Of a stretch of DNA of 64,000 bases, positions 1-64,000 are shown in pieces. Under the pieces are notes generated by a model that was given only the letters and a program-made list of their open reading frames with translations, had not been told where the DNA came from and did no database searches. Both the position numbers and the translations under genes were made by a program. The DNA comes from Schlegelella aquatica (GTDB taxonomy: Bacteria; Pseudomonadota; Gammaproteobacteria; Burkholderiales; Burkholderiaceae_C): NCBI RefSeq assembly GCF_026013905.1, contig NZ_CP110257.1, positions 1,054,001-1,118,000 of the forward strand. Direction: 5' to 3'. How positions within the stretch are numbered: the first letter of the stretch is position 1; the number at the start of each line of letters is the position of its first letter.

Positions 1-138
1 CAGCAGCACGTCCACCCCGGCGAGCGCGGCGATCTGTGCGATACCGCTGCCCATGACGCCGGAGCCGACGACGGCGAGGCGCAAGGCCCCCCCCGCGCGC
101 GCCGGGAGCGACGACAAGTCGGAAGATTGGTTCTGCAT
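1..138 (-). CDS. 3-hydroxyacyl-CoA dehydrogenase, N-terminal fragment (runs off the window edge)
   Basis: Only the first 46 codons are present; the gene continues beyond base 1. After a short polar leader the translation gives a Rossmann NAD-binding loop, VVGSGVMGSGIAQIAALAG, where the GxGxMGxGIAQ pattern is typical of 3-hydroxyacyl-CoA and 3-hydroxybutyryl-CoA dehydrogenases, which oxidise 3-hydroxyacyl-CoA with NAD+ in beta-oxidation or butanoate metabolism. I chose the ATG at 138; an in-frame ATG at 153 would add five residues. The gene is divergent from the IclR regulator at 283, so that regulator may control it. Which subfamily it belongs to cannot be decided from this fragment. Confidence 0.75.
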   Translation of the reverse strand, partial: MQNQSSDLSSLPARAGGALRLAVVGSGVMGSGIAQIAALAGVDVLL

Positions 139-282
139 GGTGGAATATTGCATGGGGACGGAACGTGCGCGATCATCCGCGGCTGCGAGAGTGTCGTCAA
201 TGGATGAACGCGCGCGGCAGGCCGCGCCAAGAGTGAACACCCGTTCTGCGGTGCGGTATTCGGACAGGACCTCGATTCGACC

Positions 283-1143
283 ATGCCCGATTCGCTAGAT
301 TCAGGGTCCCGCGCGTCAGGCCGGCGCCGGCGCCGCGACACGGCCACGGGCCTGGCGGGCGCGGCTGTGCCCGCGCCGGACGAGGACCGTCATTTCGTCA
401 CGGCGCTGGCCCGCGGGCTGGATGTCCTCAGCTGCTTTCGCTCGCGCGACAAGCTGCTGGGCAACCAGGAGCTGGCGCGCCGTTGCGGTCTGCCCAAGTC
501 CACGGTCTCCCGGCTGACCTACACGCTCACCCGGCTCGGTTACCTCGACTACGACGAGGAGACCGGGCGCTACCGCTTGGGCACCGCGACGCTGGCTCTG
601 GGCAGCACCATGCTGGCGCGCATGGACGTGCGTGAGCAGGCGCGCCCCTTGATGCAGGAGCTGGCGAACTACTCGCAGGGGATGGTCTCGCTCGGCACGC
701 GAGACCGCCTGAGCATGATCTACGTGGAGAACTGCCGCAGCCCCTCGGCCCTCACCTTGAGCCTGGACGTGGGTTCGCGCATTCCGCTGGCCACGACCGC
801 GATGGGTCGTGCCTACCTGGCCTTGTGCCCGCCGGCCGAGCGGCGGGAACTGCTCGAGCGGCTGCGCGAACAGGACGCGGCCCATTGGCCGCGGGTGCGC
901 GACGGCATCGAGGCGGCCCTCGCACAGCACCGCGAGCTGGGGGTGTGCTGCTCCTTCGGCGACTGGCAGCGGGACGTGAACGCGATCGCGATCGCATTCC
1001 ATGCCGGCCGCGACGGCCGGCTCATGGCGATCAACTGCGGCGGCCCGGCCTTCCTGCTGGACAAGGACTTCCTGCTCAGCGAGGTGCGCCCGCGGCTCAT
1101 CGCCCTTGGCGCGCGGCTCGAGCGAGGCGCGCGCGAGGGGTAG
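283..1143 (+). CDS. IclR-family transcriptional regulator
   Basis: This 286-residue protein has a basic disordered N-terminus, then a winged helix-turn-helix (about residues 38-100, with LARRCGLPKSTVSRLTYTL as the recognition part), then the C-terminal effector-binding domain typical of IclR proteins. Such regulators bind operators as dimers or tetramers and usually control catabolic genes for aromatic or small organic acids. It is divergent from a 3-hydroxyacyl-CoA dehydrogenase fragment, the obvious candidate target, but no effector can be named from the sequence. The 35-residue N-terminal extension is longer than in many family members. The start is the ATG at 283. Confidence 0.9.
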   Translation: MPDSLDSGSRASGRRRRRDTATGLAGAAVPAPDEDRHFVTALARGLDVLSCFRSRDKLLGNQELARRCGLPKSTVSRLTYTLTRLGYLDYDEETGRYRLGTATLALGSTMLARMDVREQARPLMQELANYSQGMVSLGTRDRLSMIYVENCRSPSALTLSLDVGSRIPLATTAMGRAYLALCPPAERRELLERLREQDAAHWPRVRDGIEAALAQHRELGVCCSFGDWQRDVNAIAIAFHAGRDGRLMAINCGGPAFLLDKDFLLSEVRPRLIALGARLERGAREG

Positions 1144-1166
1144 GCGCCCCGGCCGTGCCGGGGCGC
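1144..1166. terminator. GC hairpin between convergent IclR and PhoX genes
   Basis: A 9-bp perfect stem (1144-1152 with 1158-1166) closes a five-base loop immediately after the IclR stop and just before the stop of the convergent phosphatase gene. It lacks a T-run, so it is either a weak bidirectional terminator or only an mRNA 3'-end hairpin. Confidence 0.5.
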
Positions 1167-1176
1167 GGCCGGACTC

Positions 1177-3183
1177 TCAGGTGCCGACGACCCCGCCGTC
1201 TTCCTTCCAGATCACGACGGTGGCCGACCGGGGCCGCACGCCGGCATCGGGCCATTGGCAGAAGGCGAGGGGATCGGCCTTCGGATCCACCGAGGGCTTG
1301 CGGGGGTGGTTGCCGTACTCGCCCGGGTGCTGGATGTTCACGAACATGTACTTCTGGTCCGGCGTCCAGGTGATGCCGGTGACTTCGCAGCCGGAGGGGC
1401 CGACGAGGAAGCGCCGGATCTCCTTGGTCGTCGGGTCGGCCACCAGCATCTGGTTGTTACCCATGCCGGCGAAGTTGCCGGTGTTGGAGAAGTTGCCGTC
1501 CGTCTGGATCCACAGACGCCCCTGGGCGTCGAAGGCCAGGCCGTCCGGGCTGTTGAACAGGTTGTCCGCGTTCACGTTGTCCGAGCCCGCGTTCAGCGTC
1601 CCGGTGTGCGCGGAGACCGTGGGGTTGCCGGCCAGCACGAACAGGTCCCACTCGAAGGTCGTCGCCGCGGCGTCACCGCCCGTTTCCCGCCAGCGCAGGA
1701 TCTGCCCGTAGACGTTGTTGGTGCGGGGGTTGGCTTCGTCGGCGGTGGCGCGGCCGCTGTTGTTGGTCATCGTGATGTAGACCTCCCCGGTCTTCGGATG
1801 CACGGTGACCCACTCCGGACGATCCATCTTGGTCGCGCCCACCGCATCGGCGGCGAGGCGGGTGTGGACCAGCAGCTCGCCCATGTCGGCGAAGAGGTCG
1901 CCGAGCGTGCCGCCGCCCACCTTCGGCGTGTCGAGGGCGAGCGCCACCCATTCGCCGGTGCCCATCATGTCGCCGCTGGTCGCGCCGGCGCCGAAGCGGG
2001 CGACGTACAGCGTTCCGCTGTCCAGCAGGTTGCGGTTGGCGGCGTCGTTGCCGGCGCTGTACGTGCCGGCCGAGACGAACTTGTAGACGTAGTCGTTGGC
2101 CTGATCGTCGCCCATGTAGACGACGACGCGGTTGTTCGCCGACAGCGTCATCGCGCAGTTCTCGTGCTTGAAGCGGCCCAGCGCGGTGCGCTTCTTGGGC
2201 AGCGAGGTCGGGTCGAACGGGTCGATCTCGACGATCCACCCGAACCGGTTGGGCTCGTTGCGCTCTTGCGAGTAGTCGAAGCGTGCATCGAAGGCCTCCC
2301 AGCGGTAGTTCGAGGCGCCCGCGGGCAGGCCGTACCGGCTTTCGTTGGGATTGCGGGCGACACCGGCGACGTTGCCGAAGTAGCCGTTGAAGTTCTCCTC
2401 GCAGGTGAGGTAGGTGCCCCACAGCGTGTAGCCGTTGCCGCAGTTGTTGAGCGTGCCGAGCACGATCTCGCCATTGGGGTCGGCCGAGGTCTGGACGAGG
2501 GCGTGCCCGCGCACGGGCCCGGTGATCTGCATCGGGGTGGTGGCGTGGATGCGGCGGTTGTACGGCGAGTCCAGCACGACTCGCCACTGGCCGTTCTGGA
2601 GCTTGACGTGGACCACGGAGACGCCGTGCGCGTACTGCCCCTTGCGCACCTGCTCCAGCGACCACCCGCTGCCGCCGGGCGTGACGTCGGCCGGGTAGAA
2701 GTACTCGTCGTTCAGGTACTCGTGGTTCATCACGAGCAGCCCTTCGGTGCTGTTGCCTTCGGTGAGCGGGAAGAAGTGCATCCCGTCGTGGTTGTCGCCG
2801 ATCTGCAGGGCCTGCGCGGCGGCCGAGTGGGTGACGTCGGCCTTCCACTCGGGGCTGGAGGGGAAGATCGGGTCGCCCCAGCGGCAGAACACTGCGTGCC
2901 TGTAACCCGTCGGCACGACGACCGCATCGCCGGTGCTCGCCGCCACCGCGGTGAAGCCGAGCATGAGCGGCTCGGCCCGGTCACCGGAATCGGCACCGGA
3001 GCCGCCGTGGCCGCCGTCCCCGCCCCCGCATGCCGCGAGGCTGCCGCCGAGGAAAGTGACGGCACCCATCGCGAGGCCGGCCTTGAGGAAGCCGCGGCGC
3101 GAGCGCACGGCGTCCACGATGTCGTTGAGGTGCGGGTTCTTCGAGAGGTTGGAGGGGATGTCGTCGGAGTCGTAGGCGCTCAT
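1177..3183 (-). CDS. phoX: PhoX-family alkaline phosphatase, Tat-exported putative lipoprotein
   Basis: This 668-residue protein resembles the DUF839/PhoX family, calcium/iron-dependent periplasmic phosphomonoesterases that release phosphate from organic esters. The N-terminus has a twin-arginine signal (SRRGFLKAG, near residue 33) and a lipobox-like LAAC before a Gly-rich linker, so a Tat-exported lipoprotein is likely. Family blocks seen in order include NHEYLNDE, TCEENFNGYFG, KHENCAMTLS, WVTVHPKTGEVY, PDGLAFDAQGRLW and TGITWTPDQKYMFVN. The ATG at 3183 was chosen because AGGAA lies just upstream; a longer frame exists to 3219 without such a site. It ends convergently with the IclR gene. A weak Pho-box candidate lies upstream. 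Confidence 0.88.
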   Translation of the reverse strand: MSAYDSDDIPSNLSKNPHLNDIVDAVRSRRGFLKAGLAMGAVTFLGGSLAACGGGDGGHGGSGADSGDRAEPLMLGFTAVAASTGDAVVVPTGYRHAVFCRWGDPIFPSSPEWKADVTHSAAAQALQIGDNHDGMHFFPLTEGNSTEGLLVMNHEYLNDEYFYPADVTPGGSGWSLEQVRKGQYAHGVSVVHVKLQNGQWRVVLDSPYNRRIHATTPMQITGPVRGHALVQTSADPNGEIVLGTLNNCGNGYTLWGTYLTCEENFNGYFGNVAGVARNPNESRYGLPAGASNYRWEAFDARFDYSQERNEPNRFGWIVEIDPFDPTSLPKKRTALGRFKHENCAMTLSANNRVVVYMGDDQANDYVYKFVSAGTYSAGNDAANRNLLDSGTLYVARFGAGATSGDMMGTGEWVALALDTPKVGGGTLGDLFADMGELLVHTRLAADAVGATKMDRPEWVTVHPKTGEVYITMTNNSGRATADEANPRTNNVYGQILRWRETGGDAAATTFEWDLFVLAGNPTVSAHTGTLNAGSDNVNADNLFNSPDGLAFDAQGRLWIQTDGNFSNTGNFAGMGNNQMLVADPTTKEIRRFLVGPSGCEVTGITWTPDQKYMFVNIQHPGEYGNHPRKPSVDPKADPLAFCQWPDAGVRPRSATVVIWKEDGGVVGT

Positions 3184-3248
3184 CGCGGTTCCTGCGCTGT
3201 GGGGTGGGAGGGACCGCACCGAACGGCCGGTGCGGCTTGCCCGCGATG

Positions 3249-3268
3249 ATGGACAGGGGATATGACGA
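3249..3268 (-). promoter_or_regulatory. Possible PhoB box upstream of phoX
   Basis: On the minus strand this reads TCGTCATATCCCCTGTCCAT, a degenerate version of the CTGTCAT-N4-CTGTCAT PhoB site, 65 bases before the phoX start. PhoX genes are commonly Pho-regulated. The match has several mismatches and one extra base of spacing, so it is only a candidate. Confidence 0.25.
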
Positions 3269-3306
3269 GTTCGTGAACGGCCGGTGCGCCTTCGGAAGCG
3301 CGGCCG

Positions 3307-4101
3307 CTACTCGCGATTGTCCGCCGCGACGGACGCCGGCTCGAAGCAGTCGACGAAGGTGAAGTACAGCGAGACGTAGAACACCGTCGAGAACATGAGC
3401 GCGGCCGGGAAAGCCGCGAGCGAGACGAGCTGCGGTGCCGACAGCAGCGAGAAGAACAGCGTCGCCACCACGCCGAAGAGCCCCACGATCACCGACCAGG
3501 TGAGGGCATAGACCAGGAAGGCCCACTTGTTGCGCCAGCAGGCGACGGCGCTGAAGAAGACCGCCTTGGCCGGTGTCGCGCCGCCCCAGTGGATGAGCGC
3601 CGGCGCGTGCCAGAACAGCAGGCTCAGTGGCACCGTCAGCACGAGCCTGAGCATCAGGCCGGACTGCACGCGCGGGTCGTCCATCATCTCGCGGGTGGCT
3701 TCAGCGCGTGCCATGGACTCTTGCAGGGCCGAGACGCTGCCGCCGTCCAGCCAGTCGGCGAGCGACATGACGGCCAGCGACGCAAGGGCATAGGCCACCC
3801 CCAGGATCAGCAGCGAGCGCGTGTGCTCGCGCCCGTGCCGGAAGGGGGCGATGAAGACCCCCGGCAGCGGAAACCGCCCGAGCAGCGACTCGCGGGTGGC
3901 GATCATGAAGCCCAGCGTGACGACGGGCAGCATGGCCAGCATCGCCAGGCCGCCGACCCACGGCAGCGTGACCACCACGAACGCCGCGAACATGAACAGG
4001 AAGAACAGTGCGGTGAAGGCCAAGGGCTGGCGGAAGAACACCCGGAAACCCTGGCGCACCCACAAGGCCCCCCGCGAGGCGCCGACCAGTCGCAGCTTCA
4101 T
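3307..4101 (-). CDS. BPSS1780-family integral membrane protein
   Basis: This 264-residue protein is dominated by hydrophobic segments, with about six membrane helices (for example FTALFFLFMFAAFVVVTLPW and LLILGVAYALASLAVMSLA), and matches what is annotated as the BPSS1780 family in Burkholderiales. Its function is unknown. The start at ATG 4101 is supported by a GAGG ribosome-binding site, and it lies only ten bases after the homoserine kinase stop, so the two are probably co-transcribed. The longer open frame to 4179 would overlap thrB and lacks a better ribosome-binding site. Confidence 0.85.
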   Translation of the reverse strand: MKLRLVGASRGALWVRQGFRVFFRQPLAFTALFFLFMFAAFVVVTLPWVGGLAMLAMLPVVTLGFMIATRESLLGRFPLPGVFIAPFRHGREHTRSLLILGVAYALASLAVMSLADWLDGGSVSALQESMARAEATREMMDDPRVQSGLMLRLVLTVPLSLLFWHAPALIHWGGATPAKAVFFSAVACWRNKWAFLVYALTWSVIVGLFGVVATLFFSLLSAPQLVSLAAFPAALMFSTVFYVSLYFTFVDCFEPASVAADNRE

Positions 4102-4111
4102 CGCGGCCTCT

Positions 4112-5068
4112 TCAACGGCTGTAGTGCCAGGGCTCGGCCACCCGGTGGCGCAGGATGCGCTCGAAGTGGCCCGGGTCATGGGCCTTCAGCATCTGCGCGT
4201 CGCGCGGCAGGTGCAAGTCCCACAGGCGCGACAGCCAGAAGCGGAAGGCCCCCGCGCGCAGCAGTGCCGGCATCAGCCTGGACTCGTCGTGCGTGATCTC
4301 GCGTTCGCGGTCGTACGCGGCCATGAAGGCCTGTGCGCGGTCCTCGTCGAGACGGCCCGAGTCGAGGTCCACGCACCAGTCGTTCAAGCACACGGCGATG
4401 TCGAAGAGCCAGGTGTCGACGCCCGCGAAATAGAAGTCGAAGAATCCGGTCAGCCGGTCGCCCTCGAACATGACGTTGTCACGGAAGAGGTCGGCGTGGA
4501 TGGGCCCGCGCGGCAGTGCCGCGTAGGCCGGCGAGGCCGCCAGCTGCTTCTGGAACTCGAGCTCCGACTCGATCAAGTCCGCTTGGGCGGGGGTGAGGTA
4601 AGGCTTGACGACCGGCACCGTGTCGATCCACCAGGCCAGCCCCCGCAGGTTGGGCTGGTGCCGCTCGTAGCTGCGGCCGGCGAGGTGCATGCGCGCCAGC
4701 ATCCCGCCCACCTGCTCGCAATGCCGGGTCGAGGGGGCGAGCTGATTGGCGCCGCGCAGCCTGTCGACCACGGCCGCGGGCTTGCCGGCCAGCGCGTGCA
4801 GGATCTCGCCTCGCTCGTCGGCCTGCGGCTCGGGCACGGGGATGCCGTGCTGCGCCAGGTGCTTCATCAGGTGCAGGTAGAACGGGAGCTGCTCGAACCC
4901 CAGCCGCTCGAACAGCGTGAGCACGAACTCGCCCCGTTCGGTGGTGGCGAAGTAGTTCGTGTTCTCGATACCGGAGACGATGCCCTTCAGGTCGAGCAGG
5001 GCGCCGAGGCCGAGACGGCGGACCAGGGCGGCGGCGTCGTCGAAAGCTACGGGCGTGAAGACGGCCAT
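4112..5068 (-). CDS. thrB: Homoserine kinase, APH-fold type
   Basis: This 318-residue protein is the aminoglycoside-phosphotransferase-fold homoserine kinase, which phosphorylates homoserine with ATP on the way to threonine. It shows the N-terminal substrate and nucleotide region [18 protein letters not shown], the catalytic loop [13 protein letters not shown] with the Asp and Asn of the APH fold, and the metal-binding FFDFYFAG. Length fits the family. I took the ATG at 5068 because upstream residues in the open frame are low-complexity antisense of neighbouring genes. It follows the DUF2782 gene by 29 bases and precedes the BPSS1780 gene, forming a three-gene operon. Confidence 0.93.
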
Positions 5069-5097
5069 GGATGGGGAAGCGGCGGGACGAGGCGGGA

Positions 5098-5406
5098 TCA
5101 GAAGTTGATGACGTTCCAGACGCGCCGCCCGGCACTGCCGCGCTGGGCGTCCTGGCTCATGTCGCGGTGCCCTTCGGCCGGCACCACCTCGTAGGTGGGG
5201 GCGCCCTTCTTGGGGTGCACGACGAGCCGCTGGTTCTGTCCGCGCACGCGAAGCTCCTCGATGCGCACGCCCTCGCCCTCGATGTGCGTCTGCTGCACGG
5301 CGGGCTCCGGCACCGCCGGGGCGGGCGAGGCACCCGCCACCTGGGCGCGCGCCGCGGCGGCGATGACGAGGAGGGCAAGAGGGGCGAGGCGGATCATGTG
5401 CCGCAT
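5098..5406 (-). CDS. DUF2782 family exported small protein
   Basis: This 102-residue protein starts with a signal peptide ([19 protein letters not shown]), so it is probably periplasmic, and continues with a short conserved domain containing [18 protein letters not shown] and a C-terminal RRVWNVINF. It fits the DUF2782 family, usually found beside thrB and polA in Burkholderiales; its function is unknown. Start is ATG 5406, with ATG 5397 as the alternative. It is divergent from polA, with about 56 bases between starts. Confidence 0.82.
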
Positions 5407-5462
5407 TGTAGGTGGCGACCGGCGCCGCGGCCGTGGTGCGCCGCCTGCTGGAAAATGGGACC

Positions 5463-8249
5463 ATGAGCGACAACCTCCTGCTGCTGGTCGACGGCTCCAG
5501 CTACCTCTACCGTGCCTTTCACGCCCTGCCGGACCTGCGCAGCCCGGACGGCCGGCCCACCGGTGCGATCTACGGGATGGTCGGTATGTTGCGCAAGCTG
5601 CGCACGCAGTTTCCGGCCCGGTACGCGGCGTGCGTGTTCGATGCGAAGGGCGAGACATTTCGCAACCAGTGGTATGCGGATTACAAGGCCCATCGTCCGC
5701 CCATGCCGCCGGCCCTGGCCGAGCAGATCGCCCCGATCCATGAAGTGGTGCGCCTGCTGGGCTGGCCCGTGCTGGAGGTGCCGGGCGTGGAGGCCGATGA
5801 CGTGATCGGCACGCTGGCGCGCCTGGTGCGCGAGCAAGGCGGCCGCGTGATCGTCTCCACCGGCGACAAGGACCTGGCGCAGCTGGTGAGCGAGCAGGTC
5901 ATGCTCATCAACACGATGAGCAACGAGTCGCTCGATGTCGAAGGCGTGAAGGCCAAGTTCGGCGTGCCGCCCGAACTCATCGTCGACTACCTCACCCTGG
6001 TGGGCGATGCGGTGGACAACATCCCCGGCGTCGACAAGGTGGGGCCCAAGACGGCGGCCAAGTGGATCCAGGAATACGGCTCACTGGAGGGCGTGATCGC
6101 CGCGGCCGACAAGATCAAGGGCGTGGCGGGCGAGAACCTGCGGCGCGCGCTGGATTGGCTGCCCCAGGGGCGCCGCCTGGTGACGGTGGCGTGCGATTGC
6201 GACCTGTCCGGGCACATTCCGGGCTGGCCCTCGCTGGAGGCCCTGGCGCTGCAGGACGTGGACAAGCCCGGCCTGCTCGCCTTCTACGAACGGCACGGTT
6301 TCAAGACCTGGCGCAGGGAACTGGAGCAGGAGCTGGCCCAGAAGGCGGGTGAGGGAGCGGGGGAGGGGGCGCTGCGCGGCGTGCCGCCGGGCGCAAGCGC
6401 CGACCTGTTCGGCGTGGCGGCGGCCACGCCGGCGGCGCCCAGCGAGCGGCGCTACGACACGGTGCTGGACTTCGACACGCTGGAGCGCTGGATCGCACGG
6501 CTGAAGGCGGCGCCGATCGCCGCGCTGGACACCGAGACGGACTCGCTCGATGCCATGCGGGCGCGGCTCGTCGGCATTTCGTTCAGTGTCGAGCCGGGCG
6601 AGGCCGCCTATGTGCCGCTCGCGCACGGCTACGCGGGGGCTCCGGCTCAGCTGCCGCTGGACGAGGTGTTGCAGCGGCTGCGGCCTTGGCTGGAGGACGA
6701 GCGCTATCCCAAGCTCGGCCAGCACGTGAAGTACGACCTGCACGTGTTCGCCAACCACGGCATCCGGGTGAAGGGCTACGTGCACGACACGATGCTGCAG
6801 AGCTACGTGCTCGAGGCGCATCGCCCGCACAACCTCGACAGCCTCGCGCAGCGCCACCTGGACCGGCGCGGCATCACCTACGAGGACGTGTGCGGCAAGG
6901 GTGCGGCGCAGATTCCGTTCGCGCAGGTGGACGTCGCCAAGGCGGCCCATTACTCCTGCGAGGACAGCGAGATGGCGCTCGAACTGCACCGCAAGCTGTG
7001 GCCCCGGATCGAGGCCGAGGCCGGGCTGCGCTTCGTGTACGAGCGCATCGAGATGCCGGTGTCGGCGCTGCTGCAGCGCATCGAGCGGCATGGCGTGCTG
7101 ATCGACGCCGAGCGCCTGCAGCGCCAGAGCCAGGAGCTGGGGCAACGCATCCTGGCGCTCGAAGCCGAGGCGCATGAGCTGGCCGGCCAGCCGTTCAACC
7201 TCGGCAGCCCCAAGCAGATCTGCGAGGTGCTTTTCACCAAGCTGCAACTGCCGGTGCTCAAGAAGACGCCGAGCGGCACGCCGTCCACCGACGAGGAGGT
7301 GCTGGAGAAGCTGGCGCAGGACTATCCCCTGCCGGCCAAGATCCTCGAGCACCGCGGGCTGTCCAAGCTGAAGGGCACTTACACCGACAAACTGCCCCAG
7401 ATGATCAACCCGGCGACCGGTCGTGTGCACACCACGTATGCGCAGGCGGTGGCGGTGACGGGTCGCTTGTCCAGCAACGAACCCAATCTGCAGAACATCC
7501 CGATCCGCACGCCCGAAGGGCGGCGCATCCGCGAGGCGTTCGTCGCGCCGCCGGGGCATTTCATGGTCTCGGCCGACTACTCGCAGATCGAGCTGCGCAT
7601 CATGGCGCACATCTCGGGTGACGCGAACCTGATGCGCGCCTTCACCGAGGGGCTGGACGTGCACCGGGCGACGGCCGCCGAGATCTTCAACGTGTTGCCG
7701 CAGCAGGTCACCAGCGAGCAGCGCCGCTACGCCAAGGTGATCAACTTCGGCCTCATCTACGGCATGAGCGCCTTCGGCTTGGCGAGCAATCTCGGCATCG
7801 AGCAGAAGGCCGCGCGCGACTACATCGATCGCTATTTCCAGCGCTATCCGGACGTCAAACGCTACATGGACGAGACGCGCGCACAAGCCAAGGAGCGCGG
7901 GTATGTGGAGACCGTCTTCGGCCGGCGGCTGTGGTTGCCGGAGATCAACAGCCCCAACGGGCCGAGGCGCAGCGCCGCGGAGCGCGCGGCGATCAACGCG
8001 CCCATGCAGGGAACGGCGGCCGACCTGATCAAGCTGTCGATGATCGCGGTGCAGGAGGCGCTCGACGCCCAGGGCATGGCCACGCGCATGGTGATGCAGG
8101 TGCACGACGAACTCGTGTTCGAGGTGCCGCAAGCGGAGCTGGAGTGGGTGCGCCGCGAGGTGCCGCGCATCATGGCGGGTGTGGCGACGCTCAAGGTGCC
8201 GCTTGTGGCCGAAGTGGGCGTCGGCGCCAACTGGGACGAGGCGCACTAG
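5463..8249 (+). CDS. polA: DNA polymerase I
   Basis: This 928-residue enzyme, the same length as E. coli Pol I, fills gaps and removes RNA primers in replication and repair. The N-terminal 5'-3' exonuclease domain carries the [12 protein letters not shown] metal site and the [10 protein letters not shown] block; the central 3'-5' exonuclease domain keeps the DTETDSLD metal motif, so proofreading is likely active. The polymerase domain has motif A (DYSQIELRI), motif B ([19 protein letters not shown]) and motif C with His881-Asp-Glu. The ATG at 5463 is chosen since [20 protein letters not shown] is the usual N-terminus; the upstream 17 codons are not conserved-looking. Confidence 0.98.
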
Positions 8250-8397
8250 AGCCGTCCTCGGCCGAGGCGCGGCCGCCCTCCTGGCACGCCTGGTGCCCGG
8301 GGTGGGTGGTGGCGCCCCGGCCGTGGCGGGTGGCCGCGCGGGAGACCGGGCGGCCTGCGGGCAGTGGCGCGGCGGCGCCGAGCCGGAGTGGGCGTGG

Positions 8398-9321
8398 ATG
8401 AAGGTCTGGACGCAGCGCATCGAGCGATGGAAGCTCCGCGGTTGGGAGTGGTTGCCGGCGCCGGCGCGCCGGCCGCTGCGCGTGGGTTGGCGGGCCGTGC
8501 GACTGTGGCTGGACGAAGGCGGCCCCCAGTTGGGTGCATCGATCGCGTTCTACTCGGTGTTCGCTCTGGCGCCGCTGCTGGTCGTCGCGATCACGGTCGC
8601 GGGCGCGGTCTTCGGGCCGGAAGCGGCCCGCGGCCAGATCGTGGGCCAGATCCAGGACCTGGTCGGCCCGATGGGCGCCCGGGCGATCGAGATGATGATC
8701 GCATCGTCCTGGCAAGGGCCGCGGCGCGGGTTGGCCGGCGTGCTCGGTCTCGTCACGCTGCTGCTCGGTGCGAGCGGCGTCTTCATCGCGATGAACAAGG
8801 CGCTCAACCGCATGGGCCGGGTGCCGCCCCATGCCTCGGCGCTCGGCGGGTTCGTCAAGGCGCGCATGACGGCGTTCGCCCTGGTGCTCGGCTTCGGCTT
8901 TCTGGCCATCGTCTCGTTGCTGGCCAGTGCAGTCCTGGCAGCCTTAGGCGCCTACCTCGAAGGGCGCTTCCCGGCGCTGGCCGTCACGATCACGGTGCTC
9001 GACCTCGTCGTCTCCAGTGCGGTGCTGTCGGTCGGTTTCGCGTCCTTGCTGCGGTGGTTGCCGGACGAGCCGCCTCGCTGGCGCGCGGTGTGGGCCGGGG
9101 CCATCACGACGGCCGTCCTCTTCGCGGTGGGCAAGCACGTGATCGGCCTGTATCTCGGGCGCGCGAGCGTCGCCTCGAGCTACGGCGCGGCCGGCTCCGT
9201 GGTGGTGGTGATGCTGTGGGTGTACTACTCCTCGCAGATCCTGCTGCTCGGAGCGGCCCTGGCCTGGGTGCTGGACGGGCGCGTGTTCCACCGCACGCCG
9301 CCCGCACCGCCGGCCGGGTGA
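8398..9321 (+). CDS. YihY/virulence factor BrkB family membrane protein
   Basis: This 307-residue protein has about six transmembrane helices and the BrkB-family core: GASIAFYSVFALAPLLVVAI in the first membrane segment, the GLAGVLGLVTLLLGASGVFIAMNKALNR block (two pieces), and a C-terminal SYGAAGSVVVVMLWVYYS segment. The family was once called ribonuclease BN in error; its members are inner-membrane proteins of uncertain function, possibly transporters. It sits 148 bases after polA on the same strand. The ATG at 8398 begins a plausible amphipathic N-terminus; nothing useful precedes it. Confidence 0.9.
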   Translation: MKVWTQRIERWKLRGWEWLPAPARRPLRVGWRAVRLWLDEGGPQLGASIAFYSVFALAPLLVVAITVAGAVFGPEAARGQIVGQIQDLVGPMGARAIEMMIASSWQGPRRGLAGVLGLVTLLLGASGVFIAMNKALNRMGRVPPHASALGGFVKARMTAFALVLGFGFLAIVSLLASAVLAALGAYLEGRFPALAVTITVLDLVVSSAVLSVGFASLLRWLPDEPPRWRAVWAGAITTAVLFAVGKHVIGLYLGRASVASSYGAAGSVVVVMLWVYYSSQILLLGAALAWVLDGRVFHRTPPAPPAG

Positions 9322-9380
9322 GCGCGCAAGGGGACGCCGCGGCGCGGCGAGCAGCCGCGCGAGCGGCGCACCGCGGGGCG

Positions 9381-9710
9381 TCACTGCGTCGGCGGACGCA
9401 CGATGATGTCGTTGCGCACGCTGCGCACGCCGGACACGGAGCGCGCCAGTTCGCCAGCGCGGGTCCGCTCGGCCTCGCTGCGTGCGAAGCCGGAGAGCTG
9501 GACCACGCCGTTGAGCGTTTCGACCTGGATGCGCATGGCGCTCACCGTCTCGTCCTGCGCGAAGCGGGTCTTCACGCGCGCCGAGATGGTCTTGTCGTCG
9601 ATGTAGTCACCGACGGAGCTCTGGCCGCTGGTGACGGCGCAGCCGGCGAGGGAGCCGAGGGTCGCGAGTGCCAGGAAAGTGGCGTGCAGCAGGCGTTTCG
9701 TCTTCTTCAT
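9381..9710 (-). CDS. BON-domain lipoprotein
   Basis: This 109-residue protein has a lipoprotein signal (LGSLAGC lipobox at about residue 23) and a single BON domain of the OsmY type, with VQLSGFARSEAERTRAGELA and VRNDIIV. BON domains bind phospholipid membranes or ligands, and OsmY-like proteins protect the envelope during osmotic and other stress. Start ATG 9710 has an AAGGAG site eight bases upstream. A consensus sigma-54 promoter lies 40-55 bases upstream, giving a predicted 28-base leader, so it seems to have its own RpoN-dependent promoter although it follows the glycosyltransferase gene by 73 bases. Confidence 0.9.
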   Translation of the reverse strand: MKKTKRLLHATFLALATLGSLAGCAVTSGQSSVGDYIDDKTISARVKTRFAQDETVSAMRIQVETLNGVVQLSGFARSEAERTRAGELARSVSGVRSVRNDIIVRPPTQ

Positions 9711-9747
9711 GTGATCTCCTTGAAGTGCACGAGGTGCGCCCACGCTG

Positions 9748-9765
9748 CCGCAAGCGGCGTGCCCG
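9748..9765 (-). promoter_or_regulatory. Sigma-54 (-24/-12) promoter of the BON lipoprotein gene
   Basis: The minus strand reads GGCACGCCGCTTGC, an exact match to GGCACG-N4-TTGC with the diagnostic GG-N10-GC spacing (GG at 9763-9762, GC at 9751-9750). Predicted transcription start is near 9738, 28 bases before the BON ATG and upstream of its ribosome-binding site. It is intergenic. Confidence 0.72.
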
Positions 9766-9783
9766 GCGCAGGACGAGCCGCGT

Positions 9784-11037
9784 TCAGGCAGCCGCCGGTT
9801 TGCCGCCCGCGCGAGCACTGCCGCCGCGTCGGCTCCTCTCCATGGGTGCCGCCTCCTCGGCCTCGGCCGGCGTCGCCCCCGCCCTTGCGGCGGGTGCGAC
9901 GGCCCGCAGCGGCGTCGGCGTCGGCGTCGCGCGGTGCGCGAGGCGGGTGAGCAGATCGGCGGTCTGAGCGATGGTGCGCGACAGGCAGAAGTGCTCGACG
10001 GCGCGCGCGCGGGCTCGCTGGCCCATGAGGCGCATGGCCTCGGGCTGCGCCAGCAGCTTCGCGATCTGCGCGCCCACGCCGTCGAAATCCCCTGGCGAGA
10101 CGAGCGCACCGGTGAGTCCGTGCTGCACCATGTCCGGCACCCCGCCCACACGGGTGGCGACGATGGGAAGGCCGCAGGCCATGGCCTCCATCAATGCCAG
10201 CGGCATGGCCTCGCTGTGCGATGTGGAGACGACGAGGTCCAGCTCGCTGAAGACGGCGGGCATGTCGTGCTGCAAACCCGCCAAGTGGGCGTAGTCGCCC
10301 ATCCCGAACTGCTCGATGAAGTGGGCGCACTGGCCCATCATCGGTCCGTCGCCGACGAGGACGAAGTGCGCATGCGGCTGCGCGCGGTGGGCCACCAGCG
10401 CCGCCCGCAGGAAGCTTTCCGGGCCTTTCTCCCAGGAGAGCCGGCCGACGAAGCCGACCAACGGTGCGTCCTCGGGGATGCCGAAACGCCGCCGCAGGGG
10501 GCCGTCGCGCACGCGGCGCGGCGTGAACACCTCGGTGTCGGCCCCGTTGGGGATGAAGTGCAGGCGCTCGGCGTCCACGCCCAGCACGAGGGCCTGGAGG
10601 TGGGCTGGACGGCACACCACGCACAGCTGCGTGCCGGCGAGGCGGTGCGCTTCCAGGTCGCCGATGGTCAGCTCGCGCCCGTGCACGGTGGCGAGCACCG
10701 GGGTGTCGGTCAACCGGCCGACCAACGCCCCCATCAGATGGGCGTTGGTCAGATGGCAGTGGATGAGGTCGATGTGCCGCGTGCGCACCAGGCTGGCCGC
10801 AAAGACGATCGACGACCAGCAGGGCTCGTCGGGGATCGGCGTGACGAGCACCTCGACGCCGAGTTGCCGCAAGGCCTCGCTGTGGCGGCTCTCCCAGGGG
10901 CACAGCACCGCCACTTCGAACCGCTCGCGCGGCAGCCGCTCCAGAAGGCGTTGCACGTAGGTTTCCATGCCGCCGACGATCGCGTTGCCGACGATCTGCA
11001 GCAGCTTCACGCGGGGGGAGTCGCAGCCTGCGCTCAT
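9784..11037 (-). CDS. Glycosyltransferase family 4 protein
   Basis: This 417-residue retaining glycosyltransferase has the GT-B fold of family GT4. The N-terminal domain begins VKLLQIVGNAIVGGMETYVQ, with the Gly-rich acceptor-side loop, and contains DLIHCHLTNAHLMG; the C-terminal nucleotide-sugar domain has VGFVGRLSWEKGPESFLRAA and the EAMPLALMEAMACGLPIVAT motif (ExxxxxxxE-type donor site). The last 60 residues are Ala/Arg-rich and probably disordered. It likely transfers a sugar at the cytoplasmic side of the membrane during surface glycan synthesis; donor and acceptor are unknown. It is the fourth gene of the minus-strand glycan run, 143 bases after the amidohydrolase. Start ATG 11037. Confidence 0.9.
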   Translation of the reverse strand: MSAGCDSPRVKLLQIVGNAIVGGMETYVQRLLERLPRERFEVAVLCPWESRHSEALRQLGVEVLVTPIPDEPCWSSIVFAASLVRTRHIDLIHCHLTNAHLMGALVGRLTDTPVLATVHGRELTIGDLEAHRLAGTQLCVVCRPAHLQALVLGVDAERLHFIPNGADTEVFTPRRVRDGPLRRRFGIPEDAPLVGFVGRLSWEKGPESFLRAALVAHRAQPHAHFVLVGDGPMMGQCAHFIEQFGMGDYAHLAGLQHDMPAVFSELDLVVSTSHSEAMPLALMEAMACGLPIVATRVGGVPDMVQHGLTGALVSPGDFDGVGAQIAKLLAQPEAMRLMGQRARARAVEHFCLSRTIAQTADLLTRLAHRATPTPTPLRAVAPAARAGATPAEAEEAAPMERSRRGGSARAGGKPAAA

Positions 11038-11180
11038 GCGTCACCACCCTCGCGGCTCAACAACAGAGGGGCCTCCAGCGGCCGCCCTGACCCCACAGTG
11101 CATACGGGGCCGACGTGCCGCCGTCCTCCGGTGCACGGTGAGCCGCACGCCTGGGGGCGTGCACCGACGCGTCGGGGATG

Positions 11181-12038
11181 TCATCGCGGCCGTGCTCCAC
11201 CGTGCCTGTGCCCTTTCCGGGCCGCGGCGTGTCGTTCGCGGTCAGGCCGCCAGGCCGCGGCCGTGCCCGCCCAGATGCGCTCGCGCCCTCTGGCATCGAC
11301 GTGCAGTTCGTCCAGCAGGTGCTCCACCCAACCCTTGCGCTCGGCGATGTGGGTTCCCGAGCAGGGCAGGAAGCAGTCGCTGCCGAACTGAAGCAGATCG
11401 GGTCCCAACACGTCCAGTGCCTTGGACAACACCTCCCCGCGGTAGGCGGGCGGGGGGCCGAACGAAATGTCGAAGCGGAACATCACCCGGTCCGGTGCGA
11501 CGCCGTGGATCAGCTCGATGAGGCCGACCGCGATGGCTTCGTCGCACCAGGGCCAGCCGAGGTGGGCGAGCGTGACTTTCAGGCCCGGGTACTCGCGCAG
11601 GGCCTCGAAGAAGGTCGGGCGGCAAAAGCGTCCCGAGCGCCCGTCGATGAAGATCCCGCTGTGAAAGAGCAGCGGCAGCCCGAGTTCGTGCGCAGTGGCG
11701 AAGAGCGGCTGCACCGCCTCGTCGTAGGGATACCACCCGGTGGGCACCATCTTCACCCCGCGCAGGCCCGAGTCCACGGCGCGGCGCAGGTCGATGGAGG
11801 ACTCGGGCCGGCGGGGGTCGACCACCGCGAAGCCGATGAGGCGGTCCTCGTGCCCCCGCACCAGCCGCGCCAGGTGCTCGTTGCCACGCCGCAGCGAAGC
11901 CGGGTCGTGGAGGGAATACCCCTCGCTCAGGAAGGGCGCCAGCAGCACGGCCATGTCGATGCCGGCCTCGTCCAGCGAGCGCAGCACGTCGTCCGCGCGC
12001 TCCTGGCCGGTGCAGTGGAGGTGGGCGTCGATGATCAT
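11181..12038 (-). CDS. Amidohydrolase-family (TIM-barrel metal-dependent hydrolase) protein
   Basis: This 285-residue protein begins MIIDAHLHCTG, the HxH metal-binding motif of the amidohydrolase-2 group, followed by LPLLFHSGIF (metal His), VTLAHLGWPWCDEAI (metal His) and FGSDCFLP (catalytic Asp), so the metal site looks complete. Relatives are decarboxylases, lactonases and hydrolases of small cyclic compounds. The stop of the upstream fusion gene lies seven bases before its ATG at 12038, so it is co-transcribed with glycan genes, an unusual setting that suggests a role in making or trimming a sugar-derived molecule. The substrate cannot be inferred. The C-terminal 25 residues are basic and variable. 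Confidence 0.85.
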   Translation of the reverse strand: MIIDAHLHCTGQERADDVLRSLDEAGIDMAVLLAPFLSEGYSLHDPASLRRGNEHLARLVRGHEDRLIGFAVVDPRRPESSIDLRRAVDSGLRGVKMVPTGWYPYDEAVQPLFATAHELGLPLLFHSGIFIDGRSGRFCRPTFFEALREYPGLKVTLAHLGWPWCDEAIAVGLIELIHGVAPDRVMFRFDISFGPPPAYRGEVLSKALDVLGPDLLQFGSDCFLPCSGTHIAERKGWVEHLLDELHVDARGRERIWAGTAAAWRPDRERHAAARKGHRHGGARPR

Positions 12039-12045
12039 GGCACTC

Positions 12046-15000
12046 TCAGGCCCCCGCGGCCTGCGCGAGCGCGGCCTGGGCGGCGCCAGGCCCGCTCTGA
12101 GCGAGGGCGGCTTCGGCCGCGCGCTTGCCGGCCAGGAAGGCGTGGTCGGAGTTGTAGTACTCCCACTCCGCATAGCGGCCGGCCAGGATCACGCGGTGGC
12201 CGGCCAGCCACTGCCGGATGCAGGCCACGTGCGCCGCGCGGGCATGGTCGTAGACGACGTAGGCGCCGGGCATGTCCACCTGGTGCGCGCACAGGATGCG
12301 GTCGTCCTCGCGCAGCATGCCGACTTTGCGGCAGTCGTCGATCACGCGGGCGATGAGCGCCTCCCCCTCGCACGGCAAGGGCTTGGAGGCCGAGTAGGTG
12401 ATCTCGCAGGTCAGCCCGAAGCCGCCGGGCGGGTTGCAGTAGGGGCTGGCGTTGCCCTGCACGAAGATGCGGTGGAAGACGGTGTCTTCAGGGTAGTAGA
12501 TCCAGTGCTTGTCGGTGATGTTCGCGCGCGCGATGCCGAGGTTGACGCAGCGCACCGAGGTGCTACGGAGCCCGCGCGCGGCGGCCCGCACATCGTCCGG
12601 TGCTTCCTCGCCGCAGGCGGCCACGAACTGCGGCAATGCCATCGTCGAGATGAGCGTGTCGTAGCGCAGGGTGCGGCCGTCGTCCAGCCGCACGGTGCGC
12701 TTGGACGGCGAGACGGACACGACGCGCGTGTTGAGCGCGACCTCGCACCGCAGGTGGGGCAGGAAGGCATCCATCAGCGCCTGGAAGCCGCCGCGCAGCG
12801 GGTAACCGAAGCGCGCGTTCGGACCCATGGGCTTCGGGGCGGGTTCGAGGGCCCCTTCGATCATCTGCTCCAAATCGGGCAGGGGCACCCGCCCGCCGAG
12901 CCAGGAGGTTTCCATCTCGCGCAGGGGCACGGCCCAGAGCTTCTCGTTGTAGGGCACCGCGAAGTGCTTGGCGATGCCCCAGCCCCAGACGCGGTGGATG
13001 AACTCCTCGAAATTCGCAGGAGGCTGCGGCGTGCCTGCGACGGCGGACGGGTCGCCCTTGAGGGGGCCGAAGCGGGCCTCGATCGCTCCGATCAGGCACT
13101 CCTTCAGCACCTGGGCGGGCAGCCCGTACAGCGAGCCCTGGAAGGGATAGCGGGTGTAGACGCCCTTGCTGTAGATCCACGCCTCGCGGTCTTGCCAGTG
13201 CACGTTGTCGCCCAGCAACTTGTCGTACAGCGCGAGCACGTACGGGTCGCTGGAGAACATGATGTGGCCGGCGTGGTCGAAGGTGAAGCCACGGTCCACC
13301 ACCGAGCGGCACCAGCCGCCGACGCGGCTCTCGCGCTCGACGAGCAGCGCATCGGCGCCCAAATGGTACGCGGCCGACAGGCCCGTCGGGCCGGCGCCGA
13401 TGATGAGGTGCCGAACCTCTCGCACTGCCGGCGCGGTGCCCGGCACGTCGGCCGGGGGCGCCAGCGGCACGGCAGGCGCCGGGTCGGCTGCGCCCGGCTC
13501 CATGCCCCCGCCCTGGCGGCGGCGTTCGACCGCCTCGCCGATCAGCGAATGCACGGTGCGCGCCGTCTCGTCCCACGACAGCCGCATCACGCATCCCAGC
13601 ATCTCGGCCACACGCTGCGTGCGCTGCTGCGGCGGCTCGGTGAGGGCCAGGCGGCAGGCCTGTATGAAGCCGGCCACGTCGTGCCCGATGTGCACCACAT
13701 CGCCGTACATGCCGATCACGTCGCGGATCGGGGTACTGACGATGGGCTTCTCCGCGGCCATGTACTCCAGGGTCTTGGTGGGGCTGATGTACTGCGTGGC
13801 CTCGTTCTGTGCGAAGGGCAGCAGGCACACGTCCCATCCCGCCACCAGGCCGGGCAGCACCTCGTAGGGCTGCATGTCCAGGTAGTGGAGGTTGGGCCGG
13901 GTGGGCAGGCTGGCCCGGTCGATCTTCACCACAGGCCCTACCATGACGATCTGCCATTGCGGATCGGCGTCGGCCAGAGCGGCCAGCAACGCCCTGTCCA
14001 TGCGCTCGTCGATGACGCCGAAGTAGCCGAGCCGCGGCCCGGGGATGTGCGTCTGCAGGCTCTCGGCCCGCCGCCACGCGGGCGAGGAGCGTGAGGAGCG
14101 ATCGGCGCGCGAGGGCGAGAAGTGCTGCGCATCCACACCGCTCGGAAAGCAGTGCACATGAGGATTCGCGTCGCGCTTGGCCTCGAAGAGGCTCGGGCCG
14201 CCGGTGAGCACCAGGTCCGCCGTCTTCAACAATGCCGACTCGCGCTGCCTCATCTGCCGGGGAGCGCCCATGAAGTTGGCGAGTTCGTCCATGCAGTCGT
14301 ACACCACTGCGCGGGGCTTCATCCCGGTGAGCAGCGGCAGGGCCATCGGCGTGTAGAACCACACCACATGGTCGTTCACGCCTTCGGCGCGCAGGTACTC
14401 GTCCAGCAACGGCTTGAGCAACGGGAGCTGGTCGTCGTGAAAGCCCGGAGCCTCGACGGCGGTGTGCGGCCGCAGCACAGTGACGTTCTCCTGCGGTCGT
14501 CGCACTTCCAGGCGGGCGGGACCTTCGTCTCGCACCGGCTCCTCGATGAAGTAGATGCGCCAGTCGCGCGCCAGGCGCGACATCAGCTGCTGCGGGCGCT
14601 GGAACACGAAATCCCAGCGCAGGTGGGAGAAGACGATGAGGCAAGACGGTGTCATGGACACTCCGGTCGTTCCAGGTAGGCGCCGCTGCCAGCGGCGCAG
14701 GGTGCGCGCATAGGGCAGGCACAGCCGCCGTCCGGGCGGGGCTCCCGGGGCCACAGGCGTGCCGGGGGCGGCCGCATCCCACAGACCGCTGTGGTGCCAG
14801 TGCGTGAGGTCGTTCCAGTCGTGGCGGTCCACGATGGGGTAGAGCGTCAGCCCCTCCACCGGCACGCCCGCACGGCGGGCGCGCTCCACTTCGCCGGCGA
14901 TCTCCTGCAACCACCGCGCGCGACCCGCGCCGACGTGGCTGGTTTCGGCCACGATCATCGGCAGGCGGTAGCGTTCCCAGGCCTCGGACAGCAGCGCGGC

Positions 15001-15876
15001 GAAGGGCCGTCGCCGCGGATCGTTCAGGTGCCAGTGCAGGCGTTGCTCGGTTTCCACCTCCCACTGCCCGTTGTGGTAGTGGTTGACGCCGAGCACGTCC
15101 AGCCATTGCGGCGCACCGCCCAGCTCCGCGGCCTGGCGGCCAGCGAGCATGTCCCACGCCTGCCACTGGTAGCTGCGCACTTGCTCGGCGAGGGGAGCGA
15201 GCTCGGGGCGCCCCGCCGGCGCCACCACGTGCACCAGCGGTTCGACGTGCAGGAAGCGGGCCCGTGGCAGGACGTCACGCATCGCCTTCATGGCCGCGAG
15301 GCTCGCGCGCACCAGGTGGCGCTTGATCTCGTAGCCGCTGGCGCGCGAGTCGCCTGCCCGCGGCCGACGAGCCGGACCGACCAGGCAGCCCTCGGACAGC
15401 GCCCAGGCCAGAAAGCCGATCTCGTTGACCGGGGTGATGACCGGGGCTTCTTCGCCGAGACGGCGCAACTCCTCGGCCACGGCGGCGGCGAAGTCCGTGA
15501 AGCGGGGCACCCAGCCGCCTTGGCGCAGGTCCACGTCGTCCGGGGCGCCGTAGTGCATCAGCGTCCACAGCACCTGCAGGCCGTGCCTGCGAGCGGCCGC
15601 GGCCATCAGGCGCAAACGCTGGAAGTCGTAGCGGCCGGCCGCGATTTCGGCCAAGCGCCATCCGATGCTCTCACGCACCGTGCGCACGCCCAGCCGCGTC
15701 ACTCGCGCGTAGTCCCCGTCCAGCCGGGCGAGATGGCCGGTGCTGCGCACCATGTCGAGGGCGATGCCATGCTCGTTTCGATGGTCGGCCCCCTCGAAAC
15801 CCGCGATCCAGAACGACCGCGGATTCGAAGGGGGCCGCTCGCACGATACGGCCGGGGTGCGCGTGGCGGGGTTCAA
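12046..15876 (-). CDS. Three-domain fusion: glycosidase-like (clan GH-A) + glycosyltransferase + UDP-galactopyranose-mutase-like flavoprotein
   Basis: A single uninterrupted frame of 1276 codons. Residues 20-400 form a GH1/GH5-like TIM barrel with candidate acid/base Glu152 (ITPVNEIGF) and nucleophile Glu311 (IVAETSHVG). Residues 408-790 are a GT-B glycosyltransferase starting with FSHLRWDFVFQRPQQLMSRL and containing ISPTKTLEYMAAEKPIVSTP. Residues 822-1276 are an FAD/NAD(P)-binding protein (IIGAGPTGLSAAYHL, VGGWCRS) resembling UDP-galactopyranose mutase and protoporphyrinogen-oxidase-like amine oxidases. The start is a TTG at 15876, the only start near the beginning of the barrel after the in-frame stop at 15901. 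Internal ATGs at 14655 (GGAG upstream) and 13503 could also start the second and third parts separately. It lies seven bases after the hemerythrin stop. Confidence 0.85.
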   Translation of the reverse strand: MNPATRTPAVSCERPPSNPRSFWIAGFEGADHRNEHGIALDMVRSTGHLARLDGDYARVTRLGVRTVRESIGWRLAEIAAGRYDFQRLRLMAAAARRHGLQVLWTLMHYGAPDDVDLRQGGWVPRFTDFAAAVAEELRRLGEEAPVITPVNEIGFLAWALSEGCLVGPARRPRAGDSRASGYEIKRHLVRASLAAMKAMRDVLPRARFLHVEPLVHVVAPAGRPELAPLAEQVRSYQWQAWDMLAGRQAAELGGAPQWLDVLGVNHYHNGQWEVETEQRLHWHLNDPRRRPFAALLSEAWERYRLPMIVAETSHVGAGRARWLQEIAGEVERARRAGVPVEGLTLYPIVDRHDWNDLTHWHHSGLWDAAAPGTPVAPGAPPGRRLCLPYARTLRRWQRRLPGTTGVSMTPSCLIVFSHLRWDFVFQRPQQLMSRLARDWRIYFIEEPVRDEGPARLEVRRPQENVTVLRPHTAVEAPGFHDDQLPLLKPLLDEYLRAEGVNDHVVWFYTPMALPLLTGMKPRAVVYDCMDELANFMGAPRQMRQRESALLKTADLVLTGGPSLFEAKRDANPHVHCFPSGVDAQHFSPSRADRSSRSSPAWRRAESLQTHIPGPRLGYFGVIDERMDRALLAALADADPQWQIVMVGPVVKIDRASLPTRPNLHYLDMQPYEVLPGLVAGWDVCLLPFAQNEATQYISPTKTLEYMAAEKPIVSTPIRDVIGMYGDVVHIGHDVAGFIQACRLALTEPPQQRTQRVAEMLGCVMRLSWDETARTVHSLIGEAVERRRQGGGMEPGAADPAPAVPLAPPADVPGTAPAVREVRHLIIGAGPTGLSAAYHLGADALLVERESRVGGWCRSVVDRGFTFDHAGHIMFSSDPYVLALYDKLLGDNVHWQDREAWIYSKGVYTRYPFQGSLYGLPAQVLKECLIGAIEARFGPLKGDPSAVAGTPQPPANFEEFIHRVWGWGIAKHFAVPYNEKLWAVPLREMETSWLGGRVPLPDLEQMIEGALEPAPKPMGPNARFGYPLRGGFQALMDAFLPHLRCEVALNTRVVSVSPSKRTVRLDDGRTLRYDTLISTMALPQFVAACGEEAPDDVRAAARGLRSTSVRCVNLGIARANITDKHWIYYPEDTVFHRIFVQGNASPYCNPPGGFGLTCEITYSASKPLPCEGEALIARVIDDCRKVGMLREDDRILCAHQVDMPGAYVVYDHARAAHVACIRQWLAGHRVILAGRYAEWEYYNSDHAFLAGKRAAEAALAQSGPGAAQAALAQAAGA

Positions 15877-15883
15877 GCCGGTG

Positions 15884-16483
15884 TCAGCGTTGTTGCGTCT
15901 TCATCGCATCGCCGCCCCTTCCGCCGGCGGGCAGCGGCGGGCTCTCCTCCTGCTCCTCGGCCGTCTCGGTGGATTCGGCTTCCATGCCTTCCTCTTCCTC
16001 CTCGGAGAGACCGAGCTCACGCTCGAGCTGCACCCGCCGTTCCATCATGTCCTCCAGCACGGCCTGCCAGTCCACCTTGGAGCGGCCGAGCTGCTCGAAC
16101 ATCTCGCCTTCCTCTTCCTTGATGTGGTGCTTGACGTACTCGCCGAGCACGGTGAACGTGGCCTTGTACTTGGGATCGTCCGGCGAGAGGTCGCGCACCT
16201 GGGCGATCAGTTGCTTGGCGCTGTCGTGCTCCACCTCGGCCTCCTCGACGAGGTCCTGCTCCTTGAGGGCCTGGCGCACGGCGGGGTAGAAGAGCTCCTC
16301 CTCCAACATCGCATGCAGCTCGAGCTCTGCGCAGGTTTGCTCCACCAGCTGCTGAGCGGTCTCGGGGTCGCTCTCGACGTCGATCTTCTCGAAGTCCCGG
16401 AAGGCCTTCTTCACGCGCTTGTGATCGTCCTTGAGCATCTGGAGGATCTCGTTGCGCGCGCTGGTGTTGTTGCGGCTGGCCAT
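15884..16483 (-). CDS. Hemerythrin HHE cation-binding domain protein
   Basis: This 199-residue protein is a four-helix hemerythrin-type protein with the expected His/Glu ligands: DDHKRVKKAF near residue 20, ELHAMLEEELFYP near 58, EHDSAKQLI near 86 and VKHHIKEEEGEMF near 120. Such proteins bind a non-haem di-iron centre and sense or buffer O2, NO or iron. The C-terminal 45 residues are Glu/Ser-rich and disordered. Start ATG 16483 has AAAGGAG upstream. A sigma-54 consensus promoter lies about 80 bases upstream, so this gene heads the minus-strand run that continues into the glycan fusion gene seven bases later. Confidence 0.92.
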   Translation of the reverse strand: MASRNNTSARNEILQMLKDDHKRVKKAFRDFEKIDVESDPETAQQLVEQTCAELELHAMLEEELFYPAVRQALKEQDLVEEAEVEHDSAKQLIAQVRDLSPDDPKYKATFTVLGEYVKHHIKEEEGEMFEQLGRSKVDWQAVLEDMMERRVQLERELGLSEEEEEGMEAESTETAEEQEESPPLPAGGRGGDAMKTQQR

Positions 16484-16561
16484 GGTGTGCTCCTTTGATG
16501 GGTAGTGGTCGTGGCGTGGGGCGGGCGCGGCCGGTGTGCCGTTCGCGCCATGCCTGCCGGG

Positions 16562-16579
16562 CGGCAATCGGCGTGCCGA
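16562..16579 (-). promoter_or_regulatory. Sigma-54 (-24/-12) promoter of the hemerythrin-glycan operon
   Basis: The minus strand reads GGCACGCCGATTGC, an exact match to GGCACG-N4-TTGC with GG at 16577-16576 and GC at 16565-16564, ten bases apart. The predicted start is near 16552, giving a 69-base leader before the hemerythrin ATG. Confidence 0.75.
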
Positions 16580-16603
16580 GGCGCGCCGGCGCTGCTCGGG
16601 GCG

Positions 16604-16622
16604 CTGGGAACGGCCCTTGCAC
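16604..16622 (+). promoter_or_regulatory. Sigma-54-like promoter of the small protein/GalU-like gene pair
   Basis: The plus strand reads GGAACGGCCCTTGCA, one mismatch (C to A at about -23) from GGCACG-N4-TTGCA, with GG at 16607-16608 and GC at 16619-16620. The predicted start near 16632 leaves an 18-base leader containing the AGGAG site at 16638-16642. It is back to back with the hemerythrin promoter, about 27 bases apart. Confidence 0.55.
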
Positions 16623-16649
16623 CGCAGGGCAGACGACAGGAGCCGCCTC

Positions 16650-16940
16650 ATGAGCCTCAAACCGTCCCGCCCCCATCGCCCGCGCGAGCGCGTCTCGCGC
16701 GAGGCACCTCACCCCGGCGCGCGCCGCGCCACCGGCCAGACCACGGTGGATCAGGCGCAAAAGCGTGTGCCTCGGCTGCCGCACGAACGCGACGAATCCG
16801 CCGACAGCCAGACCCTCATGGAGCCCGAGCAGAGCGAAGTGATGCGTCAGGCGCAGCAAGACGTGGAGCGCGGTCTGCAGGACACGAGCAAGGGCGAAGC
16901 CACGGATGCGGTGTACCGGCGCAACTTCCGCAAGGAGTGA
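16650..16940 (+). CDS. Small conserved hydrophilic protein of unknown function
   Basis: This 96-residue protein is strongly charged, rich in Arg, Glu and Gln, without a signal peptide or membrane helix. The C-terminal half (EPEQSEVMRQAQQDVERG, then a region ending TDAVYRRNFRKE) looks like an amphipathic helix with a conserved tail; the N-terminal half is basic and disordered. I do not recognise a characterised family; short proteins with a similar tail occur in Burkholderiales as hypotheticals. Start ATG 16650 has a clear AGGAG site. It is divergent from hemerythrin with its own sigma-54-like promoter and is followed six bases later by the GalU-like gene. Confidence 0.75.
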   Translation: MSLKPSRPHRPRERVSREAPHPGARRATGQTTVDQAQKRVPRLPHERDESADSQTLMEPEQSEVMRQAQQDVERGLQDTSKGEATDAVYRRNFRKE

Positions 16941-16945
16941 GGGCG

Positions 16946-17887
16946 ATGGAGCACGGGTGGTGGCGGGCCTGGGGCCGCTGGTGGCCGGGCGGGTGCGTGT
17001 CCGAGCGGCGCCCGCTGGAGACGATCGTCATGCCGCTCGCCAGCGCGCAGGGCGGCCTGCCGGTGGAGTTCTGGCCCCTGCACGGCCGGCCCTTGCTGTG
17101 GCATGCGTTGCGCGAAGCAGGGGAAGCCGGGGGCCGGCGGGTCATCCTCGTCGCAGACGAAAGCGTGCTTCGGTGGCGAGCGCTGCTGCGCGAGCTGACC
17201 ACGCAAGCCGGGCCTGAGCTGCAGGTGCGCATCGTGCGTGCGGCGCGGCCCGGCTGGCTCGGGGCCCTGGTCGCCGCAAGACCGCACCTGCGCAGACAGC
17301 CCTTCGCCGTGCTGGTGCCCTCGCTCGCCGCGCCGCAGCCGCAGGCCCCGCTCGTGCGGCTGGCCGAGCAGTTCCGCCGGTTGCGATCCAGCATCCTGTG
17401 CGTGCCCGCGCACGACCGCGGCGGTGTGTGCGTGGAGCTCGCCTCGCCCGATGCACCGTTGTGTCGGGTGCGAGCAGCCTATCCCGATCCACCTCACGGT
17501 CTCGGTCACGGTCCCAGGGTGCGTGCGGAGCGCGCAATCTTCACCCCGGCGATCTGGGACGCTCTCGATCGCGCGTCGCTGCCGCATCGCACGCTGCACG
17601 AGACGGGAGAAGCAGACCTGGTCTCGGCCTTGTTGCAGCAGGAACTGGTGTTCGCCTTCCGGCTCACGCAGCCTCTCTACGACGTGCGCGATGCGGCGCA
17701 GTGGGTCGAACTCCAATCGCTGGGCCTCGCGATAGAGAGAAGGGCGGCGTCGCATTTCTTGCCGCAAACCGCGCCCCGCCTCTGTGGCGAGGCACCGCCC
17801 GAGCGTCAGGCCGTGGGCGGCGCTCCCATCGTCCCCGCGGGCACCCGCGGCCGCGCTCGCCTCATCCTCGTGCACTCGCGCCGCTGA
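16946..17887 (+). CDS. Degenerate GalU-like nucleotidyltransferase paralogue
   Basis: This 313-residue protein aligns by eye along the length of UTP-glucose-1-phosphate uridylyltransferase (GalU): a start strand (ETIVMPLASAQGGLPVEFWP), HGRPLLWHALREAGEAG, RRQPFAVLVPS, a FTPAIWDALDR block, GEADLVSALL and the C-terminal FRLTQPLYDVRDAAQWVEL. Residues needed for catalysis in GalU are changed: the GxGTRxxPxTK nucleotide loop is ASAQGGLPVEF and the metal-binding Asp after AVL is replaced by PS. It is therefore probably not an active uridylyltransferase and may be a regulatory or sugar-nucleotide-sensing relative. It follows the small protein by six bases and precedes rpoN by 322 bases. Start ATG 16946. 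Confidence 0.7.
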   Translation: MEHGWWRAWGRWWPGGCVSERRPLETIVMPLASAQGGLPVEFWPLHGRPLLWHALREAGEAGGRRVILVADESVLRWRALLRELTTQAGPELQVRIVRAARPGWLGALVAARPHLRRQPFAVLVPSLAAPQPQAPLVRLAEQFRRLRSSILCVPAHDRGGVCVELASPDAPLCRVRAAYPDPPHGLGHGPRVRAERAIFTPAIWDALDRASLPHRTLHETGEADLVSALLQQELVFAFRLTQPLYDVRDAAQWVELQSLGLAIERRAASHFLPQTAPRLCGEAPPERQAVGGAPIVPAGTRGRARLILVHSRR

Positions 17888-18008
17888 AAGGGCCCCGGCG
17901 GGATGCCGTCCCACGCGGTGGCGCCTTTGCGCACGCAGTTATCACATCGCGCAAGCGCGGATGCCTCCGGTAACGCGGGGCACATGGGGACACGACCTTT
18001 TCAGACCG

Positions 18009-18026
18009 CTGGCACACACGTTGCTC
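18009..18026 (+). promoter_or_regulatory. Sigma-54 (-24/-12) promoter of rpoN
   Basis: The sequence TGGCACACACGTTGCT has the GG (18011-18012) and GC (18023-18024) ten bases apart and matches TGGCACG-N4-TTGCW except A for G at one position. Predicted start near 18036, giving a 174-base leader to the rpoN ATG. It sits in the 322-base gap 17888-18209, in which I see no other gene or terminator. It implies autoregulation of the sigma factor. Confidence 0.75.
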
Positions 18027-18209
18027 TCTTGAGGCGCGATCGCGGTCATGCTCTCGATTCAGCGTTTCGCCGCCAGCCGTCCCGGACTCGCGGCCCGCGT
18101 TCGCGCAGCCCCATGCGGCTCTCAATCGTCGGCCGGCGCCCTGGGGGCGTCGGTCCTTGTATCGCGCAGGCGCCCGACCCAAGCGGGCGGCGCTCGCCAG
18201 GGAGGACAC

Positions 18210-19643
18210 ATGAATTCACCGGTCATTCGACTCGAACACCGGCAACATCAGACCCTCACGCCCCGACTGCAACAGGCGGTGCGCCTGCTGCAGCTGTCGT
18301 CACTCGACTTCGCTCAGGAGATCCAGCAAGCCGTCGGCAGCAATCCTTTCCTGGAGGAAGACCCGGACGCGCACGTGGCGGCTGAAGGGGAAGGGCCCGC
18401 GCCGGTCGAGCCGGTGCCGAGTTGGGCGGAAGTGGCCCCCAGCGCCGCCCCCGTGAGCGAGGCCACGTGGGACCGCGAGAGCTGGGGGCCTGCCGGCGGG
18501 GGCTCCACCCGCAACCACAGCGGTGACGGTGAGTTGGATCTGGTCGAGATGGTCGCGGCGGAGGTGCCCCTGCGGCACCACCTGCACGGGCAGATCAATG
18601 TCCTGCCGCTGTCGGAGCGCGACCGAGCGCTGGCGGCCACCATCATCGAGGCGCTCGACGACGACGGCTACCTGCGCTTGACGCTGGAGGAACTGCGAGG
18701 CCTTGCGGAATGCTCCCCGGCGCCGGACGAGACTGAGATGAACGTGGCCCTCAAGCTCGTGCAGTCGCTCGAGCCGGCGGGCATTGCCGCGCGCGACGTG
18801 CGCGAGTGCCTGCTGCTGCAACTCAAGGAGATCGAGCCCGCCCAGGACCGCGATCTGGCCTGTCGCATCGTGAGCAACCACCTCGAGAAGCTGGCGATGC
18901 GCGACATCAACGGCTTGGCCAAGCTGGTGGGCGCCACGCCGGCGCAGGTGGAGGCGGTGTGCGAGCGCATCCGTCATCTCGATCCGCGCCCGGGCTGGCG
19001 GTTCGGCCCGTCCAACACGCAGTTCGTGACCCCGGACGTCATCGTGCGCAAAGTGCGCGGCGTCTGGACGGCCACGCTCAACCCCGACGTGGTGCCCAAG
19101 GTGCGGCTCAACCAGGTGTACGCCGAGCTGTTCCAGCGGCACCGCGACTCCAAGCACTCGGAACTCGCCGCCCACCTGCAAGAGGCGCGCTGGACGGTGC
19201 GCAACGTCGAGCAGCGCTTCGCCACGATCCTCAACGTCGCGCAAGCCATCGTGAAGCGGCAGCGCCACTTCCTCGAGTACGGCGCGCTCGCGATGAAGCC
19301 GCTCGGCCTGCGCGAGATCGCCGAGGAACTGGGTCTGCACGAGTCCACCGTCTCGCGCGTGACGAACAACAAGTACATGGCGACGCCGCTGGGCGTGTTC
19401 GAGCTCAAGTACTTCTTCTCGCGCGCCCTGCCCACGGTCAGCGGCGGGGCCTGCTCGGCCACCGCGATCCGCGGCCTCATCAAGGACATGATCGAGGCGG
19501 AGGACCCTTCCAACCCCTTGTCGGACGCGCAGATCGCCCGCCAGCTGGCACGCCAGGGACTGGCGGTGGCCCGCCGCACGGTGACCAAGTACCGCCAGAT
19601 GCTGAAGCTGCCGTCGGTGGAGAAGCGTCGGCGCCACAGCTGA
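18210..19643 (+). CDS. rpoN: RNA polymerase sigma-54 factor
   Basis: This 477-residue protein has the full sigma-54 layout: region I (residues about 1-50, RQHQTLTPRLQQAVRLLQLS and FAQEIQQAVGSNPFLEE), an acidic linker, the core-binding domain, the HTH (LREIAEELGLHESTVSRVT, contacting -12) and the C-terminal RpoN box ARRTVTKYRQ at about residues 454-463, which reads the -24 element. The usual final Glu of the box is Gln here. It directs transcription only with an AAA+ enhancer-binding protein, none of which is encoded nearby. ATG 18210 is favoured by the AGGGAGG site; an in-frame ATG at 18048 would add 54 atypical residues. No lptB, hpf or pts genes flank it as around the usual rpoN, so it may be a second copy. 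Confidence 0.95.
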   Translation: MNSPVIRLEHRQHQTLTPRLQQAVRLLQLSSLDFAQEIQQAVGSNPFLEEDPDAHVAAEGEGPAPVEPVPSWAEVAPSAAPVSEATWDRESWGPAGGGSTRNHSGDGELDLVEMVAAEVPLRHHLHGQINVLPLSERDRALAATIIEALDDDGYLRLTLEELRGLAECSPAPDETEMNVALKLVQSLEPAGIAARDVRECLLLQLKEIEPAQDRDLACRIVSNHLEKLAMRDINGLAKLVGATPAQVEAVCERIRHLDPRPGWRFGPSNTQFVTPDVIVRKVRGVWTATLNPDVVPKVRLNQVYAELFQRHRDSKHSELAAHLQEARWTVRNVEQRFATILNVAQAIVKRQRHFLEYGALAMKPLGLREIAEELGLHESTVSRVTNNKYMATPLGVFELKYFFSRALPTVSGGACSATAIRGLIKDMIEAEDPSNPLSDAQIARQLARQGLAVARRTVTKYRQMLKLPSVEKRRRHS

Positions 19644-19705
19644 GACGGGGGACGCCAGGGCCGGTGGCGGCCGGCCCCCCGGCCGGCACCGCTCACTGGT
19701 GCGAA

Positions 19706-19730
19706 AAGGCCGCGCCCCGGGCGCGGCCTT
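19706..19730. terminator. Bidirectional terminator between rpoN and the Gly/Tyr-rich gene
   Basis: A ten-base perfect stem (19706-19715 with 19721-19730) with loop CCCGG, bounded by AAAA on the left and TT on the right, lies between two convergent genes, so it can end transcription from both sides. Confidence 0.75.
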
Positions 19731-19750
19731 CGTGCTTCAGGTGGGCGCGT

Positions 19751-21034
19751 TCACTTCGACGCCTTGCCGGAGCCGGCGGACGAGCCGCTCGACCCGGGGC
19801 TCGACCCCTTGGCGCCGGGCTCCGAACCGGTGGCCGACCCGCTGCTGCCCGTCACGCCGGGCGACCCGGACGAGGCGCCCAGGACGTCGCTGCCCGAGGA
19901 GGAGCCGCTGGGAAGCCCGGTCGAGGTGGAGCCCACCGTGTTGCCGCTGCTGGCCGAGCCGGCCGCCGACGAGGTGCCGAGCCCCGAGGAGGCCGTGGCG
20001 CCGCCCGCAGGGCTCGACCCGGCCCCCGTGTCGCCGCTGGACTGGCCGGCCGCCTGGCCCTGAGACCCCGTGCGCCGGCTGCGACGCCACTCGTCGAACT
20101 CGGTCGAGAACTTCTTGTAGCGCTCCTGCCGCCACTGCTGATAGTCCTCGTCGAGCGCGCGCATCTGCTCATTGCGCCATTGCCAGTAGTCCGGATCGAC
20201 GTGCTCGCGGCCCTGGTGGCTGTAGCCGTGGAAGTCGCCGCTGCCCCCGTAGTTGAGGCCATACGTGCCGCGCGAGCGTTCGTCATAGGACTGCCCGCCA
20301 TAACCTCCGCTGCCGTAGCCGGCGTGCGCCGCAGGGCCGCCGCCGTAGCCCGTGCCCTGACCGCTGCCGTAACCGCCATACATGCTCGCGTAGCGGCCTT
20401 CCTCGTGACGCCCCGCCGGGGACCCCTGGTAGCCGCCTCGATAGCCGCCTCCTTCGTAGCCGCCTTGCGAACCTCCTTGGTAACCCCCTTGGTAACCCCC
20501 GTACGGCCCGCCCTGGCCGGCGCCTTGCGCGCCGCTGCGGCGGTAGCCGCCGAAGTCCTGTGAGCCGCGTTCGTGGGCCTGTTGGCCGCCGTACTGCCCG
20601 TACTGCGGCGCGCCCCAGTAGTCGCCCTGAGGGCCGTTGAAGTCGGCCTGCGAACCGCCCATGCGGCCCGCGCCATAGAGGCCTTCGCCGCCGCTGCGAG
20701 CGCCCTCCCAGCCTTCCGAGCCGCGTGAGCCGTAGCCGTAGCCCCCGCTGCCATACTGCGTGCCTCGCTGCCCGCCGGTGTAGTAGTCGCCCATCCCACC
20801 GCCTTGAGGGCCGCCGGGGCCGTCACCCTGATAGCCCCCGCCTCCCTGGTATCCGCCCTGGTAGCCCCCGTAGCCGCTCGCGCCTTGCCACGACCCCGAC
20901 TCGCGGGCCGACTCGTAGTCCCGGCCGCCCGAGCGGCCCTGCTGCCAGCGGTCGCCGTGACGCTCGTCGCTGCGCGACTGAGGGTCCTCGCGACCTTCGT
21001 CGCGCGATCGATCTCCATAGCTTCGCTGATACAT
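19751..21034 (-). CDS. Low-complexity Gly/Tyr/Gln-rich protein with a conserved WRNEQM-type domain
   Basis: This 427-residue protein begins with a charged Arg/Asp segment (MYQRSYGDRSRDEGRED), then about 220 residues of GGYQGG/YGGQ/SGGYG repeats, then a compact conserved stretch (DPDYWQWRNEQMRALDED and YQQWRQERYKKFSTEFDEWR), and ends in a Ser/Gly/Thr-rich tail. There is no signal peptide. The composition resembles phase-separating or prion-like proteins, while the aromatic, charged domain is found in Burkholderiales stress-associated hypotheticals. The start at ATG 21034 is supported by AAAGGAA; the upstream 64 codons of the open frame lack coding character. A sigma-54-like promoter is seen upstream. 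Function unknown; I infer an RpoN-controlled stress or structural role. Confidence 0.75.
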   Translation of the reverse strand: MYQRSYGDRSRDEGREDPQSRSDERHGDRWQQGRSGGRDYESARESGSWQGASGYGGYQGGYQGGGGYQGDGPGGPQGGGMGDYYTGGQRGTQYGSGGYGYGSRGSEGWEGARSGGEGLYGAGRMGGSQADFNGPQGDYWGAPQYGQYGGQQAHERGSQDFGGYRRSGAQGAGQGGPYGGYQGGYQGGSQGGYEGGGYRGGYQGSPAGRHEEGRYASMYGGYGSGQGTGYGGGPAAHAGYGSGGYGGQSYDERSRGTYGLNYGGSGDFHGYSHQGREHVDPDYWQWRNEQMRALDEDYQQWRQERYKKFSTEFDEWRRSRRTGSQGQAAGQSSGDTGAGSSPAGGATASSGLGTSSAAGSASSGNTVGSTSTGLPSGSSSGSDVLGASSGSPGVTGSSGSATGSEPGAKGSSPGSSGSSAGSGKASK

Positions 21035-21136
21035 CGTCGTTCCTTTCGTGGTGCGTCTGCTGTCGGCTGCGTGGCGGCACTGCCGCACCGTCTCGGGCCC
21101 GGTGCAACTGGGCCCTTCGGCAGCCCGCTGAAAAGC

Positions 21137-21154
21137 GAGCAACGCCTGTACCCA
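21137..21154 (-). promoter_or_regulatory. Sigma-54-like promoter of the Gly/Tyr-rich protein gene
   Basis: The minus strand reads TGGGTACAGGCGTTGCT, with GG at 21152-21151 and GC at 21140-21139, ten bases apart, and a full TTGCT -12 element; the -24 element is GGTAC rather than GGCAC. Predicted start near 21127 gives a 93-base leader. Confidence 0.4.
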
Positions 21155-21228
21155 GCGCGCCCCCCTGGCGCGACCGTCGGGCCCGAGGTGGAGCACAATC
21201 GCGTGCGTTGCAGTTGCAGACTCCATCC

Positions 21229-21870
21229 ATGTCGCAAACCGTCCTGATCGTGCTGGCCGTCGTGGCGGCCTATCTGCTCGGCTCCCTGTCGTTCGCCGTC
21301 ATCGTCAGCCGCCTGATGGGGCTGAGCGACCCACGCACCTACGGCTCCAAGAATCCCGGCGCCACCAACGTGCTGCGCTCGGGCAACAAGGCCGCCGCGG
21401 TATCGACGCTCGCGCTGGACGCGCTCAAGGGTTACGTGCCGGTGCTGCTGGTGGTGCTCTTCGGCGAGCCTTACGGACTGGGCGAGGCCAGCGCCGCCCT
21501 GGTGGGGCTCGCGGCCTTCGTCGGCCATCTGTTTCCGGTGTTCTTCCGCTTCCAAGGCGGCAAGGGCGTGGCGACCGCCGCCGGCGTGCTGCTGGCGCTC
21601 AACCCCTGGCTGGGACTGGCCACCTTGCTCACCTGGATCATCATTGCCGGCTTCTTTCGCTATTCGTCGCTGGCGTCCATCATCGCGGCGGTGTTCGCAC
21701 CCTTCTATCAGTTGCTCATCTGGGGGCCCGGGCCGGTGGCCGGCCTCATCCTGGTCATGAGCCTTCTGTTGATCTGGCGCCATGCGGGCAACATCCGCAA
21801 ACTGATCGAAGGCAAGGAAAGCAAGATCGGGCAGAAGGCCCCCGGCGCCGCTGCCGAGAAAGGAAAGTGA
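21229..21870 (+). CDS. plsY: Glycerol-3-phosphate acyltransferase PlsY
   Basis: This 213-residue integral membrane enzyme transfers acyl groups from acyl-phosphate to glycerol-3-phosphate, the first step of phospholipid synthesis. About five membrane helices and the three PlsY cytoplasmic motifs are present: YGSKNPGATNVLRSGNK, the GHLFPVFFRFQGGKGVATA loop and the C-terminal RHAGNIRKLIEGKESKIG. Length fits the family. ATG 21229 was chosen; the frame is open upstream but carries arginine-rich antisense sequence. It overlaps or abuts the RidA gene (AGGAAAGTGACGATG at the junction), so the two are likely coupled. Confidence 0.96.
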   Translation: MSQTVLIVLAVVAAYLLGSLSFAVIVSRLMGLSDPRTYGSKNPGATNVLRSGNKAAAVSTLALDALKGYVPVLLVVLFGEPYGLGEASAALVGLAAFVGHLFPVFFRFQGGKGVATAAGVLLALNPWLGLATLLTWIIIAGFFRYSSLASIIAAVFAPFYQLLIWGPGPVAGLILVMSLLLIWRHAGNIRKLIEGKESKIGQKAPGAAAEKGK

Positions 21871-21872
21871 CG

Positions 21873-22223
21873 ATGGTTCAGCGTTTCGATGTGGGGCCTC
21901 GGCTCTCGGAGATGGCCATCCACAAGGGAGTGGTGTACCTGGCGGGCCAGGTGCCCGACGATGCGAGCCAGGACATCCGCGGCCAGACGGCGCAGGTGCT
22001 GGGCATGATCGACCGGCTGCTCGAACGCGCGGGCACCGACAAGCGCCACCTGCTGATGGTGCAGATCTTCCTCGCGGATCTGGCCGACTTCGACGGCATG
22101 AACGAGGTCTGGGACGCATGGGTGCCTGCGGGGCATGCCCCTGCGCGCGCCACGGTGCAGGCGCGGCTCGCCCGGCCCGAGTGGCGCATCGAGGTCGTCG
22201 CCACGGCCGCCTTGCCCGACTGA
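21873..22223 (+). CDS. RidA/YjgF family protein
   Basis: This 116-residue protein fits the RidA superfamily, which hydrolyses reactive enamine/imine intermediates made by PLP enzymes. It shows the trimer-core pattern GVVYLAGQVPDDASQDIRGQ, the central helix QVLGMIDRLLERAGTDKRHL and PARATVQARLARPEWRIEV, in which the Arg of PAR corresponds to the catalytic Arg of RidA. ATG 21873 has AGGAAAG seven bases upstream; a GTG at 21867 overlapping the plsY stop is an alternative. Confidence 0.88.
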   Translation: MVQRFDVGPRLSEMAIHKGVVYLAGQVPDDASQDIRGQTAQVLGMIDRLLERAGTDKRHLLMVQIFLADLADFDGMNEVWDAWVPAGHAPARATVQARLARPEWRIEVVATAALPD

Positions 22224-22240
22224 GCGGGAGCAGCGTCCCC

Positions 22241-22591
22241 ATGCCGAGGCTGCGGGAGGTGGTGTCGCTGGCGCTCATCGCGGCGGTGGTCCTGGGCGGC
22301 GCCAGCGTCGCGAGCCACTACCATGAGCAACGCCTGGCACAGCGCATGGCGGCTGCCCAGCCGGGCGACATCGTCATGTTCTCCACGACCGAGTGCCCCT
22401 ACTGCGCGAAGGCCCGCGTGTGGCTGGACGAGCACCGGGTGAACTTCACCGAATGCAACCTGAGCGTCAGCCAGGCGTGCCGTCAGGCCTTCGAGCGCCT
22501 GGGCGGGCGCGGTGTGCCCACCTTCGTCGTGCAGGGGCAGGTGCGCAGCGGCTTCGATCCGGCGTGGATCGCAGGCGCACTGGGGCGCTGA
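22241..22591 (+). CDS. Membrane-anchored or exported glutaredoxin-like protein
   Basis: This 116-residue protein has an N-terminal hydrophobic segment (VVSLALIAAVVLGGASVAS), probably a signal anchor, then a thioredoxin-fold domain with the active site TTECPYCAKARVWL and the cis-Pro GVPTFVV, as in glutaredoxins. It likely reduces disulfides or glutathione mixed disulfides in the periplasm or at the inner membrane. The partner is unknown. It follows RidA by 17 bases on the same strand. Start ATG 22241. Confidence 0.88.
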   Translation: MPRLREVVSLALIAAVVLGGASVASHYHEQRLAQRMAAAQPGDIVMFSTTECPYCAKARVWLDEHRVNFTECNLSVSQACRQAFERLGGRGVPTFVVQGQVRSGFDPAWIAGALGR

Positions 22592-22615
22592 CGGCGCCCC
22601 GCGCTGCGAGGCCCT

Positions 22616-23245
22616 TCACTCGTAGAGGCCGAGGCGGGCGGGGTCTCCCCGTCCGCGGCGCACCAGCCGCGGCTCCTCGCCGACCAAGTCCACCACGGTG
22701 GTCGGCTCCATGGGGCAGGCACCGGCATCCACGACCGCCTGGATCTGCTTTTGGAACCGCACGCGAATCTCTTGCGGATCGTTCATCGCGTCGGACTCGC
22801 CGGGCGGGATCAGCGTGGTGCCGAGCAGCGGTTGGCCATAGACCGCGAGCAGCTCCTGCGTCACGCGATGGTCGGGCACGCGCAGCCCGATGGTGCGACG
22901 GGAGGGGTGCGACACGCGCCGCGGCACCTCTTTCGTCGCTTCCAGAATGAAGGTGTAGGGGCCGGGGGTGGCGTTCTTGAGCAGCCGATACTGGCGGTTG
23001 TCGACCTTGGCGTAGTTCGCGAGCTCCGAGAGGTCGCGGCACAGCAGCGTGAGGTGATGCTTGTCGTCGACCTGACGCACGCGCCGCAGCGCATCGGCCG
23101 CGTTCCTGTCGTCCAGGCGGCAGACGAGCGCGTAGCTCGAGTCGGTCGGGACGGCCACGATGCCGCCTGCCTCGAGGATCTGCGCCGCCTGCTTCAACAG
23201 CCGCTGTTGCGGGTTGTCGGGATGCACTTCGAAGTACTGAGCCAT
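22616..23245 (-). CDS. L-threonylcarbamoyladenylate synthase family protein (YciO type)
   Basis: This 209-residue protein has the Sua5/YciO/YrdC fold, with GGIVAVPTDSSYALVCRL at residues about 27-45, KHHLTLLCRDLSELANYA, ATPGPYTFILEATKEVPRR and RTIGLRVPDH. Members make threonylcarbamoyl-AMP for the t6A modification of tRNA; the YciO branch, to which SSYALVC and the C-terminus point, has no proven physiological role. Start ATG 23245. It lies 13 bases downstream of the DMT transporter gene and is probably in the same minus-strand operon. Confidence 0.9.
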   Translation of the reverse strand: MAQYFEVHPDNPQQRLLKQAAQILEAGGIVAVPTDSSYALVCRLDDRNAADALRRVRQVDDKHHLTLLCRDLSELANYAKVDNRQYRLLKNATPGPYTFILEATKEVPRRVSHPSRRTIGLRVPDHRVTQELLAVYGQPLLGTTLIPPGESDAMNDPQEIRVRFQKQIQAVVDAGACPMEPTTVVDLVGEEPRLVRRGRGDPARLGLYE

Positions 23246-23258
23246 GGTGCAGTGGAGG

Positions 23259-24260
23259 TCAGTCGCCGAGGACGTCCATCGCGACGGGTGACACCCCGGG
23301 CCGCTCATGAGGGGCTTGCGCCGCGCCGGCCGCAGCCGCGGTGGGCGCGGGCGACCGCTGCTGCGCCTCGCGCACGTTGAGCCAGACCGAGGCCGCACCG
23401 CCGAGGGCGATCACCGCCATCCCCGCCATCGCGATCCCATCCGGCACGTGGCCGAAGACCGAGGCCCCCGCGAGGGTGGCGAACACGAGCGCGCTGTAGG
23501 TGAAGGGCATGAGCGTGGAGGCAGGCGCCATGCCGAGGGCGAGGATGAGCAGGAGGTGCCCGACGGTCCCCATGGCGCCCACCAGCAGCAGCACGCTCCA
23601 CTGGAGGGCCGAGGCGCCGCTGAGCGCATCGACGAGGCGCAACGGGCTGATCGCGACGATGGCCGAGAGCGCCACAGCCCCGACCAGGCCGGTATAGAAG
23701 TGCGTGATGTAAGGGTCTTCGAGCGCGGCGTACCGGCTGGTGAGCACCTGGAAGGCGCCATAGGCGACCGTGAGCGCGAGCGGAAAGACGGCCGCCCAGC
23801 CGACGACGCCCGTGCCGGGCCGGATCACCAGCAGCGCCCCGGCCAGGCCGAGCGCCACGAGCGCCCAGCGCAGCCCGGATACATGCTCCTTGAGCACGGT
23901 GGCCGCCAGCACCGTCACCACCACCGGCGTGAGCATCGCGATTGCGGTGAACTCGGCCACCGGCATGTGCTGCACGCCGTAGAACGACAGCCCGCTGGTG
24001 GACAGGAGCAACGCGCCGCGCAGCACCTGGAAGCCCGGCCGAGCCGCACAAAACGCCCCGGGCCCCGCCCCGCGCAGCCCCCGGCCCGCAAGCCACAGGG
24101 TCATCGCCACCGCCTGGAAGACGTAGCGCCCCCACAGGATGAGCAACACCGGCACCGTGGCGCCCAGGTACTTGACCGCCGTGTCGAGCGTAGCGAAGCA
24201 CGCCGCCATCAGCAGGATCAGCGCGATCCCCCACATCGGGTGCCGCCCGTTCACGGCCAT
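23259..24260 (-). CDS. DMT-superfamily (EamA) transporter
   Basis: This 333-residue protein has ten predicted membrane helices in two EamA repeats. The first repeat includes ALILLMAACFATLDTAVKYL and VLLILWGRYVFQAVAMTLW, and the second ends in a helix starting AMAGMAVIALGGAASVW. EamA proteins export or import amino acids, nucleotide sugars or other metabolites. The C-terminal 30 residues are a hydrophilic tail. The substrate is not predictable. Start ATG 24260. It lies between the YciO-like gene and the PHP phosphatase, all on the minus strand and closely spaced. Confidence 0.9.
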   Translation of the reverse strand: MAVNGRHPMWGIALILLMAACFATLDTAVKYLGATVPVLLILWGRYVFQAVAMTLWLAGRGLRGAGPGAFCAARPGFQVLRGALLLSTSGLSFYGVQHMPVAEFTAIAMLTPVVVTVLAATVLKEHVSGLRWALVALGLAGALLVIRPGTGVVGWAAVFPLALTVAYGAFQVLTSRYAALEDPYITHFYTGLVGAVALSAIVAISPLRLVDALSGASALQWSVLLLVGAMGTVGHLLLILALGMAPASTLMPFTYSALVFATLAGASVFGHVPDGIAMAGMAVIALGGAASVWLNVREAQQRSPAPTAAAAGAAQAPHERPGVSPVAMDVLGD

Positions 24261-24333
24261 GCCCTCCTGTCGCTGCGCGACGTCCTCCCCGGGTAAGGGT
24301 GAGCGCCGCCTGCGGGCGGCCGGGCCGCGCCGC

Positions 24334-25191
24334 TCACGGCCGCAGCACGCGCTCTTGCAGCGCTGTCCACACCGGCTGGACCTCGCCGGGCAGGTAGGGC
24401 AGGGCGCCGAGGTCGGTGTGGCTTTCCTCGGGCGAGTGGAAGTCGGAGCCCCGCGAGGCGAGCAAGCCGAACTCGCGCGCCATCGAGGCGTACTTCACGT
24501 AGTCCTGCGCAGTGTGGCTGCCGGTGACCACTTCCACCGCCCGGCCACCGTGCTCCTTGAAATCCGAGAACAGCGCGTACTCCTGGTTCGGCGTGAGCTT
24601 GTAGCGGCCGGGATGTGCGATGACAGCGATGCCGCCGGCCTCCACGATCCATCGCACCGCGTCGCCCAGGGCGGCCCACCGATGGGGCACATAGCCCGGC
24701 TTGCCTTCGGTGAGGTACCGCCGGAACACCTCCTGCGTATCTCTGCACGCGCCGATCTCCACCAGGTACCGCGCGAAATGCGTGCGCGAGATAAGGTCCG
24801 GGTTGCCCACGTACTTGAGTGCGCCTTCGAAAGCTCCCTTGATGCCGACGCGCGCCAGGTCCTCAGCCATTTCACGGGCGCGCAGCTCCCGCCCGCCGCG
24901 GGTGCGTGCCAGCCCTTCGGCCAGGCGCGTGTCGTCCGGATCGAAGCCGAGGCCGACGATGTGCACCGTCTCGCCGGCGAAGGTCACGGACACTTCGGTG
25001 CCGGTGAGGTAGGGCAGGCCCAAGGCCGCAGCCGCGGCCCGCGCGCGATGCTGCCCCCGCAGTTCGTCATGGTCGGTCAGCGCCCACAACTCCACTCCGT
25101 TGGCTTTCGCGCGGGCAGCCAGCACTTCGGGAGCGAGCGTCCCGTCGGAGATGCTGGAATGGCAGTGGAGGTCGGCGTTGAGCGTATGCAC
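24334..25191 (-). CDS. PHP-domain 3',5'-nucleotide phosphatase / RNase AM-like
   Basis: This 285-residue PHP-domain protein has the metal-binding motifs ADLHCHSSISDG (residues 6-17), LTDHDELRG (about 39), a GTEVSV Glu, VIAHPGRY and SRGSDFHSPEE near the C-terminus. E. coli RnmD (YciV) of this family degrades 3',5'-bisphosphonucleotides and trims 5' ends of rRNA. The start is GTG 25191, since no in-frame ATG lies close and the catalytic motif begins six codons in. It is the likely first gene of the minus-strand run PHP - DMT transporter - YciO. Confidence 0.88.
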   Translation of the reverse strand: MHTLNADLHCHSSISDGTLAPEVLAARAKANGVELWALTDHDELRGQHRARAAAAALGLPYLTGTEVSVTFAGETVHIVGLGFDPDDTRLAEGLARTRGGRELRAREMAEDLARVGIKGAFEGALKYVGNPDLISRTHFARYLVEIGACRDTQEVFRRYLTEGKPGYVPHRWAALGDAVRWIVEAGGIAVIAHPGRYKLTPNQEYALFSDFKEHGGRAVEVVTGSHTAQDYVKYASMAREFGLLASRGSDFHSPEESHTDLGALPYLPGEVQPVWTALQERVLRP

Positions 25192-25267
25192 CGGCCCATT
25201 GTAGGGAGGCGCAGCCGCCCCCGGGGCGCGTGCGCGTGAAGCCCCTGCGGGCCCGGAAGGCCTCTTT

Positions 25268-26191
25268 TCAGACGCTTTTCAGCTCATCGGCCAGCGCCCC
25301 CGCATGCGGGCCGAAGGCATAGGCATCCATGCCCAGGACCCCGTACTGCACCCCTTCGTGGAGGCGACGCGCGGGGTTCGCCTCGCCCGCCGCGCCGGCC
25401 GGCGGGTAGAAGGGCAGCCAATGCTCGTCGGTGGGGTGCATGGAGGCGGCGTGCGGCGCGCGGCGGCGGTAGTCGAGCAGGGCCGGCCAATCCCCCGACT
25501 CGGCGTGCTCCCGCACCCAGCCCCGAAAGGCCGCGCACGCCGGGTCCTCCGGCGCGTCCTCCCCCCAGGGCCGGGCAAAGGCCAGTCGCAGGTTGTGGGT
25601 GAGGCTGCCCGTGCCGAGGATGAGCACACCCTCGTCGGCGAGCGGCGCGACGGCGCGGCCGAGCGCCCACAGCCGCGCTGGAGGCTCGGCAGGCGGGAAG
25701 GCGAGCGGCACCACCGGCACATCCGCCGCGGGCCACATGTGCATCAGCACCGTCCAGATGCCGTGGTCCAATCCGCCGCGCTCGGAGATCCTCGGCTCGC
25801 ACCCCGCGGCGCGCAGCAAAGACGCTGCTCGCTGCGCCACCGCCGGCTCGCCCGGTGCGTCGTATCGCAACTCGTACAGCGCCGCGGGAAAGCCCGAGAA
25901 GTCGTGTACGGCCTGGTGCCTTTGGGCGGCGAGCAACACCGGGCGGTCGGCCAGCGTGTGGGCAGAGCACGCCAACACGGCCCGCGGTCGACCGAAGCGG
26001 CGCTCGATGGCACGCGCCAGGCGTGCGAAGAAGGCCCCCGTGGCACCCGGCTCGAGGGCCATCATCGGCGAACCGTGAGACACGAACAGCGGCGGCATCG
26101 GCCGCGCCGGTCGGTCGCAGGGGGCCGCAGGCGAGCTCGGCTCGACCGCCATAGGCTCGGAAGGAACGCGGGAAGAAGTCATGCGGGTCAT
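25268..26191 (-). CDS. DODA-type extradiol ring-opening dioxygenase (LigB fold)
   Basis: This 307-residue protein matches the class III extradiol family that includes YgiD/4,5-DOPA dioxygenase. It keeps the metal-site motifs LFVSHGSPMMALEPG, ACSAHT, GLDHGIWTVLMHMWP and GTGSLTHNL, plus the C-terminal DEHWLPFY. It opens catechol-type rings with O2 using Fe(II) or Zn(II). The family usually begins at MPPLFVSHGSP, which here lies about 31 residues in; ATG 26191, ATG 26182 and the internal ATG are all possible, so the N-terminus is uncertain. It is divergent from the FtsX-type permease gene. Confidence 0.88.
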   Translation of the reverse strand: MTRMTSSRVPSEPMAVEPSSPAAPCDRPARPMPPLFVSHGSPMMALEPGATGAFFARLARAIERRFGRPRAVLACSAHTLADRPVLLAAQRHQAVHDFSGFPAALYELRYDAPGEPAVAQRAASLLRAAGCEPRISERGGLDHGIWTVLMHMWPAADVPVVPLAFPPAEPPARLWALGRAVAPLADEGVLILGTGSLTHNLRLAFARPWGEDAPEDPACAAFRGWVREHAESGDWPALLDYRRRAPHAASMHPTDEHWLPFYPPAGAAGEANPARRLHEGVQYGVLGMDAYAFGPHAGALADELKSV

Positions 26192-26370
26192 TGCACCAGA
26201 GCCGCGTGCACGCGCGGTTGAGCGCGGTTGAACGCATCGTTCAAGCCTTCGTTCGGCACGCCCGTGCACCGGCGCGAATGCCCCTCGGGTCCCGCAACGG
26301 CGGCATTTGCGCTACCGTCGCAGCGCGGGCGAGAGCCCGCTTTCGTGCGCAGGTGCGCAGTGGGTATGCG

Positions 26371-28980
26371 ATGACAGTTCACCAGACCGATCTACGTCCG
26401 GCGGGCGAGCGCCCGGGGGACGGGCCAGCCCTCGCCGCGGGCGGCCGGGCCGCAGGGCTGCGGGTTCTCGGCCTGGCGTGGCGCCAGACCTTGCGCGACC
26501 TGCGCAGCGGTGAGCTGCGGCTCCTCGTGGTCGCGGTGATGCTGGCCGTCACCGCATTGAGCGCCGTCGCTTTCTTTGCCGACCGCCTGGAAGCGGGCCT
26601 TGCGCGCGATGCGGCCCAGCTGCTGGGCGGCGACGCCGTGGTGGCCAGCGATCAGCCCGCGCCCACCGCCTTGCACGAGGAGGCGCGCCGCCGGGGACTA
26701 CTCACCGCGCGATCGGCCTCGTTTCCGAGCATGGCCCGAGCCCCGGACGACCGGGGTGGCGCCACCCGGCTTGCGTCGGTGAAAGCCGTGTCCGACGGCT
26801 ACCCCCTGCGCGGGGAGTTGCGCGTTGCCGGGCCCGACGGCGCGCCGCGTGCGGTGCAGGCGCCCCCCTCACCGGGCACGGTGTGGGTGGATGCCGCCTT
26901 GCTCGAAGCCTTGCAACTGCACCTGGGCGACCGCTTGCTGCTGGGCGATGCGGCGCTGCGCATCGACGCGGTGATCCTGATGGAGCCGGATCGCGGGGCC
27001 GGGTTCATGAACTTCGCTCCGCGGGTGCTGTTACACGAGGCCGACCTCGAGGCGACCGGGCTCATCCAGCCGGCCAGCCGGGTCACTTACCGGCTCGCGG
27101 TGGCCGCGCCGGAAGGGGCCCCGCGCAGGGCGGTGGCCCACTACGTGCGTTGGGCCGAAGCCTCCATCGAGCAGGAACAGTGGCGAGGCATGCGAGTCGA
27201 GTCGCTCGAATCGGGCCGCCCCGAGATGCGCCAGACGCTGGACCGCGCCGAGCGCTTTCTCAACCTCGTGGCCTTGCTTGCGGCCTTGCTCGCGGCGGTC
27301 GCTGTCGCCATCGCCGCGCGCGACTTCGCCAACCGGCATCTGGACGACTGCGCGATGCTGCGCGTGCTCGGCCAGCCTCAATCGACCATCGCGTGGAGCT
27401 ACGCGCTCGAGTTCTCGCTCGTGGCGCTCGCGGCCAGCGGTGCCGGGCTGCTCGTCGGCTTCGCCGTGCATCACGTCTTCGTGTGGCTGCTGGCCGGTCT
27501 GCTGGAGGCGAGCTTGCCGCCGCCCGGCGCGTGGCCCGCCGTGTTCGGTTTGGGCGTGGGGCTGACCCTGCTCGCCGGCTTCGGGCTGCCGCCGGTGCTG
27601 CAGTTGGCCCGGGTGCCGCCCTTGCGCGTGATCCGTCGCGACCTCGGGCCGGTGCGCGGCTCGTCGGCCGTCGCCTTGGCCGCCGGCCTCTGCGGCTTCG
27701 TCGCGCTGCTGCTCGCCACCGCGTCCGACCGCACGCTGGGGCTGATCGCCGTGGGCGGTTTCGCGGGTGCCTTGCTCGCCTTCGCGCTGATGGGCTGGCT
27801 CGCAGTGGTGGTGCTGCGCCGTGCCGTGCCCGAGGCGCATGCGCCCCGCTGGCTGGTGCTCGCCACGCGGCAGGTCGCCGCAAGGCCCGCCTACGCGGTG
27901 CTCCAGGTGTCGGCGTTGTCTGTGGGCCTGCTTGCGCTGGTGCTGCTCGTGCTGCTGCGCACCGACCTGATCTCGAGTTGGCGAGCCGCCACACCTCCCG
28001 ATGCGCCGAACCGCTTCGTCATCAACATCCAGCCCGAGCAGGGCACGGCCTTCCGCGCCCACCTGGAGCGTGCGGGCGTCGTGCGCTACGACTGGTACCC
28101 CATGATCCGCGGGCGGCTGGTGGAGGTGAACGGCCGTCCGGTCCATCTGGACGACTACGCGAGCGACCGCGCCCGCCGGCTCGTGGACCGGGAGTTCAAC
28201 CTCAGCCACGCCGCCCACCCGCCGGCGCACAACGCATTGATCGCCGGTCGATGGCAGCGGGACGACCCTGAAGCCCTGAGCGTGGAGGAAGGGCTGGCGC
28301 AAACGCTCGGCCTTCGCCTCGGAGACCGCCTGGCCTTCGACATCGCGGGCACCCGCGTGGAAGGCCGCATCGCCAACCTGCGCAAGGTGGACTGGGCCTC
28401 GATGCGGGTCAACTTCTTCGTGATGTTCCAGCGCGAGCAGATGAGCGAGCTGCCCACCACCTACATCGCGGCCTTTCGGGCGCCCGCCACGCCGGGCTTC
28501 GACAACGCGCTGGCGCGCGAATTCCCGAACATCACCAACGTGGACGTCTCGGCGTCCATCGCGCAGGTGCAACGGGTCCTCGATCAAGTGGTGCGCGCCG
28601 TCGAGTTCCTGTTCGGATTCACGCTGGCGGCGGGGCTCGTCGTGCTGCTCGCGGCTGTCGTCGCCACGCGCGAACAGCGCGAACGCGAGTACGCGATCAT
28701 GCGCGCCATGGGGGCCGGAGCGGGGCTCCTCGCCAAGGTGCAACGCACCGAGTTGCTCGGCGTGGGCGCGCTGGCGGGGATGCTCGCCTCGTGGGCGGCG
28801 CTCGCCGTCGGCTGGGCTTTGGCCCACTTCGTCTTCGAGTTCGCGTGGAGCGCTCCCTGGGGGGTGCCGGTCGCCGGCGCCCTGCTCGGCGCCCTGCTGG
28901 CCTGGGCCGCGGGCTGGTGGGGCCTGCGCGGCGTGCTGCGCCGCCCCGTCGTCGAGACGCTGCGGCGAGCGGCCGTGTGA
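26371..28980 (+). CDS. FtsX-type ABC transporter permease (YbbP-like)
   Basis: This 869-residue protein has two FtsX/MacB-type permease domains separated by large periplasmic regions and about ten membrane helices (the first is ELRLLVVAVMLAVTALSAVAF; the last follows AHFVFEFAWSAPWG). It resembles YbbP, which with the ATPase YbbA forms a LolCDE-like mechanotransmission ABC system. No ATPase gene is adjacent: upstream is the divergent dioxygenase and downstream an unrelated exported protein. The ATPase must therefore be encoded elsewhere. Start ATG 26371; the upstream frame is arginine-rich and non-coding in character. Confidence 0.88.
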   Translation: MTVHQTDLRPAGERPGDGPALAAGGRAAGLRVLGLAWRQTLRDLRSGELRLLVVAVMLAVTALSAVAFFADRLEAGLARDAAQLLGGDAVVASDQPAPTALHEEARRRGLLTARSASFPSMARAPDDRGGATRLASVKAVSDGYPLRGELRVAGPDGAPRAVQAPPSPGTVWVDAALLEALQLHLGDRLLLGDAALRIDAVILMEPDRGAGFMNFAPRVLLHEADLEATGLIQPASRVTYRLAVAAPEGAPRRAVAHYVRWAEASIEQEQWRGMRVESLESGRPEMRQTLDRAERFLNLVALLAALLAAVAVAIAARDFANRHLDDCAMLRVLGQPQSTIAWSYALEFSLVALAASGAGLLVGFAVHHVFVWLLAGLLEASLPPPGAWPAVFGLGVGLTLLAGFGLPPVLQLARVPPLRVIRRDLGPVRGSSAVALAAGLCGFVALLLATASDRTLGLIAVGGFAGALLAFALMGWLAVVVLRRAVPEAHAPRWLVLATRQVAARPAYAVLQVSALSVGLLALVLLVLLRTDLISSWRAATPPDAPNRFVINIQPEQGTAFRAHLERAGVVRYDWYPMIRGRLVEVNGRPVHLDDYASDRARRLVDREFNLSHAAHPPAHNALIAGRWQRDDPEALSVEEGLAQTLGLRLGDRLAFDIAGTRVEGRIANLRKVDWASMRVNFFVMFQREQMSELPTTYIAAFRAPATPGFDNALAREFPNITNVDVSASIAQVQRVLDQVVRAVEFLFGFTLAAGLVVLLAAVVATREQREREYAIMRAMGAGAGLLAKVQRTELLGVGALAGMLASWAALAVGWALAHFVFEFAWSAPWGVPVAGALLGALLAWAAGWWGLRGVLRRPVVETLRRAAV

Positions 28981-28988
28981 TGTCACGA

Positions 28989-29010
28989 GGGCCCGTCGAG
29001 CAGCGGGCCC
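28989..29010 (+). terminator. Hairpin after the FtsX-type permease gene
   Basis: A seven-base GC stem (28989-28995 with 29004-29010) with an eight-base loop lies nine bases after the stop. There is no T-run, so termination may be incomplete. Confidence 0.4.
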
Positions 29011-29053
29011 GGTGCACCGCCCCGGCCCCATCGGTTGCACGCCGTTGCAGCGA

Positions 29054-29070
29054 TGGGCATACGGCTTGCC
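29054..29070 (+). promoter_or_regulatory. Sigma-54-like promoter of the Gly/Ser/Thr-rich exported protein
   Basis: The sequence GGCATACGGCTTGCC has GG at 29056-29057 and GC at 29068-29069, ten bases apart, with TTGC intact and GGCAT in place of GGCAC. Predicted start near 29081, 79 bases before the ATG. Confidence 0.4.
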
Positions 29071-29159
29071 GTCCTTCCCGTTGCCGAGTCCGGATGCGGA
29101 CCCCCGCCCGGTCGCGGGCAACTGTCTTTCATTCATTCACTCGCAACGGGAGATTCAAG

Positions 29160-29552
29160 ATGAGCACTTCCCTCAAGAGCATCGCGGTGGCTGTGGCGAC
29201 GCTGATGGCCGTGGGCGTTGCGGCGGCCCAGTCGGCTGGCACGGGCGCGGGCGGCACCACCGGCGGTGCTGCCGGAACCACCGGCTCGACCAGCAGCAGC
29301 GGCCCCACGGGCGCGAGCGGCAGCAGCACGGACGTCCAGCCGGGCACCGGCGCCGGCACCGGCAGCTCGACGATGGGCACGAGCGGTGCGACCTCGGGCA
29401 CCACGGGTTCGACCACCGGCACGTCGGGGGCGACCTCGGGCACCACCAGCGGCTCGATGGGCACGAGCGGATCGACCAGCTCCTCGACGATGGGCGGCAC
29501 CTCCGGCATGGACCCGGGGACCACCCGCACGCCGCGCGCCGACCGCAACTGA
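29160..29552 (+). CDS. Exported low-complexity Gly/Ser/Thr-rich protein
   Basis: This 130-residue protein has a signal peptide (SIAVAVATLMAVGVAAAQS, cleavage near AAA-QS) and then a mature part made almost entirely of Gly, Ser, Thr and Ala in irregular GTSGATSGTT-type repeats, ending in a short charged tail. No domain is recognisable; it could be a secreted matrix or surface polymer. ATG 29160 is preceded by GGGAG at a good distance. The repeats read sensibly only in this frame. A terminator hairpin with a TTCG loop follows, so it is probably monocistronic. Confidence 0.7.
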   Translation: MSTSLKSIAVAVATLMAVGVAAAQSAGTGAGGTTGGAAGTTGSTSSSGPTGASGSSTDVQPGTGAGTGSSTMGTSGATSGTTGSTTGTSGATSGTTSGSMGTSGSTSSSTMGGTSGMDPGTTRTPRADRN

Positions 29553-29602
29553 GCCCCTGGATGGAGCGCGCCGGAGCGGGCGCGCTGCATGGGGTGCGCT
29601 CG

Positions 29603-29624
29603 CCGCCGGGGCCTTCGGGCCCCG
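29603..29624. terminator. Hairpin with TTCG tetraloop between convergent genes
   Basis: A nine-base GC stem (29603-29611 with 29616-29624) closes a TTCG tetraloop between the exported-protein gene and the convergent L,D-transpeptidase gene, followed by CCCTTT on the plus strand. Confidence 0.65.
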
Positions 29625-29632
29625 GCACCCTT

Positions 29633-30439
29633 TCACGAACCCGGGCGCTGCTCCTGTGACCGTGCTGCGTGCTTGGCCGGCGAGGAGCGCACGCCGAAGA
29701 ACTGCTGCCAGGGCTGGGTCTCCGGCAGCACGTACACCACCGCGCGCCGCCCGAACAGCGGCTTGAGCGCCCCATCGTAGAACGAGGCGGGCAGGTTCAC
29801 GCACCCGTAGGAGATGCGGTTGTCGCCCGGGCCCGGGGAGGCGAGCCGTTCCAGACGACGCTCCCGCACGTTGTTGGCCCGCACCCGGTGGATCGACACG
29901 GCGGCATCGTAGTCCAACCAGTAGATGTCCTCGCCCTTGTGGTTGCGCCCGGGCTCCACCAGGAAGCGCCCCGCAGGTGTCGTGCGCTCCTCGGGTCGGA
30001 TCTCGGCGATCGGACGGTCGCCGATCCCCGGCACGCTGTGGTCGCCCCGGGCCGAGCCGAGCAGCACCGCGGTGGCGCCTCGCGGCTTGCCGTCGGGGCC
30101 GAAGAGATACAGGGCCGCCCGGTTCTTGTCGAGCACGCCGAACGGCAGGCGCTCGTGATCGCCGGTGCGCACGGCCCACCGGGCCAGTTCGCGCACCGCC
30201 GCAGCCGCCGGCGGCGGCGCGGCAGCAGGCAGCGGGGTGCCCGCACGTGGTGGTGATGCGGCAGCAGGGGCGGCCGACGCCAGAGCAGGCCGCGACACCG
30301 CGGGTGGGGCCGAGGCGGTGGCGGCCGGCGGCCGCGCCGCCACGAAGCTGCAGCCGGCAAGGCTCGCCGCCGCCAGGGCGGCCGCGAGCTGGCCGGGAAG
30401 GCGCCGGACCAGGCCGGGAAAGAGACGTTTCTCGTTCAT
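29633..30439 (-). CDS. L,D-transpeptidase family lipoprotein
   Basis: This 268-residue protein has a lipoprotein signal (LAAALAAASLAGC) followed by about 45 Ala/Pro-rich linker residues and a YkuD-type catalytic domain with SIHRVRANN and the active-site motif ISYGCVNLP, where Cys is the nucleophile. The usual His of SHGC is Tyr here, a variant seen in some members. Such enzymes make 3-3 cross-links or attach lipoproteins to peptidoglycan. Start ATG 30439, with an ATG six codons upstream as the alternative. It is divergent from the GGDEF gene and convergent with the Gly/Ser-rich gene. Confidence 0.86.
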   Translation of the reverse strand: MNEKRLFPGLVRRLPGQLAAALAAASLAGCSFVAARPPAATASAPPAVSRPALASAAPAAASPPRAGTPLPAAAPPPAAAAVRELARWAVRTGDHERLPFGVLDKNRAALYLFGPDGKPRGATAVLLGSARGDHSVPGIGDRPIAEIRPEERTTPAGRFLVEPGRNHKGEDIYWLDYDAAVSIHRVRANNVRERRLERLASPGPGDNRISYGCVNLPASFYDGALKPLFGRRAVVYVLPETQPWQQFFGVRSSPAKHAARSQEQRPGS

Positions 30440-30605
30440 CGCAGGCGCTTCCAGCAAGTGCCGCGCCCGGTCACAAAAAAGGCCTACAGTCGCGCCGCGA
30501 CGTGCCGATAAGGCTTCGTAAGCGCTCGGATGGCCGGTCTTATCGCGGCACCGGGCCCTGCCACGCCGCTGCTAGACTGCCCCCCGTCCAACCCCTGGCC
30601 CCGTT

Positions 30606-31343
30606 GTGGACTCGCTCACGGCATCCCCGCCCGCCCTGCGCCGCCTGAAGCTCGATCAGGCCCTGGCCCTGCTGAAACAGGCAGGCTATCCCCTGCCGGC
30701 CACGCGCGAGCTGGGGCTGGAAACCCTGCAGGCCATCATCGACGGATTGTGCGACCTGTCGCTGCGCGACGCCCTGACGGGCCTGGCGAACCGCCGGCAC
30801 TTCCGCGCGGCGCTCGAGCGCGAGCTCGACCGCGTGGCGCGCACCGGCGAATCCGCGCTGTTGCTGGTGCTGGACATCGACCACTTCAAGCGTGTGAACG
30901 ACACCCTCGGCCACGAGGCGGGCGACCGCGTCATCACGACGGTGGCGCAGCGGCTGACCGATTGCGTGCGTCCGATGGACGTCGTGGCGCGTTATGGCGG
31001 GGAGGAGTTCGCCATCTTGCTGCCGAACTGCCAACCGACCTTCGGGCCGCTGGTGGCCGAGCGGGTGCGTCGTTCGGTGGAGAGCGAGCCGGTGCAGCTC
31101 GCCCACGGGCAGGAGGTCCGCGTGACGGTCAGCGTGGGAGGGGCTTACGCGCCGCAATGGGTGCGATCGTCCGCCTCGCTGTGGATGGAGCGGGCGGACT
31201 TGCAGCTCTACTGCGCAAAGACCGAAGGACGCAACCGCGTCTGTCTGGAGCCCACGCCCGTGAGCAGTGTCAGCTCCGAGGAGAAAAGCATGCTCTTTGG
31301 CGTCAGCAGCTTCGCGGAGCTGCGGGAGCTGGGCGATGAATGA
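30606..31343 (+). CDS. GGDEF-domain diguanylate cyclase
   Basis: This 245-residue cytosolic protein has a 55-residue helical N-terminus and a GGDEF domain with [31 protein letters not shown] and the active-site [17 protein letters not shown] is an active variant, so it should make c-di-GMP from two GTP. No RxxD inhibitory site is evident upstream of the motif. The start is GTG 30606. Its stop overlaps the next gene's ATG by eight bases, coupling it to a MinD-like ATPase, which suggests polar or motility-related c-di-GMP signalling. Confidence 0.9.
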
Positions 31344-32145
31344 TCGTGCCTTGTCGCCGTTCGACCACGTGCATCGCGCGTGGGTGATCGCCGTGACCAG
31401 CGGCAAGGGCGGTGTCGGCAAGACCTTCGTCTCGGCCAATCTGGCAGCGGCTCTGGCCAAGCGCGGCCACCGGGTCCTCGTGCTCGACGCCGACCTCGGG
31501 CTGGCCAACCTCGACGTGGTCTTGAATCTTTATCCGAAGATCACGCTGCACGACGTGTTCAGCGGCACGGCGTCGCTGGAGGAGGCGGTGCTGCAGGCGC
31601 CCGGCGGCTTCTCGGTGGTGCTGGCGGGCTCGGGCCTGGTCGAGTACTCGCGGCTCACGCCCGAGGTGCGCGAGAAGTTCCACTCCGTCGTCGCCACGCT
31701 CGTGCCGCGCTACGACTACGTCCTGCTCGACACGGGCGCCGGCATCTCCGATGTCGTGCTGTATGCCGTCTCGCTGGCCGACGACGTGCTCGTCGTGGCC
31801 ACTCCGGAGCCGACCTCGCTCACCGACGCCTATGCGACGATGAAAGTGCTCGCCACCCAGCAGCGGCGCCGCCTCTTGCACCTGGTGATCAATCAGGTGC
31901 GCCGCAGCGGCGACGGCAAGCTGGTGTCCCAGCAACTGCAGCAGGTGATCGACCGCTTCGTCGTCCCCCAGGCGGGCGAGCCGGTTCGGCTCGTGCACGT
32001 GGGCGACGTGCCGAGCGATGCCGCCGTGCAGGATGCGGTGCGCCGACGGCATCTGCTGCTCGAGGCCTTGCCGGGCAGCGCCGCCGCCCAGGGCATCCGC
32101 GGCATCGCCGCGCGCATCGAGGAGAGCGTCTCCACGCCGGCCTAA
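31336..32145 (+). CDS. MinD/FleN-like P-loop ATPase
   Basis: This 269-residue protein has a deviant Walker A ([18 protein letters not shown]), a switch/Walker A' region ([20 protein letters not shown]) and Walker B ([13 protein letters not shown]), as in the MinD/FlhG/FleN group that positions flagella, chemoreceptors or division machinery. No amphipathic membrane-targeting helix is obvious at the C-terminus and no flagellar genes are near, so the role is uncertain. Its ATG at 31336 overlaps the diguanylate cyclase gene by eight bases, which argues for coupled expression and perhaps a joint function. It is followed immediately by the five-copy repeat array. Confidence 0.87.
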
Positions 32146-32528
32146 GGCCCGGCGCCCGGCCGCCCGAAGCCGGGCCGCCACCCCCGCGGGGGGTGGGGCG
32201 CAAGCCCCGGGGGCAAACGGATAGGCCCGGCGCCCGGCCGCCCGAAGCCGGGCCGCCACCCCCGCGGGGGGTGGGGCGCAAGCCCCGGGGGCAAAGATAT
32301 CGGGCCCGGCGCCCGGCCGCCCGAAGCCGGGCCGTGACCCCCGCGGGGGGTGGGGCGCAAGCCCCGGGGGGCAAAGATAGAGGCCCGGCGCCCGGCCGCC
32401 CGAAGCCGGGCCGCCACCCCCGCGGGGGGTGGGGCGCAAGCCCCGGGGGCAAACGGATAGGCCCGGCGCCCGGCCGCCCGAAGCCGGGCCGCCACGCCCG
32501 CGGGGGGTGGGGCGCAAGCCCCGGGGGC
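32146..32528. repeat. Five tandem copies of a 78-79 bp GC-rich double-hairpin repeat
   Basis: Copies begin at 32146, 32224, 32303, 32382 and 32460. Each unit has two inverted-repeat parts: one built on GGCCCGGCGCCCGGC with GAAGCCGGGCC, and one on CCCCGCGGGGGG with GGGGCGCAAGCCCCGGGG, followed by a short A-rich spacer (AAACGGATA or AAAGATA). Copies differ by only a few bases. The array fills most of the 432-base gap 32146-32577; no gene or promoter is evident in it. A related single copy lies at 58588-58660. It resembles REP/BIME-type elements. Confidence 0.9.
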
Positions 32529-32577
32529 GCTATCCTATGCGGTCGACCCGTTGCGCCAACGTTCCCACGGATTTGCG

Positions 32578-32997
32578 GTGAGCGAAACCTCCTCATCTTC
32601 GACCCCCGCCCAGCGCCCGGCTTCCGCCTTCGAATGGATCGGCGGCGAGGCCCGCGTGCGCGAGCTCGTGGACCGCTTCTACGATCTGATGGATCTGGAG
32701 CCGGCCTACCGCGAGCTGCGGGCCTTGCATCCGACGCACCTGGACGGCTCGCGCGACAAGCTGTTCTGGTTCCTGTGCGGCTGGCTCGGCGGGCCGCAGT
32801 ATTTCGTCGAGCGCTTCGGCCATCCGCGGCTGCGCGCCCGTCACCTGCCGTTTCCCATCGGCATCCGCGAGCGCGACCAATGGCTCGCCTGCATGGACCA
32901 GGCCATGCAGGAAATCGGCTTGCCGCCCGAACTGGTGGAGCGGCTGCGCGAGTCCTTCTTCGGCACCGCCGACTGGATGCGCAACAAGGGTGCGTGA
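32578..32997 (+). CDS. Group II truncated haemoglobin
   Basis: This 139-residue protein is a 2/2 globin: FEWIGGEARVRELVDRFYDLM, the helix-E region LFWFLCGWLGGPQYFVERFG and the proximal-His region HPRLRARHLPFPIG match group II truncated globins (trHbO), which bind O2 and may detoxify NO or peroxides. Start is GTG 32578, preceded by a weak GGA site; the frame also has a TTG at 32551. It lies directly after the repeat array, so its promoter may overlap the last repeat copy. Confidence 0.9.
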   Translation: MSETSSSSTPAQRPASAFEWIGGEARVRELVDRFYDLMDLEPAYRELRALHPTHLDGSRDKLFWFLCGWLGGPQYFVERFGHPRLRARHLPFPIGIRERDQWLACMDQAMQEIGLPPELVERLRESFFGTADWMRNKGA

Positions 32998-33009
32998 GCC
33001 GGGGGGCCG

Positions 33010-33696
33010 TCAGCCCGCGGGACGCAGCAGCACCACCAGCGCGCCCGCTCCCCCCTCGGCGGGCCGCGCCTGCGTGAAAGCGATCACCTCGTCCTTTTGC
33101 ACCAGCCAGCTCTTCACCTTGGCCTTGAGCACCGGCTCCCGGCCGGGCGATCCGTTGCCCTTGCCGTGGACCACGCGCACGCACCGCAGGCCGGCCTTGA
33201 CCGCCTCGCGCAAGAACTCCGCCAGCTGCTCGCGCGCCTCGTCGCGCCGCAGGCCGTGCAGGTCGATCTGCCGCTGGATGACCCACTCGCCCCGCCGCAG
33301 CCGGCGCACGACGTCCGGGCCCACCCCGGGGCGGCGAAATGACAGCGACTCGTCGGTGTCCAGCAGCGTTTCGACATCGAACTCGTCGGAGATCGACTCT
33401 CGCAACACGAGGCGTTCGTCCAGTTGGCGCTGCGCGGGCACCGGTTGCGGGCGCGGCTTGTCGAGCTGCGCGAGTCTGCGGTCCTTCAGCGGCTGCACGG
33501 GGCCGACGGCCCGCGCGAAAAGCTCCCGCTCCCGCGCGGCGCGCTGCTGCGCCTCGCGTCGCTGCGCCTCCAGTCGGGCCGCTTCCCGCGCGCGGGCTTG
33601 CAGCTCCTTCTTGAGGGCGCCCAGCTCGGCCAGACTGCGCGCCTTGACGACCCCCTCGGCGTGATCCCGGCTCTTGTCGAGACCCTTGACCTTCAC
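33010..33696 (-). CDS. Smr-domain (MutS2 C-terminal-like) protein
   Basis: This 228-residue protein has a long charged, coiled-coil-like N-terminal half ([20 protein letters not shown]) and a C-terminal Smr domain with [15 protein letters not shown] and [18 protein letters not shown], the HGxG nuclease-type loop. Smr proteins nick or bind branched DNA or RNA. Start is GTG 33696, which shares four bases (GTGA) with the radC stop, so the gene is translationally coupled to radC. The longer frame to 34233 is radC antisense-frame sequence. Confidence 0.9.
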
Positions 33697-34367
33697 AGCA
33701 ACCCCCGCTCGGCAAACGACACCACGTCCCGGTGGCCCACCACGAAGTGATCCAGCACCTGTACGTCCACCAGCGCCAGGGCCGACTTGAGCGTGTGCGT
33801 CAGGTACTCGTCGGCCTTGGAAGGCTCGGCCAGACCGGACGGATGGTTGTGGGCGAGCATCACGGCCGCCGAGTTGTGCGCCAAGGCCCGCTTGACCACC
33901 TCGCGCGGATAAACGCTGGTTTGGGTCAGCGTGCCGCGGAACAGTTCCTCCATGGCGAGCAGTCGGTTCTGCGCATCGAGAAAAAGCACCGCAAATACCT
34001 CGTGCGGCTTGCTCGCCAGATGCAGCCGCAGGTAATCCTTCACCTGCGCGGGCGCCTCGAACACCGGGCGGGCCTGCAACTCGGCGGCCAGCGCCCGGCG
34101 CGCCAGCTCCAGCACTGCCGCCAGCTCGGCCCGCTTGGCCGGCCCCAGTCCTTTCACGCCGGCCAGCTCCTCCACGGGCGCACGCAGGAGTCCCGCGATC
34201 CCGCTGAAGCGATCCAGCAGTTCCTGCGCCCAAGCGAGCACCGAGCGGCCCTTGAGCCCCGTGCGCAGCAGCAGCGCCAGCAGCTCGGCATCGGCCAGGG
34301 CCTGCGGCCCCAAGTTCAGCAACTTCTCGCGCGGGCGCGCGTCAACGGGCAGGTCTTTGAGCAGCAT
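33693..34367 (-). CDS. radC: RadC-family JAB/MPN-domain protein
   Basis: This 224-residue protein has N-terminal helix-hairpin-helix DNA-binding motifs ([15 protein letters not shown]) and a C-terminal JAB1/MPN domain with the metal-binding [14 protein letters not shown] motif. RadC's role in DNA repair is unproven. It is preceded by the divergent fkpB gene and its stop overlaps the Smr gene start. Start ATG 34367. Confidence 0.93.
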
Positions 34368-34431
34368 CGCATGGGGGCCCAGGGCCGGCTCCTACAATCC
34401 GGGGGAGTCTACACAACCGAAAGGGCCGCCC

Positions 34432-34874
34432 ATGGCTGCCGTTCAGTCGGGATCCTTCCTCACCCTGCACTACCGCTTGAGCGGCCCCGATGGGGCCGAG
34501 ATCATCAACACGTTCGGAGGCACGCCGGCCACCTTGTCGCTCGGGGCGGGCGAGCTCGCCCCCGCGATCGAGCGTCGGCTCGTCGGGCTGGAGGAGGGGG
34601 CGCATGCCCGCTTCGAGATCCCGGCCGGCGAGGCCTTCGGCGAGCGCAATCCGGAGCTGCTGCAGCGGGTCAAGCGCAGCCTGCTCGACCAGCTCGGCGA
34701 CCCGGACGAAACCTATCACGTGGGCGACGTGGTGCAGTTCCCGACCCCGGACGGCGCCGCGCAGTACGCCGGCGTCGTGCGCGAAGTGGCCGACGACTGG
34801 GTGCTGTTCGACTTCAACCATCCGCTGGCCGGCCAGCCGGTGACCTTCGAGGTCCAGGTCATCGGGGTGCTGTG

Positions 34875-34875
<1 letters not shown>
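34432..34875 (+). CDS. fkpB: FKBP-type peptidyl-prolyl cis-trans isomerase (SlpA/FkpB)
   Basis: This 147-residue protein is a SlyD/FkpB-like FKBP with an inserted chaperone flap: an N-terminal FKBP strand ([16 protein letters not shown]), the [15 protein letters not shown] region and a C-terminal [18 protein letters not shown] block. It speeds up proline isomerisation and acts as a folding helper. The stop overlaps the ispH ATG by one base, the conserved fkpB-ispH arrangement of proteobacteria. Start ATG 34432, divergent from radC. Confidence 0.94.
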
Positions 34876-37213
<2,338 letters not shown>

Positions 37214-37218
37214 CACGC

Positions 37219-37224
37219 TATAAT
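37219..37224 (+). promoter_or_regulatory. -10 element of a sigma-70 promoter for tRNA-Ser
   Basis: A perfect TATAAT lies six bases after the serS stop and 47 bases before the tRNA. The -35 region is weak (no good TTGACA at 17 bases). Confidence 0.45.
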
Positions 37225-37270
37225 TGCAGGCTTCGCTTGGCGGCTGACCACCCGTCAAGCCAGCGTTTCA

Positions 37271-37361
37271 GGAAAGGTGGCAGAGTGGTCGAATGCGCCG
37301 GACTCGAAATCCGGTATACGGGTTTCCCGTATCGAGGGTTCGAATCCCTCCCTTTCCGCCA
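37271..37361 (+). tRNA. tRNA-Ser (anticodon CGA)
   Basis: The acceptor stem GGAAAGG (37271-37277) pairs with CCTTTCC (37351-37357), followed by G and an encoded CCA. The anticodon stem CCGGA/TCCGG encloses the seven-base loop CTCGAAA with anticodon CGA at 37305-37307, reading UCG codons. There is a long class II variable arm (TATACGGGTTTCCCGTATC region) and a normal TTCGAAT T-loop. It lies 57 bases after serS and is followed by an intrinsic terminator. Confidence 0.97.
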
Positions 37362-37370
37362 GTGCCTGTC

Positions 37371-37414
37371 AACGGGCGATCACCACGCGCTGCGGTGATC
37401 GCCCGTTTTTCTTT
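37371..37414 (+). terminator. Rho-independent terminator after tRNA-Ser
   Basis: A 14-base stem (37371-37384 with 37394-37407) with a nine-base loop is followed by a run of Ts interrupted by one C. It lies ten bases after the tRNA CCA end. Confidence 0.92.
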
Positions 37415-37594
37415 GGCCGTGCTGCGCGCCGGTTGTCTCGCGCGCCTGCGGCGGGCGAGAGGTGTCTTCCGGCGCGCCTGCTGCCTGAATCCACCGGCGT
37501 GCGCGGCGCTCGGTGGGAACCCGAAGCGGGAAAATACCCCCATCCGACGCCTTCTCCAACCGGAGGGTAGCGACCATACTCCCGGGAAAGTCGC

Positions 37595-37610
37595 CTTACT
37601 GGCGAGTAAG
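37595..37610. promoter_or_regulatory. Palindrome likely serving as the TetR operator
   Basis: CTTACT and AGTAAG form perfect six-base arms around GGCG, ending 15 bases before the TetR TTG start. Position and form fit an autoregulatory TetR operator. The gap 37415-37624 otherwise shows no gene. Confidence 0.5.
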
Positions 37611-37624
37611 CACCGGAGGGTCTC

Positions 37625-38311
37625 TTGCGGTCGCCGTGGGTCAAGTCGCGAAACCGGGACGAGGAACGCGAGCTCAAGCGCGAGGCCGTCTTGCGAACGG
37701 CGGCGCGCCTGTTCAGCGAGCAGGGCTTCCATGCCACCTCGCTCGACGAGGTGGCCGAGCAACTCCAGGTGACCAAGCCCACGCTCTACTACTACATCAA
37801 GAGCAAGGACGAGATCCTGTTCGAGTGCGTGCGCATCGGCCTCGAAATGGTGACCGACAGCCTCGCACGGGCCACCGCCTCCGGTGGCAGCGCCGTGGAC
37901 CAGTTGGTGGAATGCATGAGGGCCTATGGGCGCGTGGTGACGATGGATTACGGGCGCTGCGTGATCCGCGTCGGCGAAGACCCGCTGCCACCCGACAGCC
38001 GACGCAAATTGCGTGCGTTGAAGGCCCGCATCGACCGCGTGTTCCGGGACTTGGTGAGGCAAGGGGTGGCCGAGGGTTCGCTCGCGCCGTGCGACCCGAA
38101 GCTCACCGCCTTCACGTTGGCCGGCGCGTTGAGCTGGATCGGCCGGTGGTATCAGCCCCAAGGGGCGCTCGCGCCCGAGGAGGTCATCGAGCCGTGCATC
38201 CGCACGCTGCTCGCGGGGTTGCTCAGGCGCCCCGAGGAGCCCGTGCCTCGCCGAGCGGCAGCTCCGGCGCGCCGCGATGCGAGCAGGTCCAGACGCAGGA
38301 GTGTGACATGA
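37625..38311 (+). CDS. TetR-family transcriptional regulator of the acyl-CoA/Liv operon
   Basis: This 228-residue protein has an N-terminal TetR HTH (AVLRTAARLFSEQGFHATSL and VTKPTLYYYIKSKDEILF, residues about 18-62) and a divergent ligand-binding domain. The start is a TTG at 37625 with an excellent GGAGGG site. A six-base-arm palindrome just upstream is a candidate operator. The stop overlaps the crotonase ATG (ATGA), so the regulator is the first gene of the operon it most likely represses. The inducer is probably a CoA thioester or the imported acid; this is inference from the operon. Confidence 0.9.
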   Translation: MRSPWVKSRNRDEERELKREAVLRTAARLFSEQGFHATSLDEVAEQLQVTKPTLYYYIKSKDEILFECVRIGLEMVTDSLARATASGGSAVDQLVECMRAYGRVVTMDYGRCVIRVGEDPLPPDSRRKLRALKARIDRVFRDLVRQGVAEGSLAPCDPKLTAFTLAGALSWIGRWYQPQGALAPEEVIEPCIRTLLAGLLRRPEEPVPRRAAAPARRDASRSRRRSVT

Positions 38312-39132
38312 GCGTTGCTCCAGACATGGCAGGGCAGCCGCCCGAAGGTGCAGCTGCGGGCGAGCCGCTGATCGTTCAGCGGCACGAGGGTTGGGTGCAC
38401 GTGCGGTTCAACCGGCCCGAGGCGCTCAACGCCTTGGACGTGGCCACCGCGCGCGCCTTCCTTGGCGTGGTGGAGTCGCTGGCGAACGACGACGGCGTGC
38501 GCGCCGTGCTGCTGAGCGGGGCCGGGCGGGCCTTCATGGCCGGCGGCGATCTGGCACAACTGAGGGCGGCGCCGGTGGAGACGGCCCATGCGCTCATCGG
38601 GCCGCTGCATCAGGCGCTGCGGCTCCTCACCTCGATGCGAGCGCCGGTGGTGGCGGCGCTGCACGGGGCGGTCGCGGGCGCGGGACTGAGCCTGGCACTC
38701 GCGGCCGACGTGGCGATCGCCGCCGCCGGTGCTCGCTTCAACCTCGCTTACACCCGCATCGGCACGAGCTGCGACCTGGGCGCGACCTGGTCGTTGCCCC
38801 GGATCGTCGGGCTGCGCCGCGCCTTGCAGATCGCGCTCTTGAGCGAGGACCTCGACGCGGAACGGGCCGAAGCCTGGGGCCTGGTGGCGCGCGTGGTGCC
38901 CGCCGAGCGACTGGTCGAAGAAGCGCAGGCGCTGACCCGCCGCCTGGCACAAGGGCCGACGCGGGCCTACGGACACATCAAGCGCCTGATGCGCAACTCG
39001 TCCGGCCAGCCGCTCGATCGGCAGCTCGACGACGAACAGCAGGCCTTTGCGGATTGCGCCGCCGGCGAGGACTTCGTCGAAGGCCTGGCCGCCTTCTTCG
39101 ACAAACGCGCGCCCCGCTTCGTGGGCCGGTGA
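38308..39132 (+). CDS. Enoyl-CoA hydratase/isomerase family protein
   Basis: This 274-residue crotonase-fold protein has the oxyanion-hole segments [15 protein letters not shown] and [21 protein letters not shown]. At the second catalytic position it has [15 protein letters not shown], where an Asp replaces the Glu of typical hydratases, as in PaaG/enoyl-CoA isomerases, so an isomerase role is possible. It is translationally coupled (ATGA) to the TetR gene and followed 16 bases later by a thiolase. Start ATG 38308. Confidence 0.9.
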
Positions 39133-39148
39133 CCCTGAGGAGACACCC

Positions 39149-40324
39149 ATGGCCGAACCCGTGATCCTCGAAGCCGTGCGCACGGCCTTCGGGCGCCGGC
39201 AAGGCGCCTTGCGCGAGACGCGCCCGGACAGCCTCCTGGCGTTTGCGCTGCAGGGGCTGCTGGAACGCAGCCGCGTGGCGCCGGAGGCGATCGACGACGT
39301 GATCGCCGGCTGCGTGAGCCAGGCGGGCGAGCAGGGCGCCAACATCGGCCGCCTGGCCGTGCTGGTGGGCGGCCTGCCGACACGCGTGCCCGGCGTCTCG
39401 CTCAACCGCATGTGCGGTTCGAGCCAGCAGGCCGTGCACTTCGCGGCGCAGGCCGTCGCAGCCGGGGACGCGCGCTACGTCGTGGCCGGCGGCGTCGAGA
39501 ACATGAGCCGCGTGCCGATGTTTCTCGACGTGAGCCTCGGGCGCTTCGAGTTCAAGGGCTTCGACGTGCTGAACCCGGAGTTGCTGGCCCGCCATGCCCT
39601 GGTGCACCAAGGCGAAAGCGCCGAGCGCATCGCCGAGCAGTGGGGCATCACGCGCGTGCAATGCGACGCTTACGCGAAGGAAAGCCACCGCCGCGCCCAT
39701 GCCGCGGCCGAGGCGGGCTGGCACCGCGAGATCCTGCCCACCCCGGGCGTCGATGCACAGGGGCAGCCGCTGACGCTGGCCCGCGACGAAGGGGTGCGAG
39801 CTTCGATCGACGATGCGCGCATGGCCTCGCTGGCCCTCGCATTCCGCCCGCCCGGCGAGGGCGTCGTGACCGCGGGCAACGCGAGTCAGATCTCCGACGG
39901 CGCCTCGGCGGTGTTGATCGGCGACGCACAGGCGGCCCGCGCCGACGGCCTGCGCCCCCGGGCACGGTTCCGTGCGCGCGTGGTGGTGGGCTCCGACCCG
40001 GTGATGCAGCTCACGGGCGTGATTCCCGCCACGCACGAGGCGTTGCGGCGCGCGGGGGTGTCGATCCGCGACCTCGACTGGATCGAGATCAACGAGGCCT
40101 TCGCCACCGTGGTGCTCGCCTGGGCGCGCGAGTTCGACGCCGACATGGATCGCGTCAACCCGTGGGGAGGCGCCATCGCCCACGGACACCCGCTGGGCGC
40201 CACCGGCGCAGCCCTGATGGCCAAGATGCTCGCGGGTCTGGAGGCCCGAGGCGGCACCCTCGGCTTGCAGGTCATGTGCATCGGCCACGGCATGGCCACG
40301 GCCACCGTGATCGAGCGCGTCTGA
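39149..40324 (+). CDS. Acetyl-CoA C-acyltransferase (thiolase)
   Basis: This 391-residue thiolase cleaves 3-ketoacyl-CoA with CoA to give acetyl-CoA and a shortened acyl-CoA. It keeps the nucleophilic Cys in [18 protein letters not shown], the His in [13 protein letters not shown] and the second Cys in [11 protein letters not shown]. Start ATG 39149 has GAGGAG upstream. In this operon it would act on products of the crotonase and acyl-CoA ligase. Relatives in the family vary in chain-length preference, which cannot be read here. Confidence 0.93.
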
Positions 40325-40344
40325 GGCGGGCAAGGAGGGCAGCC

Positions 40345-41178
40345 GTGCCGCACGTCGAACAGGCCCCGTTGCTCGAGATCGAAGGGCTGACGCTCGCCTT
40401 CGGCGGCGTCAAGGCCCTCAACGGCATCACGATGAGCGTCGCCCCGGGCTCGATCACTTCCGTCATCGGCCCCAACGGCGCGGGCAAGACGTCGCTCTTC
40501 AACACGATCTCCGGCTTCTACCGCCCTCAAAGCGGGTCGCTGCGCTTCGACGGCGAGGACATCACGCGGCTGCCGGCCCCGGAGCGGGCGCGCCGCGGAC
40601 TGGCGCGCAGCTTCCAGAACATCGCGCTCTTTCGCGGCATGACGGTGCTGGACAACATCAAGCTCGGCCGCCACTGCCACCTGCGCACGAACATCTTCGA
40701 CGCGTTGCTCTACTTCGGCCGCGCCCGGCGCGAAGAGGTCGCGCTGCGCGCCGAGATCGAGGAGCGCATCATCGATCTGCTGGAGATCGACCACATCCGC
40801 CATGCGCCGGTCGCGGCCTTGCCCTACGGGCTGCAAAAACGCGTCGAGATGGCCCGCGCGCTGGCGATGCGGCCCAAGATCCTGATGCTCGACGAGCCGG
40901 TGGCGGGCATGAACCGCGAAGAGACGGAGGACATGGCGCGCTTCATCCTCGACGTGCGGGCCGAGTGGGGCGTGACGGTGCTGATGGTCGAGCACGACAT
41001 GGGCATGGTGATGGACATCTCGGACCACGTGGTCGTCCTCAACTTCGGCCAGAAGATCGCCGAGGGCCGGCCTGAGGACGTGCAGAACGACCCCGAGGTC
41101 ATTCGCGCGTACCTCGGTTCGAGCCGCGCGACCGAGGCGCCGGGAGCCACGCCCGCCGCCATGGGAGCCGCGGCATGA
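40345..41178 (+). CDS. Branched-chain-type ABC transporter ATP-binding protein (LivG-like)
   Basis: This 277-residue ATPase has Walker A GPNGAGKTS (about residue 43), a signature region reading LPYGLQKRVEMARAL instead of LSGGQ, Walker B ILMLDEPVAG and a switch His (MVEHDM). LivG-type features include the MNREETEDM segment. It energises uptake by the LivHM-type permease. Start GTG 40345 has AAGGAGGGC upstream. Its stop overlaps the livH-like ATG (ATGA). The C-terminal 20 residues are Ala/Pro-rich. Confidence 0.93.
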   Translation: MPHVEQAPLLEIEGLTLAFGGVKALNGITMSVAPGSITSVIGPNGAGKTSLFNTISGFYRPQSGSLRFDGEDITRLPAPERARRGLARSFQNIALFRGMTVLDNIKLGRHCHLRTNIFDALLYFGRARREEVALRAEIEERIIDLLEIDHIRHAPVAALPYGLQKRVEMARALAMRPKILMLDEPVAGMNREETEDMARFILDVRAEWGVTVLMVEHDMGMVMDISDHVVVLNFGQKIAEGRPEDVQNDPEVIRAYLGSSRATEAPGATPAAMGAAA

Positions 41179-42062
41179 ACGGGTTCGACTGGCTCTACTT
41201 CTTCGAGGTTTCGCTGGCCGGCATCGGCGCCGGTGGGCTGTATGCGCTCACGGGGCTCGCCTTCGTCATCATCTACAAGGCCACCCGGGTGGTGAACCTG
41301 GCCATCGGCGAGATGCTGATGCTCTCGGCCTACATCTTCTTTGCCTTCACGGCCGGCATGCAGCTGCCTGCGTGGGCTGCGATCGCGCTGACCGTCGCGG
41401 CCAGTGCGCTCCTCGGGGCGGGCTTCGAGCGCCTGTTGATCCGCCCGATGCTGGGCGAGTCCCCGATATCCACCTTCATGGTCACGGTGGGGCTGGCATC
41501 GATCCTCGTCGGTGTGGTCGAGCTCGTCTGGACGGCCGACCCGCGCCGGTTGCCGGAGTTCATGCCCGGCGGTGCGGTGATGATCGGCCAGGCCTTCGTC
41601 GCGCCGAAGGTGTTCTATGCCTTCCTCGTCACCGCGGTGCTGATCGCGCTGGTGCTCGGGGTGTTCCGCTTCTGGCGAGGCGGGGTGGCTCTGCGCGCGA
41701 CGGCCTCCGACCAGGCCGCCGCGTACTCCATGGGCATCGACGTGCCGAAGGTCTTTTCGTTGTCGTGGACGCTGGCCGCGGCCATCGCGGCGGTGGCGGG
41801 CATCCTGGTGGGAGCCATCGGCGGCATCTCGTCGTCGATGGGTGTGTTCGGGCTGTCGGTGCTGGTGGTGGTGATCGTGGGCGGCCTGGACAGCATCGTC
41901 GGCGCGCTGGTGGGGGGCCTCTTGATCGGACTCATCGAGTCGTGGGCCGCGGCCTACCTCGGTGGCGAGTACAAGCTGCTGGCCACCTTCTGCGTGCTGG
42001 TGCTGATCCTGCTGGTGCGGCCCTACGGCCTTTTCGGCACGCACGAGATCGAGAGGCTCTGA
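41175..42062 (+). CDS. Branched-chain-type ABC transporter permease (LivH-like)
   Basis: This 295-residue membrane protein has about eight helices and the LivH-family features GGLYALTGLAFVIIYKATRV, LAIGEMLMLSAYIFFAF and GGLDSIVGALVGGLLIGLIE. It forms half of the membrane channel of the importer. Its ATG overlaps the LivG-like gene by four bases and the LivM-like ATG follows its stop with one base between them. Confidence 0.93.
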   Translation: MNGFDWLYFFEVSLAGIGAGGLYALTGLAFVIIYKATRVVNLAIGEMLMLSAYIFFAFTAGMQLPAWAAIALTVAASALLGAGFERLLIRPMLGESPISTFMVTVGLASILVGVVELVWTADPRRLPEFMPGGAVMIGQAFVAPKVFYAFLVTAVLIALVLGVFRFWRGGVALRATASDQAAAYSMGIDVPKVFSLSWTLAAAIAAVAGILVGAIGGISSSMGVFGLSVLVVVIVGGLDSIVGALVGGLLIGLIESWAAAYLGGEYKLLATFCVLVLILLVRPYGLFGTHEIERL

Positions 42063-42063
42063 G

Positions 42064-43098
42064 ATGAGGATCGGATCGGCCAAGGACAGCTACGCCGCCG
42101 ACCAGGCGCTCTTCGACAGCCGCACCCAGTGGGCCTGGGTCGGCGTGCTCACGGTCTCGCTGGTGGTGTTTCCCTTCGTCGCGGGCGACTACTGGCTCTA
42201 TCTCGCCTGCCTGGTGGCCATCAACATCGCCAGCGCCTGCGGCCTGAACATCCTGACCGGCTACACCGGGCTCGTGAGCCTGGGCCAGGCGGCGTTCATG
42301 GGCCTGGGGGCCTACACCGTGGCGGTGCTGGAGAACCGCCTCGGCACGCCCTTCCTGCTGAACCTGCTCGCGGGCGGCGGGGTCGCCATGCTCGGCGGCG
42401 TGCTGGTGGGGCTGCCTTCGTTGCGCGTCAAGGGCCTGTATCTGGCCATCGCCACCATTGCGGCGTCGGTGCTCGCGCACTTCCTCTTCGCCAATCTCAC
42501 GATCACCGGCGGGGCGGCCGGCCTGAGCGTGCCGCCGGCCGAGTTCTTCGGTGTCGCGCTCGACACGTCGTTCCGGCTGTACTGGCTCATCGTGCCGGTG
42601 ACGGCCTTGCTGCTCATCGGTGCGGCGAACCTGTTCCGCACGCGCATCGGCCGCGCCTTCATCGCCATTCGCGACCGCGACATCTCGGCCGAGGTGCTGG
42701 GGATTCCCCTGCTGCGCTACAAGCTGCTGTCGTTTGCCGTTTCGTCGTTCTACGCGGGGCTCGCGGGCGGCATGTGGGCGTACTTCTTCCGGGTGGTCAC
42801 GCCCGAGAGCTTCCCGCTCATCATGAGCATCTTCTTCCTCGCGGCGATCATCGTCGGCGGCATGGGCACCATCCTCGGCTCGATCCTCGGGGCGGTGTTC
42901 ATGACGCTGGTGCCCGAGGTGCTCAAGCTCGTCGTCGGCTGGCTGCCCCTGGCCAATGCGACCCTGGTGCTGTCCCCGGTGCGCACGATCGTCTTCGGGG
43001 CGCTGATCGTCGGATTCCTCCTCTTCGAGCCTCACGGGTTGGCCGAGGTGTGGCGCCGCACGCGCCGCTTCTTCCACCTGTGGCCCTTCAGGACTTGA
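42064..43098 (+). CDS. Branched-chain-type ABC transporter permease (LivM-like)
   Basis: This 344-residue membrane protein has the LivM features ASACGLNILTGYTGLVSLG, GAAGLSVPPAEFFG and RTRIGRAFIAIRDRDISAEV, the coupling-helix region contacting the ATPases. About eight to nine membrane segments. It is the second membrane half of the importer and is tightly packed with the LivH-like gene. A 41-base gap separates it from the binding-protein gene. Confidence 0.93.
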   Translation: MRIGSAKDSYAADQALFDSRTQWAWVGVLTVSLVVFPFVAGDYWLYLACLVAINIASACGLNILTGYTGLVSLGQAAFMGLGAYTVAVLENRLGTPFLLNLLAGGGVAMLGGVLVGLPSLRVKGLYLAIATIAASVLAHFLFANLTITGGAAGLSVPPAEFFGVALDTSFRLYWLIVPVTALLLIGAANLFRTRIGRAFIAIRDRDISAEVLGIPLLRYKLLSFAVSSFYAGLAGGMWAYFFRVVTPESFPLIMSIFFLAAIIVGGMGTILGSILGAVFMTLVPEVLKLVVGWLPLANATLVLSPVRTIVFGALIVGFLLFEPHGLAEVWRRTRRFFHLWPFRT

Positions 43099-43139
43099 AC
43101 ACGCCTTCTTTCCCTGCACCACCACGAAGGAGACACGCA

Positions 43140-44309
43140 ATGAAACGCAGGCAGTTCGTCACATGGGCCGGTACGCTGGCCGCCACGGGGACGCTGGGCG
43201 TCACCGCCCGCGCGCAGGCGCAGGAGGAGATCGTGCTGGGCGGATCGATCCCGATGACGGGGGTGTTCGCCTTCGCCGGCATCGGCATCCACGCCGGCAT
43301 CGAGGACTATGTCAAGATCGTCAACGACTCCGGCGGCATCCGCGGCCGCAAGCTGCGCTACGTGCCGGAGGACACCGGCTACAAGGTCGACGCTTCCGTC
43401 GCCGCGTTCAAGAAGATCACCAGCCAGAACAAGGTCAACCTCTACTACGGTGACTCCACCGGTTTTGCCAAGACGATCAACCCTGAACTGGAGCGCAACG
43501 GCAACATCTTGATGGCCGGTGCGTCGTTCGCCTCCGAGATCAACGATCCCCAGAAGTACCCGTATCAGTTCCTCGTGGGCCCCGACTACACCGAGATGTT
43601 CGGCATCCTGCTGCGTCACATCGCGAGCACCAAGCCGGGCGCCCGCGTGGCCTTCGTCTACTCTGACACCGAGTTCGGCCGCGATCCGATCGAAAAGAGC
43701 CGTGCGGCGGCGCAGCGGCTGGGCCTCACGGTGGCCGGTGAGATCATGACGCCCCCGGGCAGCGTGGATGTCTCCACCGAAGTCATCAAGCTGCGGCGCG
43801 CCAACCCGGACTTCACCATCTTCCACGGCTACGTGCTGGCGCCGATCCCGGAGTTCATCACGCAGGCGCGCGACATGGGCATGAAGTCGGCCTTCATGGG
43901 CACCTTCTGGTCCATGGACCACTCCATGGTGATGAAGATGGGCGACGCGGCCGACGGCTTCCTGGGGGTGATGCCGTTCCGCTACTACTACGACACCGAA
44001 GGCCGCGCACCGATGCTCGAAAAGATCCGCCAGATGCGGCCCGAGTACCAGAGCAACGCCTACATGCAGGGGTTCCTCACCGCGATGCTGATGACCGAGG
44101 CCGTCAAGCGCACGCTCGACGCCCGGCAGCCCCTGACCGGCAAGAACATGAAGGCCGCGCTCAACTCGATCCGCAACTTCGACACGGGCGGCATCATCGG
44201 CGTGCCGATCAGCATTCCCGGCAATTCGATCCCCGTGGGCCGCATCTACCGCGCGGACATGAAGCAGAAGAAGATGATCCCGGCGTCCGACTGGATCACG
44301 CTGACCTGA
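43140..44309 (+). CDS. Periplasmic substrate-binding protein of the Liv-type importer
   Basis: This 389-residue protein has a signal sequence (KRRQFVTWAGTLAATGTLG, ending ARAQAQ-E) with a Tat-like KRRQF motif, so Tat export is possible. The mature part is a type I periplasmic binding fold of the LivK/AmiC group with IVLGGSIPMTGVFAFAG, YGDSTGFAKTINPELERNG and VAFVYSDTEFGRDPIEKS. In many Burkholderiales such proteins bind aromatic or fatty acids rather than amino acids, which fits the surrounding CoA-thioester genes. Start ATG 43140 has GAAGGAG upstream. Confidence 0.92.
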   Translation: MKRRQFVTWAGTLAATGTLGVTARAQAQEEIVLGGSIPMTGVFAFAGIGIHAGIEDYVKIVNDSGGIRGRKLRYVPEDTGYKVDASVAAFKKITSQNKVNLYYGDSTGFAKTINPELERNGNILMAGASFASEINDPQKYPYQFLVGPDYTEMFGILLRHIASTKPGARVAFVYSDTEFGRDPIEKSRAAAQRLGLTVAGEIMTPPGSVDVSTEVIKLRRANPDFTIFHGYVLAPIPEFITQARDMGMKSAFMGTFWSMDHSMVMKMGDAADGFLGVMPFRYYYDTEGRAPMLEKIRQMRPEYQSNAYMQGFLTAMLMTEAVKRTLDARQPLTGKNMKAALNSIRNFDTGGIIGVPISIPGNSIPVGRIYRADMKQKKMIPASDWITLT

Positions 44310-44379
44310 ACCCGCGGCGCCCGGCGCCCACGGCCCGGGGCCTTGGGGCGCGCCCTCTCACCGGTGTACGGAGCCGTCC

Positions 44380-45185
<806 letters not shown>

Positions 45186-45189
<4 letters not shown>

Positions 45190-47048
45190 GCGAAGGCGCA
45201 CCGATGGACGAGCTGCCTGTGAAGACCGTGCCGCAGATGTGGCGCGAGCATGCCCAGCGCCGGCCCGACGCCGTGGCGCTGCGCCAGAAGGACTACGGCA
45301 TCTGGCGCCCCTGGACCTGGAGCGAGTGTTACCGTCGCGCCCGCCATGTGGGCCTGGGCCTGCGCTCGCTGGGGCTCGATGTCGGGGGCCATGTCGGCGT
45401 GGTCTCCGAGAACCGCCTCGAATGGGTGCTCGCGCAGCTCGGCGCGGGCCTGGTGGGCGGCGTCACCGTCGGGGTGTATCCCACCAGCCCCACTCCGGAG
45501 GTGGCCTATGTCCTGGAGCATGCCGACGTCGAGATCGTCGTGTGCGAGGACCAGGAACAAAGCGACAAGGTGCTCGAAGCCCTGCCGCAGCTGCCCCGCC
45601 TGCGCCACGTGGTGGTGATCGAGAAGAAGGGTCTGCGCGACACGCTGCGCGCGCAAGGAGGCCGTGTGCTCTCGTTCGAGGAACTCGAGCAGCGGGGCGC
45701 GCAGGCCGAGGCCCGTGAGGGCGGATTCATCGACGAAGTGCTGCGGGCCCAGCAGCTGTGCGATCTGGCACTGATGATCTACACCTCCGGATCGACCGGC
45801 CGCCCGAAAGGCGCGATGATCACCTACGCCAACATCCGCGCCGTGGTGCCCGGCATCGTCGAGCGGGTGGGGCTGGACGAGCACACCTCGCACTTGTCGT
45901 ATCTGCCGCTGTGCCACGTGGCCGAGCAGATGCTCACCGTGTTCTGTCCCGCCTACCTCGGCTCGACGGTGAGCTTCGGCGAGTCGATACGCACGGTGCA
46001 GGAGGACCTGCGGGAGCTGGCGCCGAACGTGTTCCTCGGCGTGCCGCGGATCTGGGAAAAGCTGCACGCTTCGATCAACATCAAGATGCAGGAGACGGGC
46101 CGCCTGCGGCGCGGGCTGTTCGAGTGGGCGATGCGGCTTTGCGAACCCTTCGCAGAGAAGGCACCGGCCCAGCGCACGGTGCGGGAGCAGTGGCTGTTCG
46201 GGCTGTGCTACCTGCTGGTCTTTCGCGCGCTGCAGAACTTCATCGGGCTGCGCCGCGTGCGGCGCGCGCTCACCGGGGCGGCGCCCATACCGCCAGCCAT
46301 CGTGCGCTTCTTCCGCACCCTCGGTGTGCCCCTCGTGGAGGTCTACGGCCTGACCGAATCGACCGGCATGATCACCGGCCAGCGTCCCGACCGCGTGCGC
46401 ATCGGGACGGTGGGCGAGCCCACCCTGGGCGTCGAGTACCGGTTGTCCGAGCAGGGCGAACTCCTGGTGCGCGGCGGCATGGTCTTCGCCGGGTACTACA
46501 AGAACCCGCAGGCGACGGCAGAAGCCATCCGGGACGGATGGCTGCATACCGGCGATGTCGTGCGGGAGGAGGACGGTCAGCTGCGCATCGTGGACCGCCT
46601 GAAGGACATCATGATCACCGCGGGCGGCAAGAACCTCACGCCCAGCGAGATCGAGAACACGATGAAGGCGAGCCCCTACATCAAGGAGTGCATCGTCATT
46701 GCCGACGCGCGGCCGTACGTGACGGCGCTCATCCAGATCGACGCGGAGACCGTCGGCAAGTGGGCGGAGTCCCGGCGCATCGCGTTCACGCACTTCCGCT
46801 CGCTGGTCGAGCATGACGAGGTGCGCCGGCTGATCGAGGGGGAGGTCGAGCGCGGCAACAGCCAGCTTGCGCAGGTGGCTCGCATCCGCAAGTTCCACCT
46901 GCTCACCAAGGAGCTCGACCACGACGACGGCGAGGTCACGGCCACGATGAAGGTGCGGCGCAAGGCCATCTACGCCGCCTACGCGCGCGAGATCGAGTCG
47001 CTTTACGCCTCGGGCCGCTCCGAAGCCGCCGACCGCGCAGCGGCCTGA
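45186..47048 (+). CDS. Long-chain-type acyl-CoA ligase (AMP-forming)
   Basis: This 620-residue adenylate-forming enzyme activates a carboxylic acid to its CoA thioester. The ATP-binding loop IYTSGSTGRPKGAMITYANI, motif YGLTESTGMITG, GWLHTGDVVREEDG and the C-terminal hinge RLKDIMITAGGKNLTPSE are complete, and the enzyme resembles FAA1/FadD-like long-chain ligases. It is the last gene of the Liv operon and its start is coupled to the LivF-like gene. It should charge the acid taken up by the importer; the natural acid is unknown. The last 45 bases overlap the opposite-strand small gene. Confidence 0.93.
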
Positions 47049-47224
47049 GCATACCGGGCGTGCTGCCGCTCCTCGTGCGCCACCGCGTGCGGCGCATCGA
47101 AGGGGTAGGCATCGAGCACCGACTCGGCGAACGAGCGCGCCGAAGGCGTGGCCCGGCTGTCCGCGCGCACCCGGGCGGCGATCTCCAGCAGGCGCCGCCA
47201 GGCGTCTTCGTAAGGACTTTGCAT
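47003..47224 (-). CDS. Possible small protein overlapping the acyl-CoA ligase end
   Basis: This 73-residue frame (QSPYEDAWRRLLEIAARVRA start) has a well-placed AGGGAGG site before ATG 47224, is Ala/Arg/Glu-rich and probably helical, and shows no known domain. It overlaps the 3' end of the acyl-CoA ligase gene by 46 bases in antisense. I include it because of the strong ribosome-binding site, but it could be a chance frame. Confidence 0.4.
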   Translation of the reverse strand: MQSPYEDAWRRLLEIAARVRADSRATPSARSFAESVLDAYPFDAPHAVAHEERQHARYAQAAARSAASERPEA

Positions 47225-47424
47225 GGTCAACCTCCCTGTTCTTTCAGGCATCTTCAGGCGAAACCGAGTGTTCTGCTTCTGGCAGGGTTGACAGTGCCGG
47301 CCCGTAAGCCGGCCCGCGCCGCCCGTTCGCTTCACAGTTCTTTACCCCCGCACCACGGGGCCTTCACGCTTCGCGCTCACCATCAGCACCGTGGGCTTCG
47401 CCCCCATTGCTCAAGGAGTTGAAG

Positions 47425-47967
47425 ATGTCGCGTTTCCCCGCTTTGCATCGGGTGTCCCCCCGCCGGACCCTTTCGCTCGCCGCTGCCGTGGCGGTCTCCC
47501 TCGCCGCTCTGACGGCCAGCCCCGCCTGGGCGCACGGCCCGCGCCACGGTGACCCCGGCATGGGCGCGCAGGGCATGTTCATGGCCGGCCCCGAGCGCGT
47601 CCAGCGCATGGTCGATCACTGGCTGCGCGATCTGAATGCCACCCCCGAGCAGCGCCAGCAGATCGTGCAGATCGCCGAGAGCGCCGCCAAGGACCTGGGA
47701 GCGCTGCGCGACTCTCGCAAGGCTCTGCGCGAAGAAGGGCTGCGGCTCTTCACCCAGCCCACGGTCGATGCGAACGCGGTCGAGTCCCTGCGTCAACGTC
47801 AGCTCGCTTTGCACGACCAGACCTCCCGACGGATGAGCCAGGCGATGCTCGAGGTGAGCCGCGTCCTCACCCCTGAGCAGCGGCAGACACTGGCCGAGCG
47901 CATGAAGCAACGTGCCCAGCGCTGGGAAGAACACCGCCGCGGCCAACCGGGCTCGCCCGGCCGCTGA
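47425..47967 (+). CDS. Spy/CpxP-family periplasmic protein
   Basis: This 180-residue protein has a signal peptide (SLAAAVAVSLAALTASPAWA) and a helical mature domain with two LTxxQ-type motifs (LNATPEQRQQI and VLTPEQRQTLAERM). Spy and CpxP are stress-induced periplasmic chaperones; CpxP also restrains the CpxA sensor. The mature protein starts with a His/Gly-rich metal-binding-like segment (HGPRHGDPGMGAQGMF), as in Spy- and ZraP-like members. Start ATG 47425 has AAGGAG. It lies directly upstream of an OmpR/HK pair, which it may regulate. Confidence 0.87.
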   Translation: MSRFPALHRVSPRRTLSLAAAVAVSLAALTASPAWAHGPRHGDPGMGAQGMFMAGPERVQRMVDHWLRDLNATPEQRQQIVQIAESAAKDLGALRDSRKALREEGLRLFTQPTVDANAVESLRQRQLALHDQTSRRMSQAMLEVSRVLTPEQRQTLAERMKQRAQRWEEHRRGQPGSPGR

Positions 47968-48012
47968 AGTCCGACGGGCCGGTCGGCTGCGTGACGGCGC
48001 GCGGGCTCCGGG

Positions 48013-48036
48013 GCGGGGCCGCTGCAGCGGCCCCGC
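48013..48036. terminator. Perfect 24-base GC palindrome between Spy-like gene and response regulator
   Basis: Bases 48013-48036 form a complete inverted repeat centred on CTGCAG, without a T-run. It is a strong hairpin that could attenuate read-through from the Spy-like gene into the response regulator, or be a DNA site. Confidence 0.45.
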
Positions 48037-48088
48037 GCCGCAAGGGCAGCGGCCTGCGCGTATGCTTCGTGCGTTCCGGAGCACCTGC

Positions 48089-48811
48089 ATGTCTGCCCGC
48101 ATCCTCCTCACCGACGATGACCTGCGTTTGACAGGCCTGGTCGGCGACTATCTCCGTCAGGCCGGCTTCTTCGTCGAGACGGCGCCCACCCTGCAATCGG
48201 CCCGGGAGGCGCTCGGGCGCCGGGACGCGGCGTACGACGCGCTCGTGCTGGACCTCATGCTGCCCGACGGCGACGGCCTCGAGCTGTGCCGGGAGCTGCG
48301 GGCCGAAGCCCGCCACCGCCATCTGCCGATCCTGATGCTCACGGCCCGCGGCGAGCCGATGGACCGAGTCGTCGGGCTGGAGCTGGGCGCGGACGACTAC
48401 CTGCCCAAGCCGTTCGAACCCCGCGAACTGCTCGCCCGGCTGCGTGCGGTGCTGCGCCGCAGTGTGGCCGCGCCGGCACCTGACGACGGCGATGTGCTGC
48501 GCTTCGGCCGCCTGGACATCGACCTCGGTGCGCGCGTGGCGCGGGTCGACGGCCGCGAGCGCGATCTCACCGGTTATCAGTTCCAGCTGCTGGTCGTTCT
48601 CGCCCGCCATGCCGGGCGGGTGATGTCGCGCGACCAGATCATGGATGCGCTGAAGGGCCACGCGTTGGAAGCGTTCGATCGCTCCATCGACGTGCACATC
48701 TCCCGCATCCGTGCCGCGATCGAGGACGACCCCAAGAACCCGCGGCGCATCCTCACCGTGCGCGGGACCGGCTATGTCTTCGCGCGCAAGCAGGATGCCG
48801 ACCCGGCCTGA
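48089..48811 (+). CDS. OmpR-family response regulator
   Basis: This 240-residue protein has a receiver domain with acidic pocket DDD (residues 9-11), phospho-acceptor Asp in LVLDLMLPDGDG (about residue 54), T in MLTARG and K in DYLPKPFEP, followed by a winged-helix OmpR domain (residues about 140-235, with DRSIDVHISRIRAAIEDDP). It pairs with the sensor kinase immediately downstream. ATG 48089 has CCGGAG upstream; an in-frame ATG at 48062 would add nine residues. CpxR/RstA-like regulators are the nearest by layout. Confidence 0.93.
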   Translation: MSARILLTDDDLRLTGLVGDYLRQAGFFVETAPTLQSAREALGRRDAAYDALVLDLMLPDGDGLELCRELRAEARHRHLPILMLTARGEPMDRVVGLELGADDYLPKPFEPRELLARLRAVLRRSVAAPAPDDGDVLRFGRLDIDLGARVARVDGRERDLTGYQFQLLVVLARHAGRVMSRDQIMDALKGHALEAFDRSIDVHISRIRAAIEDDPKNPRRILTVRGTGYVFARKQDADPA

Positions 48812-48825
48812 AGCCCCCATTCACC

Positions 48826-50154
48826 GTGAAGAGCCTGTACCTGCGCATCTATCTCACCGTCGTCGCGGTGCTGCTGCTGTTCGCGCTCCTGGCCGGCTGG
48901 TTGTTCCAGCGCAACATCGAGCACGCGCGCGAGCAGGACCGGGTGGTCTGGGGAGACCGTCTCGCCGCTTGGGGCGAGCTCGCGCAGCACGCATTGCCGG
49001 ACGCTGACGCTCCCCGCGCGGAGCAGGCCGACGCGCTGGAGGAGTGGTCGCAGCGGCTGCGCGTGCCGCTCGCACTCGACGATGCCTCGGGTCGGCGCAT
49101 TGCGAGCAGCGCCCTGTACGAGCGCATCGAGCGCGAGGGCGCGAGACGGCGGCTGCGGCTGCCGCTCGGCGACGGCCGGGTGCTGTGGGTGCTGCGGCCG
49201 CAGCGCCTCGGGCCGCTCGCCGAGGGGCCCCCGGGCCGCGGCCCCGAGGCACGACACCATCCGCCGCCGGCCCTCGTGGAGCCCCCGTGGTTCCTGCGCG
49301 GGGGCGGCCTGGTTGCGGCGCTGGTCGTGTTGTTCATCGCCGTATCGGCCGGAGCGTACCCGGTGGTGCGCCGGCTCACGAGGCAGCTCGAGGCGCTCAA
49401 ACGCGGCGTCGAGACGTTCGGCTCCGGCGAACTGAGCCATCGCGTGGCGGTGTCCGGCCGGGACGAAGTGGCCGCCGTGGCGGCGAGTTTCAACCAGGCG
49501 GCCGAGCGCATCGAGGCGCTCGTGAGGTCTCACCAGTCGCTGCTGGCCAATGCCTCGCATGAGCTGCGTTCGCCGCTGGCGCGTTTGAAGATGGCCCTGT
49601 CCCTGCTGGAGACTGCCGAGCCGCAAGCACGCGCCCGCTTGCAGCAGGAGATCGCGCACAACATCCGGGAACTCGACACCCTGGTCGAAGAAGTGCTCTT
49701 CGCCAGTCGGCTCGACGCCATGCCCTCACTGGAGCGCGGGCCGGTCGACCTGCTCGGGCTGGCTGCGGAGGAAGGCGTGCGGTTCGGCGCCGAGCTGGAA
49801 GGCGAGCCATTGGTCGTCGCCGCGGACGAGCGGCTCGTGCGGCGGGTATTGCGCAACCTGCTCGAGAACGCCCGCCGCTATGCGCCGCAGACGCCGCCGA
49901 TGGTCCAGGTGCGCCGGGGCCCAGGCTGCGCCGAGCTGAGGGTGTGCGATCGCGGTTCGGGGGTGCCCGCCGACCAGCGCGAGCGCATCTTCGAGCCGTT
50001 CTATCGCCTGCGCGGCCATGCCGAGCACGCCGGGGGCGTGGGCCTGGGGCTGAGCCTCGTGCGCCAGATCGCGAGGCGGCACGGCGGCGACGCTCGCTGC
50101 GAGGCGCGCGAGGGCGGGGGCAGCTGCTTCGTCGTGACGTTGCCGCTCGGCTGA
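48826..50154 (+). CDS. Sensor histidine kinase partner of the OmpR-type regulator
   Basis: This 442-residue membrane kinase has a first membrane helix (LTVVAVLLLFALLAGWLF), a 120-residue periplasmic sensor domain, a second helix (GLVAALVVLFIAVSAGAYPV), a HAMP linker, the H-box NASHELRSPLARLK and the catalytic N-, G1- and G2-boxes (LLENARRY, CDRGSGVP, GVGLGLSLV). It phosphorylates the upstream response regulator; the layout beside a Spy/CpxP-like gene is CpxA-like. Start GTG 48826, 14 bases after the regulator. Confidence 0.93.
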   Translation: MKSLYLRIYLTVVAVLLLFALLAGWLFQRNIEHAREQDRVVWGDRLAAWGELAQHALPDADAPRAEQADALEEWSQRLRVPLALDDASGRRIASSALYERIEREGARRRLRLPLGDGRVLWVLRPQRLGPLAEGPPGRGPEARHHPPPALVEPPWFLRGGGLVAALVVLFIAVSAGAYPVVRRLTRQLEALKRGVETFGSGELSHRVAVSGRDEVAAVAASFNQAAERIEALVRSHQSLLANASHELRSPLARLKMALSLLETAEPQARARLQQEIAHNIRELDTLVEEVLFASRLDAMPSLERGPVDLLGLAAEEGVRFGAELEGEPLVVAADERLVRRVLRNLLENARRYAPQTPPMVQVRRGPGCAELRVCDRGSGVPADQRERIFEPFYRLRGHAEHAGGVGLGLSLVRQIARRHGGDARCEAREGGGSCFVVTLPLG

Positions 50155-50170
50155 GCCGTTCAGCGCCGTC

Positions 50171-50644
50171 TCACGCGGCGCCCGATCCCTGCGCCCGGGC
50201 CGCCCCGGTGCTGTCGCCCGGCCGGCCGTGATCGTTCGCCGCCTCGCGGGCCCGCTCCGCATAACGGTTGAAGCGCCAGGCCGTGCCTTGCATCGTGATG
50301 CGTCGCCACACGCAGCGCTTCTGCGCGGGCGTCATCTCGGGCCAGAACTGCACTTCGTCGAAGCTGCGGCCGCAGCCCTTGCAGATCTCGTCGCCCTGGC
50401 TCGTGGAGCAGATGGCGATGCAAGGCGTGTCGGGCGTCGAGCGGTACCACTCGAGCCAAGCCTCCTTGGCCTTGCGCGGCATGGTGTCCTCGTCGCATTC
50501 CTGCTCGCGGTAGTACACCATCAGCGCATACACCTCGGCCAGGGCTCGCACCGGCGCACAGGCGGTGATGCCGTCGGGCGAGGGCTCGCGCTCGCGCCAC
50601 CAGTTGATCGCTGCCTCGATGTCGGTGATGTGGATGCCGGCCAT
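50171..50644 (-). CDS. DUF3717 / DUF1289-domain protein
   Basis: This 157-residue protein has an N-terminal DUF3717-like part (MAGIHITDIEAAINWWRERE) and a C-terminal DUF1289 cysteine motif (SPCIAIC-type: TPCIAICSTSQGDEICKGC), which probably binds a metal or iron-sulfur cluster. DUF1289 proteins are found near oxidative and iron metabolism genes, but no function is established. The C-terminal tail is disordered. It sits 18 bases after trpS and is co-transcribed. Start ATG 50644. Confidence 0.82.
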   Translation of the reverse strand: MAGIHITDIEAAINWWREREPSPDGITACAPVRALAEVYALMVYYREQECDEDTMPRKAKEAWLEWYRSTPDTPCIAICSTSQGDEICKGCGRSFDEVQFWPEMTPAQKRCVWRRITMQGTAWRFNRYAERAREAANDHGRPGDSTGAARAQGSGAA

Positions 50645-50662
50645 GCTGCACCTTCGGGGCCG

Positions 50663-51982
50663 TCACTCCTGGGCGGCCGCCAGGGCGTCCAGGGCAGCCG
50701 CGACCTGCTCGGGAGAGACCTCGGCGCCCCGCTCGACCGGGGCGCCGGCCAGGGCCGCCGAGCCCTCGGTCTTGAGGCGCTTGACCCAGGCCCCGGCCTC
50801 CCGTCCTTCCGCAAAGCCGGTACTTTGCAGCAGCACGCTGCCGTCGTGCGCCGTGAGCTTGAAGTAGAAGCGCCCGTCGGCCTCCCGGTATTGCTTGAAG
50901 ACAGGCAGTGCCGCGTGCGCGGCCCCCGCCGCACGGCCGCCCGCGGCGGTCTTGGGTTGCGCCAGCGGCTTGAGGGGCCGCAGCCCCACAGCCTCGCGCA
51001 GTTCGGCCAGCAGCGGGCGCGCCACCGCCCGGGCCTTGCGCGCGCCTTCCTGCAGGATCTCCTCGATGCGCTCCGGATGGGCCATCAGCTCCTCGTACCG
51101 CGGACGCATCGGGCCGATGTGCGCCTCGATCAGGTCCACCAGCCGCTGCTTGGCCTCGCCCCAGGCCAAGCCGGCGCGCAGGTCGGCACGGAACTGTTGC
51201 CGCTGCGGCGGGGTGGCAAACGCGTCCCAGATGGTGACGAGGTGCGAGGCGTCCGGGTCCTTCGGCTCGCCGGGCAGGCGCGAATCGGTCACGATGCGGG
51301 CCACCGCCTCCTTCAAGCCCCTGGCGCCGCCCTCGAAGAGGGGGATGGTGTTGTCATAGCTCTTGGACATCTTGCGACCGTCCAGGCCCGGCAGGGTGGC
51401 CAGTTCCTCGTCGATCTGCGCCTGCGGCAGCACCAAGAGCTCGCGGCCCTGACCGTAGAGGTGGTTGAAGCGCTGCGCCACGTCGCGCGCCATCTCGATG
51501 TGCTGCACCTGGTCGCGCCCGACCGGCACGCGGTGCGCCTTGAACATGAGGATGTCGGCCGCCATCAGGATGGGGTAGCAGTACAGCCCCATCGTCACTC
51601 CTGCGTCCGGGTCCTCGCCGGCTGCGACGTTGGCGTCGGTGGCCGCCTTGTAGGCATGGGCGCGGTTCATCTGGCCCTTGGCCGTCACGCAGGTAAGCAG
51701 CCACGTGAGCTCCGTGATCTCCGGAATGTCGCTTTGGCGGTAGAAGGTCACGCGCTCGGGGTCCAGCCCGGCGGCCAGCCACGTGGCGGCGATCTCCAGG
51801 CGCGAGCGTTCGATGCGCGCCGGGTCGTCGCACTTGATGAGTGCGTGGAAGTCGGCCAGGAAGAAGAAGCTCTCCACCCCTTCGGCCCGGCTCGCCTCGA
51901 TGGACGGCCGGATGGCGCCCACATAGTTGCCGAGGTGAGGGGTGCCGGTGGTGGTGATGCCGGTCAGTACGCGTTCGGTCAT
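50663..51982 (-). CDS. trpS: Tryptophanyl-tRNA synthetase with a C-terminal extra domain
   Basis: This 439-residue class I synthetase charges tRNA-Trp. It has the HIGH-like [10 protein letters not shown] near residue 13 and KMSKS in [10 protein letters not shown] at about residue 218. A typical TrpRS ends near residue 335; here about 100 more residues follow, from about 362 a block [20 protein letters not shown] with [17 protein letters not shown] resembling the DUF1508/YegP fold, then a helical tail. This extension occurs in Burkholderiales TrpS and is of unknown use. Start ATG 51982. Confidence 0.96.
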
Positions 51983-52143
51983 GTCGGTCGGGAGGTGAAA
52001 CGGGCGCAGCCGCCCCGCGGCCGGCGCGCTGCCACGGCGCCAAAGGCAGGGGCACGACAGCAGGCGCGGCCGGCGCCACGCGGCGGGAATGGCGCATTGT
52101 AGGGACGCGGGCCTTGGCGCGCCGCCCGTTACACTGCCGGCCC

Positions 52144-52770
52144 ATGAAGCGCATCGTGATCCTGATTTCCGGCCGAGGCTCCAATATGGAAGCGGTCGTG
52201 CGCGCGTGCCATGCCGAGGGATGGCCGGCGCAGGTGGCCGCCGTCATCAGCAACCGGCCGCAGGCCGCGGGCCTGCAGTTCGCCGCTTCGCACGGCATCG
52301 CGACCGGCGTGGTCGATCACACGCGCTATGCGAGCCGCGAGGCCTTCGACGAGGCGCTGGCACAGGAGATCGACCGCCATCGCCCGGACCTCGTCGTGCT
52401 TGCGGGCTTCATGCGCATCCTCACACCGGCCTTCGTGTCGCGCTACGCGGGGCGGTTGCTCAACATCCACCCCTCGCTGTTGCCGGCCTTTCCGGGCCTG
52501 CACACGCACCGCCGGGCCATCGAGGCCGGCTGCAAGATCGCCGGGGCGACGGTCCACTTCGTCACGGCCGAACTCGACCACGGCCCCATCGTCATCCAGG
52601 CGGCGGTGCCGGTGCTCCCCGGCGACGACGAGGCCGCCCTGGCAGCGCGCGTGCTCGCCAAGGAGCATGTGATCTACCCCCGCGCGGTGCGATGGTTCGT
52701 GGAAGACGCCCTGCAAGTCGACGGCCTGCAGGTGCGTCACCGCACGGGCGAGCCGCAGCTCGTGCTGTAG
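52144..52770 (+). CDS. purN: Phosphoribosylglycinamide formyltransferase
   Basis: This 208-residue enzyme transfers a formyl group from 10-formyl-THF to GAR in purine synthesis. It has the phosphate loop SGRGSNM near the N-terminus, the catalytic [20 protein letters not shown] block (Asn-His) and the Asp in [10 protein letters not shown]. Length and motifs are standard. Start ATG 52144; it is followed 22 bases later by the RsmB-like gene. Confidence 0.97.
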
Positions 52771-52792
52771 CGGGGCGGGGATAATCGCGGGA

Positions 52793-54049
52793 ATGCATCC
52801 GAATGCACTCCTCGATCTCGCCACCGAACTGCTCAAACAGGTCCTCGAGTTCGACGCGCCGGCCGACGGCGTCGTCTCGAGCTTCTTCCGTCGCCACCGC
52901 ACGCTCGGCCCTCGCGAGCGGCATACCCTGGCCGAAACCATCTATGCGGTGCTGCGGCGGCGGTTGCTCTACCAGCACTTGGCTCAGTCCGGCTCGGGGC
53001 CGCTGGAACGGCGACTGGCCATCCTCGGCTGGCAGGGCAACGACTCGTTCCTGCGCGCCGCTTTGGCCTCGCACGAGCAGACGTGGTGGGAGCAGGCCCG
53101 GGCGGTGGACATCTCCACCTTGCCCGAGAAGCTGCGCCACAACCTGCCGGACTGGCTGGCCGGCGCCTTGAAGTCGGCGCTGGGCGAGGAGTTTTGGCCA
53201 CTGGCCGAGAGCCTGCACGAACCCGCGCCGCTGGACCTGCGCGTCAACGTGCTCAAGGCCAAACGCGAGGCGGTGATGGCCGAGCTGGCCGCCGCGGGCG
53301 TCCAGGCCACGCCCACGCCGTACTCACCCTGGGGTCTGCGCGTGCAAGGCAAGCCCGCCTTGCAGAAGATGGAGATCTACCTGCGCGGCGACGTCGAGGT
53401 GCAAGACGAAGGCAGCCAGTTGCTGGCCCTGCTCGTGGGGCCCAAGCGCGGCGAGATGGTGGTGGACTTCTGCGCGGGCGCGGGAGGCAAGACGCTGGCC
53501 TTGGGCGCTGCCATGCGCAACACGGGCCGGCTGTACGCCCTCGACGTCTCCGCCCACCGCCTGGAGCAGCTCAAGCCCCGTCTGGCCCGCAGCGGCCTGT
53601 CCAACGTCTATCCGTCCCAGATCGCCCACGAGCGCGACGAGCGTGTGAAGCGCCTGGCGGGCAAGGTCGACCGCGTGCTCGTGGATGCACCGTGCTCGGG
53701 CCTGGGCACGCTGCGTCGCAACCCCGACCTCAAGTGGAGGCAGTCGCCGAAGGCGATCGAGGAGCTACGCGCCAAGCAGGATGCGATCCTCGCCAGCGCC
53801 GCGCGACTCCTCAAGCCAGGGGGGCGCCTGGTGTATGCCACTTGCAGCATCCTGCCCGAGGAGAACCAGGCCGTGGCCGCCGCCTTCTCCGACCAGCACC
53901 GTGATTTCGTACCGGTTTCGGCGGCCGAGATCCTCGAGCAGGCGAAAGTGCCGGACGCGCAATCGTTGGTCGACGATGCTTACTTACGATTGTGGCCTCA
54001 CCGTCACGCCACCGACGGTTTTTTTGCGGCCGTGTGGGAACGCCGCTAG
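52793..54049 (+). CDS. RsmB-like SAM-dependent RNA (cytosine-5) methyltransferase
   Basis: This 418-residue protein has the SAM-binding VVDFCAGAGGKTLALG (about residue 222), motif IV VDAPCSGLGTLRRNPD and motif VI YATCSILPEENQAV with both Cys residues needed for m5C transfer. The N-terminal 150 residues form a NusB/RsmB-like helical domain. RsmB methylates C967 of 16S rRNA; the N-terminal domain is somewhat divergent, so another rRNA position is possible. Start ATG 52793. Confidence 0.92.
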   Translation: MHPNALLDLATELLKQVLEFDAPADGVVSSFFRRHRTLGPRERHTLAETIYAVLRRRLLYQHLAQSGSGPLERRLAILGWQGNDSFLRAALASHEQTWWEQARAVDISTLPEKLRHNLPDWLAGALKSALGEEFWPLAESLHEPAPLDLRVNVLKAKREAVMAELAAAGVQATPTPYSPWGLRVQGKPALQKMEIYLRGDVEVQDEGSQLLALLVGPKRGEMVVDFCAGAGGKTLALGAAMRNTGRLYALDVSAHRLEQLKPRLARSGLSNVYPSQIAHERDERVKRLAGKVDRVLVDAPCSGLGTLRRNPDLKWRQSPKAIEELRAKQDAILASAARLLKPGGRLVYATCSILPEENQAVAAAFSDQHRDFVPVSAAEILEQAKVPDAQSLVDDAYLRLWPHRHATDGFFAAVWERR

Positions 54050-54121
54050 CGCCAGCGGCTCCAACCCTGCGCGACCGGGCCTCGCGCGCCCGTTACGCGG
54101 TGCGGGGAGCAGGCGCGCTAT

Positions 54122-54135
54122 TTGATACAGCTCAA
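54122..54135. promoter_or_regulatory. FNR/Crp-type box upstream of the desaturase gene
   Basis: TTGATACAGCTCAA matches the FNR consensus TTGAT-N4-ATCAA in nine of ten positions. It lies about 110 bases before the desaturase ATG, in the 196-base gap after the methyltransferase gene. A TAAAAT at about 54210-54220 might be the -10 element. Confidence 0.45.
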
Positions 54136-54245
54136 ATGCACAGGCCCTGTCCGGGCGATACCCGGTGAAACTCGGGTGTATTCCTGCGGGGCCCTGAGCG
54201 CCTGCTGACTTAAAATCCGCGCACTTCTCTGTAGGGTTTCGTTAG

Positions 54246-55478
54246 ATGTCTGAATTCTCGATCGTGTGGGACAGCCTGGTCGACTGGCTCGCCAACGGCA
54301 TGGCCGACGCTGCCTGGTGGCAGATCGTCCTGTACACCTTGGCACTCACCCACATCACCATTGCCTCCGTCACGATCTTCCTGCACCGTTCGCAGGCTCA
54401 CCGTGCGCTCGACTTGCACCCCGCGGTCGCGCACTTCTTCCGTTTCTGGCTGTGGATGACCACCGGCATGGTCACCAAGGAATGGGTCGCGATCCACCGC
54501 AAGCACCATGCCAAGTGCGAGCGCGAGGAAGACCCGCACAGCCCCCAGGTCTTCGGCATCCGCAAGGTGCTGCTGGAAGGCTCCGAGCTCTATCGCACCG
54601 AGGCCAAGAACCAGGAAACGCTCGCCAAGTACGGCCACAACACGCCGGACGACTGGATCGAGCGCCACCTGTACAGCCGCTACACCTGGCAGGGTGTCGG
54701 CCTCATGCTCATCATCAACCTGGCGCTGTTCGGTGCGGTGGGCCTGACGGTGTGGGCGGTGCAGATGCTGTGGATCCCCGTGACGGCGGCCGGCATCATC
54801 AACGGCATTGGTCACTACTGGGGGTACCGCAACTTCGAGGCGGCCGATGCCAGCACCAACATCTTCCCCTGGGGCATCGTGATCGGCGGCGAAGAGCTGC
54901 ACAACAACCACCACACCTACCCGACGTCGGCCAAGCTCTCCGTCAAGAAGTACGAGTTCGACATCGGGTGGCTGTACATCCGCACGCTGGAACTGCTGGG
55001 GCTGGCCAAGGTCCGCAAGGTGCCGCCCATGCTCAAGCTGGGCGAGGTGCGGCCGGTGCCCGACGCCCACACGCTGGAAGCCATCGTCGCGCACCGCTAC
55101 GAGCTGATGGCCCGTTACGGCCGGGCGCTCAAGGCGGCGTGCCGCGACGAGCTGCGCGCCCTCAAGGACGCCGGCGCGGAGAACACCGCCAAGTGGCGCC
55201 AACTGCGACTGGCCAAGCGCTGGCTGCACCGCGACGAGGACCGCATCCCGTCTCACCTGCGAGAGCAGATCGCCCATGCCTGCGCCCACTCGCCGGCCTT
55301 GGCCAAGCTCGTGGCCATGCGGGCCGAGCTGCGCCAACTCTGGACGCGCACGAACGTCTCGGCCGAGCAACTGGTGGCAGACCTGCAAGCATGGTGCAAG
55401 CGCGCCGAGGAAAGCGGCATCGCGGCCTTGCAGGACTTCGCCCTCAAAATCAAGGCGGCGCAGCCGGTACGGGCCTGA
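54246..55478 (+). CDS. Acyl-CoA/phospholipid fatty-acid desaturase
   Basis: This 410-residue membrane desaturase introduces a double bond into acyl chains using O2 and a di-iron centre. All three histidine boxes are seen: HRSQAHR (about residue 47), HRKHHAK (about 83) and ELHNNHHTYP (about 217), with four membrane helices. The C-terminal 140 residues beyond the usual core are helical and charged (KWRQLRLAKRWLHRDEDR). It controls membrane fluidity. An FNR-like box is upstream. Start ATG 54246. A strong terminator follows. Confidence 0.93.
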   Translation: MSEFSIVWDSLVDWLANGMADAAWWQIVLYTLALTHITIASVTIFLHRSQAHRALDLHPAVAHFFRFWLWMTTGMVTKEWVAIHRKHHAKCEREEDPHSPQVFGIRKVLLEGSELYRTEAKNQETLAKYGHNTPDDWIERHLYSRYTWQGVGLMLIINLALFGAVGLTVWAVQMLWIPVTAAGIINGIGHYWGYRNFEAADASTNIFPWGIVIGGEELHNNHHTYPTSAKLSVKKYEFDIGWLYIRTLELLGLAKVRKVPPMLKLGEVRPVPDAHTLEAIVAHRYELMARYGRALKAACRDELRALKDAGAENTAKWRQLRLAKRWLHRDEDRIPSHLREQIAHACAHSPALAKLVAMRAELRQLWTRTNVSAEQLVADLQAWCKRAEESGIAALQDFALKIKAAQPVRA

Positions 55479-55510
55479 GCCCGGCCCTGCGCCGGACAGC
55501 TCACAGCACA

Positions 55511-55536
55511 GAGGCGCCCCCGGGCGCCTCTTTCTT
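55511..55536 (+). terminator. Rho-independent terminator of the desaturase gene
   Basis: GAGGCGCC (55511-55518) pairs with GGCGCCTC (55523-55530) around a four-base loop, followed by TTTCTT, starting 33 bases after the stop. Confidence 0.88.
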
Positions 55537-55602
55537 GTGCCTGCCGTCTGATGCCACGGCGGGCCCCACGCCCTACGCACCCAGCAGCGCTCTCCGCCGC
55601 TG

Positions 55603-55800
55603 CTCTGCCAAAGCTGCTCTGCCAAGGCTGCTCTGCCAAGGCTGCTCTGCCAAGGCTGCTCTGCCAAAGCTGCTCTGCCAAAGCTGCTCTGCCAAAGCTG
55701 CTCTGCCAAAGCTGCTCTGCCAAAGCTGCTCTGCCAAAGCTGCTCTGCCAAAGCTGCTCTGCCAAGGCTGCGCTCTCCCAAGGCTGCTTTGCCGGGGCTG
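55603..55800. repeat. 14-bp minisatellite, twelve near-perfect copies plus two degenerate
   Basis: The unit CTCTGCCAAAGCTG (with A or G at the ninth base) repeats head to tail from 55603 to 55770, giving twelve copies, followed by degenerate copies at 55773-55786 and 55787-55800. The unit length is not a multiple of three, and the array lies outside genes, between the desaturase terminator and the rpmG terminator. The rest of the 446-base gap 55479-55924 holds only the two terminators. Confidence 0.95.
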
Positions 55801-55870
55801 CCTGCCCACGCCCGGCCTTGGCTCCGCTCTCGCGCACCCGCTCCTTCGCCCCCGAGGAAGACGGGACGAC

Positions 55871-55904
55871 AAAAAACCCGCCGGGCGGACTGCCGGGCGG
55901 GTTC
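55871..55904 (-). terminator. Rho-independent terminator of the rpmB-rpmG operon
   Basis: On the minus strand AACCCGCC pairs with GGCGGGTT, with an internal GC-rich loop, followed by six Ts, about 20-55 bases after the rpmG stop. Confidence 0.85.
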
Positions 55905-55924
55905 TCGAGGGGAAAGGGGCCGAA

Positions 55925-56092
55925 TTACTTCAGCTTCACTTCCTTGTAGAGGACGTGTTTGCGCGCCTTCGGATCGAACTTCATCAGTTCCATCTTCTCG
56001 GGCGTCGTCTTCTTGTTCTTGGTCGTGGTGTAGAAGTGACCGGTGCCGGCGGTCGACTCCAGCTTGATCTTTTCGCGAGCGGTCTTGGCCAT
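55925..56092 (-). CDS. rpmG: 50S ribosomal protein L33
   Basis: This 55-residue protein begins [20 protein letters not shown] and continues [20 protein letters not shown], the standard L33 sequence of betaproteobacteria without the zinc-binding cysteines (Cys-minus form). It is 23 bases after rpmB on the minus strand, the usual rpmB-rpmG order. Start ATG 56092, stop TAA at 55925-55927. Confidence 0.97.
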
Positions 56093-56115
56093 GGTGTGGG
56101 CTCCTTACGGCGAGA

Positions 56116-56349
56116 TCAGAGTTCGCCCTTGGCGCGCAGCTCGGCGACGACCTGGTCGATGCCGACCTTGTCGATCAGGCGCAGCGCGGCGTTGCTCACG
56201 CGCAGGCGCACCCAGCGGTTCTCGCTCTCGAGCCAGAAGCGACGGTACTGCAGGTTGGGCAGGAAGCGGCGCTTCGTTTTGTTGTTGGCGTGGGACACAT
56301 GGTTGCCCACCATCGGGCGCTTGCCCGTAACTTGACAGACGCGTGCCAT
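56116..56349 (-). CDS. rpmB: 50S ribosomal protein L28
   Basis: This 77-residue protein starts [20 protein letters not shown] and has the [20 protein letters not shown] core, matching L28. It has no full zinc-binding Cys set. It is the first gene of the rpmB-rpmG operon; the region upstream to trxB (56350-56645, 296 bases) shows no gene but has a TATAAT at 56605-56610 on the minus strand. Start ATG 56349. Confidence 0.97.
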
Positions 56350-56604
56350 GACGCTTCTCCGTTTCAATCTCGGTTCAGATTCGACGCCCAGAGCAGGCGG
56401 TCGCGGCGGTGTTCCTGCGCTACCGGCGCCCGCTTGATGGGAGCCCTTGAAGGGCCTCGCCGAGCCGGCGCGGCCGGGGCTTTCGCCTGCCTGCCACGCC
56501 TGCCGCGGCGCAAGACCTTTCGATGTGCTGCCAGAAGTCTTCGGGCCCGCGGCGTGACGCTGCGAACCCAACGAAAACCCCTGCCACCAACGGCAAAGAC
56601 AGCG

Positions 56605-56610
56605 ATTATA
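56605..56610 (-). promoter_or_regulatory. -10 element (TATAAT) upstream of rpmB
   Basis: The minus strand reads TATAAT here, about 255 bases before the rpmB ATG, which would give a long leader. No clear -35 is visible. The leader could hold regulatory RNA structure but I could not recognise one. Confidence 0.35.
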
Positions 56611-56645
56611 GCCGTATTCCGCGCCGGCCGCGATGCCCGGTGCAA

Positions 56646-57824
<1,179 letters not shown>

Positions 57825-57826
57825 TC

Positions 57827-58519
57827 ATGGCGATGCTGTCCAACCTCGACTTGATTCGGCGCGTGCCGCTGTTCTCGATGCTGACCCATGCACAGGCAGA
57901 AGCCATTGCTGAGGGGGTCGTCAAGCGACGCTTCCGCCGGGGCGAGATCATCGTCGAGCAGGGGCAGAAGTCCAACGCGCTGTTCATCCTGCTCACCGGC
58001 CGCGCGCGCGTGCTCACCTCCGACTCCCGCGGACGCGAGGTCATCCTCGCCATGCTGCATCCTGGCGACTACGTCGGCGAGATGAGTCTGATCGACAACG
58101 AGCCGCACTCGGCCACCGTCCGCGCCGAGGTGCAGACCGACGTGCTGGTGCTCGGCCGCGCGGAGTTCGCGCGCTGCCTGCCGGAGAACTCCAGCCTCGC
58201 CTACGCCATCATGCGCGGACTCGTGGCGCGGCTGCGGGCCGCCGATCGCCAGATCGAGTCGCTCGCCCTGCTCGACGTGTATGGTCGCGTGGCCCGCACG
58301 CTGCTGGACATGGCCGAGGATACGGGCGGCACCCTGATGATCCGCAACAAGGTCTCGCGGCAGGACTTGGCCAAGATCGTCGGCGCCTCGCGCGAGATGG
58401 TCAGCCGCGTGATGAAGGACCTGGAAGAGCGGCAGTACGTCGAGACCCAGCCCGACGGGTCGGTGATCATCAAAGAGCGGCTGCAAAGCGGCGGCCGCGC
58501 CTCGCGCCACGCCAGCTGA
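57827..58519 (+). CDS. Crp/Fnr-family transcriptional regulator
   Basis: This 230-residue protein has a cyclic-nucleotide-binding-type domain (RRGEIIVEQGQKSNALFILL, HPGDYVGEMSLIDNEPHSAT) and a winged HTH (VSRQDLAKIVGASREMVSRV) at about residues 168-190. It has no N-terminal FNR cysteine cluster, so it is a CRP-like rather than FNR-like member. The ligand (cAMP or another) cannot be fixed from sequence alone. Start ATG 57827 with ATG 57833 as alternative. It likely binds the CRP-like site upstream and is transcribed away from trxB. Confidence 0.92.
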   Translation: MAMLSNLDLIRRVPLFSMLTHAQAEAIAEGVVKRRFRRGEIIVEQGQKSNALFILLTGRARVLTSDSRGREVILAMLHPGDYVGEMSLIDNEPHSATVRAEVQTDVLVLGRAEFARCLPENSSLAYAIMRGLVARLRAADRQIESLALLDVYGRVARTLLDMAEDTGGTLMIRNKVSRQDLAKIVGASREMVSRVMKDLEERQYVETQPDGSVIIKERLQSGGRASRHAS

Positions 58520-58587
58520 GGCTAGGGGCGGCGCGGCGCCTGCGCCGAGCAGCAGCGCGCCGCCGGCGTACGCCGGGCACTCGAGGC

Positions 58588-58660
58588 GGGGCGCCCGGCC
58601 GCCCCCAGCCGGGCCGTGACCCCGTGGGGGTGGGCGCACGCCCTGGGGCAAAGGAATAGG
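58588..58660. repeat. Single degenerate copy of the GC-rich repeat found at 32146
   Basis: The sequence follows the 32146-type unit (GCGCCCGGCCGCCC, AGCCGGGCCGTGAC, then a GGGGGTGGG/GCAAAGGAAT spacer) with scattered substitutions, sitting in the 336-base gap 58520-58855 before ftsK. No gene is seen in this gap; it shows the element is dispersed in the genome. Confidence 0.75.
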
Positions 58661-58855
58661 GCCACCGGGCACCGGGCCCACCCACCGGCCCTCCGGGCGC
58701 GGCCCGGTTCGCCTGCGGCGCAGGGCCGGGGGCCGTTTCGTGACTCGGTTTCGCCCCTGCATTCAGCAAGAGCCTGAGCCGTTCGGCCCGGTCGCAAAGA
58801 CTTTTGTTGCAGCCGGCGGGCCGGGTGGAGCCCGCGCTTGCCGCACAATCCGTCC

Positions 58856-61261
58856 ATGGCTTTTCCTCTCGGATCCCTCGGGGGCGATTCCGCCTCCGCT
58901 GCCACTGCGTCTTCGTCGTCCGCCGCGTCCGCCCGCAGCTCCGCGGGCGCTTCACGCCGGCGCAAAGCGGCCACCGCGGCCCCGGAAGCGGCGCCGGTGC
59001 CGCGATGGAAGCTGCAGGTGCAGGTCTTCTTCGGTGCGATCGGCTTGTTGCTGCTGTTCATCGCGATGCTGACCCACACGGGGGGCGACGCGGCCTGGTC
59101 GACCTCGGGCGACGGCGCGCCGGTGCGCAATGCGGTCGGTGTGCTCGGGGCCTGGGCGTCGGACCTGCTGTTCTTCTTCTTCGGCTTCTCGGCCTGGTGG
59201 CTGGTGCTGGTGGCCCTTCGGGCATGGCTGGGCGCGTTGGCTCGGCTGCTGCGCGGCGCCGAGGAGGCGCCGGGCGCGGAGGCCGCTCCCCATCATCCCG
59301 CCTGGTTCTTCTGGGTGGGGCTGGCCGTGCTGATGGCTGCCAGTTGCAGCCTGGAGTGGACCCGGCTCTATCGTTGGGAGTCGCACCTGCCGGGACATGC
59401 CGGCGGCGTGCTGGGCCATGGCCTGGGTCAGCTCAGCGTCAAGCTGCTGGGCTTCCTCGGCTCGGGGGTGTGGTGGATCTCGCTGCTGGTGGTCGGCATG
59501 GCGATGGCGCTTCAGTTCTCCTGGCTGCGGGTGGCGGAGCGGCTCGGTGCCTGGATCGAGAGCTGGCGCCAGCGCCGCGAGGAGCGCCGCGAGTTCCGCG
59601 AGGACCTGCGCCTGGGCGAAAAGGCGATGAAGGAGCGCGAGCAGGTCGTCGAGGTCGAGCGCCAGGTCATCGAGGACCACGCGCCGATCGTCATCGAGCC
59701 TCCGGTGGTGGAGGTGCCCAAGTCCGAGCGCGTCATCAAGGAGCGTCAGAAGCCCTTGTTCACCGAGCTGGCCGACACCAAGCTGCCGCAAGTGGACCTG
59801 CTGGACGCCGCGCCGGGCAAGCTCGAGACGGTCACGCCGGAGACGCTGGAGATGACCTCTCGGCTGATCGAGAAGAAGCTCAAGGACTTCGGCGTCGAGG
59901 TGCGGGTGGTCGCGGCCTCGCCCGGCCCGGTCATCACCCGGTACGAGATCGAGCCGGCCACCGGCGTGAAGGGTTCGCAGATCGTCAATCTCGCCAAGGA
60001 CCTCGCGCGGTCGTTGAGCCTGGTGAGCATTCGCGTGGTCGAGACGATCCCGGGCAAGAACCTCATGGCGCTGGAGTTGCCCAACGCGAAGCGTCAGACC
60101 ATCCGGCTGGCGGAGATCCTGGGCTCCCAGGCCTACAACGACGCGCAGTCCATGCTCACGCTCGGGCTCGGCAAGGACATCGTCGGCGCCCCGGTGGTGG
60201 CCGATCTGGCCAAGATGCCCCACCTGCTGGTGGCGGGCACCACCGGTTCGGGCAAGTCGGTCGGGATCAACGCGATGATCCTGTCGCTGCTGTACAAGGC
60301 CGAGGCCCGGGACGTGAGGCTCATCCTCATCGACCCCAAGATGCTCGAGATGGCGATGTACGAGGGCATCCCCCACCTGCTCGCGCCGGTCGTCACCGAC
60401 ATGAAGCAGGCCGCCAACGCGCTCAATTGGTGCGTGGGCGAGATGGAGCGCCGCTACCGCCTGATGAGCAAGCTGGGCGTGCGCAACCTGGCCGGCTACA
60501 ACAAGAAGATGGCCGAAGCCGCCGAGCGCGGCGAGAAGATCCCCAACCCCTTCAGCCTCACGCCCGAGGAGCCGGAACCGCTGGACCGGCTGCCGTACAT
60601 CGTCGTCGTGATCGACGAGCTGGCCGACTTGATGATGGTGGTCGGCAAGAAGATCGAGGAACTCATTGCCCGGCTTGCCCAGAAGGCGCGGGCTGCGGGC
60701 ATCCACCTCATCCTCGCGACGCAGCGGCCGAGCGTGGACGTGATCACCGGCCTCATCAAGGCCAACATCCCGACGCGCATCGCATTCCAGGTGTCGAGCA
60801 AGATCGACAGCCGCACCATCCTGGATCAGATGGGTGCCGAGACGCTGCTGGGGCAGGGCGACATGCTCTACCTTGCGCCGGGGACGGGCCTGCCGGTGCG
60901 CGTGCACGGGGCGTTCGTCTCGGACGACGAGGTCCATCGGGTGGTGGAGTACCTGCGCAGCCAGGGCGAGCCGAACTACATCGAGGGCATCCTCGAGGGC
61001 GGCACGCTCGAAGGCGAGGGCGGGCCGGGGGGCGAGCCGGGTGCCGCCGGGGCCGACGGCGAGGCCGACCCGCTCTACGACCAGGCGGTGCAAGTCGTCT
61101 TGCAGCACCGGCGCGCCTCGATCTCGCTGGTGCAGCGGCATCTGCGCATCGGTTACAACCGCGCCGCCCGGTTGCTGGAACAAATGGAGAAAGCCGGGCT
61201 CGTATCGGGCATGGCTTCCAACGGAAACCGGGACATCCTCGTTCCCGCCCGCGACGAATGA
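58856..61261 (+). CDS. ftsK: DNA translocase FtsK
   Basis: This 801-residue septal DNA pump segregates chromosomes and activates XerCD at dif. The N-terminus has a short disordered Ser/Ala stretch then about four to five membrane helices (for example [18 protein letters not shown]), a linker of moderate length, the motor with Walker [21 protein letters not shown] and Walker [16 protein letters not shown], and a C-terminal gamma winged helix ([20 protein letters not shown]) that reads KOPS. Compared with E. coli FtsK it lacks the very long linker. Start ATG 58856; the TTG at 58838 is a less likely alternative. Confidence 0.97.
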
Positions 61262-61866
61262 TGAGAAAACTGCTGATCGCCGCGCTGTGGGGCGTGGCCG
61301 CTCCCGCGTGGGCCGACGCGGTGGACACGCTCAAGAGCTTCGTGCAGGACGTCAAGAGCGGCCGGGCTGCTTTCACGCAGACGGTCACTTCGCCGGACGG
61401 CGCACGGAAGCGCACGAGTCACGGCCGCTTCGAGTTCGTGCGGCCCAATCGCTTCCGATTCGAGTACGCCAAGCCGTTCGAGCAGGTGATCGTGGCCGAC
61501 GGGCAGAAGGTCTGGCTGTACGACACCGACCTCAACCAGGTCACCGTGCGGCCGATGAACCAGGCCCTGGGGGCCACGCCGGCCGCACTGCTGGCGGGCG
61601 GCTCGCTGGACAAGGACTTTGCCCTCAAGCCCTTGCCGGACCGCGACGGGTTGCAGTGGGCCGAGGCGCAACCTCGCCAGAAAGACAGCCCGTTCCAGTC
61701 GGTGCGGATCGGCTTTCGCGGCAAGGAGTTGGCGGCTCTCGAGATCGTCGACAACTTCGGGCAGCGATCGCTGCTGGCCTTCTCGAACGTGGAGGCGAAC
61801 GCGAATCCGCCCGCAGAGCAGTTCCGCTTCACGCCGCCCAAGGGGGCGGACGTGCTGGAGCAGTAG
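61258..61866 (+). CDS. lolA: Outer-membrane lipoprotein carrier protein LolA
   Basis: This 202-residue periplasmic chaperone has a signal peptide ([17 protein letters not shown]) and the LolA domain with [17 protein letters not shown] and [20 protein letters not shown], and ends GADVLEQ. It ferries lipoproteins from LolCDE to LolB. The start codon ATG at 61258 overlaps the ftsK stop (ATGA), the typical ftsK-lolA arrangement; the next ATG at 61261 is equally possible. Confidence 0.95.
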
Positions 61867-61899
61867 CCGTAGCGGGGCCGGCTCGGCCGGCCGCAGCGC

Positions 61900-63963
61900 T
61901 CAGCGCACGCGCATGCCGGGCTCCGCACCCGGCCAGGGCTGGAGCACGTAGATGCCGGGGTTGGCCTTTTCGTCGGCGTGCGAGGCGGCCAGCACCATGC
62001 CTTCGCTCACCCCGAACTTCATCTTGCGCGGTGCGAGATTCGCCACCATGACGGTGAGCTTGCCGACCAGATCCTGCGGCTTGTAGGCCGCCTTGATCCC
62101 GCTGAAGACATTGCGCAGGCGTCCCTCGCCGACGTCCAGCGTGAGGCGCAGCAGCTTCTCGGAGCCTTCGACCAGCTGGCAGTCCACGATCTTCGCGATG
62201 CGAAGGTCGATCTTGGCGAAGTCCTCGATTGCGATGGTGGGGGCGATCTCCTCTCCGCCGGGCATGGGCGCGGCCGGCGCGGGAGGCTCGAACAGCGCGT
62301 CCAGCAGCTTGGGGTCGACTCGCTGCATCAGGTGCTGGTAGGTGCCGATGGCGTGGGCGCCCAGCGGGCGATCGACGTCCGCGAAGGTCAGCGGCTCGAT
62401 CTGCAGGAAGCCTTCGACCCGGGCGGCGACGGCCGGCAGCACGGGCTTGAGGTAGATGGTGAGCAGGCGGAACGCCTCGATGCACACCGAGCAGACCTGG
62501 TGCAGGCGCTCGTCCTCGCCCTGCTGCTTGGCCAGCTCCCACGGCTTGTTCTGGTCCACGTACTCGTTGACGCGGTCGGCCAGCAGCATGATCTCGCGCA
62601 GCACTTTGCCGAACTCGCGCTCCTCGTAGAGCCGCTGCACCTCCTGCCGCGCGGCGCGCAGGCCGTCGAGCAGTTGGCGGCCGTCGCCGGCAAGCCGCTC
62701 CGTCAGCCGGCCGCCGAAGCGCTTGGCGATGAAGCCGGCCGCGCGGCTGGCGATGTTGACGTACTTGCCCACGAGGTCGCTGTTGACGCGGGCGACGAAA
62801 TCCTCCGGGTTGAAGTCGACGTCCTCGACCTTGGCGTTGAGCTTGGCCGCGATGTAGTAGCGCAGCCACTCGGCGTTCATGCCGAGCGAGAGGTACTTGA
62901 GCGGGTCGATGCCGGTGCCGCGGCTCTTGCTCATCTTCTCGCCGCTCACCGTGATGAACCCGTGCACGAAGACGTTGGTGGGTGTCTTGCGGCCCGAGAA
63001 GTGCAGCATCGCGGGCCAGAACAGCGTGTGGAAGTAGGTGATGTCCTTGCCGATGAAGTGGTACTGCTCGACCTCGGGGTCGGCGATGAACTCCTCGAAC
63101 GAGCGCACCTCGCCGTACTTGGCCTTGGGGCCGCCCTTGTCGAAGTAGTTCTTGAGCGAGGCCAGGTAGCCGATGGGCGCGTCCAGCCAGACGTAGAAGT
63201 ACTTGCCGGGCGCGTCCGGGATCTCGATGCCGAAGTACGGGGCATCGCGGGAGATGTCCCAGTCGGCCAGCCCGCCGTGGCCGTGCTCGTCGATCGCGAA
63301 CCATTCCTTGATCTTGTTGGCCACCTCGGGCTGTAGCTTGCCGTCCTGCGTCCATTGCTGCAGGAAGTCCAGGCAGCGCTGCGAGGAAAGCTGGAAGAAG
63401 TAGTGCTCGCTCGACTTCATCACCGGCGTGGCGCCGGTGAGGGTCGAGTAGGGGTTCTTCAACTCGGTGGGCGAGTACACCGCACCGCAGACTTCGCAGG
63501 AGTCGCCGTACTGGTCCTTCGCACCGCACTTGGGGCACTCGCCCTTGATGTAGCGGTCCGGCAGGAACATCTGCTTGACCGGGTCGAAGAACTGCTCGAT
63601 GTGGCGCGTGTAGATGAGCCCGTTCTTGCGCAACGCCAGGTAGATGCTGCGTGCCAGCTCGGTGTTCTCGGGGCTGTCGGTGGAGTGCCAGTTGTCGAAG
63701 CTGATGTGGAAGCCTTCGAGGTACTGCTTGCGCCCGGCGGCGATGGAGGCGACGAACTCCTGCGGCGTCTTGCCCGCCTTCTCGGCGGCGATCATGATCG
63801 GTGCGCCGTGCGCGTCGTCGGCCCCGACGAAGTGCACCTCGTGGCCCTGCATGCGCTGGAAACGCACCCAGATGTCGGCCTGGATGTACTCCATGATGTG
63901 GCCGATGTGGAAGTGCCCGTTGGCATAGGGCAGGGCGGTCGTGACGAAGAGCTTGCGGGGCAT
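61900..63963 (-). CDS. metG: Methionyl-tRNA synthetase
   Basis: This 687-residue class I synthetase charges tRNA-Met. It has the HIGH-like [17 protein letters not shown] (residues 9-25), a four-Cys zinc knuckle ([20 protein letters not shown]), [10 protein letters not shown] and a C-terminal tRNA-binding (OB-fold, Trbp111-like) domain of about 110 residues ([14 protein letters not shown] to the end), which makes it the long dimeric form. Start ATG 63963, convergent with lolA, with which it shares a 33-base gap. Confidence 0.97.
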
Positions 63964-64000
63964 GTTCGGGTACCTCTCGAGGAAACGCCGGGCCCTCGGC

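Follow-up and report, generated by a model that had tools for sequence, protein, structure and literature searches.

A second sigma-54 factor in Schlegelella aquatica and its predicted envelope and stress regulon

The locus described here spans positions 9,381–21,154 of a 64-kb stretch of the Schlegelella aquatica genome (GCF_026013905.1, NZ_CP110257.1 positions 1,054,001–1,118,000), hereafter called the window. Its plus strand carries rpoN2 (18210..19643), which encodes a sigma-54 paralogue of 477 aa. The gene had been recognized as rpoN from the sequence alone, and this was confirmed, with the conserved start corrected to 18210. Also on the plus strand are genes for a small conserved protein of 96 aa without a Pfam family (16650..16940) and for a putative, weakly matched nucleotidyltransferase-like protein of 313 aa (16946..17887). 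The latter had been called GalU-like; the open reading frame is present, and its Pfam match (NTP_transf_3, E 4.7e-4) is below cut-off. The minus strand encodes a BON-domain lipoprotein of 109 aa (9381..9710; PF04972, E 4.9e-20), a GT4-type glycosyltransferase of 417 aa (9784..11037; PF00534, E 1.7e-34), an amidohydrolase family protein of 285 aa (11181..12038; PF04909, E 3.5e-23), a 1276-aa protein (12046..15876), a hemerythrin HHE-domain protein of 199 aa (15884..16483; PF01814, E 1.5e-15) and a Gly/Tyr-rich protein of 427 aa without a Pfam family (19751..21034). The presence of glycan genes in this run, as first proposed, was borne out, and the run includes the 1276-aa protein as one single frame with weak GH1-like, glycosyltransferase and FAD/amine-oxidase-like domains (PF01593 and PF13692 above the Pfam cut-off, PF00232 (GH1) below), a three-domain fusion that is also found in three Azohydromonas loci (L049, L051, L052).

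For comparison we used 80 related rpoN2 loci picked via RpoN2 similarity. In 50 of them some of the neighbourhood of hemerythrin, BON, glycan enzymes, small protein and Gly/Tyr-rich protein has been retained; at least three of the ten window neighbours tested are kept in 21, and none in 30. Matches to the BON, Gly/Tyr-rich and small proteins occur in 27, 19 and 15 of the 80 loci, respectively.

All five -24/-12 sites proposed in the sequence-only reading are present, close to where it had placed them. Two have an exact core and lie on the minus strand: the site before BON (9750..9763, GGCACGCCGCTTGC), with G at -11 and 39 bp from the BON start, and the site before hemerythrin and the glycan genes (16564..16577, GGCACGCCGATTGC-C), the only one of the five with C at -11. 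Divergent from the latter is the plus-strand site before the small-protein gene (16607..16620, GGAACGGCCCTTGC-A, one mismatch). The rpoN2 site, also on the plus strand (18011..18024, GGCACACACGTTGC-T), has one mismatch and carries T at -26, and the site before the Gly/Tyr-rich gene (21139..21152, minus strand, GGTACAGGCGTTGC-T) is weak, with two mismatches. When ranked by a generic weighted -24/-12 score, the first four are the top scores of the window, all intergenic and correctly oriented, with the small-protein site in fourth place tied at 0.932 with an unlisted site at 8283. The Gly/Tyr-rich site ranks about ninth, amid scores at chance level; a score of at least 0.85 is reached by 25 sites in the window against a permuted mean of 24.4 (SD 16.9), so 0.85 is itself at chance level.

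Several of these sites recur in relatives, where we counted upstream sites with a relaxed score of at least 0.93. This threshold was reached before rpoN2 in 69 of 79 relatives, before hemerythrin in 21 of 38, before BON in 14 of 24, before the small-protein gene in 7 of 15 and before the Gly/Tyr-rich gene in 7 of 19 (15 of 19 at 0.87 or above). For comparison, the rate among island genes outside the window's families was 26%. The rpoN2 site aligns with its counterparts in the two nearest relatives (L044, L045), in both of which the BON site keeps its -11 G and the form GG[TA]ACA-N4-TTGC recurs before the Gly/Tyr-rich gene.

The core GGCACG-N4-TTGC was then counted against permuted cores, the backwards core and other spacings. 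The 3.35-Mb genome contains 31 exact cores versus 8 for the backwards control. Among the 30 with a locus given, 25 are intergenic and 23 are intergenic before a gene on the same strand; the idea that such sites fall equally often at random positions therefore fails, and we regard the sites as real. In the 80 loci we found 158 exact cores against a permuted mean of 8 (maximum 40) and 3–16 at other spacings, a clustering near rpoN2 that is partly due to the selection of the loci by RpoN2 similarity. Of these 158 cores 148 are intergenic, compared with 19 of 287 permuted cores. The median distance from site to start codon is 56 bp.

The base at -11 divides the sites of the rpoN2 loci into two classes. 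Before rpoN2 itself it is never C (G 17, A 9, T 3, n = 29), and before other genes it is mostly C (C 102, T 6, G 2, n = 110; Fisher p 6e-23). The split was repeated under the relaxed score: G42 A22 T5 C0 at the 69 rpoN2 sites, and C at 20 of 21 hemerythrin and 5 of 7 small-protein sites. We call the former class A, to which the rpoN2 site of the window belongs, and the latter class B, typically [CG]GGCACG-N4-TTGC-C, to which the hemerythrin site belongs.

The genome encodes two sigma-54 factors, and the count of rpoN copies shows that of the window to be the second. RpoN2 meets the sigma-54 family definition by its AID, CBD and DBD domains (PF00309, PF04963 and PF04552, all above cut-off) and its RpoN box ARRTVTKYRQ. 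By these Pfam matches it is of sigma-54 type, unlike the sigma-70-family master factors of RpoS- or EcfG-type general stress responses. In a tree of 12 RpoN1 and 56 RpoN2 rows, some of them labelled from their RpoN box, a single branch with support 100/100 splits the two groups. The box is ARRTVTKYRQ in all 56 RpoN2 rows versus ARRTVAKYR[ED] in the 12 RpoN1 rows, and a second DNA-contact motif has the consensus VTNNKYMATP in the RpoN2 group versus VT[TN][AQ]KY in the RpoN1 rows. Of the Burkholderiales genomes examined, a minority carry this second sigma-54.

Wherever an activator was found near rpoN2 (27 of 80 loci), it matched one and the same bEBP family best. In a set of 119 genomes this family occurs in 17 of the 18 with RpoN2 and in 3 of the 101 others, and 16 of 20 pairs on the same contig lie within 20 kb of each other. 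This co-occurrence and linkage suggest a dedicated activator. The candidate in S. aquatica is a REC-AAA-Fis bEBP at 946.4–947.7 kb, 126 kb away from rpoN2 and adjoining a PAS hybrid kinase, and we infer that the two are paired in this genome as well. The likely dedicated activator is thus located outside the window, at 946 kb. Its island carries GlsB-type and DUF883-like genes and two sites facing apart, both with T at -11. An enhancer-like motif, TTGCGGYAA-N3-TTRCCGCAA, was found in other genera; it is absent near the genes of the locus in the window, and at 30 target loci of the S. aquatica genome it was at chance level (2 of 30 exceeded the 95th percentile of the null).

The predicted targets in the S. 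aquatica genome are DUF3606, Ku, MgtC, PagL, BON, SDR, glycosyltransferases and a glycogen debranching enzyme, and 5 of 20 proteins scanned behind its sites have no Pfam family. In relatives the sites precede DUF883, GlsB-type, DUF2383 and hemerythrin genes. The Ku, BON, DUF3606, SDR, MgtC, PagL, DUF883, GlsB-type, DUF2383 and hemerythrin families are linked to stress, and the regulon may be a broadly protective one.

Taken together, and as judged from sequence comparison, the likely explanation is a sigma-54 and an activator that form a dedicated pair, with RpoN1 probably feeding into it. RpoN2, presumably the factor that reads C at -11, and its two-component activator would open class B promoters throughout the genome, in front of genes for the envelope, glycans, iron/oxygen and general stress, among them the hemerythrin/glycan operon, BON, the small-protein unit and the Gly/Tyr-rich gene. 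As the promoter of rpoN2 differs in sub-class from those of the regulon, its reader is probably not RpoN2 but the other sigma-54, most likely RpoN1, which would give a two-step cascade from RpoN1 through RpoN2 to the regulon. The inducing condition may be stress or stationary phase. Several observations weigh against this explanation: the loose -11 base in S. aquatica, with C at one of the five window sites, the G kept before BON in the nearest relatives, the T at the two sites of the activator island, the enhancer missing here, the 126 kb between activator and rpoN2, the 30 loci that share no tested neighbour with the window, and the TTGCC counts, the relaxed-repeat counts outside the islands and the Bradyrhizobium binding results given below. 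The initial proposal of a dedicated rpoN copy controlling a surface-glycan and stress regulon is supported by the comparison in that the copy belongs to a separate paralogue group, its loci are dense in -24/-12 sites and the targets across the genome have envelope, glycan and stress functions. Three parts of it changed: the locus units stand as members of the regulon, which is genome-wide and not confined to the locus, rpoN2 has a -24/-12 promoter as thought, of another class than its supposed fellow targets, and the probable dedicated activator is encoded elsewhere than in the window.

Alternatively, RpoN1 and RpoN2 could be largely interchangeable and form one pool that reads all -24/-12 sites, with the preference for C reflecting promoter strength or the activator. 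In line with this, -11 is loose in the S. aquatica genome (C in only 15 of 25 intergenic sites) and mixed in genome G096, whole-genome TTGCC counts per Mb do not differ significantly between genomes with and without RpoN2 (2.15 vs 1.76, p 0.13; net of control p 0.07), and gel shifts, in the available part of the source, show largely shared promoter binding by Bradyrhizobium paralogues in vitro (PMC13207237). Against it, 47 of 60 TTGCC sites are intergenic in five genomes with RpoN2 and 2 of 41 in five without, at similar intergenic fractions (14–17% and 10–14%), so that a distinct promoter sub-class tracks RpoN2, more loosely in S. aquatica itself. The absence of C before rpoN2 (0/29 and 0/69), the consistent differences in both DNA-contact motifs and, as far as the source was available, the Ralstonia solanacearum evidence (PMC4676750) also count against one pool, which we consider unlikely.

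Class B sites might instead be operators with the symmetry GGCA-N7-TGCC, bound by an ordinary dimeric regulator, as their consensus is a near-perfect inverted repeat and this spacing is far commoner than others (333 of 399 relaxed matches intergenic in the 80 loci, against 4.5–38.5 intergenic at other spacings). Outside the rpoN2 islands the relaxed GGCA-N7-TGCC form is little enriched, which counts against the main explanation (8 intergenic and 9 intragenic matches in 270 kb of RpoN2-carrying genomes, 2 and 11 in 181 kb of genomes without it, central matches excluded in both sets). This reading is very improbable, since the asymmetric GGCACG-N4-TTGCC outnumbers the two symmetric forms by 108 to 5 and 5, one-sided exact cases point toward the gene start 49 times and away 3 times, the direction of relaxed one-sided cases agrees in 135 and disagrees in 24, the distance to the start codon is short, and site presence tracks sigma-54 together with a sigma-54 activator. 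That sigma-70 or RpoS transcribes the locus, with a chance -24/-12 resemblance in a GC-rich genome, has equally little in its favour: RpoS is separately encoded (TIGR02394, 422.7 bits), several predicted targets resemble known RpoS-regulon families and sites at only 0.85 are at chance level, but the exact cores (31 vs 8, 25 of 30 intergenic) and the conservation of sites in relatives argue against it.

A broader reading, to which we give about an even chance, is that sigma-54 governs a general stress and envelope response in a large set of Burkholderiales. After duplication, one sigma-54 copy would have gained its own code (C at -11), a sensor kinase and activator of its own, and a protective regulon spread over the genome. 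RpoN2 would stand below RpoN1 in a feed-forward arrangement, in which one activator drives rpoN2 via RpoN1 and the stress genes via RpoN2. If the dedicated pair is real, it would bear on why several Burkholderiales, such as R. solanacearum, keep a second rpoN: RpoN2 would have a job, namely the envelope/stress regulon, one bEBP family as its partner and promoters whose code is readable from sequence, and protective genes usually credited to RpoS would be under activator-gated, ATP-dependent control. Candidate specificity residues would be VTNNK in the helix-turn-helix and the T and Q of the RpoN box.

The following comparisons draw on the available parts of the papers cited. R. solanacearum, also of the Burkholderiales, likewise has a -24/-12 site before rpoN2, whose expression requires rpoN1 (PMC4371752), and its two factors are not interchangeable (PMC4371752, PMC4676750). 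The likeness of its RpoN2 is by description; in those parts we found no regulon or dedicated activator described (PMC4371752, PMC4676750) and no metabolic role of rpoN2 was observed (PMC4676750). Burkholderia RpoN2 is linked to stress, as proposed here for S. aquatica, through katE, whose expression in B. pseudomallei needs it (PMC4745423); it is only ∼47% identical and sits on a long branch in the tree. A plasmid-borne rpoN of B. pyrrocinia shares the box ARRTVTKYRQ and has PRC-barrel, CBS, DUF3008, DUF1328 and treY neighbours with intergenic -24/-12 sites, at which -11 is mixed. The replicon-borne second sigma-54 of Bradyrhizobium sp. DOA9, RpoNp, has been assigned to stress adaptation; its regulon is small and its motif shifted, the shifts adjoining GG and GC (TGG to CGG, TGC to CGC) and not -11 (PMC13207237). 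A parallel in promoter code is Cereibacter (Rhodobacter) sphaeroides, where -11 discriminates RpoN1 and RpoN2 promoters (Poggio 2002, 2006, cited in PMC11999139, PMC3162934). As proposed for S. aquatica, it has paralogous sigma-54 factors with separate regulons, cognate activators and promoters differing at -11, but it is an Alphaproteobacterium whose regulons are nitrogen fixation and flagella, whereas in S. aquatica the predicted targets concern envelope and stress, the base is C and rpoN2 itself has a -24/-12 promoter. If our reading is correct, S. aquatica would join it as a second case, independent of the first, in which -11 decides between sigma-54 paralogues.

The single-contig genome of Schlegelella aquatica (3.35 Mb) contains two sigma-54 genes, one at 168 kb and one in the window (rpoN2, 18210..19643, +). 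We refer to the housekeeping protein as RpoN1 and to the product of the window gene, which has all three sigma-54 domains, as RpoN2. The nearest relatives of RpoN2 are found in Aquabacterium sp. A7-Y (83% identity) and Caldimonas mangrovi (81%). A tree of 68 proteins is split by one branch with support of 100/100 into 12 RpoN1 and 56 RpoN2 rows, part of which were assigned by their RpoN box, and the position of four long branches is uncertain. Every one of the 56 RpoN2 rows carries the box ARRTVTKYRQ, with SRVTNNKYMATP as the group consensus of the recognition-helix region; the RpoN1 of S. aquatica has ARRTVAKYRE and SRVTTAKYMATP, respectively. In the accessible part of the structural literature, the helix-turn-helix of sigma-54 meets DNA at about -14 to -12 and the RpoN domain meets the -24 element (PMC5505868). 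One family genome (G011) has a 178-residue RpoN2-like stretch (71% identity) inside a 191-aa frame; it has neither a full RpoN2 nor the activator family described below, and possibly holds a decayed module.

The whole 64 kb was scored with a generic weighted -24/-12 score. The top scores were found at 16564 (-), 9750 (-), 18011 (+) and 16607 (+), all between genes and aimed at the hemerythrin, BON, rpoN and small-protein genes. Thus, four of the five promoters that the sequence-only reading had placed around rpoN are top-scoring, intergenic and correctly aimed, and the fifth at 21139 (-) is weak and, taken alone, at chance level. A possible sixth site, absent from that reading, ties with the fourth-best (8283–8297, +; TGGCACG-CCTG-GTGCC, one mismatch in TTGC). 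It falls between polA (end 8249) and a BrkB/YihY-type gene (ATG 8398). Sites scoring 0.85 are not in excess in the window (25 against 24.4 for permuted motifs), and we therefore restricted the analysis to strong sites or to weak ones kept in relatives.

The whole genome contains 31 copies of the exact core GGCACG-N4-TTGC, compared to 8 of the backwards pattern. Among the 30 core sites with loci given, 25 are intergenic, although the intergenic share of these stretches is only ∼17% with our gene caller, and 23 of the 25 lie at most 500 bp upstream of a gene on the same strand. The possibility that such sites are equally common at random positions is thus not borne out.

In 80 related rpoN2 loci (1.54 Mb) the exact core was found 158 times, compared to a permuted mean of 8 (maximum 40) and to 3–16 at other spacings, and 148 of the 158 sites are intergenic, compared to 19 of 287 for permuted cores. 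The base directly after TTGC (-11) divides the 139 intergenic sites that face a gene: those before rpoN2 have G in 17 cases, A in 9, T in 3 and never C (29 sites), whereas those before other genes have C in 102, T in 6 and G in 2 (110 sites; p = 6e-23). We name these class A and class B, respectively. When the score was relaxed, an upstream site was seen for 69 of 79 rpoN2 genes, again without any C at -11 (G 42, A 22, T 5), and C is seen in these relatives before hemerythrin (20/21), Gly/Tyr-rich (7/7), BON (10/14) and small-protein (5/7) genes. The classes also differ at -26, where T is seen in 7% of class B and 33% of class A sites, and directly before TTGC, where G is seen in 12% and 83%, respectively. 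The relaxed class B form GGCA-N7-TGCC has 399 matches in 77 of the 80 loci, 333 of them intergenic, compared to 4.5 to 38.5 intergenic matches at other spacings. A reading of class B as symmetric operators was rejected, as 108 asymmetric forms compare to 5 and 5 symmetric ones. The predicted class B promoters are directional: one-sided exact sites point toward a gene start in 49 cases and away in 3, and one-sided relaxed sites favor this direction by 135 to 24. All of these statements on promoter classes are supported at the level of sequence. In S. aquatica itself, C at -11 is seen in 15 of the 25 intergenic core sites and in one of the five window sites, which suggests a softer code in this clade; the window BON site has G at -11, as in its two nearest relatives.

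Among 120 family genomes, the density of TTGCC sites (cores with C at -11) did not separate significantly between those with RpoN2 (2.15 per Mb) and those without (1.76 per Mb; p = 0.13; latter group excluding G069, G011 and thirteen low-completeness genomes). As almost all classifiable matches in genomes without RpoN2 are intragenic, only intergenic sites are informative. With RpoN2, the intergenic TTGCC sites number 15/17 in S. aquatica, 8/13 in G096 (first 30 of 47 core sites), and 9/10, 8/10 and 7/10 in G052, G066 and G119 (10 loci each of 20, 15 and 17 sites). Without RpoN2, they number 0/11 in G004 and G072 together (30 of 46 core sites), and 0/10, 2/10 and 0/10 in G082, G022 and G014 (10 each of 13, 22 and 14). 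Pooled, this amounts to 47/60 versus 2/41 (p = 4e-14), or 32/43 versus 2/41 without S. aquatica, where the gene caller was trained on RpoN2 loci, the intergenic share was similar (14–17% and 10–14%, respectively), and the genomes without RpoN2 were picked partly for many TTGCC matches. Outside those sites, stretches with RpoN2 have a small excess of the relaxed form between genes (8 intergenic and 9 intragenic matches in 270 kb) over stretches without RpoN2 (2 and 11 in 181 kb).

The S. aquatica genome has 11 Sigma54_activat matches, eight of them strong. When the 80 loci were searched with all eight, an activator was found in 27, and its best match was always the same REC-AAA-Fis protein (946,376–947,746 of the genome; 52–75% identity). 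This family (best E below 1e-120) is present in 17 of 18 genomes with RpoN2, compared to 3 of the 101 others, counting G069 (51%) as having RpoN2 and the fragmentary or borderline G011, G035, G045, G068 and G104 as lacking it, and omitting G093, which had no match at all. The exception with RpoN2 (G053) has a 49% relative 1.5 kb from one rpoN2. The activator-only cases are G068, which has a divergent rpoN carrying the RpoN2 box (locus L144), G104, which is 76% complete and has rpoN fragments of ambiguous type, and G016, with a partial match. Activator and rpoN2 lie within 20 kb in 16 of 20 same-contig pairs; in G116 they are on different contigs. Two complete rpoN2 copies are seen in three genomes. 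In G119 and G078, each copy has an adjacent activator (one of the G078 activators reads in two pieces), and in G053 one weak relative is among the matches listed. On a Comamonadaceae plasmid, rpoN and the linked activator (61%) are side by side. In S. aquatica the activator lies downstream of a PAS hybrid histidine kinase, in a second island (L278, 938000–957000 of the genome) opposite GlsB-type, DUF883-like and DUF421 genes. The kinase is set apart from these genes by two diverging -24/-12 sites at 951304 (-) and 951350 (+), each of which has T at -11; the island has a third site at 954253 (+). Two activator genes of relatives have class B sites of their own.

A looser first test for an enhancer of the linked activator was only weakly informative (34/145 upstream versus 13/148 downstream). 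In other genera, CGGYA-N5-TRCCG has 73 matches, 51 of them intergenic, compared to 18–27 matches with 1–9 intergenic at gaps of 2, 3, 4, 6, 8, 9 and 10; at gap 7 the count is raised by matches to the class B promoters. The inverted repeat TTGCGGYAA-N3-TTRCCGCAA separates divergent class B and rpoN2 promoters in 11 of the 80 loci (between L075 and L121), at 45–68 bp from the class B site and 109–174 bp from the rpoN2 site. The repeat mostly lies about 45, 56 or 67 bp from the class B GG, with exceptions of 47 and 51, and this grouping of distances may reflect helical phasing. A matrix from 38 other-genera sites found no repeat near these genes in the window and 30 S. aquatica target loci, and we therefore do not claim the enhancer for this genome.

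The S. aquatica sites precede, among others, genes for DUF3606, cytochrome c, GT9, GT4, glycogen debranching enzyme, MgtC, outer-membrane barrel, FimV, BON, PagL, Ku, short-chain dehydrogenase and PAS/GAF proteins, and, from an intragenic site, a lipocalin. Five of the 20 scanned target proteins have no Pfam family. For the 110 sites of relatives that precede genes other than rpoN2, the first 25 of 56 families include Response_reg (24, of which 11 with HATPase_c), hemerythrin (9), BON (8), barrel (5), DUF2383 (4), DUF883 (4), GlsB-type (3) and glycosyltransferases (2); one CsbD-like and one Ku-like protein were seen by eye. In E. coli, many families of this kind depend on RpoS. The idea that RpoN2 replaces RpoS was dropped because S. 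aquatica also encodes RpoS.

The gene order proposed as one locus around rpoN is kept in part. Of ten window neighbors tested in window orientation, at least one is kept in 50 of the 80 loci and at least three in 21, and none in 30, where contig ends cut some of the loci. The hemerythrin gene is kept in 26 (and in 8 more in opposite orientation), BON in 27, the glycosyltransferase domain in 23, the FAD domain in 10 and the amidohydrolase in 9. Two conserved neighbors have no Pfam family: the Gly/Tyr-rich protein (19751–21034, -; 427 aa; 19 loci) and the small protein (16650–16940, +; 96 aa; 15 loci). The 1276-aa frame at 12046–15876 (-) fuses three domains, namely a weak GH1-like one, a glycosyltransferase and an FAD/amine-oxidase-like one. 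All three are likewise fused in three Azohydromonas loci (L049, L051 and L052; 1212–1224 aa), and other loci have two-domain fusions of this gene.

Taken together, the window rpoN is supported, as far as sequence can tell, as a second sigma-54 that has both a promoter sub-class and an activator to itself. The proposal of the sequence-only reading, a sigma-54 dedicated to a surface and stress regulon, is thereby both supported and extended. Probably, the hybrid kinase would phosphorylate the activator under some stress, and the activator would open the RpoN2-holoenzyme at class B promoters, with rpoN2 itself having a class A promoter that RpoN1 could read. As the repeat is positioned between both promoter classes in eleven loci, one activator could drive both there.

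In titles and abstract beginnings, subscription papers aside, no description of this arrangement was found, and neither rpoN nor sigma-54 is named in the available portion of the main text of a paper on the starvation transcriptome of Roseateles depolymerans, which was consulted for rpoN2 expression (PMC10037100). There is an experimental precedent for the proposed RpoN1 step in R. solanacearum, where an rpoN1 mutation abolishes rpoN2 expression (PMC4371752), and for the proposed discrimination at -11 in C. sphaeroides, according to excerpts of two reports (PMC11999139; PMC3162934). In B. pseudomallei katE expression requires RpoN2, as stated in the accessible part of that study (PMC4745423). 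The Ralstonia/Burkholderia RpoN2 proteins are candidate orthologs only, with 47% identity and a long branch in the tree. The copy on B. pyrrocinia plasmid pBPJTT (L281) shares stress-type surroundings with the window rpoN2, lying amid PRC-barrel, CBS, DUF3008, DUF1328, DUF3175, treY and malQ genes with multiple intergenic -24/-12 sites. Specialized RpoN paralogs are already known, and what is unusual here is the predicted stress/envelope regulon.
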